Below are positions 1 to 64,000 of a DNA stretch of 64,000 bases, piece after piece (position 1 is the first letter of the stretch; every line of letters begins with the position of its first letter). The position numbers were made by a program, and so were the translations under genes. The stretch spans positions 65,695 to 129,694 of the forward strand of contig NZ_JAUTXR010000173.1 in the NCBI RefSeq assembly GCF_030658505.1. The letters are read 5' to 3'. Below the pieces are notes generated by a model. That model was given only the letters and a program-made list of their open reading frames with translations, had not been told where the DNA came from and searched no databases. The stretch comes from Stenotrophomonas raiganjensis (SeqCode). GTDB taxonomy: Bacteria > Pseudomonadota > Gammaproteobacteria > Xanthomonadales > Xanthomonadaceae.

Positions 1-611
1 CGGTCCGGACGCAGCTGCGCATCACCGGGGAAGTGGATCGCACCCGCAAGGCGGTCATGGAACGCCGGGTTGTCACGTGCATAGTCGGCGCCATCAATGC
101 GGCCCGTGGCAATGCCCTGCGCGTTCAGCGCCTCGCATTCGGCAGCATGGTGATCGAAGTTGCGGGCGTCGCCGAACACATAGTCCAGACCGCGCGCCTC
201 GAATTCGCACGCCAGTGCGTGCGTCTGCACCCATTGCGCCAGGCGCCGCCGTGAATCATCAAGCAGCGCGCCGCGCGCCCGCGTGGAGTGCAGCCAGTCA
301 CGCGCATTGCAGCGCGCGCCGAACTGCAGCAACCAACGCCACAGTGTGGGATCCAGGCGCGTGCGTATATACAACGGCGCGCGCGGATCGAGCATCCAGC
401 GCAGCGCGCGCAACGGTACGCCGGGCGCTGCCAGCGGTGGCGCGTGACTGGGAGTGATGGTGCCGCAGTTGCCATGCGAGGTGGCCGCACCAATATGTCC
501 CCGCTCAATCACACGGACCTGCCGGCCCTGCGCGCTCAGTGCAAGCGCAGTGGCCAGGCCGATGGCACCGGCGCCCACCACGATCACGTCCTCGCGCGCG
601 CCCTGCGTCAT
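1..611 (-). CDS. FAD-dependent amino-acid oxidoreductase, DadA-like (C-terminal part beyond window)
   Basis: Reading leftwards from an ATG at 611, the frame is open to the window edge (about 203 codons). Residues 9-18 (VIVVGAGAIG) form an N-terminal FAD-binding Rossmann loop. A glycine-rich HGNCGTITPSH segment follows near residue 45, as in D-amino-acid dehydrogenases of the DAO superfamily. That family oxidises amino acids to keto acids and feeds electrons to the respiratory chain or oxygen. The start lies only 3 bp after the stop of the upstream DUF418 gene on the same strand, so the two are probably co-transcribed. The substrate cannot be told from this fragment. Confidence 0.75.
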   Translation of the reverse strand, partial: MTQGAREDVIVVGAGAIGLATALALSAQGRQVRVIERGHIGAATSHGNCGTITPSHAPPLAAPGVPLRALRWMLDPRAPLYIRTRLDPTLWRWLLQFGARCNARDWLHSTRARGALLDDSRRRLAQWVQTHALACEFEARGLDYVFGDARNFDHHAAECEALNAQGIATGRIDGADYARDNPAFHDRLAGAIHFPGDAQLRPD

Positions 612-614
612 TGT

Positions 615-1859
615 TCAGCCCTGCCCGGCTCCGCGCCGCATCGGCGGCCACTGCCGGTAGGTCATCGCACGCCACAGCCATTCAATCGGACCGAAGCGGA
701 AATGACGCAGCCAGGCATGCGAGATTCCCACCTGTGCGGCGAACAGCAGCAGTGCGAACAGCAGCTGCACGCTGCGCGGCATCACGTCGAACGCACCCAG
801 GCCATAGTGGTAGAACAGCCAGGTGCACAGCAGCGACTGGCCCAGGTAGTGCGTCAGCGCCATGCGCCCTACCGGCGCCAGCCATCCCAGCCGCGCGCGC
901 CAGTGCACGATCCACGCCAGGTAACCCAGGCACATCGGCAGGCCCCCCACGGTTACGAGTGCCATCGCGGCAGTGGTCGGCAGGTTGTAGGCCCCCGGCG
1001 CCAGGTACGGCTTCCAGGCAACACCCAGCAGCGTAACCAGCAGACCAAGCGGCAGCGCGCCCCAGCGCAGCACTGCGTACAGGCGCGGGAAGCGCTCTGG
1101 CGCTGACAGCGCATCGCTGCCGGCGAACCAGCTGCCGATCAGGAACATGCCCAGCACCTCCGGGCCAGTGATCAACAGCGCGCCCATCGACGATCCGAAC
1201 TCGTGCAGGCGCTGTGCATTGGCCTGCACCCAGGTGCCCTGCCCATACACCAGGCGTTGCTGCGCGATGCCCTGCTGCGCTTCAGCGAGCATCTTCTGAG
1301 CCTCATCCGCCGAGGCCATCGACACCATCGCGCCCACCAGCAGCATCAGCGCCACGCCGCCCAGATAGACGATCACGCCCATCCACGGCAGCCAGCTGCG
1401 CGGCGCCTCACGGCAGGCCAGCAGCGGCAACGAGACCAGCGCATACATCACCAGGATGTCGCCGGACCAGACCAGCAGCGCGTGGCAGAGACCGATCAGC
1501 AGCAGCCCGGCGCTGCGGCGCAGGTAGAACGGGGTGAAGTCGCGTCCGGCCACTTCGGCGCGCCGCGCCATCACTGCGAAACCGGCGCCGAACAGCAGCG
1601 AGAACAGGGTGAAGAACTTGCCCTGCACGAACACATAGACAAAGGCGTCGGCCCAGTAGTCGATGCCGAGCCAGTGCGTGTCGATGCCGGTGAAGGCCAG
1701 GTCCAACGGACCACTGAAGGCCTCGATGTTCATCAGCAGGATGCCCAGCAACGCGGCACCACGCAGCACGTCCAGTACGGCGATGCGATCGCCGGAAGCC
1801 ATCGGCTGCAGGGAAGGAGAAGCGGCGTTCACGGGGCGTCCGTCGGGCAGGTCCGCCAT
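615..1859 (-). CDS. DUF418 family integral membrane protein (YeiB-like)
   Basis: A polytopic membrane protein of 414 residues. The N-terminus has the DUF418 pattern (RIAVLDVLRGAALLGILLMN), about ten hydrophobic segments follow, and near the end comes the typical GPIEWLWRAMTY motif. YeiB-type proteins have no settled biochemical role; a transport function has been proposed. The ATG at 1859 is preferred over an in-frame GTG at 1877 because residues MADLPDGR give a normal cytoplasmic lead. It is followed at 3 bp by the DadA-like gene, suggesting a two-gene operon. Confidence 0.85.
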   Translation of the reverse strand: MADLPDGRPVNAASPSLQPMASGDRIAVLDVLRGAALLGILLMNIEAFSGPLDLAFTGIDTHWLGIDYWADAFVYVFVQGKFFTLFSLLFGAGFAVMARRAEVAGRDFTPFYLRRSAGLLLIGLCHALLVWSGDILVMYALVSLPLLACREAPRSWLPWMGVIVYLGGVALMLLVGAMVSMASADEAQKMLAEAQQGIAQQRLVYGQGTWVQANAQRLHEFGSSMGALLITGPEVLGMFLIGSWFAGSDALSAPERFPRLYAVLRWGALPLGLLVTLLGVAWKPYLAPGAYNLPTTAAMALVTVGGLPMCLGYLAWIVHWRARLGWLAPVGRMALTHYLGQSLLCTWLFYHYGLGAFDVMPRSVQLLFALLLFAAQVGISHAWLRHFRFGPIEWLWRAMTYRQWPPMRRGAGQG

Positions 1860-1910
1860 TATGCCGCCGGCCCGCACGCCATGGATGGCCGCGCCGCGTT
1901 CCAGAAACGC

Positions 1911-1934
1911 AACGGCCCGCCGAAGCGGGCCGTT
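1911..1934 (-). terminator. Inverted repeat downstream of slyD, probable terminator
   Basis: A perfect 10-bp inverted repeat (AACGGCCCGC, loop of four, GCGGGCCGTT) lies 25 bp past the slyD stop on the minus strand. The U-tract is weak (GCGTTTCT), so termination efficiency is uncertain. Confidence 0.55.
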
Positions 1935-1958
1935 GCTGCCATCACAGTCGCGCAGCGA

Positions 1959-2441
1959 TCAGTGGTGGTGGCCGCCGTCGCCGTGGACGTGGCCGTGCTC
2001 GATCTCTTCCTTGCCGGCTTCGCGCACGTCGACGATCTCGACGTCGAAGTGCAGGTCCTTGCCGGCCATCGGGTGGTTCAGGTCGACGTCGACCACGCTC
2101 ATGCCGACCTTCTGCACGGTCACCGCACGCGGGCCGAAGTTGGTCTGCAGCACGACCTGCTGGCCCGGAGCCAGCTTGGTGTTGCCGAAGTGCTTCTTCG
2201 GCACGCGCTGGGACAGGCCTTCACGACGCTCGCCGTAGGCATCGGCCGCCTTGACGTCGACGTTGAAGGTCGCGCCGGCTTCCTTGTCCATCATGGCGTT
2301 TTCCAGGCCCGGGATGATGTTGCCGTGGCCGATCAGGATCGCCAGCGGCTCGCCGCGGTCCTTGGACGATTCGATCGGCTCCTGGCCGACTTCGGAAACG
2401 GTGTAGTGGAAGCGGACAACGCGGTCTTTTTCGATCTTCAT
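1959..2441 (-). CDS. slyD: FKBP-type peptidyl-prolyl cis-trans isomerase SlyD
   Basis: A 160-residue protein starting MKIEKDRVVRFHYTV. It has the split FKBP domain and inserted flap (IF) chaperone domain of SlyD: FKBP strands at the N-terminus, GHGNIIPGLENAM near residue 40, the IF domain around 70-120, then LNHPMAGKDLHFDVEI. The C-terminus ends in a short histidine-rich tail (HGHVHGDGGHHH), consistent with the nickel binding known for SlyD but much shorter than in E. coli. It acts in the cytosol as a prolyl isomerase, chaperone and metallochaperone. Longer in-frame upstream sequence is rejected because it runs antisense through the neighbouring NlpC/P60 gene. Confidence 0.93.
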   Translation of the reverse strand: MKIEKDRVVRFHYTVSEVGQEPIESSKDRGEPLAILIGHGNIIPGLENAMMDKEAGATFNVDVKAADAYGERREGLSQRVPKKHFGNTKLAPGQQVVLQTNFGPRAVTVQKVGMSVVDVDLNHPMAGKDLHFDVEIVDVREAGKEEIEHGHVHGDGGHHH

Positions 2442-2552
2442 GCGCAACTCTGTCTGGATCTGCCGGAGGCAGGCGGGTTGGGGCGGGTTGTCGCCCGGCG
2501 GGGACGCCGCCATCATGACGGCCAATCCAAGGTGGCGCATTATCCGGAGATC

Positions 2553-3092
2553 ATGCACATCACGCCAGTTTCGTCCGGCCCGCGCCGGTTCCTCGCCCCG
2601 GCCCTGCTGCTGGTCCTGCCCGTGTTGATGACCGCCTGTGGCGGCGGCAAGGCCGCCCGCCCAGCGCCGCCCCCGCCGACGGCGAACTGGCCAAAGACCG
2701 TGCCGGACAACCCCGAGGCCGCCAACTCGGTGCTGATGCGGGCTATCAGCCTGGTCGGCACGCCCTACCGCTATGGCGGCAACACCCCCGATTCGGGCTT
2801 CGACTGCAGCGGCCTGGTCGCCTATGTCTATCGCGAGATGCTGGACCTGCGGCTGCCGCGCACCTCGCGCGACCTGGCGGCGGTACAGGGTCCGAAGATC
2901 GATCCGCAGCGCCTGGCCACCGGCGACCTGGTGTTCTTCGGCAGCCGCGGCAGCGTCACCCATGTCGGCATCTATGTCGGTGAAGGGCGTTTCGTGCATG
3001 CGCCGAGCACCGGCGGCACCGTACGGCTGGACTCGCTCAGCGGCCCCTACTGGAAGGACCACTACACCGGCGCGAAACGTGTCCTTCGCTAA
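2553..3092 (+). CDS. NlpC/P60 family peptidoglycan endopeptidase, lipoprotein
   Basis: A 179-residue predicted lipoprotein. The signal peptide ends in a lipobox (LMTAC, Cys29), followed by a Pro/Ala linker and an NlpC/P60 domain from about residue 58. The catalytic triad is visible: Cys85 in GFDCSGLV, His137 in THVGIYVG and His149 in FVHAPS. The family cleaves peptide stems of peptidoglycan (D-Glu-mDAP bonds), here from a membrane-anchored periplasmic position. The gene diverges from slyD across about 110 bp and is followed by a paralogue 131 bp downstream. Confidence 0.92.
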   Translation: MHITPVSSGPRRFLAPALLLVLPVLMTACGGGKAARPAPPPPTANWPKTVPDNPEAANSVLMRAISLVGTPYRYGGNTPDSGFDCSGLVAYVYREMLDLRLPRTSRDLAAVQGPKIDPQRLATGDLVFFGSRGSVTHVGIYVGEGRFVHAPSTGGTVRLDSLSGPYWKDHYTGAKRVLR

Positions 3093-3138
3093 AATGAACA
3101 GGCGATATGTTCAAAAATGTGACGCCCATCACCCTGAA

Positions 3139-3157
3139 ACTAACGGTTTACTAACGG
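3139..3157 (+). promoter_or_regulatory. Two direct ACTAACGG repeats, possible operator
   Basis: ACTAACGG occurs at 3139-3146 and 3150-3157, spaced 11 bp centre to centre, about one helical turn. They lie in an AT-rich stretch between the two NlpC/P60 genes. No convincing promoter hexamers were identified, so a regulatory role is inferred from spacing and position only. Confidence 0.3.
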
Positions 3158-3184
3158 AATTTTTAACTTATCAGCGCTTTTACA

Positions 3185-3209
3185 GGGCATGATGCCCCAT
3201 CGTTTTTTT
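3185..3209 (+). terminator. Hairpin plus T7 tract between the NlpC/P60 genes
   Basis: A GC-rich stem (GGGCAT pairing with ATGCCC) is followed five bases later by seven T residues. It may end the first NlpC/P60 transcript. Because it lies only 15 bp before the next gene's start, it could instead act as an attenuator. The five-base gap before the T-run weakens it. Confidence 0.4.
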
Positions 3210-3223
3210 CCTGTGACCGACGC

Positions 3224-3997
3224 GTGACGACTGACGACCTGAAAAGCGAAGGCCAGACTTCCGTATCTTCACGCAGTGCCCGCCCGTTGTTGCTTGGCCT
3301 GGCACTGTGCCTGACCAGCCTTCCGGCCTGGTCGCAGACGGCTCCGAACCGTTCCGATGTACCCCCGGCCCCGGTGGCCGAGAGCACCACCCGACCGGCC
3401 GCCAAGGCCGAGGCTGCCGCTCCGCAGCGCAGCCGTGTCGATGCTGCCGCCAGTGCCACGCTGGCCGCCCTGCTGCCGCATCTGGCCGCCAATGACACCA
3501 TTCCGCTGATGGACCGGTCGGCCGTGGTGGCTGGTGACCTCAGCCGCCTGCTTGCCAACTACGACACCAGCAGCGCCGCCAATGGCAGCGTTGTCGGTAC
3601 CGCCGCCGACAACGGCAAGGTGCAGTCGCTGCTGCGCCGCGCGATGACCCTGCTGGGCACCCCGTACCGTTGGGGTGGCAGCAACCCGGACAGCGGTTTC
3701 GACTGCAGCGGCCTGGTCGGCTACGTGTTCCGCTCGGCCCTGGGCATCGAACTGCCGCGCGTCTCGCGCGAGATGGCCCACGATGACAATGCCGAACTGA
3801 TCAACGACCGCACCGCGCTGGCCGCGGGTGACCTGGTGTTCTTCGGCCGCAAGGGCCGCGTCGACCATGTCGGCATCTATGTCGGCGACGGTCGCTTCCT
3901 GCACGCCCCCAGCTCGGGCAAGGACGTCCGCGTGGACACCCTGCTCAGTGGCTACTGGGGCAACAAGTTCATGCAGGCCCGCCGGGTCGACCTCTGA
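3224..3997 (+). CDS. Secreted NlpC/P60 family peptidoglycan endopeptidase
   Basis: A 257-residue protein with a signal peptide (hydrophobic residues about 21-35, likely cleavage after AWS at 37). A low-complexity Ala/Pro region of about 90 residues follows, then an NlpC/P60 domain from about 132. The triad is Cys161 (GFDCSGLV), His215 (DHVGIYVG) and His227 (FLHAPS). The domain closely matches the upstream lipoprotein's, so the pair looks like a tandem duplication that diverged in anchoring: one lipid-anchored, one soluble or loosely attached. The start is a GTG with no strong ribosome site; nearby ATGs at 3189 and 3192 are out of frame. Confidence 0.9.
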   Translation: MTTDDLKSEGQTSVSSRSARPLLLGLALCLTSLPAWSQTAPNRSDVPPAPVAESTTRPAAKAEAAAPQRSRVDAAASATLAALLPHLAANDTIPLMDRSAVVAGDLSRLLANYDTSSAANGSVVGTAADNGKVQSLLRRAMTLLGTPYRWGGSNPDSGFDCSGLVGYVFRSALGIELPRVSREMAHDDNAELINDRTALAAGDLVFFGRKGRVDHVGIYVGDGRFLHAPSSGKDVRVDTLLSGYWGNKFMQARRVDL

Positions 3998-4030
3998 CCC
4001 GCTGGCGCTACGGCGCCGCCTGATGCGAGA

Positions 4031-4060
4031 AGCCGCTGCCCTGCAGCGGCTTTTTTTATT
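4031..4060 (+). terminator. Rho-independent terminator of the second NlpC/P60 gene
   Basis: A perfect 9-bp stem (AGCCGCTGC, loop CCT, GCAGCGGCT) is followed directly by a run of T residues. It starts 34 bp after the stop codon. Confidence 0.9.
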
Positions 4061-4079
4061 GGGCCCATGCAATTGGTGG

Positions 4080-4102
4080 GTAGCTGCCGAGCGTGGTCGG
4101 CA
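4080..4102 (+). repeat. GTAG-headed stem-loop (SMAG-type)
   Basis: A GTAG head is followed by a stem, TGCCGA pairing with TCGGCA across a 6-nt loop. This is the form of the short SMAG repeats known from S. maltophilia. It sits between the convergent NlpC/P60 and symporter genes. Confidence 0.55.
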
Positions 4103-4180
4103 CTGCCTTCATCCTCGCCCGGTGTGGATCCACCCGGGGGCCCCCTTGGCCGGCACCGCGTCGGGCATCTCCCAAACAAA

Positions 4181-4204
4181 AGGCCCGCCGGTCAGGGCGG
4201 GCCT
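4181..4204 (-). terminator. Terminator of the symporter gene, possibly bidirectional
   Basis: A perfect 9-bp stem (AGGCCCGCC / GGCGGGCCT) read on the minus strand is followed by TTTTGTTT. It lies 18 bp past the symporter stop. On the plus strand it is followed by TTTCAATT, so it could work both ways. Confidence 0.8.
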
Positions 4205-4222
4205 TTCAATTCACCACACACC

Positions 4223-5557
4223 TCAGCGCTGCGGTGGTGTCGGGTCGGGATCATCCACGCCCACGTTGCTGGACGGGTTGTCATACACCGCCTGGTCGAG
4301 CAGACCGGTTTCCTTGGCCACGATCACCGGCACAAGCATCTGCCCGGTCACATTGGTCATCGTGCGCATCATGTCCAGGATGCGATCGATGGCATACAGG
4401 TAACCGATCGTCTCCAGCGGCAGGTTGGCCGCGCTCAGCACCACCGTGGCCATGATCACCGCGGTACCCGGCACGCCGGCGGTGCCGAAGCTGCCCAGCA
4501 CCGAGGCGATCAGCACCACCACGTACTGTTCCGGGGTCAGCGGCACACCGCTGTACTGCGAAATGAACACCGCGCACAACGCCGGATAGATCGCGCCACA
4601 ACCGTCCATCTTGATGCTGGCACCCAGCGGCACCGCGAACGAGCCGTAGTCCTTGTTCACGCCCAGGTTGTGGGTGATCGAACGCAGCGCCACCGGCATT
4701 GCGGCGAAGCTGGACGAGCTGACGAAGGCCACCTGCATGCCCGGCGCCGCGCCGCGGAAGAACTTCAGCGGATTCAGTCCGTGCGCCAGCAGCAGTGCGC
4801 TGTAGACCACCACGATGTGCAGTGCGCAGGCCACGTACAGCGCCAGCACGAAATGCCCCAGCGGCAGCAGCTTCTCGAACCCGTAGCTGCCGACCAGGCC
4901 GGCGATCAGGCCGAAGGTGCCGATCGGGGTGACTTCCAGCACGAAGCGGGTCACCTGGATCATGATGTCGCTCATCTGGCCGACCAGCTTGCGCGCCTCG
5001 GTCACCTTCTCGCCCAGCTTGACGATGGCAAAGCCGACCAGGCCAGCGAAGAAGATCACCGGCAGGATCGAACCACGGCCCGCGGCCAGCACGGTTTCAC
5101 CGGCGGCATTGACCTTGGTGCCGATGCCGGACAGCGCGTAGAAGACATTGGCCGGTACCACGTCCAGCAGCACCTGCACCACGCTTGGCACTTCGCGCGG
5201 CACGTAGTTGCTGGCCATCGACAACTGCAGGCCACCCGCACCGGGCTGCAGTACCGTGCCTACGGCCAGGCCAACGCACACCGCCAGCGCGGCGGTGATC
5301 ACGAACCACAGGAAGGTGCGGCCACTGAGCGCGGCGACCGACTTCTGGCCATGCAGCGACGAGATCGCGTTGATGACCGCGAAGAACACCAGCGGCACGG
5401 CGATCATCTTGATCAGGGTGACGTACAGCTCACCGAGCGGGCCGAACCACGTTTCCGCGGCCGGGCCAAGCGCCCAGCCGGCCAGCGCGCCAAGCACGAA
5501 GCCACCGACCACGCGCTGCCAGAATGGAATCCGCAGCCAGGCAGAGACCAGCTTCAT
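4223..5557 (-). CDS. Dicarboxylate/amino acid:cation symporter (DAACS/GltP-DctA family)
   Basis: A 444-residue inner-membrane protein of the sodium- or proton-coupled glutamate/C4-dicarboxylate carrier family. The re-entrant serine loop (SSSSFAAMP), the GTAGVPGTA loop and the substrate motif DRILDMMRTMTNVTGQ are all present. The usual NMDGT motif reads KMDGC, so the conserved Asn that helps bind cation and substrate is Lys. That resembles cystine-type members (QNGC) more than DctA, so specificity is open. The start is set at the ATG giving MKLVSAWLRIPFW; an in-frame TTG 45 bp upstream is less likely. Monocistronic, with a clear terminator. Confidence 0.88.
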   Translation of the reverse strand: MKLVSAWLRIPFWQRVVGGFVLGALAGWALGPAAETWFGPLGELYVTLIKMIAVPLVFFAVINAISSLHGQKSVAALSGRTFLWFVITAALAVCVGLAVGTVLQPGAGGLQLSMASNYVPREVPSVVQVLLDVVPANVFYALSGIGTKVNAAGETVLAAGRGSILPVIFFAGLVGFAIVKLGEKVTEARKLVGQMSDIMIQVTRFVLEVTPIGTFGLIAGLVGSYGFEKLLPLGHFVLALYVACALHIVVVYSALLLAHGLNPLKFFRGAAPGMQVAFVSSSSFAAMPVALRSITHNLGVNKDYGSFAVPLGASIKMDGCGAIYPALCAVFISQYSGVPLTPEQYVVVLIASVLGSFGTAGVPGTAVIMATVVLSAANLPLETIGYLYAIDRILDMMRTMTNVTGQMLVPVIVAKETGLLDQAVYDNPSSNVGVDDPDPTPPQR

Positions 5558-5711
5558 AGGCAATCCAGAGGGGAAGGAAGGGATGCTGGCACGATAGCCC
5601 AAGGCGGCCCGCAGAACGACCGCCTGGCCGGCAAATCAGTGTGTCATCGGCGTGCCTTGCGAGGGCGGGCATAATGAACGTCCCGTTACAGTTTGTGAGA
5701 TCCCAGCGTCC

Positions 5712-7418
5712 ATGCGTCGTTCCGTCTCCCTGTTGGCCGCCTGCGCCACCACCCTGCTGTTGGGCGCCTGCGCCAGCACCGCCCCCGCGTCCGCCCCGGC
5801 CGGCCTGAAGGTCGCCGTCGATCCCGTCGCCCATCCAGCCGGCGAGACCCCGCAGTGGTGGTACCGCAGCGGTGCCGCCCAGGCCGCGGCCAACGGTGCG
5901 ATGTCCGGCAAGGCCAAGAACGTCATCCTGTTCCTCGGCGACGGCATGAGCCTGACCACCGTGGCCGCCTCGCGCATCTACGAGGGCCAGCAGAAGGGCG
6001 GCTCCGGCGAAGAGAACCTGCTGTCCTGGGAACGCTTCCCGGCCACGGCGTTCAGCAAGACCTACAACACCGATTCGCAGACCCCGGACTCGGCCGGCAC
6101 CATGACCGCCATCACCACCGGCGTGAAGACCCACATGGGTGCGATCGGCGTCAGTGCCGGCAGCCGCACCGACTGTGCCGACAGCCTGTCCAAGGGCCTG
6201 CTGACCTGGCTGCAGCTGGCCGACAGCGCTGGCCTGGCCACCGGCGTGGTCTCCACCGCGCGCCTGACCCACGCCACGCCGGCCGCCACCTACGCGCACT
6301 CGCCCGAGCGCAACTGGGAGAACGATACCGACCTGACCGAAGCGGCCAAGGCCGCCGGCTGCAAGGACATCGCCCAGCAGCTGCTGTCCACCTCGCGCTA
6401 CGGCCGTGGCCCGCTGGTCGCCCTCGGCGGCGGCCGCGGTGAATTCACCACGGTAGAAGAACGCGACCCGGAGTACGACGACAAGGTCGGCCAGCGCCTG
6501 GATGGCCGCAGCCTGGTCCAGGAATGGCAGCAGGCGCATCCGCAGGGCGCCTACGTCTGGAACAGCAAGCAGCTGGCGGCGGCCGCCAATGCACCAGCCA
6601 TCCTCGGCCTGTTCGAGCCGGACCACATGCGCTACGAGTACGAACGCCCGCAGGACCCGGGTGGTGAGCCGAGCCTGGCCGAACTGACCGCAGCGGCGAT
6701 CAAGAACCTTTCAAAGCACCAGGAAGGCTACGTGCTGATGATCGAAGGCGCGCGCATCGACCATGCCAACCACAGCGGCAACGCCTACCGTGCCCTGACC
6801 GAGACCGTGGCGCTGTCCGATGCGGTGCGCGTGGCCAACGAGCTGACCTCGGCAGACGACACCCTGATCATCGTCACCGCCGACCACTCGCACACGCTGA
6901 ACTTCGTCGGCTACCCGGCCCGTGGCAACCCGATCCTGGGCAAGGTGAAGGACAAGGGCGGCGAAGATGGCGCCGGCAAGCTGGACTACGCGCTGGACGG
7001 CACCGGCCAGCCGTACACCACGCTGAGCTACGCCAACGGCCCCGGCCACACCGGCAGCAGCAACCAGCAGCCGGCCGGCCCGAAGCGCTACCCGCACAAC
7101 CCGAGCAACTTCGAACCGGCCAACGGTCGCCCGAACCTGCGCGAGGTCGACACCGAGCATCCGGACTACATGCAGGAAGCGCTGGTGCCGATGAAGTCCG
7201 AATCGCATGGTGGTGAGGACGTCGGCATCTGGGCACGTGGCCCGGGCAGCAAGGCGATCCGCGGCACGCTGGAACAGAACGCGATCTACCACATGATCGT
7301 GCAGGCCACCCCGGCCCTGCGCGAGCGCCTGTGCCAGGCCGGCACCTGCGACGACAAGGGCGTGCCTGTGCAGCTGCCGGCACCGACGGCCTTCGAGCGC
7401 AAGGCCGAGGCCAAGTGA
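5712..7418 (+). CDS. Alkaline phosphatase (PhoA superfamily), lipoprotein
   Basis: A 568-residue phosphomonoesterase with a lipoprotein signal peptide (lipobox LLGAC, Cys20). The two-metal site motifs are clear: FLGDGMS, the nucleophile Ser127 in TPDSAGT, GARIDHANH, TADHSHTL and SESHGGEDV. This is the longer bacterial alkaline phosphatase type, about 100 residues longer than E. coli PhoA. It should hydrolyse phosphate esters in the periplasm, probably outer-membrane anchored. A CATAAT hexamer at 5670-5675 could be a -10 box, but no Pho box was found. Its TGA stop overlaps the GTG of the next gene, so the two are probably translationally coupled. Confidence 0.93.
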   Translation: MRRSVSLLAACATTLLLGACASTAPASAPAGLKVAVDPVAHPAGETPQWWYRSGAAQAAANGAMSGKAKNVILFLGDGMSLTTVAASRIYEGQQKGGSGEENLLSWERFPATAFSKTYNTDSQTPDSAGTMTAITTGVKTHMGAIGVSAGSRTDCADSLSKGLLTWLQLADSAGLATGVVSTARLTHATPAATYAHSPERNWENDTDLTEAAKAAGCKDIAQQLLSTSRYGRGPLVALGGGRGEFTTVEERDPEYDDKVGQRLDGRSLVQEWQQAHPQGAYVWNSKQLAAAANAPAILGLFEPDHMRYEYERPQDPGGEPSLAELTAAAIKNLSKHQEGYVLMIEGARIDHANHSGNAYRALTETVALSDAVRVANELTSADDTLIIVTADHSHTLNFVGYPARGNPILGKVKDKGGEDGAGKLDYALDGTGQPYTTLSYANGPGHTGSSNQQPAGPKRYPHNPSNFEPANGRPNLREVDTEHPDYMQEALVPMKSESHGGEDVGIWARGPGSKAIRGTLEQNAIYHMIVQATPALRERLCQAGTCDDKGVPVQLPAPTAFERKAEAK

Positions 7419-7960
7419 TCGTGAGGCAGGCCCGCCTTGCCCCTGCCAGCGGCCGCTTCGCGCGGTCGCTGGCCTTGCTCGGCATGCTGGCCAGTTCCAG
7501 CGCGCTGGCGCAGGCACCGGCGTGCAAGCTGCTGACCGACGAACACGGGTTGTGGCCGCTGCCCAACTGCGAAGTGGTCGATCATCGGCCGAAGATCAGC
7601 GCCGGCACGTTGAAAGACCTGAACTTTGATGACCACGGCCTGGCCGTGGTGTATGCCGACCAGGGCTTCCACTACGTCGACCGCAAGGGCCGCAGCCTGC
7701 CGGTGCTGACCTGGGACAACGGCCCGGAAACGCCGCAGGAAGGCCTGCTGCGCGCCCGCGTAGGCAACCGCGTGGCCTACTTCGATCTGAAGTTCCGCCA
7801 GGTTGTGCCGGGCACGTTCGATTTCGGCTGGCCGTTCCAGGATGGCGTGGCCGAGGTCTGCAATGGCTGCCGTCGTGGTACGCCGGATGCCGATGGCCAC
7901 ACGCCGATGGAAGGCGGAGAGTGGTTCCGGATCGACCGCGCGGGCCGCCGGGTGAAGTAG
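7415..7960 (+). CDS. Secreted WG-repeat-like protein of unknown function
   Basis: A 181-residue protein starting at a GTG that overlaps the alkaline phosphatase stop codon (GTGA). A second in-frame GTG at 7421 is possible. A hydrophobic signal sequence (LALLGMLASSSALAQA) is followed by short beta-type repeats such as GLAVVYADQGFHYVDRKGR, RVGNRVAYFDLKFRQV and GVAEVCNGC, resembling WG (tryptophan-glycine) repeats. Four cysteines may form disulphides. No enzymatic motif is visible. The overlap suggests a partner or accessory role with the phosphatase, which is inference. Confidence 0.75.
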   Translation: MIVRQARLAPASGRFARSLALLGMLASSSALAQAPACKLLTDEHGLWPLPNCEVVDHRPKISAGTLKDLNFDDHGLAVVYADQGFHYVDRKGRSLPVLTWDNGPETPQEGLLRARVGNRVAYFDLKFRQVVPGTFDFGWPFQDGVAEVCNGCRRGTPDADGHTPMEGGEWFRIDRAGRRVK

Positions 7961-7969
7961 GGTTTTTCG

Positions 7970-8141
7970 GCAGGGCTGCGCCCTGCACCTGCTACAAGCC
8001 TGAGCAACCCCAACCGCCACTGGGGCTCGGTTTTTTTGTGTGTGGGGGGGGGGGGTGTGGGTGGGCAGGACACGCCGTAAACCCTTCCATGGGGGCTCGA
8101 TGGCGCCATCCATGGCGCCAACGGTCCTGCCCACCCACACC
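7970..8141 (-). repeat. Composite repeat module, copy A (reverse orientation)
   Basis: Read on the minus strand it has perfect 18-bp arms (8124-8141 with 8054-8071) around a 52-bp core with an inner hairpin (GGCGCCATGGATGGCGCC). A G12/T7-containing spacer and the 17-bp hairpin at 7970-7986 (GCAGGGC, TGC, GCCCTGC) follow. The core matches copies B and C over CATGGATG and TTTACGGCG, but the arm sequence differs. It faces copy B head to head. Confidence 0.8.
8002..8037 (+). terminator. Possible terminator of the phosphatase/WG operon
   Basis: GAGC and CCCC on the left pair with GGGGCTC on the right across a bulge and a 10-nt loop, followed by CGG and seven T residues at 8031-8037. It lies about 40 bp past the WG gene stop and inside repeat copy A. 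The bulge makes this moderate only. Confidence 0.45.
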
Positions 8142-8178
8142 GCCCCACCCCGGACAGATTTCCGGTGACGGCTGGACC

Positions 8179-8197
8179 ATCCGCGCTTTGCGTGGAT
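8179..8197. repeat. Degenerate SMAG-like hairpin
   Basis: ATCCGCGC pairs with GCGTGGAT (one wobble) across TTT. It resembles the stem of the GTAG-headed element at 47238-47260 but has no GTAG head. Confidence 0.45.
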
Positions 8198-8228
8198 CAG
8201 ATCTGTGAGAGATCGAATTGAATCCGGT

Positions 8229-8263
8229 GTCAGATTCGTTTTCCGCAGGAAAACGGATCTGAC
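8229..8263. repeat. GTCAGATC-type inverted repeat, copy 1
   Basis: Two 16-bp arms with one mismatch surround a GCA loop. The arms begin GTCAGATTCG and end CGGATCTGAC. The same architecture (16-bp arms, 3-nt loop, one mismatch) recurs at 51328-51362 at the end of the RnfB-like gene. Confidence 0.75.
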
Positions 8264-8277
8264 CCCAAGAGCAAGTC

Positions 8278-8300
8278 CGACAGTTCGCAGGAAACTGTCG
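8278..8300. repeat. Short hairpin preceding copy B
   Basis: CGACAGTT pairs perfectly with AACTGTCG across seven bases. The right half (CTGTCGAAG) is conserved in front of copy C at 47322-47330, where the left half has diverged. Confidence 0.5.
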
Positions 8301-8302
8301 AA

Positions 8303-8404
8303 GGCGGGGTGGGTCCGGTTGCGGGGGCGTGAGCGCCATGGATGGCGCGACCGAGCCTACATGGACGTATTTACGGCGTCCCCCGCAACCGGACCCACCC
8401 CGCC
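8303..8404 (+). repeat. Long inverted repeat of composite module, copy B
   Basis: Perfect 25-bp arms (8303-8327 with 8380-8404) enclose a 52-bp core. The core carries an inner hairpin, GCGCCAT-GG-ATGGCGC (8333-8348), and the sequence ACATGGACGTATTTACGGCG. It is followed by a hexanucleotide repeat and the 17-bp hairpin, the same order as copy C at 47331-47501. Confidence 0.85.
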
Positions 8405-8420
8405 AACCCTCAGGGAACCA

Positions 8421-8478
<58 letters not shown>

Positions 8479-8493
8479 TGGATCGTAGCGGGT

Positions 8494-8510
8494 GCAGGGC
8501 GCAGCCCTGC
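8494..8510. repeat. 17-bp hairpin element upstream of tilS
   Basis: GCAGGGC-GCA-GCCCTGC, a perfect 7-bp stem. The same hairpin occurs at 47485-47501 and, with loop TGC, at 7970-7986. It covers the place where a -35 box would lie relative to the TATACT at 8521. Confidence 0.8.
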
Positions 8511-8520
8511 CGAGCAACCC

Positions 8521-8526
8521 TATACT
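8521..8526 (+). promoter_or_regulatory. Candidate -10 box of tilS
   Basis: TATACT lies 7 bp before the GTG start of tilS, so transcription could begin at or next to the start codon and give a leaderless message. No TTGACA-like -35 is present at the right spacing; the hairpin at 8494-8510 takes that place. Confidence 0.4.
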
Positions 8527-8533
8527 TGCCGCC

Positions 8534-9820
8534 GTGACTGCCTTCCCTGCCCTCGTTCCGCTGGATGCGCCGCTGCTGGTGGGCTACAGCGGTGGTGTCG
8601 ACTCGACCGTGCTGCTGCACTGGCTGTGGCGCTGCGCACGGGCCTCCGGCACGGCGCTGCGTGCGGTGCATGTGCACCATGGCCTGCAAGCCGATGCGGA
8701 CGACTGGGTACTGCATTGCCAGCAGCAATGCGCGGCACTGGGCATCGAACTGGCTGTGCATCGCGTGCAGGTCAACAAGCGCGCGGGCCTCGGCCTTGAA
8801 GGCGCGGCGCGGCAGGCGCGACGTGCCGCGTTCGCAGCCGAACTGCGCGATGGCGAGACACTGGCACTGGCGCAGCACCAGGACGACCAGGCCGAGACTT
8901 TCCTGCTGCGGGCCCTGCGTGGTTCCGGCGTCGATGGCCTTGCAGCGATGTCCGCACGCAGCCGTCTTGGCGAACATCACCTGTGGCGACCGCTGCTGTC
9001 GACGCCGCGCACCGCGCTACTCGACTACGCCCAGCAGCACGCGCTGCAATGGATCGAAGACCCCAGCAACGCCGAAGACCACGCTGATCGCAACTTCCTG
9101 CGCCTGCAGGTGTTGCCGTTGCTGCGCCAGCGCTGGCCGCACGCGGCGGCGGCATTGGCCGGCAGCGCGACGCACTGCCGGCAGACCCGCGAACTGCTGG
9201 ACGAGGAAGACGCCGAGCTGATCGCGCACCTGGAAGTGGCACCGCGGGTGCTGTCACTGGAACTGCTGCGCCAGGTGTCGCCAGGGCGCGCGGCACGCGT
9301 GCTGCGCGCCTGGGTGATCGGCCACGGCGCAGCACCGATGCCGGCCACGGTGTTGCAGCAGGCGCTGGAGGAGCTGTTGCCGGCCGACACCGACCGCCAG
9401 GCGCGTGTGCGCTGGCAGGATCACGTGATCCAGCAATGGCGTGACCATGCCTACCTGCTGCCGGCCCGGCTGCCCTCGCTGCCCCTCGACTGGCAGGCCG
9501 CCTGGGATGGCCGTGCACCGCTGCCATTGCCCGACGGTGGCCAGCTGAGCCTGCTTGGCGCCAGCGCTTTCGAACAGCCACTGCAGGTCCGTGCACGCGT
9601 GGGCGGTGAGCGCATCCTGCTGCCGGGTCGCCAGCATTCGCACGCGCTGAAGGACTGCCTGCAACGTGAGCGCCTTGCCCCATGGCGGCGCGCGCAGCTG
9701 CCGTTGATCTTCGATGGCCCGCAGTTGCTGGCCGCCGCCGACGTGGTCATCGCCGCGCCCTTGCAGGCCTGGTTGCAGGCGAACGAGGCACAGCTGCGGT
9801 GGCGTCCCGGCGGCTGGTGA
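8534..9820 (+). CDS. tilS: tRNA(Ile)-lysidine synthetase TilS
   Basis: A 428-residue cytosolic enzyme that uses ATP to convert C34 of the CAU-anticodon tRNA-Ile to lysidine, so it reads AUA. The PP-loop motif SGGVDS is at residues 19-24. The N-type ATP-pyrophosphatase domain follows (VHHGLQADADDW, QHQDDQAETFLLRALRGSG, RPLL, WIEDPSNAEDHADRN). The TilS substrate-binding and C-terminal domains come next, ending LRWRPGGW. The GTG at 8534 is preferred over one at 8492, which lies inside the repeat hairpin. xseB and ispA follow on the same strand. Confidence 0.93.
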   Translation: MTAFPALVPLDAPLLVGYSGGVDSTVLLHWLWRCARASGTALRAVHVHHGLQADADDWVLHCQQQCAALGIELAVHRVQVNKRAGLGLEGAARQARRAAFAAELRDGETLALAQHQDDQAETFLLRALRGSGVDGLAAMSARSRLGEHHLWRPLLSTPRTALLDYAQQHALQWIEDPSNAEDHADRNFLRLQVLPLLRQRWPHAAAALAGSATHCRQTRELLDEEDAELIAHLEVAPRVLSLELLRQVSPGRAARVLRAWVIGHGAAPMPATVLQQALEELLPADTDRQARVRWQDHVIQQWRDHAYLLPARLPSLPLDWQAAWDGRAPLPLPDGGQLSLLGASAFEQPLQVRARVGGERILLPGRQHSHALKDCLQRERLAPWRRAQLPLIFDGPQLLAAADVVIAAPLQAWLQANEAQLRWRPGGW

Positions 9821-9856
9821 ATTGACCCCCGCGCGCGGCCCGTCCACACTTGCCGC

Positions 9857-10117
9857 ATGGCCAAGAAGTCCCCCGAAAACGCCTCCCCGGTCGCCCAGTT
9901 CGAGCAATCGCTCGAATCGCTGGAACAACTGGTGGAGCAGATGGAAACAGGCGAGCTGAGCCTGGAAGCGTCGCTCAGTGCTTACGAACGTGGCGTCGGC
10001 CTGTACCGCCAGTGCCAGCAGGCGCTGGAGCAGGCCGAACTGCGCGTGCGCCTGCTCAGCGATCCGGCGCAGCCGGAAGCTGCCGAGCCTTTCGATCCGC
10101 CCAGCCATGACGGCTGA
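9857..10117 (+). CDS. xseB: Exodeoxyribonuclease VII small subunit
   Basis: An 86-residue protein with the XseB core [20 protein letters not shown] followed by [20 protein letters not shown], a two-helix coiled-coil hairpin. Several copies bind the large subunit XseA to form the exonuclease that degrades single-stranded DNA. xseA is not in the window. Its 3' end overlaps the ispA start by 11 bp, the usual xseB-ispA arrangement, suggesting translational coupling. Confidence 0.93.
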
Positions 10118-10985
10118 GGCCCTGTTCGCGCGCTGGCGCGACCGTATTGAAAGCCAGCTGGACGCTGCCCTGCCCTCTCCGGCCGAAGCGCCGCAGGGCC
10201 TGCACAAGGCCATGCGCTATTCGGTGCTGGGCGGTGGCAAGCGCATGCGCCCGCTGCTGGTGTATGCCAGCGGCCACCTGTTCGGCGCGCAACCTGAAAG
10301 CCTGGATGCCGCGGCCATGTCCGTCGAGCTCATCCACGCCTATTCCCTGGTGCATGACGACCTGCCGGCAATGGATGATGACGCCCTGCGTCGCGGCAAG
10401 CCGACCACGCACATCGCCTTCGACGAAGCCACGGCGATCCTCGCTGGCGACGCCCTGCAGGCGCGCGCCTTCGGCCTGCTGGCCGATGCGCCCCTTCCGG
10501 CCACCTTGCGCGTCGCCTGCCTGCAGACCCTTGCCCACGCCTCGGGTGCCGCTGGCATGTGCGGCGGCCAGGCGCTGGACATCGATGCCACTGGCCAACA
10601 GCAGACGCTGGCGGCGCTGACCCGCATGCATGCGCTGAAGACCGGCGCATTGATCCGCGCGGCGGTGCGCATGGGTGCGTTGTGCGGGCAGGCCCACGAA
10701 CCGCAGCTGGCCCGGCTGGACAGCTTCGCCGATGCACTTGGCCTGGCATTCCAGGTGCGTGATGACATCCTTGACGTCGAAGCCAGTTCCGAACAGCTGG
10801 GCAAGACCGCCGGCAAGGACCAGGCCCAGGACAAGAGTACTTTCCCCGCCCTGCTCGGCATGGACGGTGCAAAGGCCCAGCTGCACGAACTCGCGGCGCG
10901 CATGCAGGCGATCCTGGCCGGATACGGCGAAGAAGCCGATGCGCTGCGTGCGCTGGCAACGCTGGCGGTGGAGCGCAATCACTGA
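10107..10985 (+). CDS. ispA: Farnesyl diphosphate synthase (polyprenyl synthetase)
   Basis: A 292-residue isoprenoid enzyme that condenses DMAPP and IPP to geranyl then farnesyl diphosphate, the precursor of undecaprenyl phosphate and quinones. The substrate-binding GGGKRMRP is at residues 42-49. The first aspartate-rich motif (DDLPAMDDD) is at 84-92 and the second (DDILD) at 220-224. The ATG at 10107 overlaps the end of xseB. Length and motifs match E. coli IspA (299 residues). Confidence 0.94.
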
Positions 10986-11015
10986 TCGCTGGCGGTGACG
11001 CTGTATCGCTGCGCC

Positions 11016-11038
11016 CGCCGGGCGTGGCCCGTCGCTAC
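11016..11038 (-). repeat. Possible SMAG-type element
   Basis: Read on the minus strand it begins GTAG and continues with an imperfect stem (CGACGGGC / GCCCGGCG, one mismatch). It lies between the convergent ispA and DUF4870 genes, a typical SMAG location. Confidence 0.4.
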
Positions 11039-11050
11039 CGCCAAACAGGA

Positions 11051-11074
11051 ACGCCCGGCAGTGCCGGGCGTTTT
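11051..11074. terminator. Bidirectional terminator between ispA and the DUF4870 gene
   Basis: A strong GC palindrome (ACGCCCGGCA and TGCCGGGCGT around one base) has TTTT after it on the plus strand and a T-poor continuation on the minus strand. It lies 65 bp after ispA and 22 bp before the DUF4870 stop. Confidence 0.7.
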
Positions 11075-11096
11075 CGTATCCGCGTGCGGACGATCC

Positions 11097-11465
11097 TTAC
11101 TTGATCAGGCGCAGCGTGAACGGGTAGCGGTAGGCTTCGCCGTTGTTGGCCTTCACTGCCGCAATGATGCAGAACACCAGGTTGATGATGCCCACGATCG
11201 GCGCCAGGATGCCGCCGATGATCACGACCATCAGGATGATGCTGATGACCATGGCAATGGTCACGGTGATCTGGAAGTTCAGTGCTTCCTTGGCCTGGTC
11301 GGTCACGAAGGCCTTGCCCGCGTCATCCTTGTTGATCAGCCAGATGATCAGCGCGCCGATGAAACCGGTGAAGATGCCCAGCAGGTGCGCGGCCAGGGCC
11401 ATGGTGCGCTGGTCGGCCGGGACGTCGGTGGTGGCCGGCGGCGGGACGTTATCGAATTCGCTCAC
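11097..11465 (-). CDS. DUF4870 domain membrane protein
   Basis: A 122-residue protein with three to four hydrophobic segments and the DUF4870 pattern: AAHLLGIFTGFIGALIIWL, FVTDQAKEALNFQITV, a long Ile/Val-rich segment, then NGEAYRYPFTLRLI. Family members resemble Tic20-like membrane proteins, and the function is unknown. The start is set at the GTG at 11465 because AAGGAG lies 7 bp before it; longer in-frame starts would put that ribosome site inside the gene. Monocistronic. Confidence 0.85.
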   Translation of the reverse strand: MSEFDNVPPPATTDVPADQRTMALAAHLLGIFTGFIGALIIWLINKDDAGKAFVTDQAKEALNFQITVTIAMVISIILMVVIIGGILAPIVGIINLVFCIIAAVKANNGEAYRYPFTLRLIK

Positions 11466-11552
11466 GACAAAACTCCTTTTCATTGGGTGGTCTTGACCAA
11501 CCAGCACCGAGCTGATCGCGTCAGGCGGACATAGCTTACGCCATCAACGCCA

Positions 11553-12920
11553 TCAATCATTACCGGCGATGGTCATCCGCCCCAGCAGGATCGAACCGGT
11601 CCGGATGTGCGAGCGCGGGTCGACGTCGCTGCCGACCGCCTCGATGCTGCTGAACATCTCGCGCAGGTTGCCGGCAATGGTGATGCCGTCCACCGGGTAC
11701 TGGATCTCGCCGTTCTCGACACGGAAGCCGCCCGCGCCCCGCGAGTAGTCGCCGGTCACCCCGTTCACGCCCTGCCCCATCAGTTCGGTCACCAGCAGGC
11801 CATCTCCCATCTGCCGGGCGATCTCCTGCAGCGGGCCGGCATTGGCCGCGAGCTGCAGGTTGTGCACGCCGCCGGCATTGGCGGTGGTCTGCAGGCCCAG
11901 CTTGCGCGCCGAATAGCTGCCCAGCACGTAGCGCTGCAGCACGCCGTCACGGACCAGCGCCGAATCACGGGTGGCCACGCCATCGCCGTCGAAGGCGGCC
12001 GAACGCAGGCCGCGGCGCAGATGCGGCAGTTCCTCGATCTGCATCCATTCCGGGAACAGGCGCTGGCCGACGCTGTCCAGCAGGAAGCTGGCCTGGCGAT
12101 ACAGGGCACCGCCGGATACCGCCGACAGCAGGTGACCGACCAGGCTGCGTGCCACTTCCGGGGCAAACAGCACCGGCATGCTGCCGGTGGCCATCGAACG
12201 CGGCTGCAGGCGAGCGACGGTGCGCTCGGCGGCACGACGGCCGACCAGGCCCACGTCTTCAAGGTCTTCGCGGGCCAGTGCGCTGGTGTACCAGCCATCA
12301 CGCTGCATGCCATCGCCCTGCCCGGCGATCAACGCACAACCGACCGAATGGTGGGTGCCGCGCTCGCGGCCGATGAAGCCATGCGAATTGGCATACACCG
12401 ACAGGCTCTGCATGCTCGAGACCGAAGCACCGTCGGAATTGCGGATCTGTGCATCGGCCTCGCGGCCGGCCGCCTCGCAGGCCAGGGCCAGGTCCACCGC
12501 CTCGTCGGCCTGCAGCGCCCACGGGTGCCAGCCGTCCAGGTCCGGGAAGTGGGTGGCCATCAGGTCCGCCTCGGCCAGGCCGGCAACCGGGTCATCCTCG
12601 GTATGGCGGGCGATCGCACAGGCCTGCTCGACCGTGGCCGCGAGGCTGGCCTCGTTCAGGTCGCCGGTACTGGCACTGCCCTTGCGCTGGCCGAAATAGA
12701 CGGTCACGGCGATGCCGCGGTCGCGGGTGGACTGCACGGTCTCGACCTCGCCGAGGCGGACATTGACCTCCAGGCCCCGGTCCTCGCTGCAGCTGACCTC
12801 GGCCTGGCTGGCGCCCAGCCCACGGGCGCGGTCGAGCAGCTGCTGGGAGAGGTCGGCCAGCCGTTCCAGCCGGGCCGGGCTGTCGTCGCCGACAGCGGCT
12901 TCAGGGGCGATCACGTTCAA
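11553..12920 (-). CDS. pmbA: Metalloprotease PmbA/TldE, non-catalytic partner of TldD
   Basis: A 455-residue member of the U62/TldD-PmbA family. It lacks an HExxxH motif, as expected for the TldE subunit, which forms a heterodimer with zinc-carrying TldD and degrades unfolded or modified peptides such as microcin precursors and CcdA. Conserved TldE features include DRGIAVTVYFGQRKGSAST, a central serine/glycine-rich region and NPDS-like TGDYSRGAGGFRVENGEI near the end. The start is a TTG at 12920 with AGGA at 7-bp spacing; a GTG at 12914 is the alternative. It diverges from yjgA, and tldD lies just beyond yjgA on the same strand. Confidence 0.93.
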   Translation of the reverse strand: MNVIAPEAAVGDDSPARLERLADLSQQLLDRARGLGASQAEVSCSEDRGLEVNVRLGEVETVQSTRDRGIAVTVYFGQRKGSASTGDLNEASLAATVEQACAIARHTEDDPVAGLAEADLMATHFPDLDGWHPWALQADEAVDLALACEAAGREADAQIRNSDGASVSSMQSLSVYANSHGFIGRERGTHHSVGCALIAGQGDGMQRDGWYTSALAREDLEDVGLVGRRAAERTVARLQPRSMATGSMPVLFAPEVARSLVGHLLSAVSGGALYRQASFLLDSVGQRLFPEWMQIEELPHLRRGLRSAAFDGDGVATRDSALVRDGVLQRYVLGSYSARKLGLQTTANAGGVHNLQLAANAGPLQEIARQMGDGLLVTELMGQGVNGVTGDYSRGAGGFRVENGEIQYPVDGITIAGNLREMFSSIEAVGSDVDPRSHIRTGSILLGRMTIAGND

Positions 12921-12942
12921 TGCTTTATCCTGTACGGGTTGG

Positions 12943-12971
12943 GCCCGGCATCACGCCGGGCGACTTTTTTT
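12943..12971 (+). terminator. Intrinsic terminator or attenuator just before yjgA
   Basis: A perfect 7-bp stem GCCCGGC/GCCGGGC with loop ATCAC is followed, after GAC, by seven T residues. It points towards yjgA and ends 17 bp before its ATG. The only upstream gene (pmbA) runs the other way, so no coding transcript needs terminating here. It may attenuate yjgA or stop transcription antisense to pmbA. Confidence 0.7.
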
Positions 12972-12988
12972 GAAATCAGGTAGGAACG

Positions 12989-13579
12989 ATGCGCGGACGC
13001 GACGAAGAAACCGGTGAATTCCACGACAAGAGCCGCAGCCAGAACCGGCGCGACGCGCTCGACGTGCTGGCCCTGGGCGAGAAACTGGTGTCGCTGACCC
13101 CGGCCCAGCTGGCGCGCCTGCCGATCCCGGAAGACCTGCTGCCGCATATCGCCGAGTGCAAGCGCATCACCGCCCACATCGCCCACAAGCGCCAGCTGGC
13201 GTTCCTGGCCAAGCACATGCGCCGCGAAGAAGAGGCCACGCTGGACGCGATCCGCGACGCGCTGGACGCAAACAGCGAAACCGGCCGCCGCGAAGTGGCG
13301 ATGATGCATCGCGTTGAGGACTGGCGCGACCGCCTGCTGGCCGACGGTGACAAGGCGCTGGCGGCCCTGCTCGATGACTACCCGCAGGCCGACCGCCAGC
13401 AGCTGCGCACCCTGGTGCGCAACGCGCAGACCGAGAAGGCGAAGAACAAGCCGCCGCGCGCCTACCGCGAGATCTTCCAGGTACTGCGCGGCCTGATGCT
13501 GCCGGCCGCGCTGGGCCTGAAGACGGTTGGCGACGAAGACGCCGACCACGTCGAGACCGGCGAAGCCGACGAGGACTGA
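12989..13579 (+). CDS. yjgA: Ribosome-associated protein YjgA (DUF615)
   Basis: A 196-residue, highly charged helical protein with the YjgA pattern ([45 protein letters not shown]). YjgA binds late 50S precursors and is a ribosome biogenesis factor. Neighbouring pmbA is the usual partner in gamma-proteobacteria, here divergent across 68 bp. AGGA lies 5 bp before the ATG. The upstream hairpin with a T-run suggests transcriptional control. Confidence 0.92.
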
Positions 13580-13620
13580 GTCCCCGCCGGCCCAGGCGGT
13601 GGCAGTGGCCATCGCCCGGC

Positions 13621-15066
13621 TCAGGCCTGGGTACCGCCGACGGTGATGCCCTCGATCAGCAGCGAGGGCTGGCCGACACCCACCGGCACGCTCTGCCCGT
13701 CCTTGCCGCAGATGCCCACGCCCTCGTCCAGGCCCAGGTCGTTGCCGACCATGCGCACCTTCTGCATGGTTTCCGGGCCGTTGCCGATCAGGGTCGCGCC
13801 CTTCACCGGCGTGGTGATGCGGCCGTCCTCGATCAGGTAGGCCTCGGTGGCCGAGAACACGTACTTGCCACTGGTGATGTCGACCTGGCCACCGCCGAAG
13901 TTGACCGCGTACAGGCCTTTCTTCACCGAACGGATCATCTCCTGCGGGTCGTGCTGGCCGGCACGCATGTAGGTATTGGTCATGCGCGGCATGGTCAGGT
14001 GCGCGAACGATTCGCGGCGCCCGTTGCCGGTCGGCGCCATCCCCATCAGGCGCGCATTGAGGCTGTCCTGCATGTAGCCGACCAGGATGCCATCCTCGAT
14101 CAACGTGGTGCACTGGGTCGGGTGGCCCTCGTCGTCGATGTTCAACGAACCGCGGCGGCCATCCAGGGTGCCATCATCGACAATGGTCACGCCCGGCGCC
14201 GCGACACGCTCACCGATACGGCCGGCATAGACGCTGGTGCCCTTGCGGTTGAAATCACCTTCCAGGCCGTGGCCGACCGCTTCGTGCAGCAGCACGCCGG
14301 GCCAGCCCGGGCCGAGCACCACCGGCATCACCCCGGCCGGAGCCGGCACCGCTTCCAGGTTCACCAGCGCCTGGCGCAGCGCCTCCCGGGCGAAGGCCTC
14401 CGGGCGACCGTCTGCGAAGAGCGCCTCGTAGCCATAGCGGCCGCCGCCACCGGCATAGCCGGATTCTCGGCGACCGTTGTGCTCGACGATCACCTGCACG
14501 TTCAGGCGCACCAGCGGGCGCACGTCAGCGCCCAGCACACCGTCACTGCGCGCAATCAGCACCGTATCGACGCCGCCGGACAAGCTCACCATCACCTGCT
14601 TCACCCGCGGGTCGGCGGCACGCAGGTAGCCATCCAGGCGCTTGAGCACCTCGACCTTGGCCTCGTTGCCGATACCGTCGATCGGGTCCAGCGCCGGATA
14701 CAGCGCACGCGCATGGCCACGCAGCAGCGATCGCCCGGACTGGGCACCGCCTTCACGCGAGATCGCGCGCGCCGACTGCGCCGCCGCCAGCAGCGCGTCG
14801 GCATGGATGTCATCGGAGTAGGCAAAACCGGTCTTCTCGCCGGAAATCGCACGCACCCCCACGCCCTGCTCGATGGAATGGGCACCGTCCTTGACGATGC
14901 CGTCCTCCACGCTCCAGCTCTCGCGGCGGGCATGCTGGAAATAAAGGTCACCAAAGTCGACACCCGGGCCGAGCAACTGGCCGAAGGTGCGCTCCAGGCC
15001 TGCGGTATCCAGGCCACCAGGGCGCAGCAGGCGGTCTTGGGCAAGCGTCAGGGCGATATCAGTCAT
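13621..15066 (-). CDS. tldD: Metalloprotease TldD
   Basis: A 481-residue catalytic subunit of the TldD/TldE protease. The zinc motif HEAVGH is at residues 261-266 inside [18 protein letters not shown]. Other family segments are visible ([41 protein letters not shown]). It cleaves small unfolded polypeptides in the cytosol with PmbA. The ATG at 15066 gives [14 protein letters not shown], matching the family start. It is downstream of yhdP on the same strand (60-bp gap), as in the tldD-yhdP-rng cluster of enterobacteria. Confidence 0.95.
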
Positions 15067-15126
15067 GGTCCTCGATCTGGGGGTGCGGGGGCGCTGAGGC
15101 AAGCCCCATGGACAGGAAAACCACGC

Positions 15127-18100
15127 TCAGCGCGAGTGCGGGCGTGGCAGGTCGGTGACCGGGGGCGGTATTGCCGCTGCCGGGCCCGGTGCGGGCGTCG
15201 GCGGCGTCTTGTCGCGGCTGCGCTCGATCACTTCCACCTTCGGCTCCTTCCAGGGACCGGTCACCTTGTAGGTACGGGCGCCGATCTCGCCCAACGGCTT
15301 GGACAATACCGCATTGGTGGCCGCACCGAGCGCCGCGCCGACCGGGCCGCCGGCAACGGCGCCAACCACGGTCAGCAGGTTGCCGGCGCGCGGATTCACG
15401 TCGATGGTCTGGTCGAACTGCTGGTTGCGCAGGTCGGCCTGGCCGCGGATGGTGATGTTGGCCGCCGGGCCTTCGATCAGCACCTTGTCGGTGCGGGCCA
15501 TGCCCTGGCCGAACTGCACGCTGCCATCGACCTGGTTGAACGCGAAGCCCTTGGAGAAGAAATCGCGGAAGTCGAACATCAGACGCCGCGGCAACTGGGT
15601 CACGCTGAGCAGGCCGAGCACGCGGCCGGCCCCCGGCTCCAGCTCCAGCAGCTGTCCGTTGCGCGCATGCAGATCAAGCTGGCCCTGCAGATTGCCCAGC
15701 TGGAAATCCGAGGGGCCACCGCTCCACGAGGCCTGCAGCTGTGCCTGGCCGGAGCCGCCGCGCAGCTGGCCACCGTAGTCCAGGTTCTGCATCAGTCCAC
15801 CCAGGTCTTCACTGCGCACCTGCGCGGTCAGTTCGGTGCGGGCGCCGCCGGTACGGCCCAGCCAGCGGCCGCTGATGTCGATCTCCTGGTCCGGAGCGCG
15901 GAAACGCAGCGTATCCACGTTCAGGCCGTTGGCCAGCGGCCGCGTACGCAGCACCGCCTGGCCAAGTACCACCTTGCCGAACTGCAGGTCGGCAATGTCC
16001 AGCGCGAACGGCGGCAGCTTGGCCGGATCCATGTCGTTGGCGCCGGCCTGCATCCGTGCCGGCGCTGCCGGTGCCCCCGGTACCGCTGGCAGCGACTGCC
16101 AGTGCACACGGTCGAGCTGGCCACTGATGGTGCCACCCTCGGCATTGGGCACGGTCAGGCGCCCCGCCAGTGACGGCCCGTCCAGGCGTACGTCCAGCGC
16201 CTGCGGGCCAGGCTGCAACTGCAACCGTGTCTGCCCGAAGACGCCGCCGATCAGCAGCAGCTTGCCGACCTGCACATCCACCGCGCGCAGCGGCATCGCG
16301 TCGTCATCACCGCCGCCGCGGGCCAGGCTGATCCATTCCAGCGCATCCAGGGTCGGGCTGCGGCCGTTGACGGTCAGCCCGTTCGGTGGCGGCTCGCGAT
16401 CGACGTGGTCGCTGCCGAGCGTGACCTGCACGCCGGTCTGGTTGTTGTGGCTGCGCGCGGCCAGGGCCAGGCGCTGGCCAAAGGCCACGTCGATGCGGCC
16501 GGCCCCCATCGGCAGCTGCGCAGCCACCGTGGTCGCCAGCGGTTCGGTGGCCGGCTTGTCCAGCGGCGCCGGCAGGTCCAGGCGGGTGCCTACCAGGTCC
16601 GAACTCAGGCGCAGTTCGCTGGGGGGGGCGGGTGCACCCGCGGCAACCTTCGGCAGGTTGACCGCAATGGTCCACGGCGACGTGCCCGCGATATAGGGCT
16701 TCAGCCACGCCATTTCCGGCGCGCGATCGATCAGCACGCCGGCATCGAGGTTGGCCGACAGCTGTGATTCAAACGCCAGTCTGCTGTCGTGCACGTAGCC
16801 GCCGGCGCGCAGGCTCAGGCGGCCGTCCTGCCCGAGGTGACGCACCGTCAGTGCCTCGGCGCCGAAACCGCCGTTGCTGTAGCGCGCCTGCCCGTGCATG
16901 TTGTCGAAGGCCAGCTGGAACCGCTTGTCGACCAGCTTCACGCCGTTGAGGTCGACCGTGCCCTGCAGGTGGCCCTCGCCCTCATCCAGGTGCAGCGGCT
17001 GCAGCAGGTCGAAGGTCACATGCGCCGGTCCCGCTGCGGTGAGGTTGTCGAGGGTGTCACCATAGTCCTTGTGCAACGGGCTCTGCCGCAGCATCGCCAG
17101 CAGCTTGCCCGCCTCGCTCTGGGCATCGGCACGCACGTACAGGGGCTGCTGGCCGAAGTCCGGAATGCCAGCCTCGAACGTCTGCACCGCCACACCGGCC
17201 AGGTCGCCACGCCCCCGCATGTCGAAGCCGGGGCCAATGAAAGCGATATCGGCATCGACCTGGCGCATCAGCGGCCAGTCGTGCTGGAAGCGGATGTCGC
17301 CGTTGGTGATGTGGCCGGTGGCCTCGAAGCGGCCATTGTTGTTGTCGAACGGCCAGTCGTCCAGGTCACCGCTGACCAGGCCGACACCATTGCGCACCTG
17401 GCCACCGGCCAGCGCCATGTCCAGCCAGTCGGTGGCGCCCTTGCTCATCTTCGAGTGGATCCAGAAGCGCTTGGCCGCAGTCATCGGCACATCGTCAAGC
17501 TTGGCTGCCAGCTGCAGCCAAGGCCGTGTGCCGTCGCCCTGGAACCAGGCACCGCCGCGCACGTCGGCCGCATAGTCGGTACCTTCCACGCGCATCGCCG
17601 CGGTGCCGATACGCCAGCCACCGCCCTCATCGCGCCAGCCCACCACCTGTCCCGCCAGGTGCAGGTCATGGCGCACGCCAAAGCCGGTCGGCCAATCGAA
17701 CTGCAGCTGCCGTTGCGGCTGCAGCTGCAGGCTGAAGCCATCGGCATCCCCCTCGAAGCGTCCCCCCAGGCCACGCAGCCCCGGGGAATGCCCGACGCTG
17801 GCGAAGCCCAGTGACTGCAGCTCCCCCTGGACCCGCAGCGGGCCATCGCGTTCGCCGGCCAGCTGCAGCTCACGCACGTCCAGCTGCGGTTTGGACAGGA
17901 ACAGCCAGTGGCGCAGGCCCGGCTCAAGGCGATCACTCAGCGCCAGCGCACGCAGCACGGTACCGGCCTGCACTGCACCGGAACTCACCTGCAGCCGCTT
18001 GCCAACCTGCACCTGCAGGCCATCAAGCTGTTGCTCACCGTCTTCCGTCTTCAGCCGCAGGCGTGGCACCTGCAACGCCCAGCCATCAGCCTGGCGCTGC

Positions 18101-18990
18101 CAGCGCAGGCGCGCCTGCAGTCGCTGAAGCTGCAACTGCGGCGCCGCCAGATCCGGCATCGGCGCACCGTCGATGCGCACGTCACGCAGGTCCGAATCGG
18201 TGGTCAATGCCACCGGCGTGAAATCACGCAGCGTCAGCCATAGGTTCAGTTCGCCCTTGCCCTCGCGCAGGCGCACGCCAGCGGCTGCCAGCAACGACGA
18301 CCATGCGTGGAAATCCACCGGATCCGCGCCCAGCCAGGCCTGGCCGTTGCCGCGTACACGATCGACGTCCAGGACTGCGGTCAGCGGCAGCGCATCGGTC
18401 TGCGCCCAGGCGCGTACGCCCACGCGCAGGCGATCGCCGTTCACGCGCAGGCGCAGGTCGATGCGCGGCAGCGTCGTGTCGATGCCCAGGCCCGGCGCGT
18501 GCACGCCGAGACGGCCACCGATCACCTGAAGCTCGCCCAGCCGCCGCAGCGCGTCCAGCGGGTCGCCCTCGCTGCCGGACTGCGGCAGGCCACGCACCGA
18601 CCACCGACCATCGTCGCCCTGCTGCAGGTCCAGTGCCAGGCCGCGCAGGCGCAGCTCGGTCAGCGAGCGACCGGGCAGCAGGCCGCTGTACATCGACACC
18701 AGCACTTCGGCCTCGCCGATCGCCAGGCCCTGGCCGGCGCCGATGCGCAGGCCCTTCAGCTGCAGCAGCGGGCCGCGACGGGTCCAAGCGGTCTGCAGCT
18801 GGTCGAAACGTACCGGCTGGCCGGCACGCTCGCTCAGCCAGGCGGCAATCTTTTCAGGATGACGCTCAGCCAGCGGCAGCAGCTGGCTGAGCGTGCCCAC
18901 CAGCAGTGCAAGCCCAACCAGGCCCACCGCACAGGCGGCAATGACATGACGGCGGATCCTTCGCAGTCGCAGGCGCGGCGGCGCGCTCAT
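15127..18990 (-). CDS. yhdP: AsmA-like/YhdP family phospholipid transport protein
   Basis: A very long protein (1287 residues) with one N-terminal membrane helix (about 15-35), a DUF3971-type repeating beta-groove body and a C-terminal AsmA-like part. The ending (MFDFRDFFSKGFAFNQVDGS, then NPRAGNLLTVVGAVAGGP) is diagnostic. YhdP-family proteins are predicted to bridge the periplasm as lipid-conducting grooves that carry phospholipids to the outer membrane. Length matches E. coli YhdP (1266). It lies between rng (30 bp upstream) and tldD (60 bp downstream), probably one operon. Confidence 0.94.
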   Translation of the reverse strand: MSAPPRLRLRRIRRHVIAACAVGLVGLALLVGTLSQLLPLAERHPEKIAAWLSERAGQPVRFDQLQTAWTRRGPLLQLKGLRIGAGQGLAIGEAEVLVSMYSGLLPGRSLTELRLRGLALDLQQGDDGRWSVRGLPQSGSEGDPLDALRRLGELQVIGGRLGVHAPGLGIDTTLPRIDLRLRVNGDRLRVGVRAWAQTDALPLTAVLDVDRVRGNGQAWLGADPVDFHAWSSLLAAAGVRLREGKGELNLWLTLRDFTPVALTTDSDLRDVRIDGAPMPDLAAPQLQLQRLQARLRWQRQADGWALQVPRLRLKTEDGEQQLDGLQVQVGKRLQVSSGAVQAGTVLRALALSDRLEPGLRHWLFLSKPQLDVRELQLAGERDGPLRVQGELQSLGFASVGHSPGLRGLGGRFEGDADGFSLQLQPQRQLQFDWPTGFGVRHDLHLAGQVVGWRDEGGGWRIGTAAMRVEGTDYAADVRGGAWFQGDGTRPWLQLAAKLDDVPMTAAKRFWIHSKMSKGATDWLDMALAGGQVRNGVGLVSGDLDDWPFDNNNGRFEATGHITNGDIRFQHDWPLMRQVDADIAFIGPGFDMRGRGDLAGVAVQTFEAGIPDFGQQPLYVRADAQSEAGKLLAMLRQSPLHKDYGDTLDNLTAAGPAHVTFDLLQPLHLDEGEGHLQGTVDLNGVKLVDKRFQLAFDNMHGQARYSNGGFGAEALTVRHLGQDGRLSLRAGGYVHDSRLAFESQLSANLDAGVLIDRAPEMAWLKPYIAGTSPWTIAVNLPKVAAGAPAPPSELRLSSDLVGTRLDLPAPLDKPATEPLATTVAAQLPMGAGRIDVAFGQRLALAARSHNNQTGVQVTLGSDHVDREPPPNGLTVNGRSPTLDALEWISLARGGGDDDAMPLRAVDVQVGKLLLIGGVFGQTRLQLQPGPQALDVRLDGPSLAGRLTVPNAEGGTISGQLDRVHWQSLPAVPGAPAAPARMQAGANDMDPAKLPPFALDIADLQFGKVVLGQAVLRTRPLANGLNVDTLRFRAPDQEIDISGRWLGRTGGARTELTAQVRSEDLGGLMQNLDYGGQLRGGSGQAQLQASWSGGPSDFQLGNLQGQLDLHARNGQLLELEPGAGRVLGLLSVTQLPRRLMFDFRDFFSKGFAFNQVDGSVQFGQGMARTDKVLIEGPAANITIRGQADLRNQQFDQTIDVNPRAGNLLTVVGAVAGGPVGAALGAATNAVLSKPLGEIGARTYKVTGPWKEPKVEVIERSRDKTPPTPAPGPAAAIPPPVTDLPRPHSR

Positions 18991-19020
18991 CGGCCACCGC
19001 CGGCATGCGGCCGGCGAGGA

Positions 19021-20500
19021 TCAGAGCAGAACGACATCGAACTGCTCCTGCAGGTACTGCTCGTCCGCCTGGAAGCGGATGCTCTTGCCGAGGAACTCTT
19101 CCAGCTCGGCCACCGCCGACGATTCCTCATCGGTGATGCGCGCAACCACCTTGGTCGACGCGATCACCAGCAACCGTGCTGCATCGAACTGGCGCACCGC
19201 TCGGGTGATCTCGCGGAAAATCTCGTAAGTCACCGTCTCGGTGGTCTTGATGCTGCCACGGCCACTGCACTGCGGGCAGGTTTCCGACAGCTGGCGCTCC
19301 AGGCTTTCCACCGTGCGCTTGCGGGTCATCTCCACCAGGCCCAGTGGCGAGAAGTCGTACACCGTGGTCTTGGCATGGTCGCGGGCCAGCGCCTTTTCCA
19401 GGGTGCGCAGCACCTGGCGGCGATGCTCGGCGTCATCCATGTCGATGAAGTCGATGATGATGATGCCGCCCAGGTTGCGCAGCCGAAGCTGCCGCGCCAC
19501 TGCCTGCGCTGCTTCCAGGTTGGTGCGGAACACCGTCTCTTCCAGGTTGCGCTGGCCAAGGAACGAACCGGTGTTGACGTCGATGGTGGTCATCGCCTCG
19601 GTCTGGTCGATCACCAGGTAGCCACCCGATTTCAACGGCACCTGCTTGTCCAGCGCGCGGCCGATTTCGTCCTCCACCCCGAACATGTCGAAGATCGGGC
19701 GGTCACCGGCGTACAGCTCCAGTTTCTCCGCCAGCACCGGCATGTACTTGGCCACGAAGGCCTGCAGCTGCGCGAAGGTCTCCTTGGAATCGACCTTCAC
19801 CTTGTCCACGTCCTTGCGGATCAGGTCGCGCACCGAGCGCAGCGGCAGGCTCAGGTCTTCATAGATGTTGCTGCACGAGGGCGCTTCGCGGCCACGGCGC
19901 TCGACCACGTTCCAGACCCGCGACAGGTAGGCGATGTCCTCGGCAATGGCCTCGGCCGGCTGGCCTTCGGCATTGGTGCGCACGATGTAGCCATAACCGC
20001 CATGCTGCGCCGAAAGCTCGGTCACCAGCGCCTTCAGCCGCGCGCGTTCGGCTTCATCTTCGATGCGCGCCGACACGCCCACCACCTTGGACTGCGGCAG
20101 CAGCACCATGTAGCGCGAGGGAATGCTGATCTGGGTGGTCAGGCGGGCGCCCTTGGTACCGATCGGGTCCTTCACCACCTGCACCACGATGTCCTGGCCG
20201 TCGCGCAGCAGCTCGACGATCGGCACGCTGGCCGGCGGCGGCAGCGTGGTGTTCTCGGTATCGGCGCTGGCCACCGGCGCCGGGCGCACCACGTCGTTGG
20301 CGTGCAGGAACGCGGCGCGCTCCAGCCCGACCTCGACGAAAGCCGCCTGCATGCCGGGCATGACCCGCTGCACCTTGCCCTTGTAGATGTTGCCGACCAC
20401 GCCACGGCGCCAGCCGCGCTCGATGTGCAGTTCCTGCAGCATGCCATTTTCGATCACCGCGACCCGGGTCTCGCGCGGGGTCACATTGACCAGGATTTCC

Positions 20501-20508
<8 letters not shown>
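19021..20508 (-). CDS. rng: Ribonuclease G
   Basis: A 495-residue endoribonuclease of the RNase E/G family. It has the N-terminal S1-like domain ([20 protein letters not shown]), the DNase-I-like catalytic core with [11 protein letters not shown] carrying a metal-binding aspartate, and the zinc-link CPQC in [11 protein letters not shown]. It matures the 5' end of 16S rRNA and degrades mRNA. No long unstructured C-terminal scaffold is present, so this is RNase G, not RNase E. The ATG at 20508 overlaps the maf stop by 8 bp, indicating coupling. Confidence 0.95.
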
Positions 20509-21109
<601 letters not shown>

Positions 21110-21239
21110 CGGCACAGCATAACTGAGGCCGCCACCTGAATCGTCAGCAACCCGTTCCGGAACGCGTTCAACCCCGAACAGGCTCACAGCGCGTTCATCG
21201 CTACAACACCACCCTCAACGGCACAACAAGGAGTTCTCC

Positions 21240-21977
21240 ATGCGCCTGACCGCCACCCCGCTGCTGCTTGCCCTGTCCCTCGCCCTTGGAACCTCGATGA
21301 CTGCCCATGCCGCCCCGTCGTCGCCGTCGATCGCCGCCCCGGCCGAAGGCACCCTGCTGAACATCTCGGCCAATGCCGAGGCCACCCGCGTGCCGGACGT
21401 GGCCACCCTGTCGGCCGGCGTGGTCACCCAGGCCGCCGACGGCAACAGCGCGATGCGCCAGAACGCCCAGCAGATGGACAAGGTGCTGGCCGCGATCAAG
21501 GCCGCCGGCATTGCCGAGCGCGACGTGCAGACCAGCGGCGTCAGCCTCAGTCCGCAGTACCGCTATGCCGACAACGAAGCACCGAAGATCACCGGCTACC
21601 AGGCCAGCAACACGGTCAGCCTGAAGGTGCGCGACATCGCCAAGCTCGGCAAGGTGCTGGATGCACTGGCTGCGCAGGGCGCCAACCAGATCAATGGCCC
21701 CAGCTTCGAGATCGACCAGCCCGAGCCGGTCTATGACGAAGCCCGCCTGGCCGCGCTGAAGAAGGCCCAGGCCCGCGCCCAGACCTATGCGAAGTCGCTG
21801 GGCCTGCAGGTGCGCCGCATCGTCAGCATTTCCGAGAACAGCAATGGCGGCTTCCGCCCGATGCCGATGATGCGCACCATGGCCGCCGGTGCGGCGATGG
21901 ACAAGGCCACCCCCGTCGCGCCGGGTGAATCCACGGTTTCGGTCAATCTGGACGTGGTGTTCGAACTGGGCCGCTGA
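21240..21977 (+). CDS. SIMPL (DUF541) domain periplasmic protein
   Basis: A 245-residue exported protein. The signal peptide (about residues 1-24, ending AHA) precedes an Oxidative-stress-defence/SIMPL domain with its typical start (LNISANAEATRVPDVATLSAGVV), a central SLSPQYRYADNE segment, and EARLAALKKAQARAQTYA near residue 165. Homologues such as YggE form oligomeric rings and are linked to oxidative stress, but the exact activity is unknown. AAGGAG lies 8 bp before the ATG. A strong terminator follows. Confidence 0.9.
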   Translation: MRLTATPLLLALSLALGTSMTAHAAPSSPSIAAPAEGTLLNISANAEATRVPDVATLSAGVVTQAADGNSAMRQNAQQMDKVLAAIKAAGIAERDVQTSGVSLSPQYRYADNEAPKITGYQASNTVSLKVRDIAKLGKVLDALAAQGANQINGPSFEIDQPEPVYDEARLAALKKAQARAQTYAKSLGLQVRRIVSISENSNGGFRPMPMMRTMAAGAAMDKATPVAPGESTVSVNLDVVFELGR

Positions 21978-21997
21978 TCGCGCCCACCGCCACCAGC

Positions 21998-22030
21998 AAA
22001 GGCGGGTCCCGCAAGGGGCCCGCCTTTTTT
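21998..22030 (+). terminator. Rho-independent terminator of the SIMPL gene
   Basis: A 9-bp stem (AAAGGCGGG / CCCGCCTTT) is followed by continuing T residues. It begins 21 bp past the stop codon. Confidence 0.9.
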
Positions 22031-22194
22031 CATGCACATCGCCGGCGCTGGCTGAAGGCCAGCCCAACGACACCGGCCCTGCCTCTAGGCAGTGGTCGCC
22101 ACGCCGGGCTACTGATGCACTGCCAGCCGCGTGCGGCAACCCCGCCACGGGCCCTGGTGCGTTGAGGACTTCGTCACTGGCATGGAGGTGGACC

Positions 22195-22842
22195 ATGGTT
22201 CGTACGTATCCCGTTGCATCCCCGCACTTCGACCCCGCCCGCGTTGCCGCCTGGAGCGCGGCCATCGCCCTGCATCTGCTCGCATTCCTGTTGCTGCTGA
22301 TCCCCGCGACCTACCAGGCCGTGCAGGTCCCGCGTGATCCGACCACGGTCAGGCTGATCGAGAAGATTCCCCTACCGCCGACGCCACCGATACAGGAACC
22401 GAAGGAGGTCGCGCAGGTCGTGCCGAAACCGCATGCGCAGCCGGCGACACCGCCGCTGCCTGCTGCCACCGCAACGGCGGAGGAAACACAGGGCATCGCA
22501 CTGCCGGCAGCCGAGTCGGCCGCGCCGCAACTCACGCCGAGCATCGACAGCCCGGCACCGCTGGCCGGTGCGCAGCTGCAGTACCGCAGTGCACCGCCGC
22601 CGACCTATCCGCTGCCGGCACTGCGCAATCATGAGCAGGGCACGGTGCTGCTACGGGTGGAAGTTGACAGCGGCGGCCAGCCGGTCATGGTCAGCATCGA
22701 GCGCAGCAGTGGCTCGCGCAGCCTGGACCAGGCCGCGCGCCAGCAGGTGCTCAAGCGCTGGCGCTTCGAACCGGCACAGCGTGACGGTGTGGCGGTACCG
22801 GCCATCGGCCTGGTGCCGGTACAGTTCTCGCTGCCGGATTGA
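22195..22842 (+). CDS. tonB: Energy transducer TonB
   Basis: A 215-residue TonB protein with a cytoplasmic lead, a membrane anchor at about residues 18-40 (AAWSAAIALHLLAFLLLLIP), a Pro-rich periplasmic linker (about 55-100) and a C-terminal TonB domain (PPPTYPLPALRNHEQGTVLL, then VLKRWRFEPAQRDG). With ExbB/ExbD, not in this window, it couples the proton gradient to outer-membrane receptors. GGAGGT lies 5 bp before the ATG. It sits just upstream of a TonB-dependent receptor and may serve it. Confidence 0.92.
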   Translation: MVRTYPVASPHFDPARVAAWSAAIALHLLAFLLLLIPATYQAVQVPRDPTTVRLIEKIPLPPTPPIQEPKEVAQVVPKPHAQPATPPLPAATATAEETQGIALPAAESAAPQLTPSIDSPAPLAGAQLQYRSAPPPTYPLPALRNHEQGTVLLRVEVDSGGQPVMVSIERSSGSRSLDQAARQQVLKRWRFEPAQRDGVAVPAIGLVPVQFSLPD

Positions 22843-22850
22843 GCATGGCG

Positions 22851-22881
22851 AGCCGGCCCGGCACGCCGCCGGGCCGGCTTT
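22851..22881 (+). terminator. Terminator after tonB
   Basis: A perfect 11-bp GC-rich stem (AGCCGGCCCGG / CCGGGCCGGCT) begins 8 bp after the tonB stop. The T-run is short (TTTC), so strength is moderate. Confidence 0.7.
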
Positions 22882-23040
22882 CACAGCCGAAAAGACAAAC
22901 TCGGCAAAGTCGCCAGACACGCGTTACGAATTAAGCAAAATTTCACTGCTTCGTCACCCATCGGAAACCTAGATTGGCCCGTCCCGGAGCCTTCCGGAGA
23001 CAGCCCTCAACGCTATGGTTTTCCAGTTAGGAGAGAAGCT

Positions 23041-25869
23041 GTGAAACACCTGATCCATCGGCCCGCCAGCCGCCGCCATACCACCCTGGCATCGTCCATC
23101 ACCCATATCCTTGCCGGCAGCACCCTGCTGCTGGCCGGCGCCGTGGCGTCCAACTCCGCCTCCGCGCAGGAGCAGGAAAAGGCCACCAACCTGGACCGCA
23201 TCACGGTCACCGGTTCGAACATTCCGCGCACCAACACTGAAACACCGTCGCCGGTGCAGGTGGTGACCCGCCAGGAAATCGACCGTACCGGCAAGACCTC
23301 GCTGTCGGAGTACCTGCAGACGCTGACCGCCAATGGCGCAGGTTCGATTCCCAAGTCCTTCGGTACCGGCTTCGCCGGTGGCGGCTCGGGCGTGTCGCTG
23401 CGCGGCCTCGGTGCTGGATCGACATTGATCCTGTTGAACGGCCGCCGCATGGCCACCTATGGGCTGGCCGATGACGGCCAGAAGGTCTTCACCGACCTGA
23501 GTACCATCCCGATGGACGCCGTCGAGCGCGTCGAAGTCCTCAAGGACGGCGCCTCGGCAATCTATGGTTCCGATGCGATTGCCGGCGTGATCAACATCAT
23601 CCTGCGCAGCGACTTCCAGGGCGCGACCCTGCGTGCGTCCTACGGCATGTCCGGCGACGGTGATGGCGATGAAAAGAAGGCAACCCTGACCGCTGGTACC
23701 GGAGATCTGTCCAAGGATGGCTGGAACGCCTTCATCAGCGTCGACGTTGGCAAGTCCGACGCAATCAAGGTCAGCGACCGCAAGAATCGGAAGTGGATCG
23801 GGACCGGCGATCTGCGTCGCTGGGGCTACGACTTCGACGGTTCGTACTTTGGTGCCGGCGGCGGCGCATACATCAACAATCGCACCGCTGGTGGCGTTGG
23901 CCCCAATGGCTCGGTATTCGATGATCGCAACGCGACTGCCACCAACCCTGGCCAGCTGGTTCCGCTGCCGGGCTGCGCGGGACTCAGCAATATTCCGGGG
24001 CAGACGGATGCTTCGGTCGCGCAGCAGGGCTGCCTGTGGGATCCGAACCAGAAGTACCGTGACCTGACGCCGGAAGAAAAGTACGTCAACGTGTTCGGTC
24101 GTGCGACCTTTGCCTTCGGCGAGGGTGGTGAGATCTACACCGAGATCGGCTACTCGAAGAAGGAAACCACCTTCACCAATACGCCCTCCGGCGTATCCGG
24201 TGGCTGGGGCTATCCTGACCATACCGTCAATGCCAATAGTGGCCCGGGTGCAACAGTGCTCGGCCCGACCCACCCGGACAATCCAATTCCCGGCCAAGCC
24301 TCGCGCCTGCGTTACAGCGCCTGGGACGTGGGTCCGCGCGTGACCGAGAACACCAACGAGTTCAACCGCTTCCTGGTGGGGGCCAAGGGCAATTGGGGAG
24401 ACTGGAGCTATGACGCTGGCTACCTGCACTCGGGCACCGATCTGGTAAGCGAGCGCACCGGCTTCCTGCGCTACAGCGCAGTGCGCTGTGCACTGGCCGA
24501 CCCGAACTGTGCCGGTGGCGTATGGCGCATTGGCGATGATGCCGGCAAGAATTCCCAGGCACTGTACGACTTCATTTCGCCGCGCATCAGTGCACGTGCC
24601 AAGACCAGCCTGGACTCCTTCAACGCTACCGTTTCGCGCAGCCTGATGGACCTCAAGGGCGGGCCCCTGGGCCTGGCAATCGGCACCGAATGGCGCCGCA
24701 CGAGCAACAGCCTGACACCGCAGACCTATACCGACCAGGGCGACATCATCGGCCTGGGCTATTCGGCGTACGACGGCGTGCAGAACGTGTATGCCGGCTA
24801 CGTCGAGCTGTCGGCACCGGTGCTGGAGTCGCTGGAGCTTTCCGGCGCGCTGCGCTACGACAAGTATGACGGTGGTGATGGCAAGGCCACGCCGAAGCTG
24901 GGTGTCAAATGGACTCCGGCTGACTGGATCGCCCTGCGCGCAAGCTATGCGGAAGGTTTCCGTGCGCCCAACGTGGCCGAAAGCGGTGTCGGTGGCCTGG
25001 CGGGATTCTCCAGCATCAAGGATCCGATCCGGTGCGGCCTGCAGGGAATCCCCTCCAACTGCCAGTCGCGCCAGGTGGCGATCATCACCAACTCCAACCC
25101 GGCGCTCAAGCCTGAGGAATCGAAGAGCTATTCGTTCGGTGTGGTCCTGCAGCCAACACGCACTACGTCGTTGACCGTGGATGCCTGGGAGATCAAGCGC
25201 ACCAACGAAATCGCTTCCAGTGAACCATCCGACGAGATCCTTGCCGGCAACGTGGTACGCGATTCCGACCTCATCAATGGCGTAGCAGGCTCCGGCACCA
25301 TTCTGGCGGTCAACAATCGCTATGTGAATGCCGCATCTTCGCGTGTTCGTGGCATTGATACCGATATCCGGCAGACCTTCGATATCGGCCCCGGCCAGCT
25401 CGAGATGGACCTGCAGTGGAGCCACCTGCTGAAGTTCGAACGCACCAATGGCGGATCCACCTCCGACTATCTGGGTACGCACGGCAACTGCGACGTTTCC
25501 AACTGCATTGGCACGCCCAAGGACAGAGCGAACTTCGGTGCCACCTGGAAGCAGGGTCCCTGGAGCGTCAGCGGCGTTGCCAACTACGTCAGCAAGCTGG
25601 AAAACACCGACAAGCGCGGCGGCGACTACCAGGCGTTCTATGCCGATGGCTCACCGGTGAAGAAGATTGCGTCGTTCACCAGCTTTGACCTGTCCGGCCG
25701 CTGGAACGTGACCGAGCAGTTCGAACTCAATGCATCCGTCCAGAACGTCTTTGATCGCATTGCGCCGCTGGATCCGGTCACCTACGGTGCCGTGAACTAC
25801 AACCCGATGCACTTTGCCGGCGCAGTCGGCCGTTTCTTCACCGTCGGCGCCAAGTACACCTTCAAGTAA
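23041..25869 (+). CDS. TonB-dependent outer-membrane receptor
   Basis: A 942-residue outer-membrane receptor. The signal peptide is about residues 1-42 (ending SASA). A TonB-box-like DRITVTGSN lies near 52, then the plug domain (TPSPVQVVTRQEI, GVSLRGLGAGSTLILLNGRR, VERVEVLKDGASAIYGSDAIAGVINI) and a 22-strand barrel with ALRYDKYDGG and YAEGFRAPNVAE, ending in aromatic VGAKYTFK. The family imports siderophores, vitamin B12 or carbohydrates. The xanthomonad-type plug does not reveal the ligand. Start is GTG with AGGAG at 8 bp. Third positions look somewhat more A/T-rich than in neighbouring genes. Confidence 0.92.
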   Translation: MKHLIHRPASRRHTTLASSITHILAGSTLLLAGAVASNSASAQEQEKATNLDRITVTGSNIPRTNTETPSPVQVVTRQEIDRTGKTSLSEYLQTLTANGAGSIPKSFGTGFAGGGSGVSLRGLGAGSTLILLNGRRMATYGLADDGQKVFTDLSTIPMDAVERVEVLKDGASAIYGSDAIAGVINIILRSDFQGATLRASYGMSGDGDGDEKKATLTAGTGDLSKDGWNAFISVDVGKSDAIKVSDRKNRKWIGTGDLRRWGYDFDGSYFGAGGGAYINNRTAGGVGPNGSVFDDRNATATNPGQLVPLPGCAGLSNIPGQTDASVAQQGCLWDPNQKYRDLTPEEKYVNVFGRATFAFGEGGEIYTEIGYSKKETTFTNTPSGVSGGWGYPDHTVNANSGPGATVLGPTHPDNPIPGQASRLRYSAWDVGPRVTENTNEFNRFLVGAKGNWGDWSYDAGYLHSGTDLVSERTGFLRYSAVRCALADPNCAGGVWRIGDDAGKNSQALYDFISPRISARAKTSLDSFNATVSRSLMDLKGGPLGLAIGTEWRRTSNSLTPQTYTDQGDIIGLGYSAYDGVQNVYAGYVELSAPVLESLELSGALRYDKYDGGDGKATPKLGVKWTPADWIALRASYAEGFRAPNVAESGVGGLAGFSSIKDPIRCGLQGIPSNCQSRQVAIITNSNPALKPEESKSYSFGVVLQPTRTTSLTVDAWEIKRTNEIASSEPSDEILAGNVVRDSDLINGVAGSGTILAVNNRYVNAASSRVRGIDTDIRQTFDIGPGQLEMDLQWSHLLKFERTNGGSTSDYLGTHGNCDVSNCIGTPKDRANFGATWKQGPWSVSGVANYVSKLENTDKRGGDYQAFYADGSPVKKIASFTSFDLSGRWNVTEQFELNASVQNVFDRIAPLDPVTYGAVNYNPMHFAGAVGRFFTVGAKYTFK

Positions 25870-25895
25870 TACCGTTCAACTCAACGCAGCACCTT

Positions 25896-25929
25896 CGAAG
25901 GCCCGGGCACCTGCCCGGGCCTTCGTCGT
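25896..25929 (+). terminator. Terminator of the receptor gene
   Basis: A perfect 14-bp stem (CGAAGGCCCGGGCA / TGCCCGGGCCTTCG, loop CC) starts 26 bp after the stop. The trailing sequence (TCGTT) is T-poor. Confidence 0.7.
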
Positions 25930-26003
25930 TGCGGCTCTTGCAGGCATGTTCACGAGCACACCGCTACCGTGTGCACGCGGCATCACCGCCGCAGGGGATC
26001 TCC

Positions 26004-27425
26004 ATGGCCGCGACTTCGCAACGCCTGGGCCTGCCCGCGTTGACCGCACTGGTGGTCGGCTCGATGGTCGGCGCCGGCATCTTCTCATTGCCGCAGAACG
26101 TGGCGCGCAGCGCCGGCCCGGCTGCCGCGCTGGTCGGCTGGGCGCTGAGTGGCGCCGGCATGCTGATGCTGGCCTTCGTATTCCAGGCCCTGGCCAACCG
26201 CCGGCCGGACCTCGATACCGGCATCTACGCGTATGCGCGCGAGGGCTTCGGCAGCTACATCGGCTTTTCCGCAGCATGGGGCTACTGGGTCGCCTCGGTG
26301 CTTGGCAACGCCAGCTTCTTCGTGCTGATCTTCAGCGGCCTCGGCCATTTCCTGCCGGTCTTCGGCGAAGGCAATACCCCGGCCGCGGTGGCCGCTTCGT
26401 CACTGCTGCTATGGACCGTGCACCTGCTGGTGCTGCGCGGCCTGCGTACCGCCGCCATCGTCAACGGCCTGGTGACGGTGGCCAAACTGCTGCCGATCAC
26501 CCTGTTCCTGGTGCTGGCGGCTGGCGCGTTCCGCATGGACGTATTCCGCGCCGATTTCCTCGGTACGCCGGCACTCGGCGATCTCGGCCAGCAGCTGCGC
26601 GGCATGATGCTGGTGACCGTGTGGGTGTTCATCGGCATCGAAGGGGCCAGCATCTACTCGCGGCGCGCCGCGCGACGTGCCGATGTGGGCCGCGCCACAG
26701 TGATCGGCTTTCTTGGCGTCTGGCTGCTGCTGGTACTGGTCAGCCTGCTGTCGATGGGCGTGCTGCCACAGGCCGAACTGGCCGGACTGCCCAATCCGTC
26801 GATGGCCTATGTGCTGCGCGCCATCGTCGGCGAATGGGGCGCGACGGTGATCATCATCGGTTCGATCATCTCGGTGCTGGGCGCGTTGCTGGCCTGGGTG
26901 CTGCTGTGTGCCGAGGTGCTGTATGCCGCCGCCGGTGACGGCACCATGCCGGCGTTCCTGGGCCGCGAGAACGCGCGCGGCGTACCGGCCAATGCACTAT
27001 GGCTGAGCAACGGGCTGATCCAGTTGTTCCTGCTGCTGGTGCTGGTCAACTCCGGCAGCTACACCGGGCTGGTGCTGCTGGCTGCATCGATGAGCCTGGT
27101 GCCCTACTTCCTGTCCACGGCATTCGGGGTGCAGCTTGCCTGGCGCGGGCACGCCTATGCAGGGGAGCCTGGCGCCCGCTGGCGCGACTTCGTCGTCGCG
27201 CTGCTGGCCAGCGCGTATGCACTGTGGCTGGTGTATGCCGGCGGCCTCGACAACCTGCTGCTGTCGGTGCTGCTGTACGTGCCCGGCGTTGTGCTGTTCG
27301 CACTGACCCGGCACCAGCGCGGCGAGCGCATATTCACGCGCTGGGAGTGGGTGCTGTTCGGCGCGATCCTGATCGTGGCGATTGCCACGCTGGTAGCTTT
27401 CTGCAAGGGTGACCTGAAACTGTAG
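26004..27425 (+). CDS. APC-family amino acid permease (basic amino acid/polyamine antiporter type)
   Basis: A 473-residue inner-membrane transporter with about 12 hydrophobic segments. The first helix carries the APC signature (GSMVGAGIFSLPQNVA), and ARRADVGRATVIGFLG and AVGDG-like YAAAGDGTMP follow, as in ArcD/LysP-like antiporters. Likely substrates are arginine, lysine or ornithine, but arc genes are absent here, so that is uncertain. AGGGG lies before the ATG at 26004. Its TAG stop is part of a GTAG repeat element. Confidence 0.88.
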   Translation: MAATSQRLGLPALTALVVGSMVGAGIFSLPQNVARSAGPAAALVGWALSGAGMLMLAFVFQALANRRPDLDTGIYAYAREGFGSYIGFSAAWGYWVASVLGNASFFVLIFSGLGHFLPVFGEGNTPAAVAASSLLLWTVHLLVLRGLRTAAIVNGLVTVAKLLPITLFLVLAAGAFRMDVFRADFLGTPALGDLGQQLRGMMLVTVWVFIGIEGASIYSRRAARRADVGRATVIGFLGVWLLLVLVSLLSMGVLPQAELAGLPNPSMAYVLRAIVGEWGATVIIIGSIISVLGALLAWVLLCAEVLYAAAGDGTMPAFLGRENARGVPANALWLSNGLIQLFLLLVLVNSGSYTGLVLLAASMSLVPYFLSTAFGVQLAWRGHAYAGEPGARWRDFVVALLASAYALWLVYAGGLDNLLLSVLLYVPGVVLFALTRHQRGERIFTRWEWVLFGAILIVAIATLVAFCKGDLKL

Positions 27426-27460
27426 CGGCGAGCCGCAGCCGGAGATGGGTTCGGCTCTAC
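27422..27460. repeat. SMAG-type element bridging two convergent stop codons
   Basis: A 39-bp element starts with GTAG at 27422 and ends with CTAC at 27460 (GTAG on the other strand). The outer parts pair in part (GAGCCG with CGGCTC). The TAG of each GTAG is the stop codon of a flanking gene: the permease at 27423-27425, and the esterase at 27457-27459 on the minus strand. Confidence 0.7.
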
Positions 27461-28419
27461 AAGGAGCTGGGCAGCATGCCGATATCCTGCATCCAGCGCT
27501 CGGCAAGCTGCGGCCACGCCGCTACCGGTGCATCCTTCATGCGCAGCCCGAATGCGTGGCCGCCGCGTGCGAACAGATGCATTTCCACCGGCACGCCCGC
27601 GTCGACCAAGGCACGGTAATAGGCCAGCGATTCGCGCACGTCATCGGTGCGATCGTCGGTGGCCTGCGCGATGAACGTCGGCGGTACCTTGTCATCCACG
27701 GTGATGTCCCTGACCAGCGACAATCCCTTTCCGTGCCCCGCCCACAGGTGCCCGGAATACATCACCATCGCGAAATCGGGGCGGCTCGGCTGCTCATCCG
27801 CCGCATCGACCGGCGCGTAGCTGCGCAGCGCGTGCGTGCTCAGTCCTGCCACCACGTGGCCACCGGCGGAAAAGCCGATCACCCCGATCCGCGTTGGATT
27901 GATTGACCAGCGCTCGGCCTGTGCGCGCAGCAGGCCCATTGCACGCTGTGCATCCTGCAGGGCCATCGGCACCTTTGGAGTGTCGCGGCAGTTGCACACG
28001 GGGTCCCAGTTCGGGCCGGAGGCTGGCACCCGGTACTTCAGCAATGCACAGGTGATGCCCTGCGCGGCCAGCCAGTCGCAGATCTCGCTGCCTTCCAGGT
28101 CCATCGCCAGCACCCGATAGCCTCCGCCAGGCACCACCATCACCGCGGTGCCGGTGGCCGGCCCCTTCGGCGGAAACACGGTGAGGGTCGGCGTAGCGAC
28201 GTTCTGCAGCATCATCCAGTGTTCGCCACTGGCTTCGGAGGTCACTTCGCTGACCTGCTCGGGCCCCTTCAACTTCGGCGGCGCGCTCACCGTGCCCTGC
28301 GGCCACAGTGGAAGCTCGGTGGTGCCTTGTGGCGGATGCCAGGTGGAAGGCGCGGCCTTCGCCGTAGCGAACGGCACCATCGCAAGCAGCAGCAAGCTCA
28401 AGGACAGGAGCGCACGCAT
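27457..28419 (-). CDS. Secreted alpha/beta-hydrolase, acetyl-esterase type
   Basis: A 320-residue exported esterase. The signal peptide is MRALLSLSLLLLAMVPFATAKA. The oxyanion loop is VVPGGGYRVLA, the nucleophile Ser lies in GFSAGGH, the acid is in ATDDRTDD and the His in RGGHAFG. The order fits the BD-FAE/acetyl-xylan esterase-like hydrolases, which remove acyl groups from sugars or drugs in the periplasm. The ATG at 28419 is chosen for its spacing to GGAT; an ATG at 28428 is possible. The TAG stop lies in the SMAG element shared with the permease gene. Confidence 0.88.
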   Translation of the reverse strand: MRALLSLSLLLLAMVPFATAKAAPSTWHPPQGTTELPLWPQGTVSAPPKLKGPEQVSEVTSEASGEHWMMLQNVATPTLTVFPPKGPATGTAVMVVPGGGYRVLAMDLEGSEICDWLAAQGITCALLKYRVPASGPNWDPVCNCRDTPKVPMALQDAQRAMGLLRAQAERWSINPTRIGVIGFSAGGHVVAGLSTHALRSYAPVDAADEQPSRPDFAMVMYSGHLWAGHGKGLSLVRDITVDDKVPPTFIAQATDDRTDDVRESLAYYRALVDAGVPVEMHLFARGGHAFGLRMKDAPVAAWPQLAERWMQDIGMLPSSL

Positions 28420-28448
28420 GATCGGCATCCATGGTTGGAGCAGCAGAT

Positions 28449-28509
28449 TGTAGAACCGAGCCCATGCTCGGCTTCGAGGATGCAGCCGAGCGTAGGCTCG
28501 GCTCTACAA
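28449..28509. repeat. SMAG dimer
   Basis: Terminal 14-bp arms (TTGTAGAACCGAGC and GCTCGGCTCTACAA, one mismatch) have GTAG at both ends. Each half folds alone: CCGAGC-CCAT-GCTCGG and CCGAGC-GTAG-GCTCGG. This is the inverted dimer form of the SMAG family, located between the esterase promoter side and the tRNA terminator. Confidence 0.85.
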
Positions 28510-28515
28510 CATGGC

Positions 28516-28548
28516 AAAAAAAAACCTGCATCTCGCGATGCAGGTTTT
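28516..28548 (-). terminator. Terminator of tRNA-Asn
   Basis: A perfect 12-bp stem (AAAACCTGCATC / GATGCAGGTTTT, loop of four), read on the minus strand, runs into nine T residues. It starts 7 bp past the tRNA 3' end. Confidence 0.92.
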
Positions 28549-28554
28549 TCAAGG

Positions 28555-28631
28555 TGGCGCCCGAAGTTGGACTCGAACCAACGACCCCCTGATTAACAGT
28601 CAAGTGCTCTAACCGGCTGAGCTATTCGGGC
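28555..28631 (-). tRNA. tRNA-Asn (GTT)
   Basis: A 77-nt cloverleaf with encoded CCA. The acceptor stem is GCCCGAA/TTCGGGC with discriminator G. The D-arm is AGCTCAGCCGGTTAGAGC, and the T-arm contains GGTTCGAGTCC. The anticodon loop CTGTTAA gives anticodon GTT (28595-28597 on the complement). It has its own intrinsic terminator. Confidence 0.97.
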
Positions 28632-28653
28632 AGACGACTAGTATAACCACTCT

Positions 28654-29124
28654 TCACGCGCGATGGTAGGGGTGATTGGCAATCATTGCCGCAGCCCGAT
28701 ACAGCTGCTCGGCCACCACCAGGCGCACCAGCATGTGCGGCAGCGTCAGCGGTCCGATCGACCACTTCTCATCGGCCAGTGCGGATACTTCCGGCGAATG
28801 CCCTTCCGGGCCACCGATGAGGAATGCCAGGTCCCTGCCCTGCCCGCGCCAGTGTTCCAGGCGCTGGGCCAGTTGTTCCGAACTGAGCTGGCGTCCGGGC
28901 ACATCCAGCGCCACCACATAGGCATTCTTCGGCAGCGCAGCGATCACCCGCTTGCCTTCATCTTCGGTGGCACGGCGCGGATCACGCCCCTTGCCGCGCA
29001 GGCCGGGCTCGATTTCCACCAGTTCGAACGGCAGCCAGTGCGACAACCGTTTCTGGTACTCGGCGAAGCCCTGCGCCACCCAGCTGGGGGCGCGTTCACC
29101 GGTGGCGATCAGGCGGGCTTTCAT
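28654..29124 (-). CDS. rlmH: 23S rRNA (pseudouridine1915-N3)-methyltransferase RlmH
   Basis: A 156-residue SPOUT methyltransferase. It methylates pseudouridine 1915 in helix 69 of 23S rRNA in the assembled 70S ribosome, using SAM. The knot motif is LAFLIGGPEGHSPEV, followed by the diagnostic C-terminus LTLPHMLVRLVVAEQLYRA and NHPYHRA. Length matches E. coli RlmH (155). The ATG at 29124 gives MKARLIATG. It ends the lptE-holA-nadD-rsfS-rlmH run, as in E. coli. Confidence 0.96.
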   Translation of the reverse strand: MKARLIATGERAPSWVAQGFAEYQKRLSHWLPFELVEIEPGLRGKGRDPRRATEDEGKRVIAALPKNAYVVALDVPGRQLSSEQLAQRLEHWRGQGRDLAFLIGGPEGHSPEVSALADEKWSIGPLTLPHMLVRLVVAEQLYRAAAMIANHPYHRA

Positions 29125-29188
29125 CAACGGTCCTCCAAAACGTCGACGGCGCCATCGGCGCCGTCGAAGGGATGCATCAACGTGCGGC

Positions 29189-29599
29189 TCAGGCCACTTC
29201 GTCGTCGCTGGACGGCGGCTGGTCGCCGACGGTCCACAGCCGCTCGAGGGCGTAGAACTCACGCACGCGCGGCAGCATCACGTGAACGATCACGTCGCCC
29301 AGGTCGACCAGCACCCACTCGGCTTCGCGCTCGCCTTCCACGCCCAGCGGCATCACGTCGAGATTCTTGGCGAAGCGCACGACTTCATCGGCAATCGACT
29401 TGACGTGGCGGGTCGAGGTGCCCGAAACAACAATCATGTAATCGGCAACGCTGGACCGGCCGCGCACGTCGATCTCGACCAGGTCCTTGGCCTTCAGGTC
29501 TTCGGTGGCTTGGCGGACGCTGGCCAGCAGTTCCGGCACGGACGGCGGCGGGCTGGGCAGATCGACCTTGATGGTCTGGGGCTGGGTCTGGTTGCTCAA
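29189..29599 (-). CDS. rsfS: Ribosomal silencing factor RsfS
   Basis: A 136-residue RsfS/Iojap protein. Conserved parts are DLKAKDLVEIDVRGRSSVADYMIV, SGTSTRHVKSIADEV, EAEWVLVDLGDVIVHVMLP and REFYALERLW. RsfS binds uL14 on the 50S subunit and blocks subunit joining during starvation. The N-terminus has an extra Pro-rich lead of about 20 residues. The start appears to be TTG at 29599 with no clear ribosome site, so it may lie a few codons inside. Confidence 0.95.
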   Translation of the reverse strand: MSNQTQPQTIKVDLPSPPPSVPELLASVRQATEDLKAKDLVEIDVRGRSSVADYMIVVSGTSTRHVKSIADEVVRFAKNLDVMPLGVEGEREAEWVLVDLGDVIVHVMLPRVREFYALERLWTVGDQPPSSDDEVA

Positions 29600-29657
29600 A
29601 GTGGATCGACTCGATAAACGTGGGGGCGATTATACGGGGATGGCGCCGGCGCGCCAT

Positions 29658-30323
29658 TCACGGCGTGGCTGGGCGATACAGCCCGTGTGCAGCGACATAG
29701 TCGGCCACGGCCGGCGGCAGCAGTGCACGCCAGGGACCGCCGGAGGCGATCTGGGTGCGCACGGCACTGGCCGATTCCTCGCGCAGCGGGTGGTGCAGGC
29801 GCAGGACGCGCCCGGCCGGGCTGGCAAACAGCGCCTGTTCGTTATCGGCCCAGCGCCCCTCCAGCGCGCGGCCCAGCTCGCCATCGACCGAAGCCCGCAG
29901 TGGGCTGCCCGGCCGTTCAGCCACGACGAAATGGGCCAGCCCGAACAGGGCCTCCCATTCGTGCCAGCTGGCCAGGCCCAGCAGGCTGTCAGCGCCGACC
30001 AGCCAGGCCAGTGGTCGGCCGGGGCCAAGCTCACCACGCAGTTCGCGCAGGGTATCGACGGTGTACGAGGGGCGACCGGGATGGCGCGCCGCCCGGTCCA
30101 GCTCACGGCGATCCAGCAGCAGGCCCGGCTCATCACCAATGGCCAGCGACAGCATGCTGCAACGCTGTTCGGCAGTGGCACCGGGCACCGCGCGGTGCGG
30201 CGGATCGGCGGCCGGCAACATGCGCACGGCGACCTGCAGTTCGTCACGGGCAGCACGGGCGATCGCGAGGTGCCCGAGGTGCACCGGATCGAAGGTGCCC
30301 CCGTAATAGATCCGCAGGCTCAT
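29658..30323 (-). CDS. nadD: Nicotinate-nucleotide adenylyltransferase
   Basis: A 221-residue nucleotidyltransferase of NAD synthesis, forming deamido-NAD from nicotinate mononucleotide and ATP. The GGTFDPVHLGH motif at the N-terminus contains the catalytic H-x-G-H. SYTVDTLREL and ESASAVRTQI (the ISxTxxR equivalent) follow. The ATG at 30323 is preceded directly by an in-frame GTG and the holA stop (TGAGTGATG), so translation is probably coupled to holA. Confidence 0.94.
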   Translation of the reverse strand: MSLRIYYGGTFDPVHLGHLAIARAARDELQVAVRMLPAADPPHRAVPGATAEQRCSMLSLAIGDEPGLLLDRRELDRAARHPGRPSYTVDTLRELRGELGPGRPLAWLVGADSLLGLASWHEWEALFGLAHFVVAERPGSPLRASVDGELGRALEGRWADNEQALFASPAGRVLRLHHPLREESASAVRTQIASGGPWRALLPPAVADYVAAHGLYRPATP

Positions 30324-30326
30324 CAC

Positions 30327-31364
30327 TCAAGCCCGCGCCAGCAGGCGCACGGCACGCGGTTCGGCCACGGCCACCAGCAGGCGTTCCAGCGCCAGCCAGG
30401 CATCGCCGTCAGCCCGCCCCTTGGCGATGCGGTCGACCAGCCCCGCCTCGGCCACGAAGCGCTCCCAGCGCTTGCCTTCCGGGTGCCGCTGCAGCGCACG
30501 CTTGTAGGGCGCCTGCCGTGATTCCCAGATCCCGCGTGATTTCATTTCGGCGGCCAGGTTGCCACCCCGCGCCTGCACCCGGGCCAGGCCGGCACCCGCC
30601 AGCAGCTCGCGGATGACCATCGGCATCAGCGCGGCCACGGCTTCGCCTTCGCCGCGCAGCCCGGCCAGCATGCGCAGCACCGCCGGCGGCTGGCCGGAGA
30701 AGGCGGCCTCCATCAGCCGGAACACGTCATAGCGGGCGGCATCGGCCACCAGCGATTCCATCCGTTCCACGTCCAGCGGCTGGCCGTCGGCCAGCAGCGC
30801 CAGTTTGTCGATTTCCTGCGCTGCGGCCAGCAGATTGCCTTCCACCCGCTCGGCCAACCGCTGCACGGCGGCAGGGTCGGCACGCAGGCCCTTGCCACGC
30901 AGGCGCCGCTCGATCCAGTCCGGCAGTTCGTGCGGCTTGATCGCCCAGGCCACCGACAGCACGCCGATGCGGTTGACCGCCTCGGCCCACTTGCCCTGGT
31001 GGGCCTTGCTCCATTCGTTGGCGGTGATCATCAGCACCACGTCCGGCGCTGGGTTGGCGCAGAACTGACTGATCACCTCGGCGCCCTCCTTGCCCGGCTT
31101 GCCGCTGGGCAGGCGCACCTCGACCAGGCGTCGGGCGCTGAACAGGCTGGGTGCGTTGAAGCTGGCGTCGAGCTGGTTCCAGTCGAAATCGCGGCCATCG
31201 GCGTCGAACACCTCGCGCTCACCGATGCCGGCGGCGCGCGCCCGCGCGCGGATGGCGTCGGCCGCCTCCAGCACACGCAGGGTTTCCGGGCCGGCAATCA
31301 GATAGACCGGCGCCAGCGCGGTATCAGCGCCCTGGCTGGCCAGCTGCTCCGGACGCAGTTCCAT
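30327..31364 (-). CDS. holA: DNA polymerase III subunit delta
   Basis: A 345-residue clamp-loader subunit that opens the beta clamp. It has the HolA N-terminal region (APVYLIAGPETLRVLEAADAIR), the LFSARRLVEVRLPSGKPG segment, and the C-terminal collar domain with ARYDVFRLMEAAFSGQP. Length fits E. coli HolA (343). It lies between lptE (9 bp) and nadD (3 bp) on the same strand, the conserved order. Confidence 0.94.
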   Translation of the reverse strand: MELRPEQLASQGADTALAPVYLIAGPETLRVLEAADAIRARARAAGIGEREVFDADGRDFDWNQLDASFNAPSLFSARRLVEVRLPSGKPGKEGAEVISQFCANPAPDVVLMITANEWSKAHQGKWAEAVNRIGVLSVAWAIKPHELPDWIERRLRGKGLRADPAAVQRLAERVEGNLLAAAQEIDKLALLADGQPLDVERMESLVADAARYDVFRLMEAAFSGQPPAVLRMLAGLRGEGEAVAALMPMVIRELLAGAGLARVQARGGNLAAEMKSRGIWESRQAPYKRALQRHPEGKRWERFVAEAGLVDRIAKGRADGDAWLALERLLVAVAEPRAVRLLARA

Positions 31365-31373
31365 CGCCGCGAC

Positions 31374-31958
31374 TCAGTGCTTGGTTGCGGGAACCGGCAC
31401 GGCCGGCACCGCGCCTTCGGCCGGCTTGGCCTTCGGCGCCGACAGGCTGCCGCCCTTCTCGATCTCGGCACGCACCACGCTGTCGATGCGGCGGATGATC
31501 GACGCGGACATTTCCCGGCGCAGCTCATCGGCCAGGATCTCGCGTTCGGTGGTGGTACCCGTGGCGTCGGTCGGCGGCGACACATAGTCGCGCGACAGCT
31601 CGATCACCTGCTGCGGCACCAGTTCGCTGCCGTCCTCGCGGCGGAAAATGAAGATCACCGCATAGCGCAGGCTGTACTCCTGCGCACGGCCCTGCGAGTC
31701 GATCGCGATCGGCAGGTCACCCCAGCGTTCGGACAGCACCTGCAACTGGGTACTGGGTTCCTTGCTGTCCTCATCGGCCAGCTTGGCTCCGGAGGCGAGC
31801 AGGCTGCGGTTGAGCAGCTTGACCAGTTCGCTGTACGGCGCGGTCGAGACCACCTTCACCGGCGCCGTATCGGTCGGCAGCATCAGCTTGTTGCGCAGAT
31901 GGAAACCGCAGCCGGCAAGGCCGAGGACAAGAACGAGGGCAAGCAGGATTCGGGTCAT
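31374..31958 (-). CDS. lptE: LPS-assembly lipoprotein LptE
   Basis: A 194-residue outer-membrane lipoprotein with lipobox LAGC (Cys17). The following CGFHLRNKLMLP is the LptE signature. LptE plugs the LptD barrel and helps insert lipopolysaccharide into the outer leaflet. The C-terminus has an Ala/Pro/Lys-rich tail of about 25 residues, longer than in E. coli. The ATG at 31958 is chosen because it gives a proper signal peptide. It lies between leuS and holA, as in E. coli. Confidence 0.95.
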   Translation of the reverse strand: MTRILLALVLVLGLAGCGFHLRNKLMLPTDTAPVKVVSTAPYSELVKLLNRSLLASGAKLADEDSKEPSTQLQVLSERWGDLPIAIDSQGRAQEYSLRYAVIFIFRREDGSELVPQQVIELSRDYVSPPTDATGTTTEREILADELRREMSASIIRRIDSVVRAEIEKGGSLSAPKAKPAEGAVPAVPVPATKH

Positions 31959-32093
31959 GGAGACAGTCTGGCGGAGCCGGGCGATCACGGCAACACACAG
32001 CGTGCCCGAAGCCGCGTGAATGCAGGGCCATCAAGCACGTGGCCCTGCACGGAAAAGCACCGGCCGCGCGGACGGCGGCCGGTACCGGGTACA

Positions 32094-34841
<2,748 letters not shown>

Positions 34842-35441
34842 TCAGCGCAGGCGCGACAACGGCAGGGCCAAGGCCAGCCAGGCCGCCCAGCAGGCGAACG
34901 CAAGCCGTTGTGCCAGTGGCGCCGGCAGCATGCCCTGCAGGGCGAAGGCCGCCAGTGCGGCTAGTCCACCACAGACGACCGCCACCCCGCCCAGGGTGCG
35001 GTCGTGCCCCTGGCGCAACTGCGAAATGCCCAGCAACAGGGTGCCGGCCACGAAACCCAGCACCCAGATCATCCAGGCGCTGGCATGCAGCTGGCTGGCC
35101 GGTCCATGCAGGTCATCCACGTCCAGTGGCAGCAGGCCCATCGCGGCGAACGCCAGGCCAGCCAGCAGCAGCATCTGGCTGCCGACCCGCGGCGCCCAGC
35201 CGGCCGTGGCGGGCAGCCGCCGGCGCAGGCACCCGGCCACCGCTGCCGCCAGCACACCGGGCAGCACGAAGCCGAGCAGATTGAAGGCCAGCGCATGCGG
35301 TACGCCCTGCGCACCCAGCAGGGCGACCGGGTGCCGCGCCTGTGCATAGCCATCCAGGCCCGCGCCGAAGCCCACTACCGAGGCACCGAACAACAGGGCC
35401 GCCGCCAGCCCCAGGCCACGCTCGTATCCGCGCAAGGTCAT
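34842..35441 (-). CDS. DUF998 family membrane protein
   Basis: A 199-residue protein with about six hydrophobic segments and the DUF998 layout: RGLGLAAALLFGASVVGFG, then ALAFNLLGFVLPGVLAA, LLAGLAFAAMGLLPLD and a conserved HAS-x-W segment (QLHASAWMIWVLGF). Function is unknown. The ATG at 35441 (MTLRGYERG) is chosen because upstream in-frame sequence is not hydrophobic or conserved-looking. A second DUF998 protein occurs at 55985. Confidence 0.82.
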   Translation of the reverse strand: MTLRGYERGLGLAAALLFGASVVGFGAGLDGYAQARHPVALLGAQGVPHALAFNLLGFVLPGVLAAAVAGCLRRRLPATAGWAPRVGSQMLLLAGLAFAAMGLLPLDVDDLHGPASQLHASAWMIWVLGFVAGTLLLGISQLRQGHDRTLGGVAVVCGGLAALAAFALQGMLPAPLAQRLAFACWAAWLALALPLSRLR

Positions 35442-35604
35442 CCGAAAGATCCGCACCGCCAATGAATGAAGGAGCGGATTGTCGCGTCCCCGCCGCCCCG
35501 GCGCCAAGGGCACGCATTTCGATATCGTCCGATTCCAGTGGCGATCACGCGTGAAGACGATGTGAAGCGCGGCAACCCGCCACGTTCTGACCACAGGAAT
35601 CATC

Positions 35605-35871
35605 ATGCGCAGCGCCATCGCCCGCCGCATCGTCGTCGCTACCGCCCTGACCTTCGGTACCGCCGCATCCGCCCATGCAGCCGACTACATCTGCTATGCC
35701 AAGGTAGGCCCGGCCTCCAACCCGCAGAACAGCGGCACGCTGGGCGGCCTGGTGCAGGCCGAGAACCGGCAGGCCGCAGAAGCCCAGTACCTGGTCCGCG
35801 CCTCGCAATCGCGCCCGGTGCTGACCGGCCGGTGGGTGGTGCATGACGTGACCTGCAAGCCGACCCACTGA
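35605..35871 (+). CDS. Small secreted protein with two cysteines
   Basis: An 88-residue protein. The signal peptide ends AHA (about residue 25), leaving a mature part of about 63 residues starting ADYICYAKVG and ending VTCKPTH. One cysteine near each end suggests a disulphide-closed domain. AGGAAT lies just before the ATG, and a terminator follows. Codon use and signal peptide support a real gene, but I do not recognise the family. Confidence 0.72.
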   Translation: MRSAIARRIVVATALTFGTAASAHAADYICYAKVGPASNPQNSGTLGGLVQAENRQAAEAQYLVRASQSRPVLTGRWVVHDVTCKPTH

Positions 35872-35879
35872 GCAGCACA

Positions 35880-35900
35880 GCGGGCCGCAAGGCCCGCTTC
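35880..35900 (+). terminator. Hairpin terminator of the small secreted protein gene
   Basis: A 7-bp stem GCGGGCC/GGCCCGC with a stable GCAA loop, 9 bp after the stop. Only TTC follows, so the U-tract is weak. Confidence 0.55.
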
Positions 35901-35936
35901 CCGCCCCGAGCGGGTGGACAGGGGGGAAGCCCAGGG

Positions 35937-35974
35937 TTGAGACCGACACCGATCGCCACCATAGAATCGGTCTC
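35937..35974 (+). promoter_or_regulatory. Candidate promoter with flanking inverted repeat, before the thioredoxin-like gene
   Basis: TTGAGA (35937-35942) and TAGAAT (35962-35967) resemble -35 and -10 boxes but are 19 bp apart, longer than ideal. An 8-bp inverted repeat, GAGACCGA (35939-35946) and TCGGTCTC (35967-35974), brackets the spacer and could be an operator. Confidence 0.4.
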
Positions 35975-35998
35975 CAGACGCCAGACGATGCTTCCCCC

Positions 35999-36856
35999 AT
36001 GACCGAAACGACCTACGTATTCGACGCCACCACTGCGACCTTCGAGGCCGAAGTCCTGCAGAAGTCGCTGCAGACGCCGGTGCTGGTCGACTTCTGGGCC
36101 ACCTGGTGCGGACCGTGCAAGACCCTGGGGCCGATGCTGGAAAAGCTGGCCGCCGAGTACAACGGCGCCTTCGAGCTGGCCAAGGTCGACGTCGACAAGG
36201 AGCAGCAGATTGCCGCCGCGTTCCAGATCCGCTCCGTGCCAACCGTCTTCCTGGTCAAGGGCGGCCAGCTGGTGGATGGCTTCCCCGGCGCCATTCCGGA
36301 AGGCCAGTTGCGCGAATTCCTCGCCCAGCACGGCATCGTGCCGGCTGACGTCGGTGACACCGCTGCCGAAGATGAAGCACCGCTGGACCCGCAGGCACAG
36401 GTGGATGTGCTGCGCGCGCAGATCGCCGCCGAGCCTGACAAGGATGAGCTGAAGCTCGACCTGGCCCTGGCCCTGCTGCAGATCGGCGGTGTGGACGAGG
36501 CCGGCACGCTGATCGACGGCCTGCCCGCCAACCTCGCCACCGACGACCGCGCCGTGCGCGCCCGCGCCCGCCTGTCTTTCGCCGCCGCGCTGAAGGACGC
36601 TCCCGCTGCCGAAGTACTGGACGCGCGCATTGCCGCCGATGGCAAGGACCTCAAGGCCCGCCACCTGCGCGGCGTGCAGTTGCTGCTGGGCGGCCACGAT
36701 GAGGCCGCGCTGGCGCAGTTCCTGGAAATGCTGCGGATCGACCGTGCATTCGAGGAAGGACTGCCGCGCAAGGCCCTGATCGATGCCTTCAATGTGATCT
36801 CCGACGAGGACCTGGTCGGCCAGTACCGTCGGCGGATGGCCTCCCTGCTGTTCTGA
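35999..36856 (+). CDS. cnoX: Thioredoxin-fold co-chaperone, CnoX/YbbN type
   Basis: A 285-residue protein with an N-terminal thioredoxin domain (about 1-110; WCGPC at residues 36-40, cis-Pro in RSVPTVFLV) and a C-terminal TPR-like helical region (about 125-285; LDLALALLQIGGVDEA, RHLRGVQLLLGGHDEA). CnoX protects proteins from hypochlorous-acid damage and hands them to GroEL and DnaK. Unlike E. coli CnoX (SxxC), both cysteines are kept here, so reductase activity is likely as well. Single-gene unit; AT-poor surroundings. Confidence 0.9.
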   Translation: MTETTYVFDATTATFEAEVLQKSLQTPVLVDFWATWCGPCKTLGPMLEKLAAEYNGAFELAKVDVDKEQQIAAAFQIRSVPTVFLVKGGQLVDGFPGAIPEGQLREFLAQHGIVPADVGDTAAEDEAPLDPQAQVDVLRAQIAAEPDKDELKLDLALALLQIGGVDEAGTLIDGLPANLATDDRAVRARARLSFAAALKDAPAAEVLDARIAADGKDLKARHLRGVQLLLGGHDEAALAQFLEMLRIDRAFEEGLPRKALIDAFNVISDEDLVGQYRRRMASLLF

Positions 36857-36894
36857 ACGGGAACGCACTTCGTTCAGAATCCCTGCACTGAACG

Positions 36895-36932
36895 CGGGCA
36901 ATAATGCCCGGGATGGCGGCCATAGGGCCGCC
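36895..36932 (+). other. Two adjacent hairpins in the leader of the FecR/LysM gene
   Basis: CGGGCA-ATAA-TGCCCG (36895-36910) is followed directly by GGCGGCC-ATAG-GGCCGCC (36915-36932). They lie in the 182-bp gap between the thioredoxin-like gene and the FecR-domain gene. The remaining gap up to 37038 is GC-rich with no further gene. Confidence 0.5.
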
Positions 36933-37038
36933 ACGATCCGTTCGGGGGGATGAGGTCGGGGCCATGGGGTCTTGCAGCTGCGCCCCCGCATTGCCGGGAT
37001 TGCAAACTGTGACCTTCGTCCGCTCGCTGTTGTTCGCC

Positions 37039-38664
37039 ATGCGCTTCCAGGGTGCGCTTCTGTGCGCCCTCCTCCTGCTGCCCGGCCTGGCCGGGGCCCA
37101 GGACTGGAACTACCGGGTCCGCCCCGGCGATACCCTGTGGGACCTGGGCGGCCTGTACCTCAAGCCGACCGTGCGCTGGCAGCAGCTGCAGCAGCACAAC
37201 CGCATCGACAATCCCTACCAGCTGCCGCCCGGGCAGCTGCTGCGCTTCCCGATCAGCTGGCTGCGCATCGAGCCGGCGCCGGCGCGCGTGCTGTCAGTGC
37301 GAGGCAAGGTCGAACTGTCCGGCGCCGATGGCAGCGCCACCCGCGCCATCCAGGCCGGCGAGCAGCTGCGCATCGGTGATACGGTGCAGACCGAGGGCGA
37401 ATCCAGCATCACGCTTGAGTTCGCCGATGCCTCGCGCCTTCAGCTGCGCGAACACTCGCGCCTGCGCCTGGACCAGCTCAGCCGCTACGGCCATACCGGC
37501 ATGGTCGACACCCGCCTGCGCCTGCAGCAGGGGCGCGCCAGCAACCGCGTGACACCGGCCCGCGGCCCGGCGTCGCGCTACATCATCGATGCCCCCACCG
37601 CCACCAGCAGCGTGCGCGGCACCGTGTTCCGGGTCAGTGCCGGCGACACCGGCCAGGTCGCGGCCACCGAGGTCCTGCAGGGCAAGGTGCAGGTCGGCAA
37701 CACCCACGGCCAGCGCCTGGTCCGGCCAGGACAGGCCACCCGCAGCGGCAGCGCGGCAGCAGCTCCGAGCGCAGTCTCCGAGCTGCTGCCGGCCCCGGCA
37801 CTGCGCAAGGATGAGCTGCGCCTGGCACCGCTGCCGACCCGGCTGGCCTGGGACCCGGTCGCCGGGGCCGCGCATTACCGTGTAGAAGTGGTGCAGGCGG
37901 ACACCCCGGAAATCCTCTTGTTTGCCGCAACCACCACCGGCACCCAGCTGGCAATCGGCGACCTGCCGCCCGGTCAACTGCGCATCCTGCTGCGCGCGGT
38001 CGACGCGCAGGGCGTGGAAGGCCTCGACGCCAGCGCCGACTTCGAACTCAGCGATCAGCCTCCGCCGCCGTTGACCGTGTCGCCGTTGCACGGGCAGACG
38101 ATCAACAGTGACCGTCCGCGCTTCCGCTGGAGCCAGGCCCCCGGTGCGCACAGCAGCGTGCTGCAGATCGCCGCCGAGCCGAGCTTCGTGCAGCCGCTGC
38201 AGGAACAGACGACCCGCGGCACCGACCTGCGCCTGGCGCAGCCTCTGCCGCCGGGCCAGTATTTCTGGCGCGTGGCCTCGCGCGATGGCAATGGCCACCA
38301 GGGCCGCTACGGCCAGGCCCTTCCACTGCAGCTGAACAACGACCCGGTCGATCCGGCGCTGCAGCCGCCCGAGGCCGCACACGGTCAACTCACCCTGCGC
38401 TGGCAGGCCGGCAGTGAAGGCCAGCAGTACCGGGTACAGGTGGACCGTCGTGGCGACTTCAGGGCACCGCTGGTGGACCAGACCGTCGCCGAGCCGCAGG
38501 TCAGCTTCAAGCGGCCGTGGAGCGGGACCCTGCATGTGCGCGTGCAGTACATCGACGACGATGGTCATGCCGGCGAGTACTCCCCGGCCCAGCAGATCAA
38601 GCTGCCCTGCCGCACCTGCTACGGCGCAGGCGGTGGCGCCCTGCTGCTGTGGCTGTTGTTATGA
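37039..38664 (+). CDS. Periplasmic LysM and FecR domain protein
   Basis: A 541-residue exported protein. The signal peptide is MRFQGALLCALLLLPGLAGA, then a LysM domain (YRVRPGDTLWDLGGLYL, about 25-75), a FecR domain (about 90-220; VRGKVELSG, TSSVRGTVFRVSAG) and two or three fibronectin-type repeats ending near 520. The C-terminus carries CRTC and a short hydrophobic tail (GALLLWLLL). LysM implies peptidoglycan binding and FecR implies envelope signalling. A GTG at 37009 would add 10 residues. Its TGA overlaps the ATG of the CHASE2-GGDEF gene, suggesting they act together. Confidence 0.86.
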   Translation: MRFQGALLCALLLLPGLAGAQDWNYRVRPGDTLWDLGGLYLKPTVRWQQLQQHNRIDNPYQLPPGQLLRFPISWLRIEPAPARVLSVRGKVELSGADGSATRAIQAGEQLRIGDTVQTEGESSITLEFADASRLQLREHSRLRLDQLSRYGHTGMVDTRLRLQQGRASNRVTPARGPASRYIIDAPTATSSVRGTVFRVSAGDTGQVAATEVLQGKVQVGNTHGQRLVRPGQATRSGSAAAAPSAVSELLPAPALRKDELRLAPLPTRLAWDPVAGAAHYRVEVVQADTPEILLFAATTTGTQLAIGDLPPGQLRILLRAVDAQGVEGLDASADFELSDQPPPPLTVSPLHGQTINSDRPRFRWSQAPGAHSSVLQIAAEPSFVQPLQEQTTRGTDLRLAQPLPPGQYFWRVASRDGNGHQGRYGQALPLQLNNDPVDPALQPPEAAHGQLTLRWQAGSEGQQYRVQVDRRGDFRAPLVDQTVAEPQVSFKRPWSGTLHVRVQYIDDDGHAGEYSPAQQIKLPCRTCYGAGGGALLLWLLL

Positions 38665-40286
38665 GGCGTTCCCCGCTGCCATGGTCGAAGCGCATCCTGC
38701 TGGCGCTGCTGGCCGGCGTGCTGACCGTCATCGCCAGCCAGGGCCAATGGCTGTGGCGGCAGGATGAAGCCGCCTACGATGCCATGGTCGGCAACTGGGA
38801 CTATCGCCCCGATCCAAGCGTGCTGATCGTGGCGATCGACGAAGGCAGCCTGCAGCGCATCGGCCAGTGGCCGTGGCCGCGCTCGATCCACGCACGCCTG
38901 CTGGATCGCCTGACCGATGCCGGCGCCGAGCGCGTCGCGCTGGACCTGATGCTGTCCGAGCCGGACCGCCGCGACAGCCGCCAGGACGAGGCGCTGGCCG
39001 CGGCCATCCGCCGCAATGGCCGGGTGGTGCTGCCGGTGCTGGCCGCGCCCGCGGCCGGTGATCGCATGGCCGAGGAAATGCTGCCGGTACCGCAGATTGC
39101 GGCCAGTGCCGCCGCCATCGGCCACACCGACGTTGAGGTGGACGGCGATGGCGTCGCCCGCGGCGTATACCTGCGCGCCGGGATCGGCCAGGCGCATTGG
39201 CCGGCGCTGGGCCTGGCGCTGGCCGACCTGCCGCCGGGCGCGGTGCACGGCCTGCCCGACCCCCATCCGGAGATCGGCTCGCCCTATCAATGGCGGCGCA
39301 ACGATTATGTGCGCGTGCGCTATGCCGGACCGCCCGAGCGCTTGCCGCAGGTGTCCTATGCCGACGTGCTCGATGGCCATGTGGACATGGCGATGCTGCA
39401 TGGCCGCCGCGTCGTGGTGGGTATGACCGCCAGCGGCATCGCACCGCGGCTGCTGACCCCGACCACCCGCGAGTTCTGGATGAGCGGCAGTGAGTACCAG
39501 GCCAACATCGCTTCGATGCTGCTGCAGCACAAGCAGATCGATCTGCTGCCACGCCTCTGGCAGCACGCCATCAGCGGCGTGCTGGTGGCGCTGTGCGTGA
39601 TCCTGCTCGGCCTGCGCCTGCCATGGCTTGCTGCGCTGTGCTCGCTGCCGCTTCCACCGCTGCTGAGCTGGCTGCTGTTGCGCGCCGGTGACCTGTGGTG
39701 GGCACCGGCCAGCGCCATGCTGGGCATCCTGCTGGTGCTGCTGGCCTGGGCGATCTGGCGAGTCTCGGCCTGGCACCGCCTAGCCAACCGCGATGCACTG
39801 ACCGGTCTCGGCAACCGCCTGCGTTTCGAGCAGTCGCTGCAACAGGAATGCGATGCCGCGCGACGCAGTGGCAAGCCATTGAGCCTGGCGCTGATCGACG
39901 TTGACCACTTCAAGCGCCACAACGACCGCCACGGCCACCAGGTCGGCGACCGCGTGCTGCGCGATGTCGCACGCTTGATCGGCGCGCATGCGCGGCGCCC
40001 GCGCGACATGGCCGCACGCTACGGCGGCGACGAATTCGCACTGGTACTGCCGGATACACCGGCCGAAGGGGCACGCCGGGTGATCGAGGACCTGATCGCC
40101 TGCGTGCGCGCACTGCCGGCGCCAGGCGATGGCAGCGACGGCGCCGTCACCCTCACCATCGGCGTGTTCACCCGCGTGCCTGACGGCGACCTGCAGCCAC
40201 ACCATTTCGTGGAAGGCGCCGACACCGCCCTGTACCAGGCCAAGGCCAACGGTCGCGACGGGTACGTGATCGACGGCCAGCATTGA
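38661..40286 (+). CDS. CHASE2-domain diguanylate cyclase
   Basis: A 541-residue membrane sensor. It has an N-terminal membrane helix (about 11-28), a periplasmic CHASE2 domain (about 30-300; VLIVAIDEGSLQRIGQWPWPR), three helices (about 310-380) and a GGDEF domain (about 395-541). GGDEF itself is at residues 455-459, and the product-inhibition I-site RxxD (RPRD, 446-449) lies five residues before it. It should synthesise c-di-GMP in the cytosol under control of an envelope signal. ATGA overlap with the upstream FecR/LysM gene indicates translational coupling. Confidence 0.93.
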   Translation: MRRSPLPWSKRILLALLAGVLTVIASQGQWLWRQDEAAYDAMVGNWDYRPDPSVLIVAIDEGSLQRIGQWPWPRSIHARLLDRLTDAGAERVALDLMLSEPDRRDSRQDEALAAAIRRNGRVVLPVLAAPAAGDRMAEEMLPVPQIAASAAAIGHTDVEVDGDGVARGVYLRAGIGQAHWPALGLALADLPPGAVHGLPDPHPEIGSPYQWRRNDYVRVRYAGPPERLPQVSYADVLDGHVDMAMLHGRRVVVGMTASGIAPRLLTPTTREFWMSGSEYQANIASMLLQHKQIDLLPRLWQHAISGVLVALCVILLGLRLPWLAALCSLPLPPLLSWLLLRAGDLWWAPASAMLGILLVLLAWAIWRVSAWHRLANRDALTGLGNRLRFEQSLQQECDAARRSGKPLSLALIDVDHFKRHNDRHGHQVGDRVLRDVARLIGAHARRPRDMAARYGGDEFALVLPDTPAEGARRVIEDLIACVRALPAPGDGSDGAVTLTIGVFTRVPDGDLQPHHFVEGADTALYQAKANGRDGYVIDGQH

Positions 40287-40362
40287 CCTGTCTCACCGGG
40301 ATGCAACATACGCATGCGAATGGTTAGACTGGACGCCTTGCCCTGCACGCCCCTGGACCCCC

Positions 40363-40815
40363 ATGAACGCCCGCCTGTTCCGCTTCGGCATCAACCTCTG
40401 GCCGCCGTTCCTGTTCACCGGCATCCACGTCACCCGCATCAGTGCTGACTACCGGCAGATCGATGTCGAGCTGCGATTGCGGCCGTGGAACCGGAACTAC
40501 GTCGGCACCCACTTCGGCGGCAGCCTGTTCGCAATGACCGATCCGTTCTGGATGCTGGGCCTGTTGCACATCCTCGGGCGCGACTACTACGTGTGGGACC
40601 GCGCCGGCGCCATCGATTTCCTCAAACCCGGCCGCGGCACCGTGCGTACCTCGTTCCGTATCGATGACACCTTGCTGGACGAACTGCGCGCCGAAGCCGC
40701 CGGTGGTGACAAAGTACTGAAGTGGTTCAGCAACGACGTGGTCGATGAAAGCGGCGAAGTGGTCGCCCAGGTGCGCAAGCAGGTCTACCTGCGGTTGAAG
40801 CCACACGCACGCTGA
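40363..40815 (+). CDS. DUF4442 hotdog-fold protein, thioesterase-like
   Basis: A 150-residue protein with the DUF4442 pattern: NLWPPFLFTGIHVTRISADY, LRPWNRNYVGTHFGGSLFAM, DPFWMLGL and a C-terminal KQVYLRLKP. The family has a hotdog fold and is thought to act on acyl-thioesters, but substrates are unknown. It is monocistronic; the neighbouring gene on the left is the GGDEF cyclase 76 bp away. Confidence 0.87.
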   Translation: MNARLFRFGINLWPPFLFTGIHVTRISADYRQIDVELRLRPWNRNYVGTHFGGSLFAMTDPFWMLGLLHILGRDYYVWDRAGAIDFLKPGRGTVRTSFRIDDTLLDELRAEAAGGDKVLKWFSNDVVDESGEVVAQVRKQVYLRLKPHAR

Positions 40816-40822
40816 GCGCGCC

Positions 40823-42153
40823 TCAATCGCGCACCAACGCAGTCGACGCTGGCTCCGCCTGCATCGGCACCGACAGCCACGGGTTTTCATCAACACTGCG
40901 CGCTGGAGAGCGGCGAGGCACCTGCAGGCGGCGGCCATCGGCCGACAGCTGCGGCATCCGCACCGGTGAACGGAACTGCGCCGGCAGCCGCTGCAGTGCG
41001 TCCACCGGGTCGTCCGCCTGCTGCCGCAGCCAACGCTGCGCAGCCAACGCTGCGCAGCCAACAGTCGCAGCATCGCGGCGGCATCCTGAGTGCGTGACGA
41101 ATAGGCCGGATAGACCGGGCCAGCGATATCAGTCAGCACGCAGCCCATGATGTTCGACAGGCAACCGAAATCGTGTTGCGGTGGCGCCGGCACCAGCAAC
41201 GGGCGATCCGCTTCCAGCGCCGCTGTGGCTGCCGCGCCGCAGGCCCAACCGAGATTGCCGGCCGCGCGCGCCAAAGTGCTGCTCCGATCCAGCACCAGGA
41301 CGCCGCCGAATTCCCGGGCCGAGGACTGGATTGCGGCCTGGCTCATCGCATACTCGCCCTGCATCGCACGGCACAGGCTCTGCTCGTCGGCCTGCATTGG
41401 CTGCATGGCCTGTTCGCACTCCGCCGGCAGCGGGTGGTCGGCAGGCAGTTCGACCAGCATGTCGGCCAGCAGCTGGGCATTGGCCTGGATCAGGCTCGCG
41501 CCGATGATGCTCTCGATCAGATAGCTGCTACCGGGCACCAGCCGCCTTCCCAGCAGCAGCCCACGGCAGCTGCCGCGCAGGGCGCCGTCGATATCACCCT
41601 GCACGTAGGCCAGCGCGCGCGCGCTGGTGGCGTCCACCACCAGGCCATAGGTCGGCAACGGGACCAGGATGCCCTCGCCCTTCGGCTGGAACGGCGACAC
41701 GAAATAGTCTGCTTCGGCCAGCTGATCCAGCCGCGCATGCAACTGCTGGTGGCCGGCGTGGGCGTCCACGAAGCGCTGCGGGGCTGCGCGGACCTGGGCG
41801 AGGCAGCCGCTGGCGGTCGGCCCGCAGCTGGCTGCAGCCCGCGAGCGCAGCTCGGCATGGTTGGCCACCAGGTGTGTCCAGCCGCCACTGCCACCTTGTG
41901 GATCGGCCTCCCATCGGCGCACGTCCTCGGCCAGCGCGTGCTCGCGCTGGCGGGTATCCAGGTCGTCGAACGGCAACGTCCACAGCAGCGCATAGCCATT
42001 GCGCCCGGCCACCGGCAGGCGTGCCTCCAGCCGCTGCTGCGCCTGCAGGCGCGATTCGGGCACCGGCCACATGCGCGAGGCACACCACACCACGATGGCC
42101 AGCACCAGCAGGCCCGCCAGGCCCCAGCCCAGTCCACGCAGAATCTTCAACAC
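40823..42153 (-). pseudogene. Conserved membrane-anchored protein gene broken by a 14-bp tandem duplication
   Basis: From a GTG at 42153 (GGAAGG upstream) the frame encodes MLKILRGLGWGLAGLLVLAI, a single membrane helix, then about 350 residues of exported-looking sequence with paired cysteines. Near 41060 the frame shifts. The 14-mer CGCAGCCAACGCTG is present twice (41025-41052) with a partial third copy. Removing one copy restores a continuous reading (RWLRQQADDPVDALQRLPAQ, then SPVRMPQLSADGRRLQVPRR) to a TGA at 40823, about 438 residues. As written, the shifted frame runs antisense through the DUF4442 gene. I do not recognise a family. It may be a recent mutation, phase switch or assembly error. 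Confidence 0.75.
41025..41062. repeat. 14-bp tandem duplication causing a frameshift
   Basis: Two full copies of CGCAGCCAACGCTG (41025-41038, 41039-41052) are followed by the first ten bases of a third. Fourteen is not a multiple of three, so one extra copy shifts the minus-strand gene. Confidence 0.9.
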
Positions 42154-42228
42154 AGCTTCCCTTCCATGTGTCGTGCCGCAGTTGATCCCCCAGCGTAATC
42201 GACCGGCCGTGACCGCTACAATGCGCGC

Positions 42229-42912
42229 ATGTCGCTCGAAGCCCCCGCCCTGGTTCCCCGCCCCTCCCTGCAGCGCCTGTTCCTGACCGGCCTGCTGACC
42301 CTGCTGCCGATCTGGCTGACCTGGGTCGTGGTCAAGTTCGTGTTCGTGCTGCTGTCGGGCATTTCCAGCCCATTGGTGGTGCCACTTTCCGAGCAGATCG
42401 CGACAAGCTTCCCGCACTATCTGGGCTGGGTCCGCGCCGAGTGGATCCAGGACACCATCGCGCTGCTGGCCACCCTGCTGGTGATCCTGGCGGTGGGCGT
42501 GGCCAGCCGCCGCGTGCTCGGCCAGCGCCTGCTGCGCTGGGTGGGCGCGATCATCAAGCGCATTCCGCTGGCCAGCATCATCTATGACAGCGCCAAGAAG
42601 CTGCTGGACATGCTGCAGACCGAACCGGGCAGCACCCAGCGCGTGGTGCTGATCGACTTCCCGCACCGCGACATGAAGTCGGTCGGGCTGGTGACCCGCG
42701 TGATCAAGGAACACGGCACCGATCGTGAGCTGGCGGCGGTATACGTGCCGACCACGCCGAACCCGACTTCCGGCTATCTGGAAATCGTGCCGGTGGAGCT
42801 GCTGACCCCCACCGACTGGACCGTCGACCAGGCCATGAGCTTCATCATTTCCGGAGGTGCGGTGGCGCCGTCCAGCGTGCCCTTCACCCGCGCCGGCGAA
42901 CGCAGCGAATGA
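42229..42912 (+). CDS. DUF502 family membrane protein
   Basis: A 227-residue protein with two N-terminal membrane helices (about 17-42 and 75-98) and the DUF502 core: LTGLLTLLPIWLTWVVVKF, IKRIPLASIIYDSAKKLLD, RVVLIDFPHRDMKSVGLVT and VYVPTTPNPTSGYLEIV. Function is unknown; homologues are widespread in proteobacteria and plants. The last codon overlaps the yhhQ start (ATGA), indicating one transcript. Confidence 0.92.
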   Translation: MSLEAPALVPRPSLQRLFLTGLLTLLPIWLTWVVVKFVFVLLSGISSPLVVPLSEQIATSFPHYLGWVRAEWIQDTIALLATLLVILAVGVASRRVLGQRLLRWVGAIIKRIPLASIIYDSAKKLLDMLQTEPGSTQRVVLIDFPHRDMKSVGLVTRVIKEHGTDRELAAVYVPTTPNPTSGYLEIVPVELLTPTDWTVDQAMSFIISGGAVAPSSVPFTRAGERSE

Positions 42913-43694
42913 CCCCGGCGCCGGTCGAGCGCCCGTTGCAGGACCGGGCAGTCCTGCTGTTCATCGTGCTGGCCGCGTTTTTCTGCGGCAATGCCGTACT
43001 GGCCGAGCTGATCGGGGTGAAGATCTTCGCGCTGGAAGACACGCTGGGGATCGACCCACTGAACTGGAACCTGTTTGGCCAGACCGGTTCGCTCAGCTTC
43101 ACCGCCGGCACCCTGCTGTGGCCGGTGGTGTTCATCATGACCGACACCATCAACGAGTTCTTCGGCAAGCGTGGCGTGCGCTTCATCTCGTGGCTGGCCG
43201 TGGTATTGATCGGCTATGGCTTCCTGTTCGCCTTCGCCGCGATTTCGCTGGCGCCGGCCAGCTGGTGGGTCACCTCGATGGACGGCCACGGCGTACCCGA
43301 CTACCAGGCCGCATTCGCCGCAGTGTTCGGCCAGGGCATGTGGACCATCGCCGGCTCGCTGGTCGCGTTCCTGCTTGGCCAGCTGATCGATGTGGCGGTG
43401 TTCCATCGCATCCGCCAGGCCACCGGCGAGCGCCACGTGTGGCTGCGTGCGACCGGGTCCACCGCGATCTCGCAGGTGGTGGACAGCTTCGTGGTGATCT
43501 GGATCGCCTTCGTGCTCGGCCCGCAGCACTGGCCGACCTCGCTGTTCCTGGCCGTCAGCAGCGTCAACTACATCTACAAGATGGGCTTTGCGATTGCCTT
43601 GATTCCGCTGCTGTACCTGATGCGACGGGCGATCACCCGCTATCTGGGCGCAGACCGGGCCGCCGCGCTGCGCGCCACCGCCGCGGCTGACTGA
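42909..43694 (+). CDS. yhhQ: Queuosine precursor transporter YhhQ (VUT/DUF165 family)
   Basis: A 261-residue membrane protein with six or seven hydrophobic segments and family motifs: AELIGVKIF, VFIMTDTINEFFGKRGVRF, FGQGMWTIAGSLVAFLLGQLID and SQVVDSFVVIWIAF. YhhQ imports 7-cyano-7-deazaguanine (preQ0) or preQ1 for queuosine synthesis in tRNA. No preQ1 riboswitch can precede it, because its start overlaps the DUF502 stop. Confidence 0.92.
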   Translation: MTPAPVERPLQDRAVLLFIVLAAFFCGNAVLAELIGVKIFALEDTLGIDPLNWNLFGQTGSLSFTAGTLLWPVVFIMTDTINEFFGKRGVRFISWLAVVLIGYGFLFAFAAISLAPASWWVTSMDGHGVPDYQAAFAAVFGQGMWTIAGSLVAFLLGQLIDVAVFHRIRQATGERHVWLRATGSTAISQVVDSFVVIWIAFVLGPQHWPTSLFLAVSSVNYIYKMGFAIALIPLLYLMRRAITRYLGADRAAALRATAAAD

Positions 43695-43788
43695 AGCCCC
43701 AGCGACGGCAAGCTGACTGCGCCTTCACGCTGGCCGTACGCGGCCGGATCGTGCAAGCTCCACGGTCTGTGTTCCACGGAAGCTCCTG

Positions 43789-45729
43789 ATGCCGCATCCC
43801 ACCCGCGCCCTGGCCGCCGCCATCGCCGCGTTGTTCCTGTTCAGCGCCGTGCCGTCGGCCGAAGCAGCGAAGAAGAAGGCCAGCCGCCCTGCCGCCGCGC
43901 AGACCCGACAGGCGGCCAAGCCCAAAGCGAGGCCCGCCCGCGCCACCGCGCCGGCCCGTGGCAGTTCGGCGCGCCGCGCCGCGCCGCGCCCGGTCGCACC
44001 AGCCCGGGCCGTACCCAAGCAGGTGCAGCTGGAGCGCCTGTACGACGAATACTGGGATGCCTCGATGCGGTTGAACCCGCTGCAGGCCACGTTCCAGGGC
44101 GAACCGCGCTACAACGACCAGCTGCCCAATATCCTGTCGGCCGCCTGGCGCCAGCAGTCGCACGACTTCACCACGCAATGGCTGGGCAAAGTCGAAAAAC
44201 TCGGCAGCGACGGCCTGCAGGGCCAGGACCTGCTCAGCTACGAAATCTTCGTGCGCGATGCACGCGCTTCACTGGCCGCCGAGCGTTACCCGAGCTGGAT
44301 GATGCCGATCAGCCAGTACTACAACATCGGCAGCATCATGGCGATCCTCGGCTCCGGTGCGGGCGCGCAGCCATTCAACACCGTGCAGGACTACGACACC
44401 TGGTCACGCCGTTCGCTCGGCATTCCCGAGCTGTTCGACCAGGCCATCGACAACATGCGCCAGGGCATGAAGGCCGGCGTGGTGCAGCCGCGCGACCTGA
44501 TGGAGAAGGTGCTGCCGCAGTTGGATGCGGTCATCAAGCCGACCGCTGAAGAGAGCATCTTCTGGTCGCCGATCCGTACCATGCCGAACACCATCGCGGC
44601 CGACGACAAGGCCCGCATCAGTGCCGAGTACAAGCGCATGATCGAACTGCGCATCATGCCGGCCTACCGCGCCCTGCGTGGCTTCATCGCCACCGAATAC
44701 CTGCCCGCCACGCGGGCCAGCAGCGGCCTCGGCGCGCTGCCCGATGGCCAGGCCTGGTACGCCAACCTGATCGTGCAGACCTCGGCCAGCGACCAGACTG
44801 CCGCGCAGCTGCACGCACTGGGCGAACAGCGCGTGCAGGAACTGCAGGCGCAGATCGCCGCGGTGATGAAGGATGCCAGGCTGCGCGGCACGCCGAGCAA
44901 GCTGCTGCGCAGCATGCGCAATGATCGCCAGTTCCAGTACGGCGACGCCAACGCGCTGATCAACCGCTATCGCCAGGTGCAGCAGCAGGTCAACGCACGC
45001 CTGCCGCAGGTACTGGATACGCTGCCAACGTCCGCGCTGGAAGTGCGCGCGGTGGAACCGGAGCGTGCGCTGACCGCCGCCGCAGCAGCCTACCAGCCGT
45101 CGCCGGCCGGCCAGCCGGGCGTGCTGTACGTGAACACCCGCGCCCTGCCCAGCCGCAAACGCTGGAACGTGCCAGTGCAGTACCTGCATGAAGCGATCCC
45201 CGGCCACCACGTGCAGCTGGGCCTGCAGCAGGAACTGGCCAAGCTGCCGCGCTTCCGCCGCCTGGGCGGGGACCTCGCCTTCGTCGAAGGCTGGGGCCTG
45301 TACGCGGAAACGCTGGGCGAGAACCTGGGCATCTACACCGATCCCTACGACCGCATCGGCTACCTGTACTCGCGCCTGCTGCGCGCCGCCCGCGTGGTGG
45401 CCGATACCGGCGTGAACGCACAGGGCTGGAGCAAGCAGCAGGCCGTCACCTACCTGCAGAAGACCGTGGACATGAGCAGCGACGACGCCAATGCGGAAGT
45501 CGAGCGGATCATGGCCCAGCCAGGCCAGGCGCTGTCCAACGTCGCCGGCCTGACCACCATTGTCGCCCTGCGCGACAAGGCCAAGGCCCGCCAAGGCGCG
45601 GCCTTCGACCTGCGCCGGTTCCATGCAGAACTGCTGAAGGACGGCTCGATGCCGCTGGACGTGCTGGACCGCAAGATGGAGCGCTGGATGGCGCAGCCGG
45701 CCAGCGCTACACCCTCGCCTTCACCCTGA
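43789..45729 (+). CDS. DUF885 family metallopeptidase-like protein, exported
   Basis: A 646-residue protein. The signal peptide (MPHPTRALAAAIAALFLFSA, ending AEA near 26) is followed by about 50 residues very rich in Lys, Arg, Ala and Pro, then the DUF885 domain. HEAIPGHH at 467-474 and the later FVEGWGLYAE give an HExxxH-type zinc site with a distal Glu. Family members resemble carboxypeptidases, but few have known substrates. Seventeen bp upstream of a serine hydrolase gene, likely the same operon. Confidence 0.9.
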   Translation: MPHPTRALAAAIAALFLFSAVPSAEAAKKKASRPAAAQTRQAAKPKARPARATAPARGSSARRAAPRPVAPARAVPKQVQLERLYDEYWDASMRLNPLQATFQGEPRYNDQLPNILSAAWRQQSHDFTTQWLGKVEKLGSDGLQGQDLLSYEIFVRDARASLAAERYPSWMMPISQYYNIGSIMAILGSGAGAQPFNTVQDYDTWSRRSLGIPELFDQAIDNMRQGMKAGVVQPRDLMEKVLPQLDAVIKPTAEESIFWSPIRTMPNTIAADDKARISAEYKRMIELRIMPAYRALRGFIATEYLPATRASSGLGALPDGQAWYANLIVQTSASDQTAAQLHALGEQRVQELQAQIAAVMKDARLRGTPSKLLRSMRNDRQFQYGDANALINRYRQVQQQVNARLPQVLDTLPTSALEVRAVEPERALTAAAAAYQPSPAGQPGVLYVNTRALPSRKRWNVPVQYLHEAIPGHHVQLGLQQELAKLPRFRRLGGDLAFVEGWGLYAETLGENLGIYTDPYDRIGYLYSRLLRAARVVADTGVNAQGWSKQQAVTYLQKTVDMSSDDANAEVERIMAQPGQALSNVAGLTTIVALRDKAKARQGAAFDLRRFHAELLKDGSMPLDVLDRKMERWMAQPASATPSPSP

Positions 45730-45745
45730 CCCTTCCGGAGCCGCC

Positions 45746-46816
45746 ATGCGCCCTGCCGTCGCCCTGTTCGCCGCAGCGCTGGGCCTGCTGCCACTGGCGA
45801 GCTCCGCCGCTCCGGTGTTGACCCCACCGGATGCGGGCATCGACGGCCTGATGCAGGCCTACGACGGGCAGGTTCCTGGCGCCGCGGTGCTGGTACTGCA
45901 CGACGGGCAACCGGTATTCCGTCGTGGCTATGGCCTGGCGGTCATGGAAGACGGCACCGTGGTCACCCCGGCCAGCAATTTCCGGCTGGCCTCGGTCAGC
46001 AAGCAGTTCACCGCTGCGGCGGTGCTGCTGCTGGTGGAAGACGGTCGGCTCGGGCTGGACCAGCCGGCCCGGCGCTGGCTGCCGGAACTGCCTCCGGCTG
46101 CGGCGGCCATCACGATCCGCCAGCTGCTGACGCATACCAGCGGCCTGCTCGACTACGAAGACCTGATGGACCCGGCCGACGGCGGCCAGGTGCATGACGC
46201 GGACGTGCTGACCCTGCTGTCGCGCCAGGACCGGCTGAACTTCGCAGCCGGCACGCAGTACCACTACAGCAACAGCGGCTATGCCCTGCTGGCACTGATC
46301 GTCGGCCGCGCCTCCGGCCAGGATTTCGCAGCCTTCCTGCAGCAGCGCATCTTCCGCCCACTGGGCATGGTCCACACCGTGGCCCACCAGGACGGTGTCG
46401 ATACCATCGCCGCACGCGCCTATGGCTACAGCCGGATCGAGGGCCGCTGGCAGCGCACCGACCAGAGCACCACCAGCGCGGTACTCGGCGATGGCGGCAT
46501 CTATTCCTCGCTGGACGATCTCGCCCGCTGGGACGCAGCGCTGTATGACGACCGCCTGCTGTCGAAGGCCTCTCGCCGCGCGATGTTCAGCCCGGCCACG
46601 GCCACACCCGAACCGGATGTGCCGCACTACGGCTTCGGCTGGCGCCTGAATGGCCCCGTGCAATGGCACAGCGGCGAGAGCATCGGTTTCCGCAACGTGA
46701 TCGTGCGCCATCCGGAAAAACACCTGACCGTGATCGTGCTGACCAACCGCAACGACCCCGAACCCTATCCGCTGGCGCAGAAGATCGCCCAGCGCTGGCT
46801 GGACACCCTGCAATGA
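45746..46816 (+). CDS. Serine hydrolase, beta-lactamase class C-like family
   Basis: A 356-residue exported protein (signal peptide about 1-21). The penicillin-binding-fold motifs are S83-V-S-K86, Y174-S-N176 and H308-S-G310, the last replacing the KTG of true AmpC enzymes. This HxG form is typical of esterase/DD-peptidase-like family members and argues against classical beta-lactamase activity. It follows the DUF885 gene by 16 bp and its stop overlaps the next ATG, so the three genes appear to form an operon. Confidence 0.9.
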   Translation: MRPAVALFAAALGLLPLASSAAPVLTPPDAGIDGLMQAYDGQVPGAAVLVLHDGQPVFRRGYGLAVMEDGTVVTPASNFRLASVSKQFTAAAVLLLVEDGRLGLDQPARRWLPELPPAAAAITIRQLLTHTSGLLDYEDLMDPADGGQVHDADVLTLLSRQDRLNFAAGTQYHYSNSGYALLALIVGRASGQDFAAFLQQRIFRPLGMVHTVAHQDGVDTIAARAYGYSRIEGRWQRTDQSTTSAVLGDGGIYSSLDDLARWDAALYDDRLLSKASRRAMFSPATATPEPDVPHYGFGWRLNGPVQWHSGESIGFRNVIVRHPEKHLTVIVLTNRNDPEPYPLAQKIAQRWLDTLQ

Positions 46817-47217
46817 GCGATGACGCTTCGGCCCTGCTGGGCATCCACCACGCCGCACTGATCTGCAGCGACTACGCGCGTTCGAAGGACTTCTACGTGC
46901 GGATCCTCGGCCTGCGCGTATTGGCCGAGAACCACCGCGCCGCGCGCGACTCCTGGAAGCTGGACCTCGCGCTGCCCGATGGCAGCCAGCTGGAACTGTT
47001 CTCCTTCCCCGCGCCGCCGCCCCGTCCCAGCCGCCCGGAGGCCCAGGGCCTGCGCCACCTCGCGTTCCGGGTCGCTGCGCTGGAGCCGTTCATCGAGCGC
47101 CTGGCCAGCCACGGCGTGGACTGCGAGCCGATCCGCGTGGACGAATACACCGGCGCCCGCTTCACCTTCTTTGCCGATCCGGATGGCCTGCCGCTGGAGC
47201 TGTACGAAGCCGGTTGA
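46813..47217 (+). CDS. VOC-family glyoxalase-like protein (YaeR type)
   Basis: A 134-residue single-domain vicinal-oxygen-chelate protein: GIHHAALICSDYARSKDFY at the start, LELFSFPAPPPRPSRPEA, GLRHLAFRV and FTFFADPDGLPLELYE. The His in IHHAAL, Glu in LELF, His in RHLAF and Glu in LELYE are the expected metal ligands. YaeR proteins resemble glyoxalase I, but no substrate is proven. Translationally coupled to the serine hydrolase (ATGA). Confidence 0.9.
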   Translation: MSDDASALLGIHHAALICSDYARSKDFYVRILGLRVLAENHRAARDSWKLDLALPDGSQLELFSFPAPPPRPSRPEAQGLRHLAFRVAALEPFIERLASHGVDCEPIRVDEYTGARFTFFADPDGLPLELYEAG

Positions 47218-47237
47218 GCGTTTTTCAGTCGTGATGC

Positions 47238-47280
47238 ATCCATGCATGGCATGGATCTACGTGTCGACCAAGGTCGACAC
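47238..47280 (-). repeat. SMAG-type hairpin with adjoining palindrome
   Basis: On the minus strand GTAG heads a perfect 8-bp stem (ATCCATGC-CAT-GCATGGAT, 47238-47260). It abuts GTGTCGACCAAGGTCGACAC (47261-47280), a perfect 9-bp stem with an AA loop. Confidence 0.7.
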
Positions 47281-47330
47281 CCACCAAGAGCAAGCCGTTC
47301 CATTCCAGCAGATCGCAGGACTCTGTCGAA

Positions 47331-47432
47331 GGTGGGGTGGGTCCGGTTGCGGGGGCGTGAGCCGCATGGATGCGGCGACCGAGCTTACAGGGACGTACTT
47401 GCAGCGGCCCCCGCAACCGGACCCACCCCGCC
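47331..47432 (+). repeat. Long inverted repeat of composite module, copy C
   Basis: 26-bp arms (47331-47356 with 47407-47432, one T/C difference) surround a 50-bp core. The inner hairpin is GCCGCAT-GG-ATGCGGC. Compared with copy B (GCGCCAT-GG-ATGGCGC) the stem bases differ on both sides in a way that keeps pairing. The core keeps CGACCGAGC and GGACGTA. Confidence 0.85.
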
Positions 47433-47452
47433 ATCCCACGGAATGGCCGCTT

Positions 47453-47474
47453 TTGCCGTTGCCGTTGCCGTTGC
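47453..47474 (+). repeat. TTGCCG hexanucleotide tract
   Basis: About 3.7 units of TTGCCG lie between copy C and the 17-bp hairpin, the same place and period as the longer TTGCTG tract after copy B. Confidence 0.75.
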
Positions 47475-47484
47475 ATCTGCGGGT

Positions 47485-47501
47485 GCAGGGCGCAGCCCTG
47501 C
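47485..47501. repeat. 17-bp hairpin element upstream of the DUF2147 gene
   Basis: GCAGGGC-GCA-GCCCTGC, identical to 8494-8510 and flanked on the left by the same GGGT. Confidence 0.8.
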
Positions 47502-47587
47502 AAAGCCCCCCTTCCCCATACCCCGCCGAATGGGTATACAGTCGACCCGTACCGGCACCGTGCCGGAATGAACCCTGGGAGGGGACC

Positions 47588-48031
47588 ATGCGCAACACCT
47601 TCAAGACCCTGCTGCTGGCACTGCCGCTGTGCCTGGCCGCGCTTTCGGCGCAGGCCGCCGATGGCGCCGCAGGCCGCTGGAAGACCATCGACGACAAGAC
47701 CGGCAAGGTGAAGTCGATCGTCGAGATCACCGAGGCCGCCAACGGCACGCTGACCGGCAAGGTGGTCGACATCCTGCACTCGGACAAGGGCCCGAACCCG
47801 GTCTGCGACGGCTGTGAAGGTGCCAACAGGAACAAGCCGGTGAAGGGCATGACCATTCTCTGGAACCTGAAGGCCGATGGCGCCAACAAGTGGTCCGGCG
47901 GCACCATCCTCGACCCGGCCAACGGCAAGACCTACAAGTCGAAGATGGAACTGCAGCCCGGCGGCACCAGGCTGGACGTGTCCGGCTGCATCGCCTTCAT
48001 CTGCCGCGCGCAGACCTGGCAGCGCGAATAA
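47588..48031 (+). CDS. DUF2147 family secreted protein
   Basis: A 147-residue exported protein: signal peptide MRNTFKTLLLALPLCLAALSAQA, then a DUF2147 domain (AGRWKTIDDKTGKVKSIVEI, PVCDGCEGANRNKPVKGMTI, GGTILDPANGKTYKSKMEL, VSGCIAFICRAQTW). The conserved GRW..ID start and GxIxDPxxGKxYKxK motif fit a small beta-barrel; its role is unknown. GGGAGG lies 5 bp before the ATG. Four cysteines could form two disulphides. Confidence 0.88.
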   Translation: MRNTFKTLLLALPLCLAALSAQAADGAAGRWKTIDDKTGKVKSIVEITEAANGTLTGKVVDILHSDKGPNPVCDGCEGANRNKPVKGMTILWNLKADGANKWSGGTILDPANGKTYKSKMELQPGGTRLDVSGCIAFICRAQTWQRE

Positions 48032-48056
48032 GCGCCCTGGCCCCCGCTTCATCCCC

Positions 48057-48080
48057 GTGACCCGGCCCCGGCCGGGTCAC
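48057..48080 (+). terminator. Hairpin after the DUF2147 gene
   Basis: A perfect 11-bp stem (GTGACCCGGCC / GGCCGGGTCAC, loop CC), 25 bp after the stop. It lacks a T-run, so it may only stabilise the 3' end. Confidence 0.5.
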
Positions 48081-48133
48081 CTCGTTGCGGGCATGCGATA
48101 CTCTGCGGTTCCCCTCGGCTTCACCCCGCGACC

Positions 48134-50215
48134 ATGACCCGTACCGCGCTCGTCACCACCGCCCTGCCCTACGCCAACGGCCCGCTGCACCTGGGCCATC
48201 TGGTCGGCTACATCCAGGCCGACATCTGGGTGCGTGCGCGGCGAATGAGCGGCGGCAAGGCCTGGTTCGTCTGCGCCGACGACACCCACGGCACGCCGAT
48301 CATGCTGGCCGCGGAAAAGGCCGGGGTCACCCCGGAAACCTTCATCGCCAACATCCAGGCCAGTCACGAACGTGACTTCGCCGCGTTCGGCGTGGCCTTC
48401 GACCACTACGACTCGACCAACTCGGCGGCCAACAAGGCACTGACCGAGCAGTTCTACCTGAAGCTCGAAGCCGCCGGCCACATCAGCCGCCGTTCGGTCG
48501 CGCAGTTCTACGATCCGGCCAAGGGCATGTTCCTGCCCGACCGCTACGTCAAGGGCATCTGCCCGAACTGCGGCAGCCCCGACCAGTACGGCGACAACTG
48601 CGAAGTCTGCGGCGCGACCTACGCACCGACCGACCTGAAGGAGCCGCGTTCGGTCATCTCCGGTGCCACGCCGGAAATGCGCGATTCGGAGCACTTCTTC
48701 TTCGAGGTGGGCCACTTCGATGCGTTCCTGCGCGAATGGCTGGCCGGCGATGTCGCCCTGCCGGGCGTGAAGGCCAAGCTGGGCGAGTGGCTCAATGCCG
48801 AAGGTGGCCTGCGTGCGTGGGACATCTCGCGCGATGCGCCGTACTTCGGCTTCCAGATTCCCGGCCAGCCGGGCAAGTACTTCTACGTCTGGCTGGACGC
48901 GCCGATCGGCTACCTGTCCAGCTTCCAGACCCTGTGCGGAAGGATCGGCGAAGACTTCGAAGCGCACCTGCGCGCCGGCACCGCCACCGAACTGCACCAC
49001 TTCATCGGCAAGGACATCGTCAACTTCCACGGCCTGTTCTGGCCGGCGGTGCTGCACGGTACCGGCCACCGCGCGCCAACCCGCCTGCACGTCAACGGCT
49101 ACCTGACCGTGGACGGTGCCAAGATGAGCAAGTCGCGCGGCACCTTCGTGATGGCGCGTACCTTCCTCGATGCCGGCCTGGAGCCGGAAGCGCTGCGCTA
49201 CTACTACGCCGCCAAGTCCGGCGGTGGCGTCGACGATCTCGACCTGAACCTGGGCGACTTCATCGCCCGCGTCAACGCCGACCTGGTCGGCAAGTTCGTC
49301 AACCTGGCCAGCCGCTGCGCCGGCTTCATCAGCAAGCGCTTCGACGGCCAGCTGGCCGCGCAGCTGCCCGACGCGGCGCAGTACCAGCGCTTCGTCGATG
49401 GGCTGGCGCCGATCCGTGAAGCCTACGAGCGCAACGACCCGGCTGCGGCGATCCGCTTGACCATGACCCTGGCCGACGAAGCCAACCGCTACATCGACGA
49501 CGTCAAGCCGTGGGTCATCGCCAAGCAGGAAGGCGCCGATGCGCAGCTGCAGGCCGTGTGCAGCCAGGGCCTGAACCTGTTCCGCGTGCTGGTCACCGCA
49601 TTGAAGCCGGTGCTGCCGGCCACCGCCGCGCAGGCCGAGGCCTTCCTGGCCGCGCCGGTGAACGACTGGACCGAACTGGCGCAGCCGCTGCTTGGCCACC
49701 GCATCACTGACTACACCCCGCTGTTCACCCGTATCGACCCGAAGAAGATTGACGCCATGATCGACGCCTCCAAGGACACCCTGCAGCCGGCCGCCGCTGC
49801 CGCTCCCGCCGCCAAGACCGAAGCGGCCAAGCCGGCCTCACCGGCACCGGCCAAGGACGAAGCCAAGGGCGCTGACGCTCCGGCCTACATCGGCATCGAC
49901 GATTTCGCCAAGCTCGACCTGCGCATCGGCAAGGTGCTGGTGTGCGAGTTCGTGGAGGGTTCGGACAAGCTGCTGCGCTTCGAACTGGACGCCGGCGAGC
50001 TGGGCAAGCGCCAGATCTTCTCCGGCATCCGTGGCAGCTACGGCGAACCGGAGAAGCTGGTCGGCCGCAGCGTGGTGTTCATCGCCAACCTGGCCCCGCG
50101 CAAGATGCGCTTCGGCCTGAGCGAAGGCATGATCCTGTCGGCCGGTTTCGACGGCGGCGCACTGGCGCTGCTGGACGCCGACAGCGGCGCACAGCCGGGC
50201 ATGCCGGTCCGCTGA
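48134..50215 (+). CDS. metG: Methionyl-tRNA synthetase
   Basis: A 693-residue class I synthetase. The HIGH motif is HLGH at residues 19-22 and KMSKS starts at Lys330. A zinc finger of two CxxC pairs (CPNC and CEVC) lies near 140-160, and the anticodon-binding helical domain follows. An Ala/Lys-rich linker at about 555-580 leads to a C-terminal EMAP/OB-fold tRNA-binding domain (FAKLDLRIGKVLVCEFVEGS). The enzyme charges both initiator and elongator tRNA-Met. Length is like E. coli MetG (677). A GC hairpin follows (50223-50250). Confidence 0.97.
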   Translation: MTRTALVTTALPYANGPLHLGHLVGYIQADIWVRARRMSGGKAWFVCADDTHGTPIMLAAEKAGVTPETFIANIQASHERDFAAFGVAFDHYDSTNSAANKALTEQFYLKLEAAGHISRRSVAQFYDPAKGMFLPDRYVKGICPNCGSPDQYGDNCEVCGATYAPTDLKEPRSVISGATPEMRDSEHFFFEVGHFDAFLREWLAGDVALPGVKAKLGEWLNAEGGLRAWDISRDAPYFGFQIPGQPGKYFYVWLDAPIGYLSSFQTLCGRIGEDFEAHLRAGTATELHHFIGKDIVNFHGLFWPAVLHGTGHRAPTRLHVNGYLTVDGAKMSKSRGTFVMARTFLDAGLEPEALRYYYAAKSGGGVDDLDLNLGDFIARVNADLVGKFVNLASRCAGFISKRFDGQLAAQLPDAAQYQRFVDGLAPIREAYERNDPAAAIRLTMTLADEANRYIDDVKPWVIAKQEGADAQLQAVCSQGLNLFRVLVTALKPVLPATAAQAEAFLAAPVNDWTELAQPLLGHRITDYTPLFTRIDPKKIDAMIDASKDTLQPAAAAAPAAKTEAAKPASPAPAKDEAKGADAPAYIGIDDFAKLDLRIGKVLVCEFVEGSDKLLRFELDAGELGKRQIFSGIRGSYGEPEKLVGRSVVFIANLAPRKMRFGLSEGMILSAGFDGGALALLDADSGAQPGMPVR

Positions 50216-50222
50216 TGCCCGC

Positions 50223-50250
50223 AGCGGGCGTGGTTGCGGCCACGCCCGCT
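50223..50250 (+). terminator. Hairpin after metG
   Basis: A perfect 11-bp stem (AGCGGGCGTGG / CCACGCCCGCT, 6-nt loop), 7 bp after the stop, without a T-run. Confidence 0.45.
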
Positions 50251-50293
50251 GGCAGCACCGGCCACCGGAGGCAACGCGATGGGAGGCAACGGA

Positions 50294-50884
50294 ATGGAAC
50301 TGGCGCTGTTCGACTTCGACCACACCGTGACCACCTGCGATACCTACGGCCGTTTCCTGCGCCGCGTCGCCACCGCCGAACAGCTGGCACAGGCGTGGTG
50401 GAAAGTCGGGCCGTGGCTGATCGCGTACAAACTGAAGCTCATCTCGGCCGAACGCATCCGTGCACGCGTCACCCGCCTGACCTTCAGCGACCGCCACAGC
50501 GATGACATCGCCATGCTGGCGGCCGGCTTCTCGCGTGAGTTCCTGCCCGACGTGGTGCGCCCGGAAATGCTGGAGCAGATCCGCTGGCACAAGGAACAGC
50601 AGCACACCGTGGTGATCGTGTCCGGCTCGCTGGACCTGTACCTGCGGCCATGGTGCGAGCAGCTGGGCCTGCAGTTGATCTGCAACCGGCTGGAGAGCCA
50701 GGACGGCCGCCTCACAGGCCGTTACGCCGGTGGCGACTGTGGCCCGCGCAAGGTCGAGCACATCCGTCGCCAGTTCGATCTGTCGCGTTACGTGCGCATC
50801 CATGCCTACGGTGACAGTTCCGAAGACAAGCCGATGCTGGCGCTGGCCCACGAGCGCTGGTTCCGCGGCAAACCCCTGAAGTAA
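50294..50884 (+). CDS. HAD-IB family phosphatase (phosphoserine phosphatase-like)
   Basis: A 196-residue HAD hydrolase. Motif I is FDFDHTVTT (nucleophile Asp), motif II is VIVSGSLDLYL, and motif III/IV are PRKVEHIRR and AYGDSSEDKPML. The HAD-IB subgroup includes phosphoserine and lipid-head-group phosphatases, and the substrate here is not clear. Two in-frame starts (50279 and 50294) each have GGAGG 7 bp upstream; the second is chosen because MELALFDFDHT is the usual family start. The rnfB-like gene follows at 24 bp. Confidence 0.88.
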   Translation: MELALFDFDHTVTTCDTYGRFLRRVATAEQLAQAWWKVGPWLIAYKLKLISAERIRARVTRLTFSDRHSDDIAMLAAGFSREFLPDVVRPEMLEQIRWHKEQQHTVVIVSGSLDLYLRPWCEQLGLQLICNRLESQDGRLTGRYAGGDCGPRKVEHIRRQFDLSRYVRIHAYGDSSEDKPMLALAHERWFRGKPLK

Positions 50885-50908
50885 CCCAACGCGCAGCCTT
50901 CGCCACGC

Positions 50909-51361
50909 ATGAGCCTGATCCCGCCCCTGACCGAACGCCTCGACCGCCTGCTGCCGCAGACCCAATGCGGGCAATGCGGCTACGACGGATGCCGCCCGTA
51001 TGCGCAGGCGATGGCGCGTGGCGAGGCGGGCGTCGACCACTGCCCGCCCGGTGGCGACGCCGGTGCACGCGCGCTGGCCCAGGTGTTGGGCGTACCGGCA
51101 ATTCCCTTCGATCGTTCGCGCGGCGCGCACAAGGCGCCGCAGGTGGCGTTGATCGTGGAAGCCGACTGCATCGGCTGCACCAAGTGCATCCAGGCCTGCC
51201 CGGTGGACGCCATCGTCGGCGGTGCCAAGTACATGCACACGGTGATCGCCGGTCTGTGCACCGGCTGCGAGCTGTGCATTCCACCGTGCCCGGTGGACTG
51301 CATCGAGTTGGTGCCCCTGCAGCCGGAGTCAGATCCCTTTTCCAACGGAAATGGGATCTGA
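50909..51361 (+). CDS. RnfB/RsxB-like iron-sulphur protein
   Basis: A 150-residue ferredoxin-like protein. It has an N-terminal Fe-S cluster motif of RnfB ([16 protein letters not shown] ... CPPGG) and two 4Fe-4S motifs ([12 protein letters not shown] and [12 protein letters not shown]). RnfB is the electron-carrying subunit of the Rnf/Rsx complex, but the usual N-terminal membrane helix is missing and no other rnf gene is nearby, so this is a soluble orphan form. The last residues ([10 protein letters not shown]) and the stop are encoded by the GTCAGATC-type inverted repeat at 51328-51362. Confidence 0.87.
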
Positions 51362-51362
51362 C
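51328..51362. repeat. GTCAGATC-type inverted repeat, copy 2, at the 3' end of the RnfB-like gene
   Basis: 16-bp arms with one mismatch and an AAC loop: GTCAGATCCC on the left, GGGATCTGAC on the right. It spans the last ten codons and the TGA of the RnfB-like gene and ends 13 bp before the ridA stop. It is followed by CCCC, as is copy 1 at 8229-8263. It may also end transcription of both convergent genes. Confidence 0.8.
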
Positions 51363-51374
51363 CCCGTACAAGGG

Positions 51375-51722
51375 TTACGGCACCGCTGCAGTCACCACGA
51401 TCTCGACCTTCCAGTCGGCGTGGGCCAGCTTGGCCTCGACCGTGGCACGTGCCGGGGTCGCGCCTTCAACCACCCACTCGTCCCACGCCTTGTTCATGCC
51501 GTCGAAGTCGGCCATGTCGGCCAGGAACACTTCGGCGCGTAGCACGTGCTGGCGATCACTGGCCACCAGCGCCAGCAGCTTGTCGATCTCTGCCAGCACC
51601 TGCCGGGTCTGGCCGGTGATGTCCTGGCTGGTGTCTTCCGGAATCTGGCCGGAGAGGTAGGCGACCTTGTTGTACACGGTCATTTCGGACATGCGCGGTC
51701 CGACGTCGTAACGCTCCATCAT
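51375..51722 (-). CDS. RidA family enamine/imine deaminase
   Basis: A 115-residue RidA/YjgF/UK114 protein: MSEMTVYNKVAYLSGQIPED, ITGQTRQVLAEIDKLLA, VLRAEVFLADMADFDGMNKAW and TPARATVEAKLAHADWKVEI. The catalytic Arg in PARA is kept. Trimeric RidA hydrolyses reactive 2-aminoacrylate and other enamines made by PLP enzymes. AGGAG lies 8 bp before the first of two adjacent ATGs. The subfamily is not the canonical RidA (no GPYSQA at the N-terminus), so the substrate may differ. Confidence 0.9.
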   Translation of the reverse strand: MMERYDVGPRMSEMTVYNKVAYLSGQIPEDTSQDITGQTRQVLAEIDKLLALVASDRQHVLRAEVFLADMADFDGMNKAWDEWVVEGATPARATVEAKLAHADWKVEIVVTAAVP

Positions 51723-51915
51723 GGGCGTGGCTCCTGCGGGTGATCAGGCCTGCATTGTCCTCCAATCCGGTCAATGGTGGGTGCATGGGCAACCTTCGCG
51801 CAGCATCACTACCCGGCTCCGACACGCCTGCTGGTCAAATGGCGGCGACAGGCGCACGATGCGCCACGCCCCGCGTTGACACCGCCCTCGCCCTCCCTGA
51901 CGCACGCTTGCGCCG

Positions 51916-54480
51916 ATGACTGAACCCACCGACCCCGCCACCGCTCCCTCCACCCCGGCATGGAAGCGGGTCCTCACCATCGTCGTTCCGCTGCTGATCC
52001 TCGCATTGGCCCTGCACGGCCTGGCCAACGAGTTCGATGAGAACGGCTACCGCGCCATCCGCCACGCCTTCCACCAGCTCAGCGGCGCGCAGATCGCGCT
52101 GACCGTCGTGCTGGGCCTGGCCAGCTACGCCTGCCTGATCGGCTTTGATGCCATCGGCCTGCGCCGCAGCGGCATCCGCGTGCATCCGGCGCGCATCGGC
52201 ATCACCGCCTTCCTTGCGCACACCCTTGGCCAGACCGTGGGCTTCGCTGCACTGACCGGTGGCGCGGTACGCCTGCGCGGCTACCGCACTGCGGGCCTGG
52301 ATCTGGCGCAGATCGGCCAGGTGGTGTTGATGAGCACGCTCGGTTTCGTGTTCGGCGCCTGGCTGCTGATCAGCGTGGCGCTGTGCATGGAACCGGCGGC
52401 AGCGGCGCTGGCATTGCCACTGGATCCGGATGCGGTGCGCCTGGTCGGCATCGTCGCGCTGCTGGCCTATGCGGCCACCCTGCTGCTGGTCGGCCGCGAA
52501 GGACGGCAGTTCAGCGTGTTCGGCCATGCGCTGTGGCTACCCGACCGCCGCACCATGCTCGGCGTCACCGTGCTCAGCGTGATCGAGCTGGTGCTGGCCA
52601 GCGCCGCGTTCTATGTGCTGCTGCCGGACTCGACGCCGACCGGCCTGCCCGGCTTCGTCGGCCTGTACCTCGTCGCGGTACTGGCCGGCCTGGTCTCGAC
52701 CGTTCCGGCCGGCCTGGGCGTGTTCGAATGGAGCCTGTTGAAGCTGTTGCCGCAGGTGGCACCGGCGGCGGTGCTGGCGGCCGCGTTGATCTACCGCGTG
52801 ACCTATTACGTGCTGCCACTGGTGATGGCCACGCTGCTTGCGCTTGCGCCCGCCCTCCGCCAGCCGCTGCAGGCCAGTGCCGGCGCAACCCGTGCCGGCT
52901 GGAACGCCCTGCGTCCGTGGCTGCCGCAGATCATCGCGCTGGCGGTGTTCAGCATCGGTGCCGCGCTGGTCATCGACGGCACGCTGCCGACGCCACGCCG
53001 CCATCTGGTCAATGCCTCGCTGCCCATCCTGGAAACCTCGCACCTGATCGGCAGCCTCAGTGGCGTCGCCCTGCTGTTGATCGGCCAGGGCCTGGCGCGG
53101 CGCAGCCATGCGGCGTGGATGCTGGCGATGGCGGTGTGCGTGGTCACGCCATTGCCGCTGTGGCTGCGCGGCGGGCAACCGTTGATCGCGGTCTCCGCCC
53201 TGCTGGTGGCGATGGCGCTGTGGGCCGCACGCCGTGAGTTCTACCGCCAGGGCGCGCTGCTGGATGAAGCCTGGTCATGGCCGTGGCTGCGCAACCTGGG
53301 GCTGGTACTGGTGGCGGTCACCTGGCTGCTGTTCTTCACCTACAGCCACGTCGAATACCAGAACGAGCTGTGGTGGCAATTCGCGCTGTCCGGCAACGCA
53401 CCGCGTGCGCTGCGCGCCCTGCTGGTGGTGGCGATCGCGCTGGTGATGTTCGGCTTGGCACGGCTGCTGCACAGCACGCGCAGCCCACTGCCGGCCGCCG
53501 ACGAGGCCACGCTGCAATCACTGGCACCGGTACTGGCGGGCGCTACCGACACCCAGGCCTGCCTGGTGCTGACCGCCGACAAGGCGGTACTGCGCGACGA
53601 TGCACAACAGGGCTTCGTGATGATGCAGCGCTATGGCGGATCGCTGATCGCGATGGGTGATCCGGTCGGCCCACCCGAGGTCGCCCGCGCACTGATCTGG
53701 CGCTTCCGCGAGGAGGCCGACCGGCTCGGCCTGCGCCCGGTCTTCTACCAGGTGGGCGAGACCTACTGGCAGACCTATCTCGACCTTGGCTTGGGCCTGG
53801 TCAAGCTGGGCGAAGAAGCGATGGTACCGCTGCACGATTTCGGCCTGGAAGGCCGCGAACGTGCCGACCTGCGCCAGGCCTGGAACCGCGGCAGGCGCGG
53901 CGGCCTGTCGTTCCGCGTGGCGCCGCTGGAGGAAATTCCGAGCCTGCTGCCACGCCTGCACGCGATCTCCAACGCGTGGCTGGAAGACAAGGCCGGCGAC
54001 GAGAAGGGATTCTCGCTGGGCAGCTACGACCCGGATTACCTGGTGCGCTTCCCGGTGGCGCTGGTCGAGGCCGAAGGCCAGATCGTGGCATTCGCCAACC
54101 TGTGGCAGGCACCGGCCGGTGCCGAGCTGTCGGTGGACCTGATGCGCCACGTCAACGAGGCACCGAAGGGCACGATGGACTTCCTCTTCATCGAGCTGTT
54201 CCTGTGGGGCCGCGCGCAGGGCTATGCGCGCTTCTCGCTGGGCATGGCGCCGCTGTCCGGCCTGGCCCAGCATCGCCTGGCCGGCCGCTGGAACCGCCTG
54301 GCCGGCCTGCTGGCCCGGCATGGGGAACGCTTCTATGGGTTCAGTGGCCTGCGCCGCTTCAAGTCGAAGTTCGACCCGCAATGGCGGCCGCGCTACCTGG
54401 CAGCACCGGGCGGCATGCATCTGCCGGCCGCGCTGCTGGATGCCACGCGCCTGATCTCTCTGGACCCGCGGCGCAACTGA
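51916..54480 (+). CDS. mprF: Bifunctional lysylphosphatidylglycerol flippase/synthetase MprF
   Basis: An 854-residue inner-membrane protein. The N-terminal half has about 14 hydrophobic segments (flippase domain; TGGAVRLRGYRTAGL, STVPAGLGVFEWSLL). The C-terminal cytosolic GNAT-like DUF2156 domain (about 535-854) transfers an aminoacyl group from tRNA to phosphatidylglycerol (YGGSLIAMGDPVG, GFSLGSYDPDYL, LFIELFLWGRAQGYARFSLGMAPLSG). Aminoacylation lowers the negative surface charge and gives resistance to cationic peptides and acid. Length fits S. aureus MprF (840). It is convergent with a VirJ/AcvB-type gene. Confidence 0.94.
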   Translation: MTEPTDPATAPSTPAWKRVLTIVVPLLILALALHGLANEFDENGYRAIRHAFHQLSGAQIALTVVLGLASYACLIGFDAIGLRRSGIRVHPARIGITAFLAHTLGQTVGFAALTGGAVRLRGYRTAGLDLAQIGQVVLMSTLGFVFGAWLLISVALCMEPAAAALALPLDPDAVRLVGIVALLAYAATLLLVGREGRQFSVFGHALWLPDRRTMLGVTVLSVIELVLASAAFYVLLPDSTPTGLPGFVGLYLVAVLAGLVSTVPAGLGVFEWSLLKLLPQVAPAAVLAAALIYRVTYYVLPLVMATLLALAPALRQPLQASAGATRAGWNALRPWLPQIIALAVFSIGAALVIDGTLPTPRRHLVNASLPILETSHLIGSLSGVALLLIGQGLARRSHAAWMLAMAVCVVTPLPLWLRGGQPLIAVSALLVAMALWAARREFYRQGALLDEAWSWPWLRNLGLVLVAVTWLLFFTYSHVEYQNELWWQFALSGNAPRALRALLVVAIALVMFGLARLLHSTRSPLPAADEATLQSLAPVLAGATDTQACLVLTADKAVLRDDAQQGFVMMQRYGGSLIAMGDPVGPPEVARALIWRFREEADRLGLRPVFYQVGETYWQTYLDLGLGLVKLGEEAMVPLHDFGLEGRERADLRQAWNRGRRGGLSFRVAPLEEIPSLLPRLHAISNAWLEDKAGDEKGFSLGSYDPDYLVRFPVALVEAEGQIVAFANLWQAPAGAELSVDLMRHVNEAPKGTMDFLFIELFLWGRAQGYARFSLGMAPLSGLAQHRLAGRWNRLAGLLARHGERFYGFSGLRRFKSKFDPQWRPRYLAAPGGMHLPAALLDATRLISLDPRRN

Positions 54481-54490
54481 CGCCCCGTAC

Positions 54491-54512
54491 CGCCAGGCAT
54501 GCCCGGCGCTAC
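54491..54512 (-). repeat. SMAG-type element between mprF and the virJ-like gene
   Basis: Read on the minus strand: GTAG followed by CGCCGGGC-ATG-CCTGGCG, a near-perfect stem. It lies 10 bp after mprF. Confidence 0.65.
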
Positions 54513-54528
54513 CTGCGCGCTCTGGTGG

Positions 54529-54549
54529 GTGCGAACCGTTGGCTCGCAC
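54529..54549. terminator. Hairpin between convergent mprF and virJ-like genes
   Basis: GTGCGA pairs with TCGCAC across nine bases, 10 bp past the virJ-like stop on the minus strand. It has no T-run. It could belong to the repeat family as much as to a terminator. Confidence 0.35.
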
Positions 54550-54559
54550 GCCCTCCGGT

Positions 54560-55906
54560 TTACACCCCGCCCTTGAGGATCACCTCGGCCAGGCGGTCGT
54601 AGTCACCATTGAAGTGGTGGTCGCCCGGCAGCTTCACCTTCTGCACGCCATCGTTGGCCGGCAGGCCGGGGCACAGGGCATCGTCATCGTCCTGGCCGTA
54701 CACGCACAGCGTCTTGCCGGCCGGCAGTTTTGCCACCTCCGGCGCGATCGGCAGTCCATCGCCGCCACCGCCCAGCCAGTTGCTGACGTGGAATTCAAAG
54801 TCGGCCTTCTTGCCTACCGACAGCAGCACGATACGATCCAGCGCTGCGCGGGTATCGGCATCGAGCTGGTTGATGGTCGCCGGCAGCACGTCGGCACCCT
54901 GCGAGAAGCCGATCAGCATCACCTTGTCGCGGTGCCACTGCTGGCGGTAGTGGTCGATGATCTTCTGCAGGTCGCTGGCAAAGCCCTTCGGCGTGCGCTC
55001 ACTCCAGAAATAGCGCAGCGAATCAATGCCGACCACCGCTACGCCATGCTCGTTGAGCGACGACGCCACGTCCTTGTCCAGGCCGGCCCAGCCACCATCG
55101 CCGGAAACGAATACCGCCAGCGTATCGCCGCTGCCGGTCGCCGGTACTTCCACCACCGGCAGGCCTTTCAGCGCCGCCGGCGGCGGTGCCAGGCTGACCC
55201 CGGCCTGCGCGCCGATCACCCGCGCTGCGGCCACCAGACCGGGTGAAGCATCACCGCGCGCGGTTCGCTTGAATTCGCGTGCCATGGCGACCTGCTGAAC
55301 GAACTGGCTGGCCTCGCCTACCTTGCAGCCGTGATCGCCAGCGGCACTCAACCACGGGAAATTCAGTTCGGCGGGCTGCAGCGTGTTGTGCTTCACACCA
55401 TCGCCGCAGACCATGCGCTCATGGTTGTGATCCGGGCAGAAGCCGGTGGTCAGCAGGCCGGCAAACACCTGGGTGTCGGCCTGCGCCGCGAGCGAATAGG
55501 CCATCTCGGCACCCTCGCCGTCACCGCCGACCAGCGGCAGGTGGTAGCCGGGCAGATGCAGGGACGCCTGCAGCCAGCGCGAGAAGTTCTCGACGTCACC
55601 GGAGCCGAACGAGCAGGTCGGATCACCCTCGCGCTTGAGCACACCGCGCAGGTGCGCGATGTCCACAGCGGCAACCATGGCACCGTCGGCACGCAGGGCC
55701 TCGATCGGCAGGCGGCTGGTGTCGCCACCCGGGGTGGGCTCGTGGAACCAGATCACCACCCGCTGCGGCGTGCCGGCCGGCATGTGCACCGGAATCTGCT
55801 CGAACCGCCCGTGGCTGAACTGCTGCACGTTGGCCGCCGCCATTGCCGGCAGCGCCGCCAACGCCAGCACCACACCCATTGCCCTGCCCAGCCCTGCACG
55901 CTTCAT
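54560..55906 (-). CDS. VirJ/AcvB family alpha/beta-hydrolase, exported
   Basis: A 448-residue protein with a signal peptide (MGVVLALAALPAMAAA region, about 10-25) and two related halves; the C-terminal half is the VirJ domain. It shows FVSGDGGWAGLDKDVA, SLRYFWSERTPKGFASDL, the nucleophile elbow GFSQGADVLP and the C-terminal GDHHFNGDYDRLAEVIL. The two-half length matches AcvB rather than the shorter VirJ. In Agrobacterium, AcvB hydrolyses lysyl-phosphatidylglycerol and its gene is paired with the mprF homologue lpiA. Here the mprF gene is the convergent neighbour, supporting the same role. Confidence 0.9.
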   Translation of the reverse strand: MKRAGLGRAMGVVLALAALPAMAAANVQQFSHGRFEQIPVHMPAGTPQRVVIWFHEPTPGGDTSRLPIEALRADGAMVAAVDIAHLRGVLKREGDPTCSFGSGDVENFSRWLQASLHLPGYHLPLVGGDGEGAEMAYSLAAQADTQVFAGLLTTGFCPDHNHERMVCGDGVKHNTLQPAELNFPWLSAAGDHGCKVGEASQFVQQVAMAREFKRTARGDASPGLVAAARVIGAQAGVSLAPPPAALKGLPVVEVPATGSGDTLAVFVSGDGGWAGLDKDVASSLNEHGVAVVGIDSLRYFWSERTPKGFASDLQKIIDHYRQQWHRDKVMLIGFSQGADVLPATINQLDADTRAALDRIVLLSVGKKADFEFHVSNWLGGGGDGLPIAPEVAKLPAGKTLCVYGQDDDDALCPGLPANDGVQKVKLPGDHHFNGDYDRLAEVILKGGV

Positions 55907-55984
55907 ATCGCATCCCCGATGGAATGCGCACACGATACGCCGCCACCGCGTGCACGGCACGTACCGGTGCAGGCCGTTGGCGAT

Positions 55985-56602
55985 TCAGTCGGCCGTGGTA
56001 CGCCGACTGCGCCGGTACAGTGCCAGCGCCAGGTACAGCAGCCAGCCTACGATCACCACGATCACGACCTTCTGGCCCAGCCCGCGCGGCGGACCGGCGC
56101 GCCACAACACGTGCAGCCACAACAGTACGAACGCCAGCCAGGCCCATCCCCAGAGCAGGCCCGCAGCGGACTGCCAGCCCGGTTCACGGCGCAGGTACCA
56201 GGCCTGCAACAGCATGCCGACGCTGGCGCAGAGGAACGCCGTGTTCGCAGCCAGCCCATGGATGAACGGCGCCATCAGCGGCGTTGCTTCCGGCAGCCAG
56301 CTGTCGCCGATGGCGACCGTGGCCAGGCCCAGCGCGGAAACGGTGAACAACAGCGGCGCCGCTGCACTGCGCCTCGGGCCGATGCTGCCGCGATACAGCG
56401 CGATGCCAAGCACCGCGATGGCCAGCGCCAACAGGCAGTACGCAGCGCGCAATGCCAGCCCCCACGGCCCGTGCAGGTACAGGCTCAAGGTCGCCCGCAC
56501 CCAGTCCAGGTCGGTGCGGGCGAACTGGGTCCATAGCGCAGTGGCGAGGAACAGCAGCAGCGCTACCAACGCCAGCATCGCCGCAGGACGCGCGCGGCTC
56601 AT
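55985..56602 (-). CDS. DUF998 family membrane protein
   Basis: A 205-residue protein with six to seven hydrophobic segments: MLALVALLLFLATALWTQ, LRAAYCLLALAIAVLGIALY, AAPLLFTVSALGLATVAI, and more to the C-terminus. A conserved DSWLPE and FIHGLAANTAFLCAS fit DUF998. Function is unknown. The ATG at 56602 overlaps the stop of the small upstream gene (ATGA), so it is translated from the same message. Confidence 0.82.
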   Translation of the reverse strand: MSRARPAAMLALVALLLFLATALWTQFARTDLDWVRATLSLYLHGPWGLALRAAYCLLALAIAVLGIALYRGSIGPRRSAAAPLLFTVSALGLATVAIGDSWLPEATPLMAPFIHGLAANTAFLCASVGMLLQAWYLRREPGWQSAAGLLWGWAWLAFVLLWLHVLWRAGPPRGLGQKVVIVVIVGWLLYLALALYRRSRRTTAD

Positions 56603-56772
56603 GGCGTCGCCTCCGGATGCCGTGTCTTCCACTCGGCCAGCGCCTTGCGATAGCGCTGCAGTTCGTCGGCATACAGGTCAAGCACGCACAGCGGGCAGCC
56701 GCTGCCGCAGCATTCGTTGGGGCCGGGCTCTTCCGGCGGCTGCGGGCGGGGATCGGGATCAGGGACGGACAC
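56599..56772 (-). CDS. Small oxidoreductase-like (Pfam Oxidored-like) domain protein
   Basis: A 57-residue protein starting from GTG at 56772. It carries a Pro-rich lead (PDPDPRPQPPEEPGP), the CCGSGCPLCVLDLY motif and the helix DELQRYRKALAEWKTRH typical of the oxidoreductase-like N-terminal domain family. Four cysteines suggest metal or Fe-S binding. Function is not known. It sits between the HD-domain gene (upstream) and the DUF998 gene, whose ATG overlaps its TGA. Confidence 0.78.
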   Translation of the reverse strand: MSVPDPDPRPQPPEEPGPNECCGSGCPLCVLDLYADELQRYRKALAEWKTRHPEATP

Positions 56773-56821
56773 GGTTGGAAGCAGCAGTCGGTGGAAACAG
56801 CTGCCAGTGTACCGGGCTGGC

Positions 56822-57424
56822 TCAGCGCCCCAGCTGACGGCGCAGGTTATCGCGCGCGGCCGCATCCAGACGCTGGTGGAAGAACTCGCTGAGGAAGATC
56901 CGCGGTGCGCGCAGCAGGCCCTGCAGGAAACGGCGACGGCCGGCACGGTACAGGAAGCCCGGCACCACGCCCTTGTATTCTTCGGCCACGCCACGGTCAT
57001 AGGCGGCGAACACGGCTTCCGGCGCGGCCAGGATCGCCATGTCGCAGTCCAGGAACAGGGCCGCCTCGGCATCGACATCGTTCGGCCCCAGCTCGCCATG
57101 ACGGGCAGTCAACAGGATCAGCTGCTCCACGCGGGCAGCGTCGATACCTGCCAGCTCCGGCGCCCGGGAGATCGCCTGCAGGGCGAGCGCCGCTGAGCGC
57201 GCCTCGTTGTCCTTGCGGCCGGCCTGGTAGATCGCATCGTGATAGAGGGCAGCCAGGTAGACCTCGGCCGGCTGCTGCCAACCTGGGCCTTCGGCCACCT
57301 CCTGGCAGTGCTGGAGCACCGCGCGCACGTGGCCGAAATGGTGGTAGGCGCGTGGCGGCGCTGCATAGCTGTCCTGCAAGGCCTGCCACTGCGCCGGGGC
57401 AAGCGTCAGCGGAGAAAAGTCCAT
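56822..57424 (-). CDS. HD-domain metal-dependent phosphohydrolase-like protein
   Basis: A 200-residue protein with the His/His-Asp arrangement of the HD superfamily: YHHFGHVRAVLQHC near residue 27, ALYHDAIYQ near 60 and DCDMAILA near 127. Family members hydrolyse phosphate esters or nucleotides, and no substrate can be named. It heads a three-gene minus-strand unit with the small oxidoreductase-like and DUF998 genes. Confidence 0.87.
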   Translation of the reverse strand: MDFSPLTLAPAQWQALQDSYAAPPRAYHHFGHVRAVLQHCQEVAEGPGWQQPAEVYLAALYHDAIYQAGRKDNEARSAALALQAISRAPELAGIDAARVEQLILLTARHGELGPNDVDAEAALFLDCDMAILAAPEAVFAAYDRGVAEEYKGVVPGFLYRAGRRRFLQGLLRAPRIFLSEFFHQRLDAAARDNLRRQLGR

Positions 57425-57652
57425 GCAGGGATCATCCTGCCTGCACCGGCGCCGGGCAAGCTGGCGATTATTTCACCACGCGTTCACAACGCTTGACGGG
57501 CGCGGGCTGGGCGCAGTTGTCCACAGCTTTGTCGAGGGCTGGTCCACACCGGTTGTGGATGGCTGGACGACCGACCAGCGGTCGATGCGGTGGCCTGTCC
57601 ACGGGTCTACACTCGCGTCAGGCGGGAGCACCCGCCGCTGCCGGGAGCCGTC

Positions 57653-58807
57653 ATGTACCGCCCTGCCATCCGTTGCCTGGCCCTGTCGCTGATCGCTTTC
57701 TGCGCCCCCGCCCTCGCCACTGGAAAAGCGCCCGCCGTTGACGTAGTGACCGCGCCAACCGTCACCGTCCCAGCGCCGCGCGTACCGACGCCGGAAGAGG
57801 TGTTCGCCATTCCGGCGGACCTGCGCGCAATGCTGCAGTCACAGGTCATCCAGCGCAGCTACTCACGCGACCAGCGCCTGCAGGCACTGGTGGAAATGAT
57901 CTTCGGCCAGCATGGGCTGGACCTGCAGTACGACGCCAATGCCACCTACACCGTCAGCGAAATCTGGCAGCAGCGCCGGGCCAACTGCCTGGCCTTCACG
58001 CTGCTGTTCGTGACGCTTGCCCGCGAGGCCGGCATCCAGGCCCGCGTGCAGGAGGTCGGGCAGGTGGTGTCGTGGTACCAGGACCAGGACGCGGGCGTGG
58101 TCTACAGCGTCGGTCACGTCAATGCCGGTGTTGATGTCGGTGGGCGTTTCGGCACCGTCGACCTGGATCGCAACGTGCTGTACGACCGCCGCGGGCCGAT
58201 GCCGGTCAGCCGTGCCCGGGCATTGGCCCATTTCTACAACAACCGGGGCGCCGATCGCCTCGCCGAGGGCGACCTGGCAGGCGCACGCGGCTTCTTCAAC
58301 GCGGCGCTGGCACAGGACAGTGGATTCGCCCCTGTGTGGAACAATCTGGGCGTACTCGACCACCGTGCCGGCGACAACGAGGCTGCACGGCAGGCACTGG
58401 TCAGGTCGCTGCAGCTCGATGGCCGCCAGGATGCCGCACTGACCAATGCCTCTGCGCTGTACCGCAGCCTGGGCCTGACCGCGCAGGCGCAGGCGCTGGA
58501 GCGCCGGTTGAAATCGGTGCAGCGCGAAGATCCCTTCGCGCGGTACATGCTCGGCACCCAGGCCGAGCGCGCAGGCCAGCTGGATGAGGCGATCCGCTAC
58601 TACCGGCAGGCGGTGCGCCTGTACGACACCGCACACCAGTTCCATTTCGGGCTGGCACGGGTCTATTTCCTGGCCGGGCAGCTCCAGCGCGCAGACCGTG
58701 AACTGCTGCGCGCGCAGGCGCTGGGCGGCGCTCCCGAGCAGGCGCGCTACCAGGCCAAGCTGGACAGCCTGGCCCGCTGGCGCGCGCAGCAGCAGGCCCG
58801 GCGATGA
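57653..58807 (+). CDS. Exported transglutaminase-like/TPR protein
   Basis: A 384-residue protein with a signal peptide (about 1-22), a transglutaminase-like cysteine-peptidase fold (about 45-215) and C-terminal TPR repeats (about 205-380). The triad candidates are Cys112 (RRANCLAFTLLF), His155 (SVGHVNAG) and Asp170 (GTVDLD). TPR units include HFYNNRGADRLAEGDLAGAR, APVWNNLGVLDHRAGDN and EAIRYYRQAVRLYDTA. It is probably a periplasmic peptidase-like scaffold of unknown target. The 228-bp gap before it holds no gene, only two TTGTCCACA-like sequences. Confidence 0.85.
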   Translation: MYRPAIRCLALSLIAFCAPALATGKAPAVDVVTAPTVTVPAPRVPTPEEVFAIPADLRAMLQSQVIQRSYSRDQRLQALVEMIFGQHGLDLQYDANATYTVSEIWQQRRANCLAFTLLFVTLAREAGIQARVQEVGQVVSWYQDQDAGVVYSVGHVNAGVDVGGRFGTVDLDRNVLYDRRGPMPVSRARALAHFYNNRGADRLAEGDLAGARGFFNAALAQDSGFAPVWNNLGVLDHRAGDNEAARQALVRSLQLDGRQDAALTNASALYRSLGLTAQAQALERRLKSVQREDPFARYMLGTQAERAGQLDEAIRYYRQAVRLYDTAHQFHFGLARVYFLAGQLQRADRELLRAQALGGAPEQARYQAKLDSLARWRAQQQARR

Positions 58808-58813
58808 AGGCGA

Positions 58814-59149
58814 TCAGGCCTTCTTGAGGAAGCAGGTCTTCAGGACCAGACCCTTGATCTTGTCCGAGTTGCCTTCGATATGCTCGGCATCGTCCTCGAC
58901 CAGGCGGATGTTGCGGATGACGGTGCCCTGCTTGAGCGGGATCGAGGAGCCCTTCACCTTCAGGTCCTTGATCACGGTGACGGTGTCACCGGCCTGCAGG
59001 GTATTGCCGTTGCTGTCACGCACGACCAGGGTCGAACCGGCACCTTCCTCGGCGGTCCATTCGAAGCCGCAATCGGCGCAGATCCACAGCGCGCCATCGG
59101 CATAGGTGTTTTCCAGGGTGCACTGCGGGCAGGCGGGAACAGAAGACAT
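58814..59149 (-). CDS. yjdM: Zinc-ribbon protein YjdM (PhnA family)
   Basis: A 111-residue protein with an N-terminal zinc ribbon (CPQC at about 9-12 and CADC at 26-29, then GFEW) and a C-terminal KOW/SH3-like barrel (VVRDSNGNTLQAGDTVTVIKDLKVKG, then IEGNSDKIKGLVLKTCFLKK). The family was named PhnA in older annotations but is not a phosphonoacetate hydrolase, and its role is unclear. The ATG at 59149 follows GAGGT; MSSVPACPQC is the common start. It converges with the transglutaminase-TPR gene, 6 bp apart. Confidence 0.93.
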   Translation of the reverse strand: MSSVPACPQCTLENTYADGALWICADCGFEWTAEEGAGSTLVVRDSNGNTLQAGDTVTVIKDLKVKGSSIPLKQGTVIRNIRLVEDDAEHIEGNSDKIKGLVLKTCFLKKA

Positions 59150-59333
59150 CGGCAAGTACCTCAAAGTGAATCAACAGCCGCCATTGTAACCGGCCAGCCC
59201 CCGTTCCCCTTTTTCCGGGCTGGCGCACTGCCGCGCTTCCTTGACCCGTTCCACAACCGCAAGCCCCGGGAACTTGCAGTCGGCGGCGAACTGCAGCAGA
59301 GTGCGCGGCCCCTGATCGCCCCCGGAACTCCCC

Positions 59334-60695
59334 ATGCGCCTCGGCATCGACTTCGGTACCAGCAACTCCGCCGCCGCCATCGTGCATGAGGGAAAACTGC
59401 TGCCGATCCGCTTCGGCGATGCCGAGCAGTTCCGTACCAGCGTGTACTTCCCCGGCGTGGTGCCCGACCCGGACGACTTCCAGCTCGATGACGGCCAGGA
59501 ACACCAGCTGCAGCAGATGATCGACAGCGCCGCGCGCGCAGCACGCGCCGCCGGCCAGGAACGCACGCCGCAGGCGCTGCGCCGTGAAGCCCTGCGCGCC
59601 CTGCGCCGTGAATGGATGGAGGCCCGCGCCGGCAAGGAACGCAGCGCCAGCGACCTGCTGCAGAACGCGGTCTACGGCGACGACGCGCTGGAAGCCTATT
59701 TCGAGGAACACGAAGGCAACCTGGTGCAGAGCCCGAAGTCGATGCTGGGCTACAACCTGCACCCGCGCGCGAAGCAGACCATCACCGGCATCGCCGCGCA
59801 CATCCTCGAACACATCCGCCTGACCGCCAGCGCCCAGCTTGGCCAGCCGCTGCGTGCCGCTCTGCTCGGCCGCCCGGTGCAGTTCCGCAGCTCGATCGGC
59901 GCGGCCGGCAATGACCAGGCACTGGATATCCTGCGCGAGGCCGCCACCCAGGCCGGCTTCGACCAGATCGATTTCCTCGAAGAACCCGCCGCGGCGGCCA
60001 TGCACTACCACGCCGAAAGCCGCGAGCGGCACCAGGCGGTGATCGTCGACATCGGTGGCGGCACCACCGACATCGCCCATGCGGAAGTCGGTGGCGACGA
60101 TGCCCCGCGCATCCACCGCGCCTGGGGTATCGCCCGCGGCGGTACCGACATCGACCTCGCGTTGAGCCTGTCCAGCTACATGCCGCTGTTCGGCCGCGGC
60201 ATCACCCGCGTGCCGGCCCACCACTATGTGGAAGCGGCCACCGTGCAGGACATGACCCGCCAGCGCGATTTCCGCCTGCACAAATACGACCACGTGGACG
60301 CGCCCTGGGGCGAGCGCCTGCAGGCCCTGCAGGACACCGGCAATACCGCACGCCTGTACCGCGATGTCGAACGCGCCAAGATCGCCCTCAGCGCTTCCGC
60401 CGAGCACCGCAGCACGCTGGACTACATCGCCCGCGGCCTGCATGCCGACAGCAGCGCCGACGGCCTGGCCGCCGCCGCCCACGGCTATCTGGAGCAGATC
60501 CGCGAGCTGCTGGCCCAGGTCCGCAGCGACGTCGGCGGCGACCCGGATGCGGTGTTCCTGACCGGCGGCATGTCCCGCGCCGGCTACCTGCGCCAGGCTG
60601 TCGCCGAGGCCTTCCCGGGTGCCCGCATGGTCCACGGCGAGCCGTCGCTGGGTGTGGTCCAGGGCCTGGCGTTGGCGGCGGCCAGCCGGGATTAA
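59334..60695 (+). CDS. yegD: Hsp70-family chaperone YegD
   Basis: A 453-residue protein of the actin/Hsp70 ATPase fold: phosphate-1 motif GIDFGTSNSAAAI, connect-1/phosphate-2 VIVDIGGGTTDIAHAEVGG, EEPAAAAMHYHAE and adenosine motif VFLTGGMSRAGYL. The C-terminal substrate-binding domain of DnaK is absent, as in E. coli YegD (450 residues). Its client is unknown. Monocistronic; a 7-bp hairpin (60788-60804) lies downstream. Confidence 0.93.
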   Translation: MRLGIDFGTSNSAAAIVHEGKLLPIRFGDAEQFRTSVYFPGVVPDPDDFQLDDGQEHQLQQMIDSAARAARAAGQERTPQALRREALRALRREWMEARAGKERSASDLLQNAVYGDDALEAYFEEHEGNLVQSPKSMLGYNLHPRAKQTITGIAAHILEHIRLTASAQLGQPLRAALLGRPVQFRSSIGAAGNDQALDILREAATQAGFDQIDFLEEPAAAAMHYHAESRERHQAVIVDIGGGTTDIAHAEVGGDDAPRIHRAWGIARGGTDIDLALSLSSYMPLFGRGITRVPAHHYVEAATVQDMTRQRDFRLHKYDHVDAPWGERLQALQDTGNTARLYRDVERAKIALSASAEHRSTLDYIARGLHADSSADGLAAAAHGYLEQIRELLAQVRSDVGGDPDAVFLTGGMSRAGYLRQAVAEAFPGARMVHGEPSLGVVQGLALAAASRD

Positions 60696-60787
60696 CAAAA
60701 CGTTACGCGGTCTAAGTTACTCTTGGTCGGCTAGAAACCCGCTGCACCTTCCACCGGCCACGCCGGTGTGTGTCCACTGTGCAGCCC

Positions 60788-60804
60788 GGCCCGCCCTGCG
60801 GGCC
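60788..60804 (+). terminator. GC hairpin downstream of yegD
   Basis: A perfect stem GGCCCGC-CCT-GCGGGCC with no T-run, 93 bp past the yegD stop and 28 bp before the YkgJ gene. A weak terminator or leader hairpin. Confidence 0.35.
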
Positions 60805-60831
60805 TAGCGGCCATGCCTTCCTGGCTCGTTC

Positions 60832-61218
60832 ATGGTCCGCGTACCACCTGAGCCGCCATCGAGACCCGCTTTGGGCACCCGCCAGGCCCCAGAGGCCTTA
60901 CAACCTGACGCAGCACCTGCACCCATCGACTGCCGCCGTTGTGACGCGGTCTGTTGCCGGCTGCCCGTGCTGCTGCAGCCCGGCGACCAGGTGCCCGGCC
61001 AGTTCCTCTCGCGCGACGCGCACGGCCGTGCCGTGATGGCGCGCAACGAGGAAGGCTGGTGCGCGGCGATCGATCCCTATCACCTGCGCTGCACGATCTA
61101 TTCGCAGCGCCCGGCGATCTGCCGCCAGTTCTCGATGGGCGGCGATGACTGCCGCCGCGAGCGGCAGGACTACCTGCGCCAGGCTGATGCCTGGGCGCTT
61201 TCCTCCCCTTCCACCTGA
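60832..61218 (+). CDS. YkgJ family cysteine-cluster protein
   Basis: A 128-residue protein. The Fe/Zn-binding cysteine pattern is CRRCDAVCC (residues about 34-42), then WCAAIDP, LRCTIYSQRPAICRQFSMGG and DDC. UPF0153/YkgJ proteins are thought to bind metal or Fe-S clusters; no activity is settled. The ATG at 60832 is chosen; the first 30 residues are Pro/Ala-rich and probably disordered. A 60-codon gene follows after 11 bp and is likely co-transcribed. Confidence 0.87.
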   Translation: MVRVPPEPPSRPALGTRQAPEALQPDAAPAPIDCRRCDAVCCRLPVLLQPGDQVPGQFLSRDAHGRAVMARNEEGWCAAIDPYHLRCTIYSQRPAICRQFSMGGDDCRRERQDYLRQADAWALSSPST

Positions 61219-61229
61219 CAGGAGCAACC

Positions 61230-61412
61230 ATGCCCCGCAAGGCAAAGACCCCCGCGAAGGCCAGCAACAGCATCCGCAGCGAACGCAAGGGCGCGGCCGC
61301 CAGCACCGTGGTCAGCAGCGATTCGATCGCTTCGGACCTGGCAGCGTTCCGCAAGGCCGGTGGCAAGATCGAAGTCCTCGGCACCACCTGGGCGCTGAAG
61401 AAGGCCAGCTGA
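61230..61412 (+). CDS. Small basic protein of unknown function
   Basis: A 60-residue protein starting MPRKAKTPAKASNSIRSERK, a Lys/Arg-rich lead, then a short domain SDSIASDLAAFRKAGGKIEV ending WALKKAS. CAGGAG lies 6 bp before the ATG, good support for translation. It is cytosolic with no cysteines. The basic lead suggests nucleic-acid binding, but this is inference. I do not recognise the family. Confidence 0.72.
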   Translation: MPRKAKTPAKASNSIRSERKGAAASTVVSSDSIASDLAAFRKAGGKIEVLGTTWALKKAS

Positions 61413-61461
61413 CCCAGCTCCGACCGCGGCGGCGCTGCCGCCGCGGCCTGCCGGACCGTGC

Positions 61462-62343
61462 TCAGCGATCCAGGCGCACCCGCACACTGCCCGAATGCGA
61501 CTGGATGCGGATGTCTCCATCACCGCCCCCCAGACGCGTATCCAGATGGCTGCCCGGCCCATAGCGCGGCCGCTCCACCTGGCCGGCATCGCTGTTGATC
61601 GAGCCGCTGAAGCTGTTCACCGACAACTGTGCCGACACCGTGCGCGGCAGGCTCAGCGTGACCGAGGCACTGACCGATTCGACATTGATGCGGCCGCCGG
61701 GCGCCAATCCGGCTGCTGCCAGGTCGATGCTGCCCGAGACGGTCTCCACCGCCAGCCGCTGCACGCGCCCGGCGTCGACCTCGACCCGTCCGGACACCGT
61801 CTGCGCACCGATATCACCGGACACGCCGCCGCCGGCCTCGATCCGGCCACTGACGGTGTTCACATCCAGCTTCGGCGTCTGCAGGCGTGCGCTGACGCTG
61901 CCACTGACCGTGTTGAGCTTGCTGTCGCCACTGCGGCCAGCTGCGCTCAGGCTGCCGCTGACCGTGTCGGCCTGCAGCCGTCGCACGTCGATGCCGCTGA
62001 TGTCCTGGCTGGCGCTGACCGTGCTCAGCAACAGTTCCACCGAGCGCGGCACGTTCAGCACCAGCGTGGCCCCACCGTTGTTGTTGCGGCGCGGGTATTC
62101 GATCTCCCAGCGCACGCGGTTGGCGCTCTTCTCCTGGCGCAGCTGCAGGCCGTCGCTGAGCGTGCCGGTCAGCTGCACGTCATTGCGGTCCCAGCCACGC
62201 ACGGTCACCTTGCCGGCCACGTTGCTCAGCTCGATGCGGCCGCCCGCGGCCAGGGTATGGCGCTCGTCGATGCGGGTGTCGGCCAGCGCCACCGCAGGGG
62301 CCAGCAACAGCGCGGCACAGCAGGAAATCAGGGTTCGGGTCAT
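61462..62343 (-). CDS. DUF4097 family exported beta-strand repeat protein
   Basis: A 293-residue protein: signal peptide MTRTLISCCAALLLAPAVALA, then a series of right-handed beta-helix-like repeats ending in V-T-V-S-G-x (NTVSGSVSARLQTPKLDVNT, AQTVSGRVEVDAG, VETVSGSIDL, ESVSASVTLSL). This is the DUF4097 adhesin-like fold. It is the third gene of an ECF sigma operon, 11 bp after the anti-sigma-like gene, suggesting that its export or surface state is sensed or regulated by that pair. Confidence 0.87.
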   Translation of the reverse strand: MTRTLISCCAALLLAPAVALADTRIDERHTLAAGGRIELSNVAGKVTVRGWDRNDVQLTGTLSDGLQLRQEKSANRVRWEIEYPRRNNNGGATLVLNVPRSVELLLSTVSASQDISGIDVRRLQADTVSGSLSAAGRSGDSKLNTVSGSVSARLQTPKLDVNTVSGRIEAGGGVSGDIGAQTVSGRVEVDAGRVQRLAVETVSGSIDLAAAGLAPGGRINVESVSASVTLSLPRTVSAQLSVNSFSGSINSDAGQVERPRYGPGSHLDTRLGGGDGDIRIQSHSGSVRVRLDR

Positions 62344-62354
62344 GGGGGGTCTCC

Positions 62355-62888
62355 TCAGGTCGTCAAGCCGGACTCGGCGGCATAGGCCGCCTGCCGGGTC
62401 AGTTCCAGCCGCAGCGTGTAGGTACGCTTGAGCTGCCCAAGCAGGTGCGGCGCGCGCGGGTCCTGCGCCAGGGCGGCGCGGATCTGCGCTGCGCTTTCAT
62501 CCAGTTCATGCAGAGCCGGCTGCCATTCCGGCGCCCGTCCGCCGGGCAGTGCGGCGACGGCCTGCTGGTACTGCTCGGTCATCGCCGCCGCCTGCAGCTG
62601 CAGGGTGGACGGCACCGGCATATCCGGCTGCGCATGGCGCCACGGCGCCACCGCATACAGCGCCAGGCTGGCTGCCAGGGCAGCGCCGGCCGGCAGCCAC
62701 CAGCGGCGCCGCGAACGCACCGGCAGGACCACCACGTTGTCCGTTGGCGCGGGTGCTGCCTGCGATTCACGCGGCGGCAGCCGGGCGGACAGGCGTGCCC
62801 AGCCATCGGCGGGTACATCGCGCTCGTTCGGCAGCGCGCGCAGCCGGGCCAGCAGGTCGTGATCGGAATCGTGTTCGTGTGTACTCAT
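62355..62888 (-). CDS. Putative anti-sigma factor, single-pass membrane protein
   Basis: A 177-residue protein with a charged cytosolic lead (about 1-60), one membrane helix at about 64-82 (WLPAGAALAASLALYAV) and a helical periplasmic tail (about 90-177). Its ATG overlaps the stop of the ECF sigma gene (ATGA). Position, topology and size fit an anti-sigma factor, but no ZAS zinc motif (HxxxCxxC) is visible, only HEHDSDHD at the N-terminus. Its role is therefore inferred mainly from context. Confidence 0.72.
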   Translation of the reverse strand: MSTHEHDSDHDLLARLRALPNERDVPADGWARLSARLPPRESQAAPAPTDNVVVLPVRSRRRWWLPAGAALAASLALYAVAPWRHAQPDMPVPSTLQLQAAAMTEQYQQAVAALPGGRAPEWQPALHELDESAAQIRAALAQDPRAPHLLGQLKRTYTLRLELTRQAAYAAESGLTT

Positions 62889-63463
62889 GTCATGTCTCCC
62901 AGCCGTGCGCGCAACAGGCCGCGCGCACGATGCAGCTGTGCCTTGGAACTGCCGACAGCCATCTGCAGCTGCTCGGCGATTTCCTGGTGTTTCCAGCCTT
63001 CGATATCGTGCAGCACCAGTACCGCACGCGCCCGTGGTGGCAGTGTCGACAATGCGCGCTCCAGGTCACGCTCGGTACCCGCGCAACGGTCATGCACCGC
63101 CAGTTCCTGCAGGCCGCCATCGACATCCTCCAGACTGTCGTGATCCTGCCATGCGGCGCGACCGCGCAGTTCCATCAGTGCGGCGTTGACCCCCAGCCGA
63201 TGCAGCCAAGTGGACAGGCTGCTCTCGAAACGGAACCCTGGCAGGGCTTTCCAGGCCTGCAGGAAGGCGTCCTGCAGCGCATCCTCGGCACGTGCCTGCT
63301 GGCCGCCACACAACCGCCACAGGACAGCGAATACACGCGGCGCGTGACGCCGGTACAGCAGTTCGTAGGCAGCGGTGTCGCCGGCCGCCGCCGCCCGCAC
63401 CAGGGCGGGTTCGTCGACGGCGTCGTTGGCGGCAGGCAGCGCGGGCATGGTGGTGTCGAGCAT
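62885..63463 (-). CDS. ECF-family RNA polymerase sigma factor
   Basis: A 192-residue sigma-70-family ECF factor. Region 2 is YELLYRRHAPRVFAVLWRLC and ARAEDALQDAFLQAWKALPG. Region 4 is LPPRARAVLVLHDIEGWKHQ and EIAEQLQMAVGSSKAQLHRA, the -35-binding helix-turn-helix. The ATG at 63463 (MLDTTMPALPA) is chosen; longer in-frame starts exist. It directs expression of its own operon or of remote genes and is probably held by the coupled membrane protein. A 9-bp inverted repeat lies upstream. Confidence 0.93.
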   Translation of the reverse strand: MLDTTMPALPAANDAVDEPALVRAAAAGDTAAYELLYRRHAPRVFAVLWRLCGGQQARAEDALQDAFLQAWKALPGFRFESSLSTWLHRLGVNAALMELRGRAAWQDHDSLEDVDGGLQELAVHDRCAGTERDLERALSTLPPRARAVLVLHDIEGWKHQEIAEQLQMAVGSSKAQLHRARGLLRARLGDMT

Positions 63464-63486
63464 ATCGCTTGGATGCGGCGACCCGG

Positions 63487-63532
63487 GAAAAGGTTTAGAG
63501 CCGATCGACGATCGAGGCCATGCAACCTTTTC
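63487..63532. promoter_or_regulatory. Inverted repeat in the sigma operon upstream region
   Basis: GAAAAGGTT (63487-63495) and AACCTTTTC (63524-63532) form a perfect 9-bp inverted repeat 28 bp apart, with CGATCGACGATCG between them. It lies between the ECF sigma gene and the divergent small membrane-protein gene, so it could be an operator for either. Confidence 0.4.
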
Positions 63533-63589
63533 GACGATGGCTGCATCCATGGAAGGTCATTCGAGCAAACACCACCAGGGAGTCCTGCC

Positions 63590-63769
63590 ATGTCCAGTCC
63601 CACCTGCGCCGCCCTGCTGGTGATCGCCGCCTGCGTCGTGCTGCAGGCCTTGGGCCTGTCCTTGCAACTTCGCCCCGACAATGGCCGCGCCTGCCTGCAG
63701 CAGCACCGTCAGGAACTGGTCTGCCTGGCCTGGGCCCCGGCGGTCGAATCCACGGCACGCGCCGGGTAA
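63590..63769 (+). CDS. Small membrane or secreted protein of unknown function
   Basis: A 59-residue protein, MSSPTCAALLVIAACVVLQA onward. It has one hydrophobic N-terminal segment (about 6-25) and then a short tail with two cysteines (GRACLQQHRQELVCLAW). GGGAG lies 8 bp before the ATG. The gene diverges from the ECF sigma operon. It could be an exported peptide with a disulphide or a tail-anchored one. The family is not recognised, and it is short enough that coding status is moderate. Confidence 0.55.
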   Translation: MSSPTCAALLVIAACVVLQALGLSLQLRPDNGRACLQQHRQELVCLAWAPAVESTARAG

Positions 63770-63806
63770 CATCGAAGGTCGTTATTGCCACCTGTTGTCG
63801 TCCCCC

Positions 63807-64000
63807 ATGATGTTGTCGCTGAAGGATCACCTGCCGGCCTGGACCCATCCGTGGCTGAACTATGCAGGCGTCACCCTGCAGATCGCGCTGGTATTGCTGG
63901 TCGCGTGGTTGCTCCGGCTGCTCGCCCGTCGCCTGATCCGGCGTTTTGCCGAGCACTACACGCTGCCACCTGAAATGGTGATGGGCGCACGCCGGATCAC
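63807..64000 (+). CDS. MscS-type mechanosensitive channel-like protein, N-terminal part only
   Basis: Open to the right edge from ATG at 63807 (a second ATG follows at 63810), 64 codons visible. The start MMLSLKDHLPAWTHPWLNYA is followed by a hydrophobic helix (GVTLQIALVLLVAWLLRLLA) and the basic stretch RRLIRRFAEHYTLPPEMVMG. The layout resembles the first helix of small MscS-family channels. Without the pore helix (Gly/Ala-rich TM3) and C-terminal domain the assignment is provisional. Confidence 0.5.
   Translation, partial: MMLSLKDHLPAWTHPWLNYAGVTLQIALVLLVAWLLRLLARRLIRRFAEHYTLPPEMVMGARRI

Follow-up and report, generated by a model that had tools for sequence, protein, structure and literature searches.

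The repeated sequence present at three places in the window (the whole stretch of 64,000 nucleotides that was analysed) belongs to an element family that is real, wide and known in part. The element consists of a long outer stem, free in sequence, that encloses two hairpins, each with a C-G-closed hexaloop A-N-GGA-N. We regard it as probable that it is a YPAL-type mobile repeat which functions as an RNA, transcribed as the GGA strand and carrying a putative two-site dock for CsrA/RsmA.

The three copies (A, B and C, see Table 1) were checked letter by letter. Their places and their arms of 18, 25 and 26 bp, perfect or near-perfect, are as given in a preliminary description of this DNA, and the arms of copy A, which lies on the minus strand, are indeed unlike those of B and C in sequence. 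Copies A and B share the hairpin 1 sequence GCGCC-ATGGAT-GGCGC, for which C has GCCGC-ATGGAT-GCGGC, in agreement with the earlier observation that this inner hairpin changes on both sides together between B and C. The stem of hairpin 2 co-varies as well (GCC..GGC in B versus GCT..AGC in C). The single-stranded core had been described as conserved. This did not hold for TTTACGGCG, which varies and is CTTGCAGCG in copy C, because it is partly the 3' arm of the co-varying hairpin 2. Folding compared with shuffled sequence gave z values of -10.3 (B), -9.1 (C) and -5.4 (A, read along its GGA strand). When the window was scanned with loose patterns, allowing 2-3 mismatches, there were 12 matches where 11.4 were expected and 40 where shuffles gave 48.2; since these are no more than in shuffled sequence, no copy was added to A, B and C.

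Table 1. Parts of the element copies in the window.
Feature	Position	Strand	Details	Basis
Copy B	8303..8404	+ (GGA strand)	25-bp outer stem around hairpins 1 and 2; arms 8303-8327 / 8380-8404, 25/25 complementary	letter-by-letter arm check, folding
Copy B core	8323-8384	+		R1 covariance-model match
Copy B hairpin 1	8333..8348	+	GCGCC-ATGGAT-GGCGC; loop 8338-8343, CANGGANG site 1	alignment, covariation
Copy B hairpin 2	8355..8377	+	GCC-TAC-ATGGAC-GTA-TTTAC-GGC; loop 8361-8366, CANGGANG site 2	alignment, covariation
Unit B 5' flank	8276..8302	+	small inverted repeat GACAGTT..AACTGTC; end TGTCGAA as in many copies of this genome	
Unit B 3' terminal hairpin	8490..8510	+	GCAGGGC-GCA-GCCCTGC with leading GGGT, 3' of GTTGCT-rich microsatellite	
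Copy A	8054..8141	-	18-bp outer stem; arms 8054-8071 / 8124-8141, 18/18 complementary; hairpin 1 8103-8118, hairpin 2 8074-8096	letter-by-letter arm check, folding, R1 match
Copy A loops		-	read on the - strand: ATGGAT (hairpin 1), ATGGAA (hairpin 2)	
Unit A 3' terminal hairpin	7970..7989	-	inverted copy of the hairpin at 8490	
Head-to-head composite	7970..8510	.	unit A (-) and unit B (+)	pair orientation, own genome
Copy C	47331..47432	+	26-pair outer stem; arms 47331-47356 / 47407-47432, 25 Watson-Crick pairs and one G·U; hairpin 1 47361-47376, hairpin 2 47383-47405	letter-by-letter arm check
Copy C loops		+	ATGGAT (hairpin 1), AGGGAC (hairpin 2)	
Unit C 5' flank	47304..47330	+	ends CTGTCGAA	
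Unit C 3' terminal hairpin	47481..47501	+	with leading GGGT	

From its 5' flank to its 3' hairpin, unit B measures about 235 nt (8276-8510), including a microsatellite of variable length. The motif TGTC.RR was matched by 79 of the 105 5' flanks in this genome. The CTGTTG/GTTGCT microsatellite of unit B (8422-8478) lies between the big hairpin and the 3' hairpin, and variable runs similar to it trail many copies (79/105 flanks fit a loose motif). The 3' terminal hairpins (7970-7989, 8490-8510 and 47481-47501) occur in this genome in the versions GCAGGGC..GCCCTGC and GCCGGGC..GCCCGGC, which looks like covariation of their own. A second imperfect palindromic repeat, TCAGAT..TTTTCC..GGAAA..GGATCTGACCCC, is located in the spacer between A and B (8219-8266) and, alone, at 51318-51365; stretches resembling this repeat sit upstream of some other element copies.

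A covariance model (R1) of the 62-nt core was built; apart from five pairs, the outer stem lies outside this model. The search of genomes with such a model, proposed in the preliminary description, yielded a large family with covarying pairs far above slid and shuffled controls. When 15 distinct cores of this genome were submitted to RNAalifold, the two inner hairpins were found unprompted, with double changes at 9 of 19 pairs. Among 64 distinct rows, 98.2% of the pair cells were standard and 14 of the 16 core pairs had changes on both sides. The covariation score of these 64 rows was 0.669, in an alignment fitted to the structure, which favours the score, versus 0.06-0.11 for slid partners and 0.17 for shuffles. 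Counting G·U, the outer stem comprises 29 pairs in the median of 91 loci, and its sequence differs from lineage to lineage.

The mispairs in the outer stems were then counted on the GGA strand of 65 elements from outside Stenotrophomonas, each less than 80% identical to the rest. These were what remained of 187 rows after removal of 7 in excluded loci (L074 and the Stenotrophomonas loci L090-L092 and L137), 72 whose core deviated from 62 nt in length, 17 second matches in a locus already used, 14 with fewer than 12 Watson-Crick pairs in 20, 11 that were at least 80% identical to a kept element and 1 that ran off an end. G·U occurred 76 times versus 11 times for A·C (p 4e-13), and G·A 37 times versus once for C·U; counted by element, the asymmetry was 32 to 1. 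A larger test on 76 loci, some of them alike, with symmetric stem boundaries, gave 90 G·U to 16 A·C, 44 G·A to 5 C·U and, counted by element, 37 to 3. In 95 copies of the genome itself, G·U outnumbered A·C by 66 to 13 cells, or 28 to 11 distinct events. Within the core G·U is rare across lineages (5 of 1,013 cells), so the asymmetry between the strands rests on the outer stem. Both-strand DNA, or repair of the palindrome, would equalise G·U and A·C; the asymmetry therefore means that one strand is selected to fold alone, and selection on a strand-specific fold of the GGA strand is well supported. Given the loops, RNA fits best and is most likely the selected molecule. The preliminary description had offered selection on a folded RNA or on a cruciform. 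Its folded molecule is supported, by covariation far above the controls and by the strand-asymmetric mispairs; a DNA cruciform is not supported as the selected form, because with both strands in the structure neither could show a preference for G·U above A·C or for G·A above C·U. The overall interpretation was thus supported in part, and it had overlooked hairpin 2, both CANGGANG loops and the head-to-head arrangement in which copies pair up.

The loops were surveyed in 55 genomes outside the genus, namely those of the 75 positives for which the best-scoring copy was fetched; the set includes a few close relatives (L068/L074; L114-L117), and the choice of the best copy favours likeness to R1. 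In hairpin 1, C was found in 55/55, A in 54/55, G in 54/55, G in 55/55, A in 53 of 54 lettered and the closing G in 55/55, with free letters at the first (T30 G22 A3) and second N position (T41 C10 A2 G2). This freedom is out of sample, because the N positions of hairpin 1 were invariant in the copies on which R1 was trained. The corresponding numbers for hairpin 2 were C 51/55, A 55/55, G 55/55, G 55/55, A 51 of 51 lettered and closing G 51/55, with G26 T21 A5 C3 and T27 C20 A3 G1 at the N positions. The exceptions were L080, L081, L082 and L083 for hairpin 1 and L114-L117 for hairpin 2. Both loops were intact in 94 of 101 copies of the genome itself, and in 23/23, 7/7, 8/10 and 34/49 copies of genomes G435, G482, G621 and G249, respectively. 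The two GGA motifs occupy core positions 18-20 and 41-43, with 20 nt between them and 23 nt from start to start.

In many of these bacteria, metabolism, motility and biofilm are under the control of CsrA/RsmA, and the targets listed for it are mainly 5' leaders and a small number of sRNAs; the structure 2jpp we take to be RsmE bound to a CsrA-type hairpin. The feature of a CsrA/RsmA site, ANGGA in a C-G-closed hexaloop, is present in both hairpins of the element. According to the accessible text of PMC7652899, the SELEX consensus for CsrA is RUACARGGAUGU, with ACA and GGA always kept, and the selected ligands were mostly hexaloops with AC/GU pairing. According to the same text, one CsrA dimer can bridge two sites if 10-63 nt separate them, best if more than 18 nt do, and the two GGA sites of the element fall inside this range. 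Most SELEX hairpins had four pairs or fewer (PMC7652899, accessible text), whereas hairpin 1 has at least five. An A-U pair below the closing pair (AC...GU) would require A in column 37 of hairpin 2, which is A in 38 and C in 17 of the 55 genomes; the equivalent column 14 of hairpin 1 is mostly G (39/55). Of 65 matches found by the model, 5 had the perfect 12-mer consensus; among 122 in loci that had been selected with a pattern in which the CANGGANG of hairpin 2 is preset, 11 did. The host encodes one CsrA-family protein, which shares 46 of 52 residues with a CsrA chain of solved structure and carries R44, the residue altered in binding tests cited in the accessible part of PMC7652899. Judged by its letters, the case for a two-site CsrA/RsmA dock in the element is strong, and binding is predicted from it. 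Conservation of the hexaloops, taken alone, is also compatible with a different protein or with folded single-stranded DNA.

The preliminary description knew of no named family for the element. The Yersinia repeat YPAL/RU-2 has the same core, and Rfam family RF02770 (Ysr224) models part of it, on the opposite strand. The 168-nt RU-2 sequence of Y. pestis printed in Table 1b of PMC2759123 contains the core with its two GGA-loop hairpins and has the CGAGC linker, TATTTACGGCG and a palindromic outer stem in common with the element. YPAL is present in many intergenic copies and is reported as mobile; many intergenic copies, and filled and empty sites, were found here too. The outer stem and flanks of YPAL are of other sequence, and the Stenotrophomonas unit is distinguished by its own 5' flank, microsatellite, 3' hairpin and head-to-head pairs; unit B, with its variable microsatellite, measures about 235 nt, and the YPAL unit about 168 bp. 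In the accessible portions of the YPAL papers, the repeat is described from Yersinia and Erwinia carotovora, three copies are tabulated for E. coli and no link to CsrA is made. They also give target-site duplications of 3-26 bp for the mobile YPAL/RU-2 (PMC2229807), an RNAz value of 1.00 (PMC2267715) and counts of 2-144 across Yersinia species (PMC2847712). A literature search, with most subscription papers outside its reach, found no report on YPAL and CsrA together and none with the exact letters of the element.

RF02770 scored 126.5 bits in Yersinia and 73.3 bits in Pectobacterium, against a cut-off of 70 and on the opposite strand; its scores on copies in the window were 28.9 and 24.4 bits, below the gathering cut-off of 70. 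The family represents a truncated piece with a structure other than that of the element, and its matches in L166 and L182 suggest that it models the YPAL repeat incompletely and on the opposite strand. If Ysr224, listed among the most prevalent sRNAs in the accessible text of PMC9029176, was modelled on this repeat, its many copies would be explained. Rfam, searched with a relaxed threshold in 7950-8540, gave 36 matches below cut-off, mostly chance matches to long hairpins (miRNA), and only Ysr224 was meaningful.

Several further systems were compared. The CsrB/CsrC and RsmX/Y/Z RNAs carry several GGA hairpin-loop sites per RNA, as does the element; those are single sRNA genes, whereas the element is a repeat scattered over the genome and has a long outer stem. 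RF00018 and RF00166 gave only weak matches in the genome of the window and none above cut-off; the RF00166 control was below cut-off in all control genomes. One weak CsrB-like match (G000:C113:4328-4551; 21.3 bits, E 0.001, cut-off 71) is possibly a diverged Csr sRNA of the genus, or chance. SMAG repeats, which are GTAG-tagged REPs, are likewise abundant intergenic palindromes in Stenotrophomonas. REPs are 20-40 bp long and GTAG- or CGTC-tagged, as far as the accessible text of PMC3733652 goes; the element has about 102 nt and the stem foot GGCGGGG / GGTGTGG, which rules out a GTAG/CGTC-tagged REP. RsmU of Xanthomonas, a related genus, is a 3'-end derived RNA that binds RsmA. It is described, in the accessible part of PMC7694677, as an RNA of 117 nt that is highly conserved in Xanthomonas and present in no other bacteria. 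An intrinsic terminator was rejected, as the 3' arm is followed not by a U-run, but by AACCCTCAGG (B), ATCCCACGG (C) or a C-run and then ACACACA (A), and an integron attC site was rejected on inspection of the sequence.

The genome of the window contains 125 R1 matches at E below 1e-9 and at least 150 in all; at least 150 were also scored in Methylotuvimicrobium buryatense 5G. When matches less than 450 bp apart were joined, 150 of those in the genome of the window fell into 109 groups (68 singles, 41 pairs), and among the matches listed all 41 pairs are in the (-,+) arrangement, with the GGA strands pointing apart; copies A and B form one such pair. Elsewhere close neighbours were (-,+) in 17, (+,-) in 2 and tandem in 3 cases in locus set A4, and (-,+) and tandem in 4 cases each in set A5. 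Set A3 had 3 (-,+) cases, two of them in the genus of the window, and 2 tandem ones (L080 and L104, also within A5). In this draft assembly, 24 of the 150 listed matches have their start less than 600 bp from the beginning of a contig; from this crowding, the assembly seems to break at or near element copies.

The spread of the element is wide but patchy. R1 matches were obtained in 44 of the 274 Gammaproteobacteria genomes sampled (39/221 genera) and in 37 of 398 genomes of a phylum sample, all 37 being the genome itself or of the same genus or class. Within the genus, G356, G561 and G652 have the element and G165 is without it; the same-family genomes G012 and G543 gave no R1 match. Named genomes among the listed matches to an exact pattern include Marinobacter, Rheinheimera, Shewanella, Xanthomonas and Stenotrophomonas, as well as Halopseudomonas, Methylomonas, Pectobacterium and Yersinia. 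The R1 scan of loci fetched by pattern covered 94 of the 120 listed and recovered the Yersinia similis copy with 54.8 bits. In phages and plasmids, a search with copy B at E 1e-3 found nothing. Part of the Yersinia form is present in 5 of 5,426 E. coli genomes, as one partial copy each; the two examined (L334 and L335) are located beside an alcohol dehydrogenase gene, amid IS elements.

Matching sites were compared with the related genome G561, in which 19 of 93 groups had both flanks within about 1.45 of its 4.4 Mb; 17 of 24 element copies aligned well enough (score at least 90). Changes affected 3 of 202 sites of the loop core and 18 of 68 N sites (p 2e-9 for core versus N), as well as 66 of 304 other single-stranded and 146 of 1,120 stem sites. 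In two of the three loop-core changes the consensus letter was on the side of the relative. The stems showed 44 double Watson-Crick swaps versus 13 single breaks (Watson-Crick to another mismatch). Several of these copies have more in common with paralogues than with the copy at the matching site; gene conversion or replacement therefore has a share in this pattern of conservation. Empty counterparts, by gain or by loss, were found for L014, L251 and L282 in G165 and for L252 in G561; the flanks at filled and empty sites were too diverged to show the boundaries of the element, where a target-site duplication of 3-26 bp was sought. From site to site, species are thus polymorphic for the element, which we read as mobile. 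In G561, the sites corresponding to L025 and L251 (in L307 and L306, respectively) contain hairpin-rich modules of about 80-90 bp inside hairpin loops, and a closely similar loop-inserted module is common to both.

Such mobility is also what a second explanation would predict, in which the GGA strand of a mobile DNA element folds as single-stranded DNA during replication or transfer, for a transposase or recombinase, and the likeness to CsrA sites is coincidental. G·T and G·A are well-tolerated mispairs in DNA too, so that the mispair counts are compatible with it, as are the presence and absence at matching sites, the lack of bias toward the sense strand of neighbouring genes (see below) and, in the accessible text of PMC2229807, the reported mobility and target-site duplications of YPAL. 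It leaves unexplained why, in two separate hairpins, it is just the two N positions of the CsrA consensus that vary, with C, A, GGA and the closing G constant, and why the spacing of these hairpins lies within the bridging range of CsrA. We consider this explanation unlikely.

Gene context was examined with a dicodon gene finder, with approximate gene starts and genes not extendable into elements. As the gene finder was unable to show a location inside a gene, coding frames were tested apart, in the genome of the window only: none of 130 elements had a frame that looked coding on both sides (stop-free frames). For the orientation of neighbours, 44 of the 109 groups were dropped (neighbour missing at a contig end, or stretch not fetched) and 65 kept; in other genomes 5 cases of G621 and 2 of G249 were without a neighbour. 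Divergent regions were rare (2/42 singles, 4/23 pairs). This location outside genes, away from divergent promoter regions, would suit an RNA hairpin at mRNA 3' ends that stabilises the transcript, is cut by RNase III or blocks transcription, with loops for another protein or for the fold only. Such a hairpin would be expected to show a 3'-UTR-type strand bias, which was not borne out: singles flanked by same-strand genes were sense in 12 and antisense in 13 cases, and no sense bias of the GGA strand was seen in M. buryatense (G249; 10 versus 11) or G435 (5 versus 9). Copies A, B and C are without a U-run after the 3' arm, and the identity of the loops is constrained beyond the needs of a fold. 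This explanation is rated as improbable. Hardly credible at all are neutral palindromes that DNA repair or template switching keeps free of mismatches; palindrome correction does occur as a DNA process and would suit outer stems that are nearly perfect and free in sequence, but it is strand-symmetric, cannot yield 76 G·U to 11 A·C or 37 G·A to 1 C·U, does not conserve loops and is refuted as the sole explanation.

CsrA was found in 40 of 44 carriers of the element, compared with 235 of the 274 genomes overall; among good genomes the numbers were 36/37 and 176/199, a co-occurrence that was not significant (p 0.14). One carrier, G196, a draft that is 98% complete, has nine matches, with intact loops in the best copy, and no CsrA above cut-off; the three other carriers without CsrA are incomplete drafts (67-88%). 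The CsrA reading thus has against it the lack of a sense bias, the CsrA-less G196, the opposite-strand Ysr224 and the 34/49 intact loop pairs of G249.

In the reading that we prefer, that of an RNA with a CsrA/RsmA dock, the long outer stem would present the two C-G-closed A-N-G-G-A-N hexaloop hairpins 23 nt apart, and one CsrA/RsmA dimer would be expected to dock on both loops at once. Many copies inside transcripts might then form a diffuse sponge for CsrA or mark 3' ends, a role that we infer, and selection would act on the RNA form of the element. More tentatively, the element may represent a class-wide family of mobile RNA elements in the Gammaproteobacteria, known until now from descriptions of local repeats alone, YPAL among them, each bringing a two-site CsrA/RsmA dock, of which the more than 100 copies in some genomes could set the level of free regulator or exploit it to persist and spread, with turnover by insertion and conversion while the dock is kept.

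If this is true, each of the five genomes counted would hold 15 to more than 120 further two-site targets, in repeats that are usually unannotated. YPAL, Ysr224 and the repeats of Stenotrophomonas, Xanthomonas, Marinobacter, Shewanella, Methylotuvimicrobium and others would be united in one family, and it would be explained why a prevalent Rfam sRNA is multi-copy and has a model of the opposite strand. It would also exemplify an encounter between a mobile element and a global regulator.
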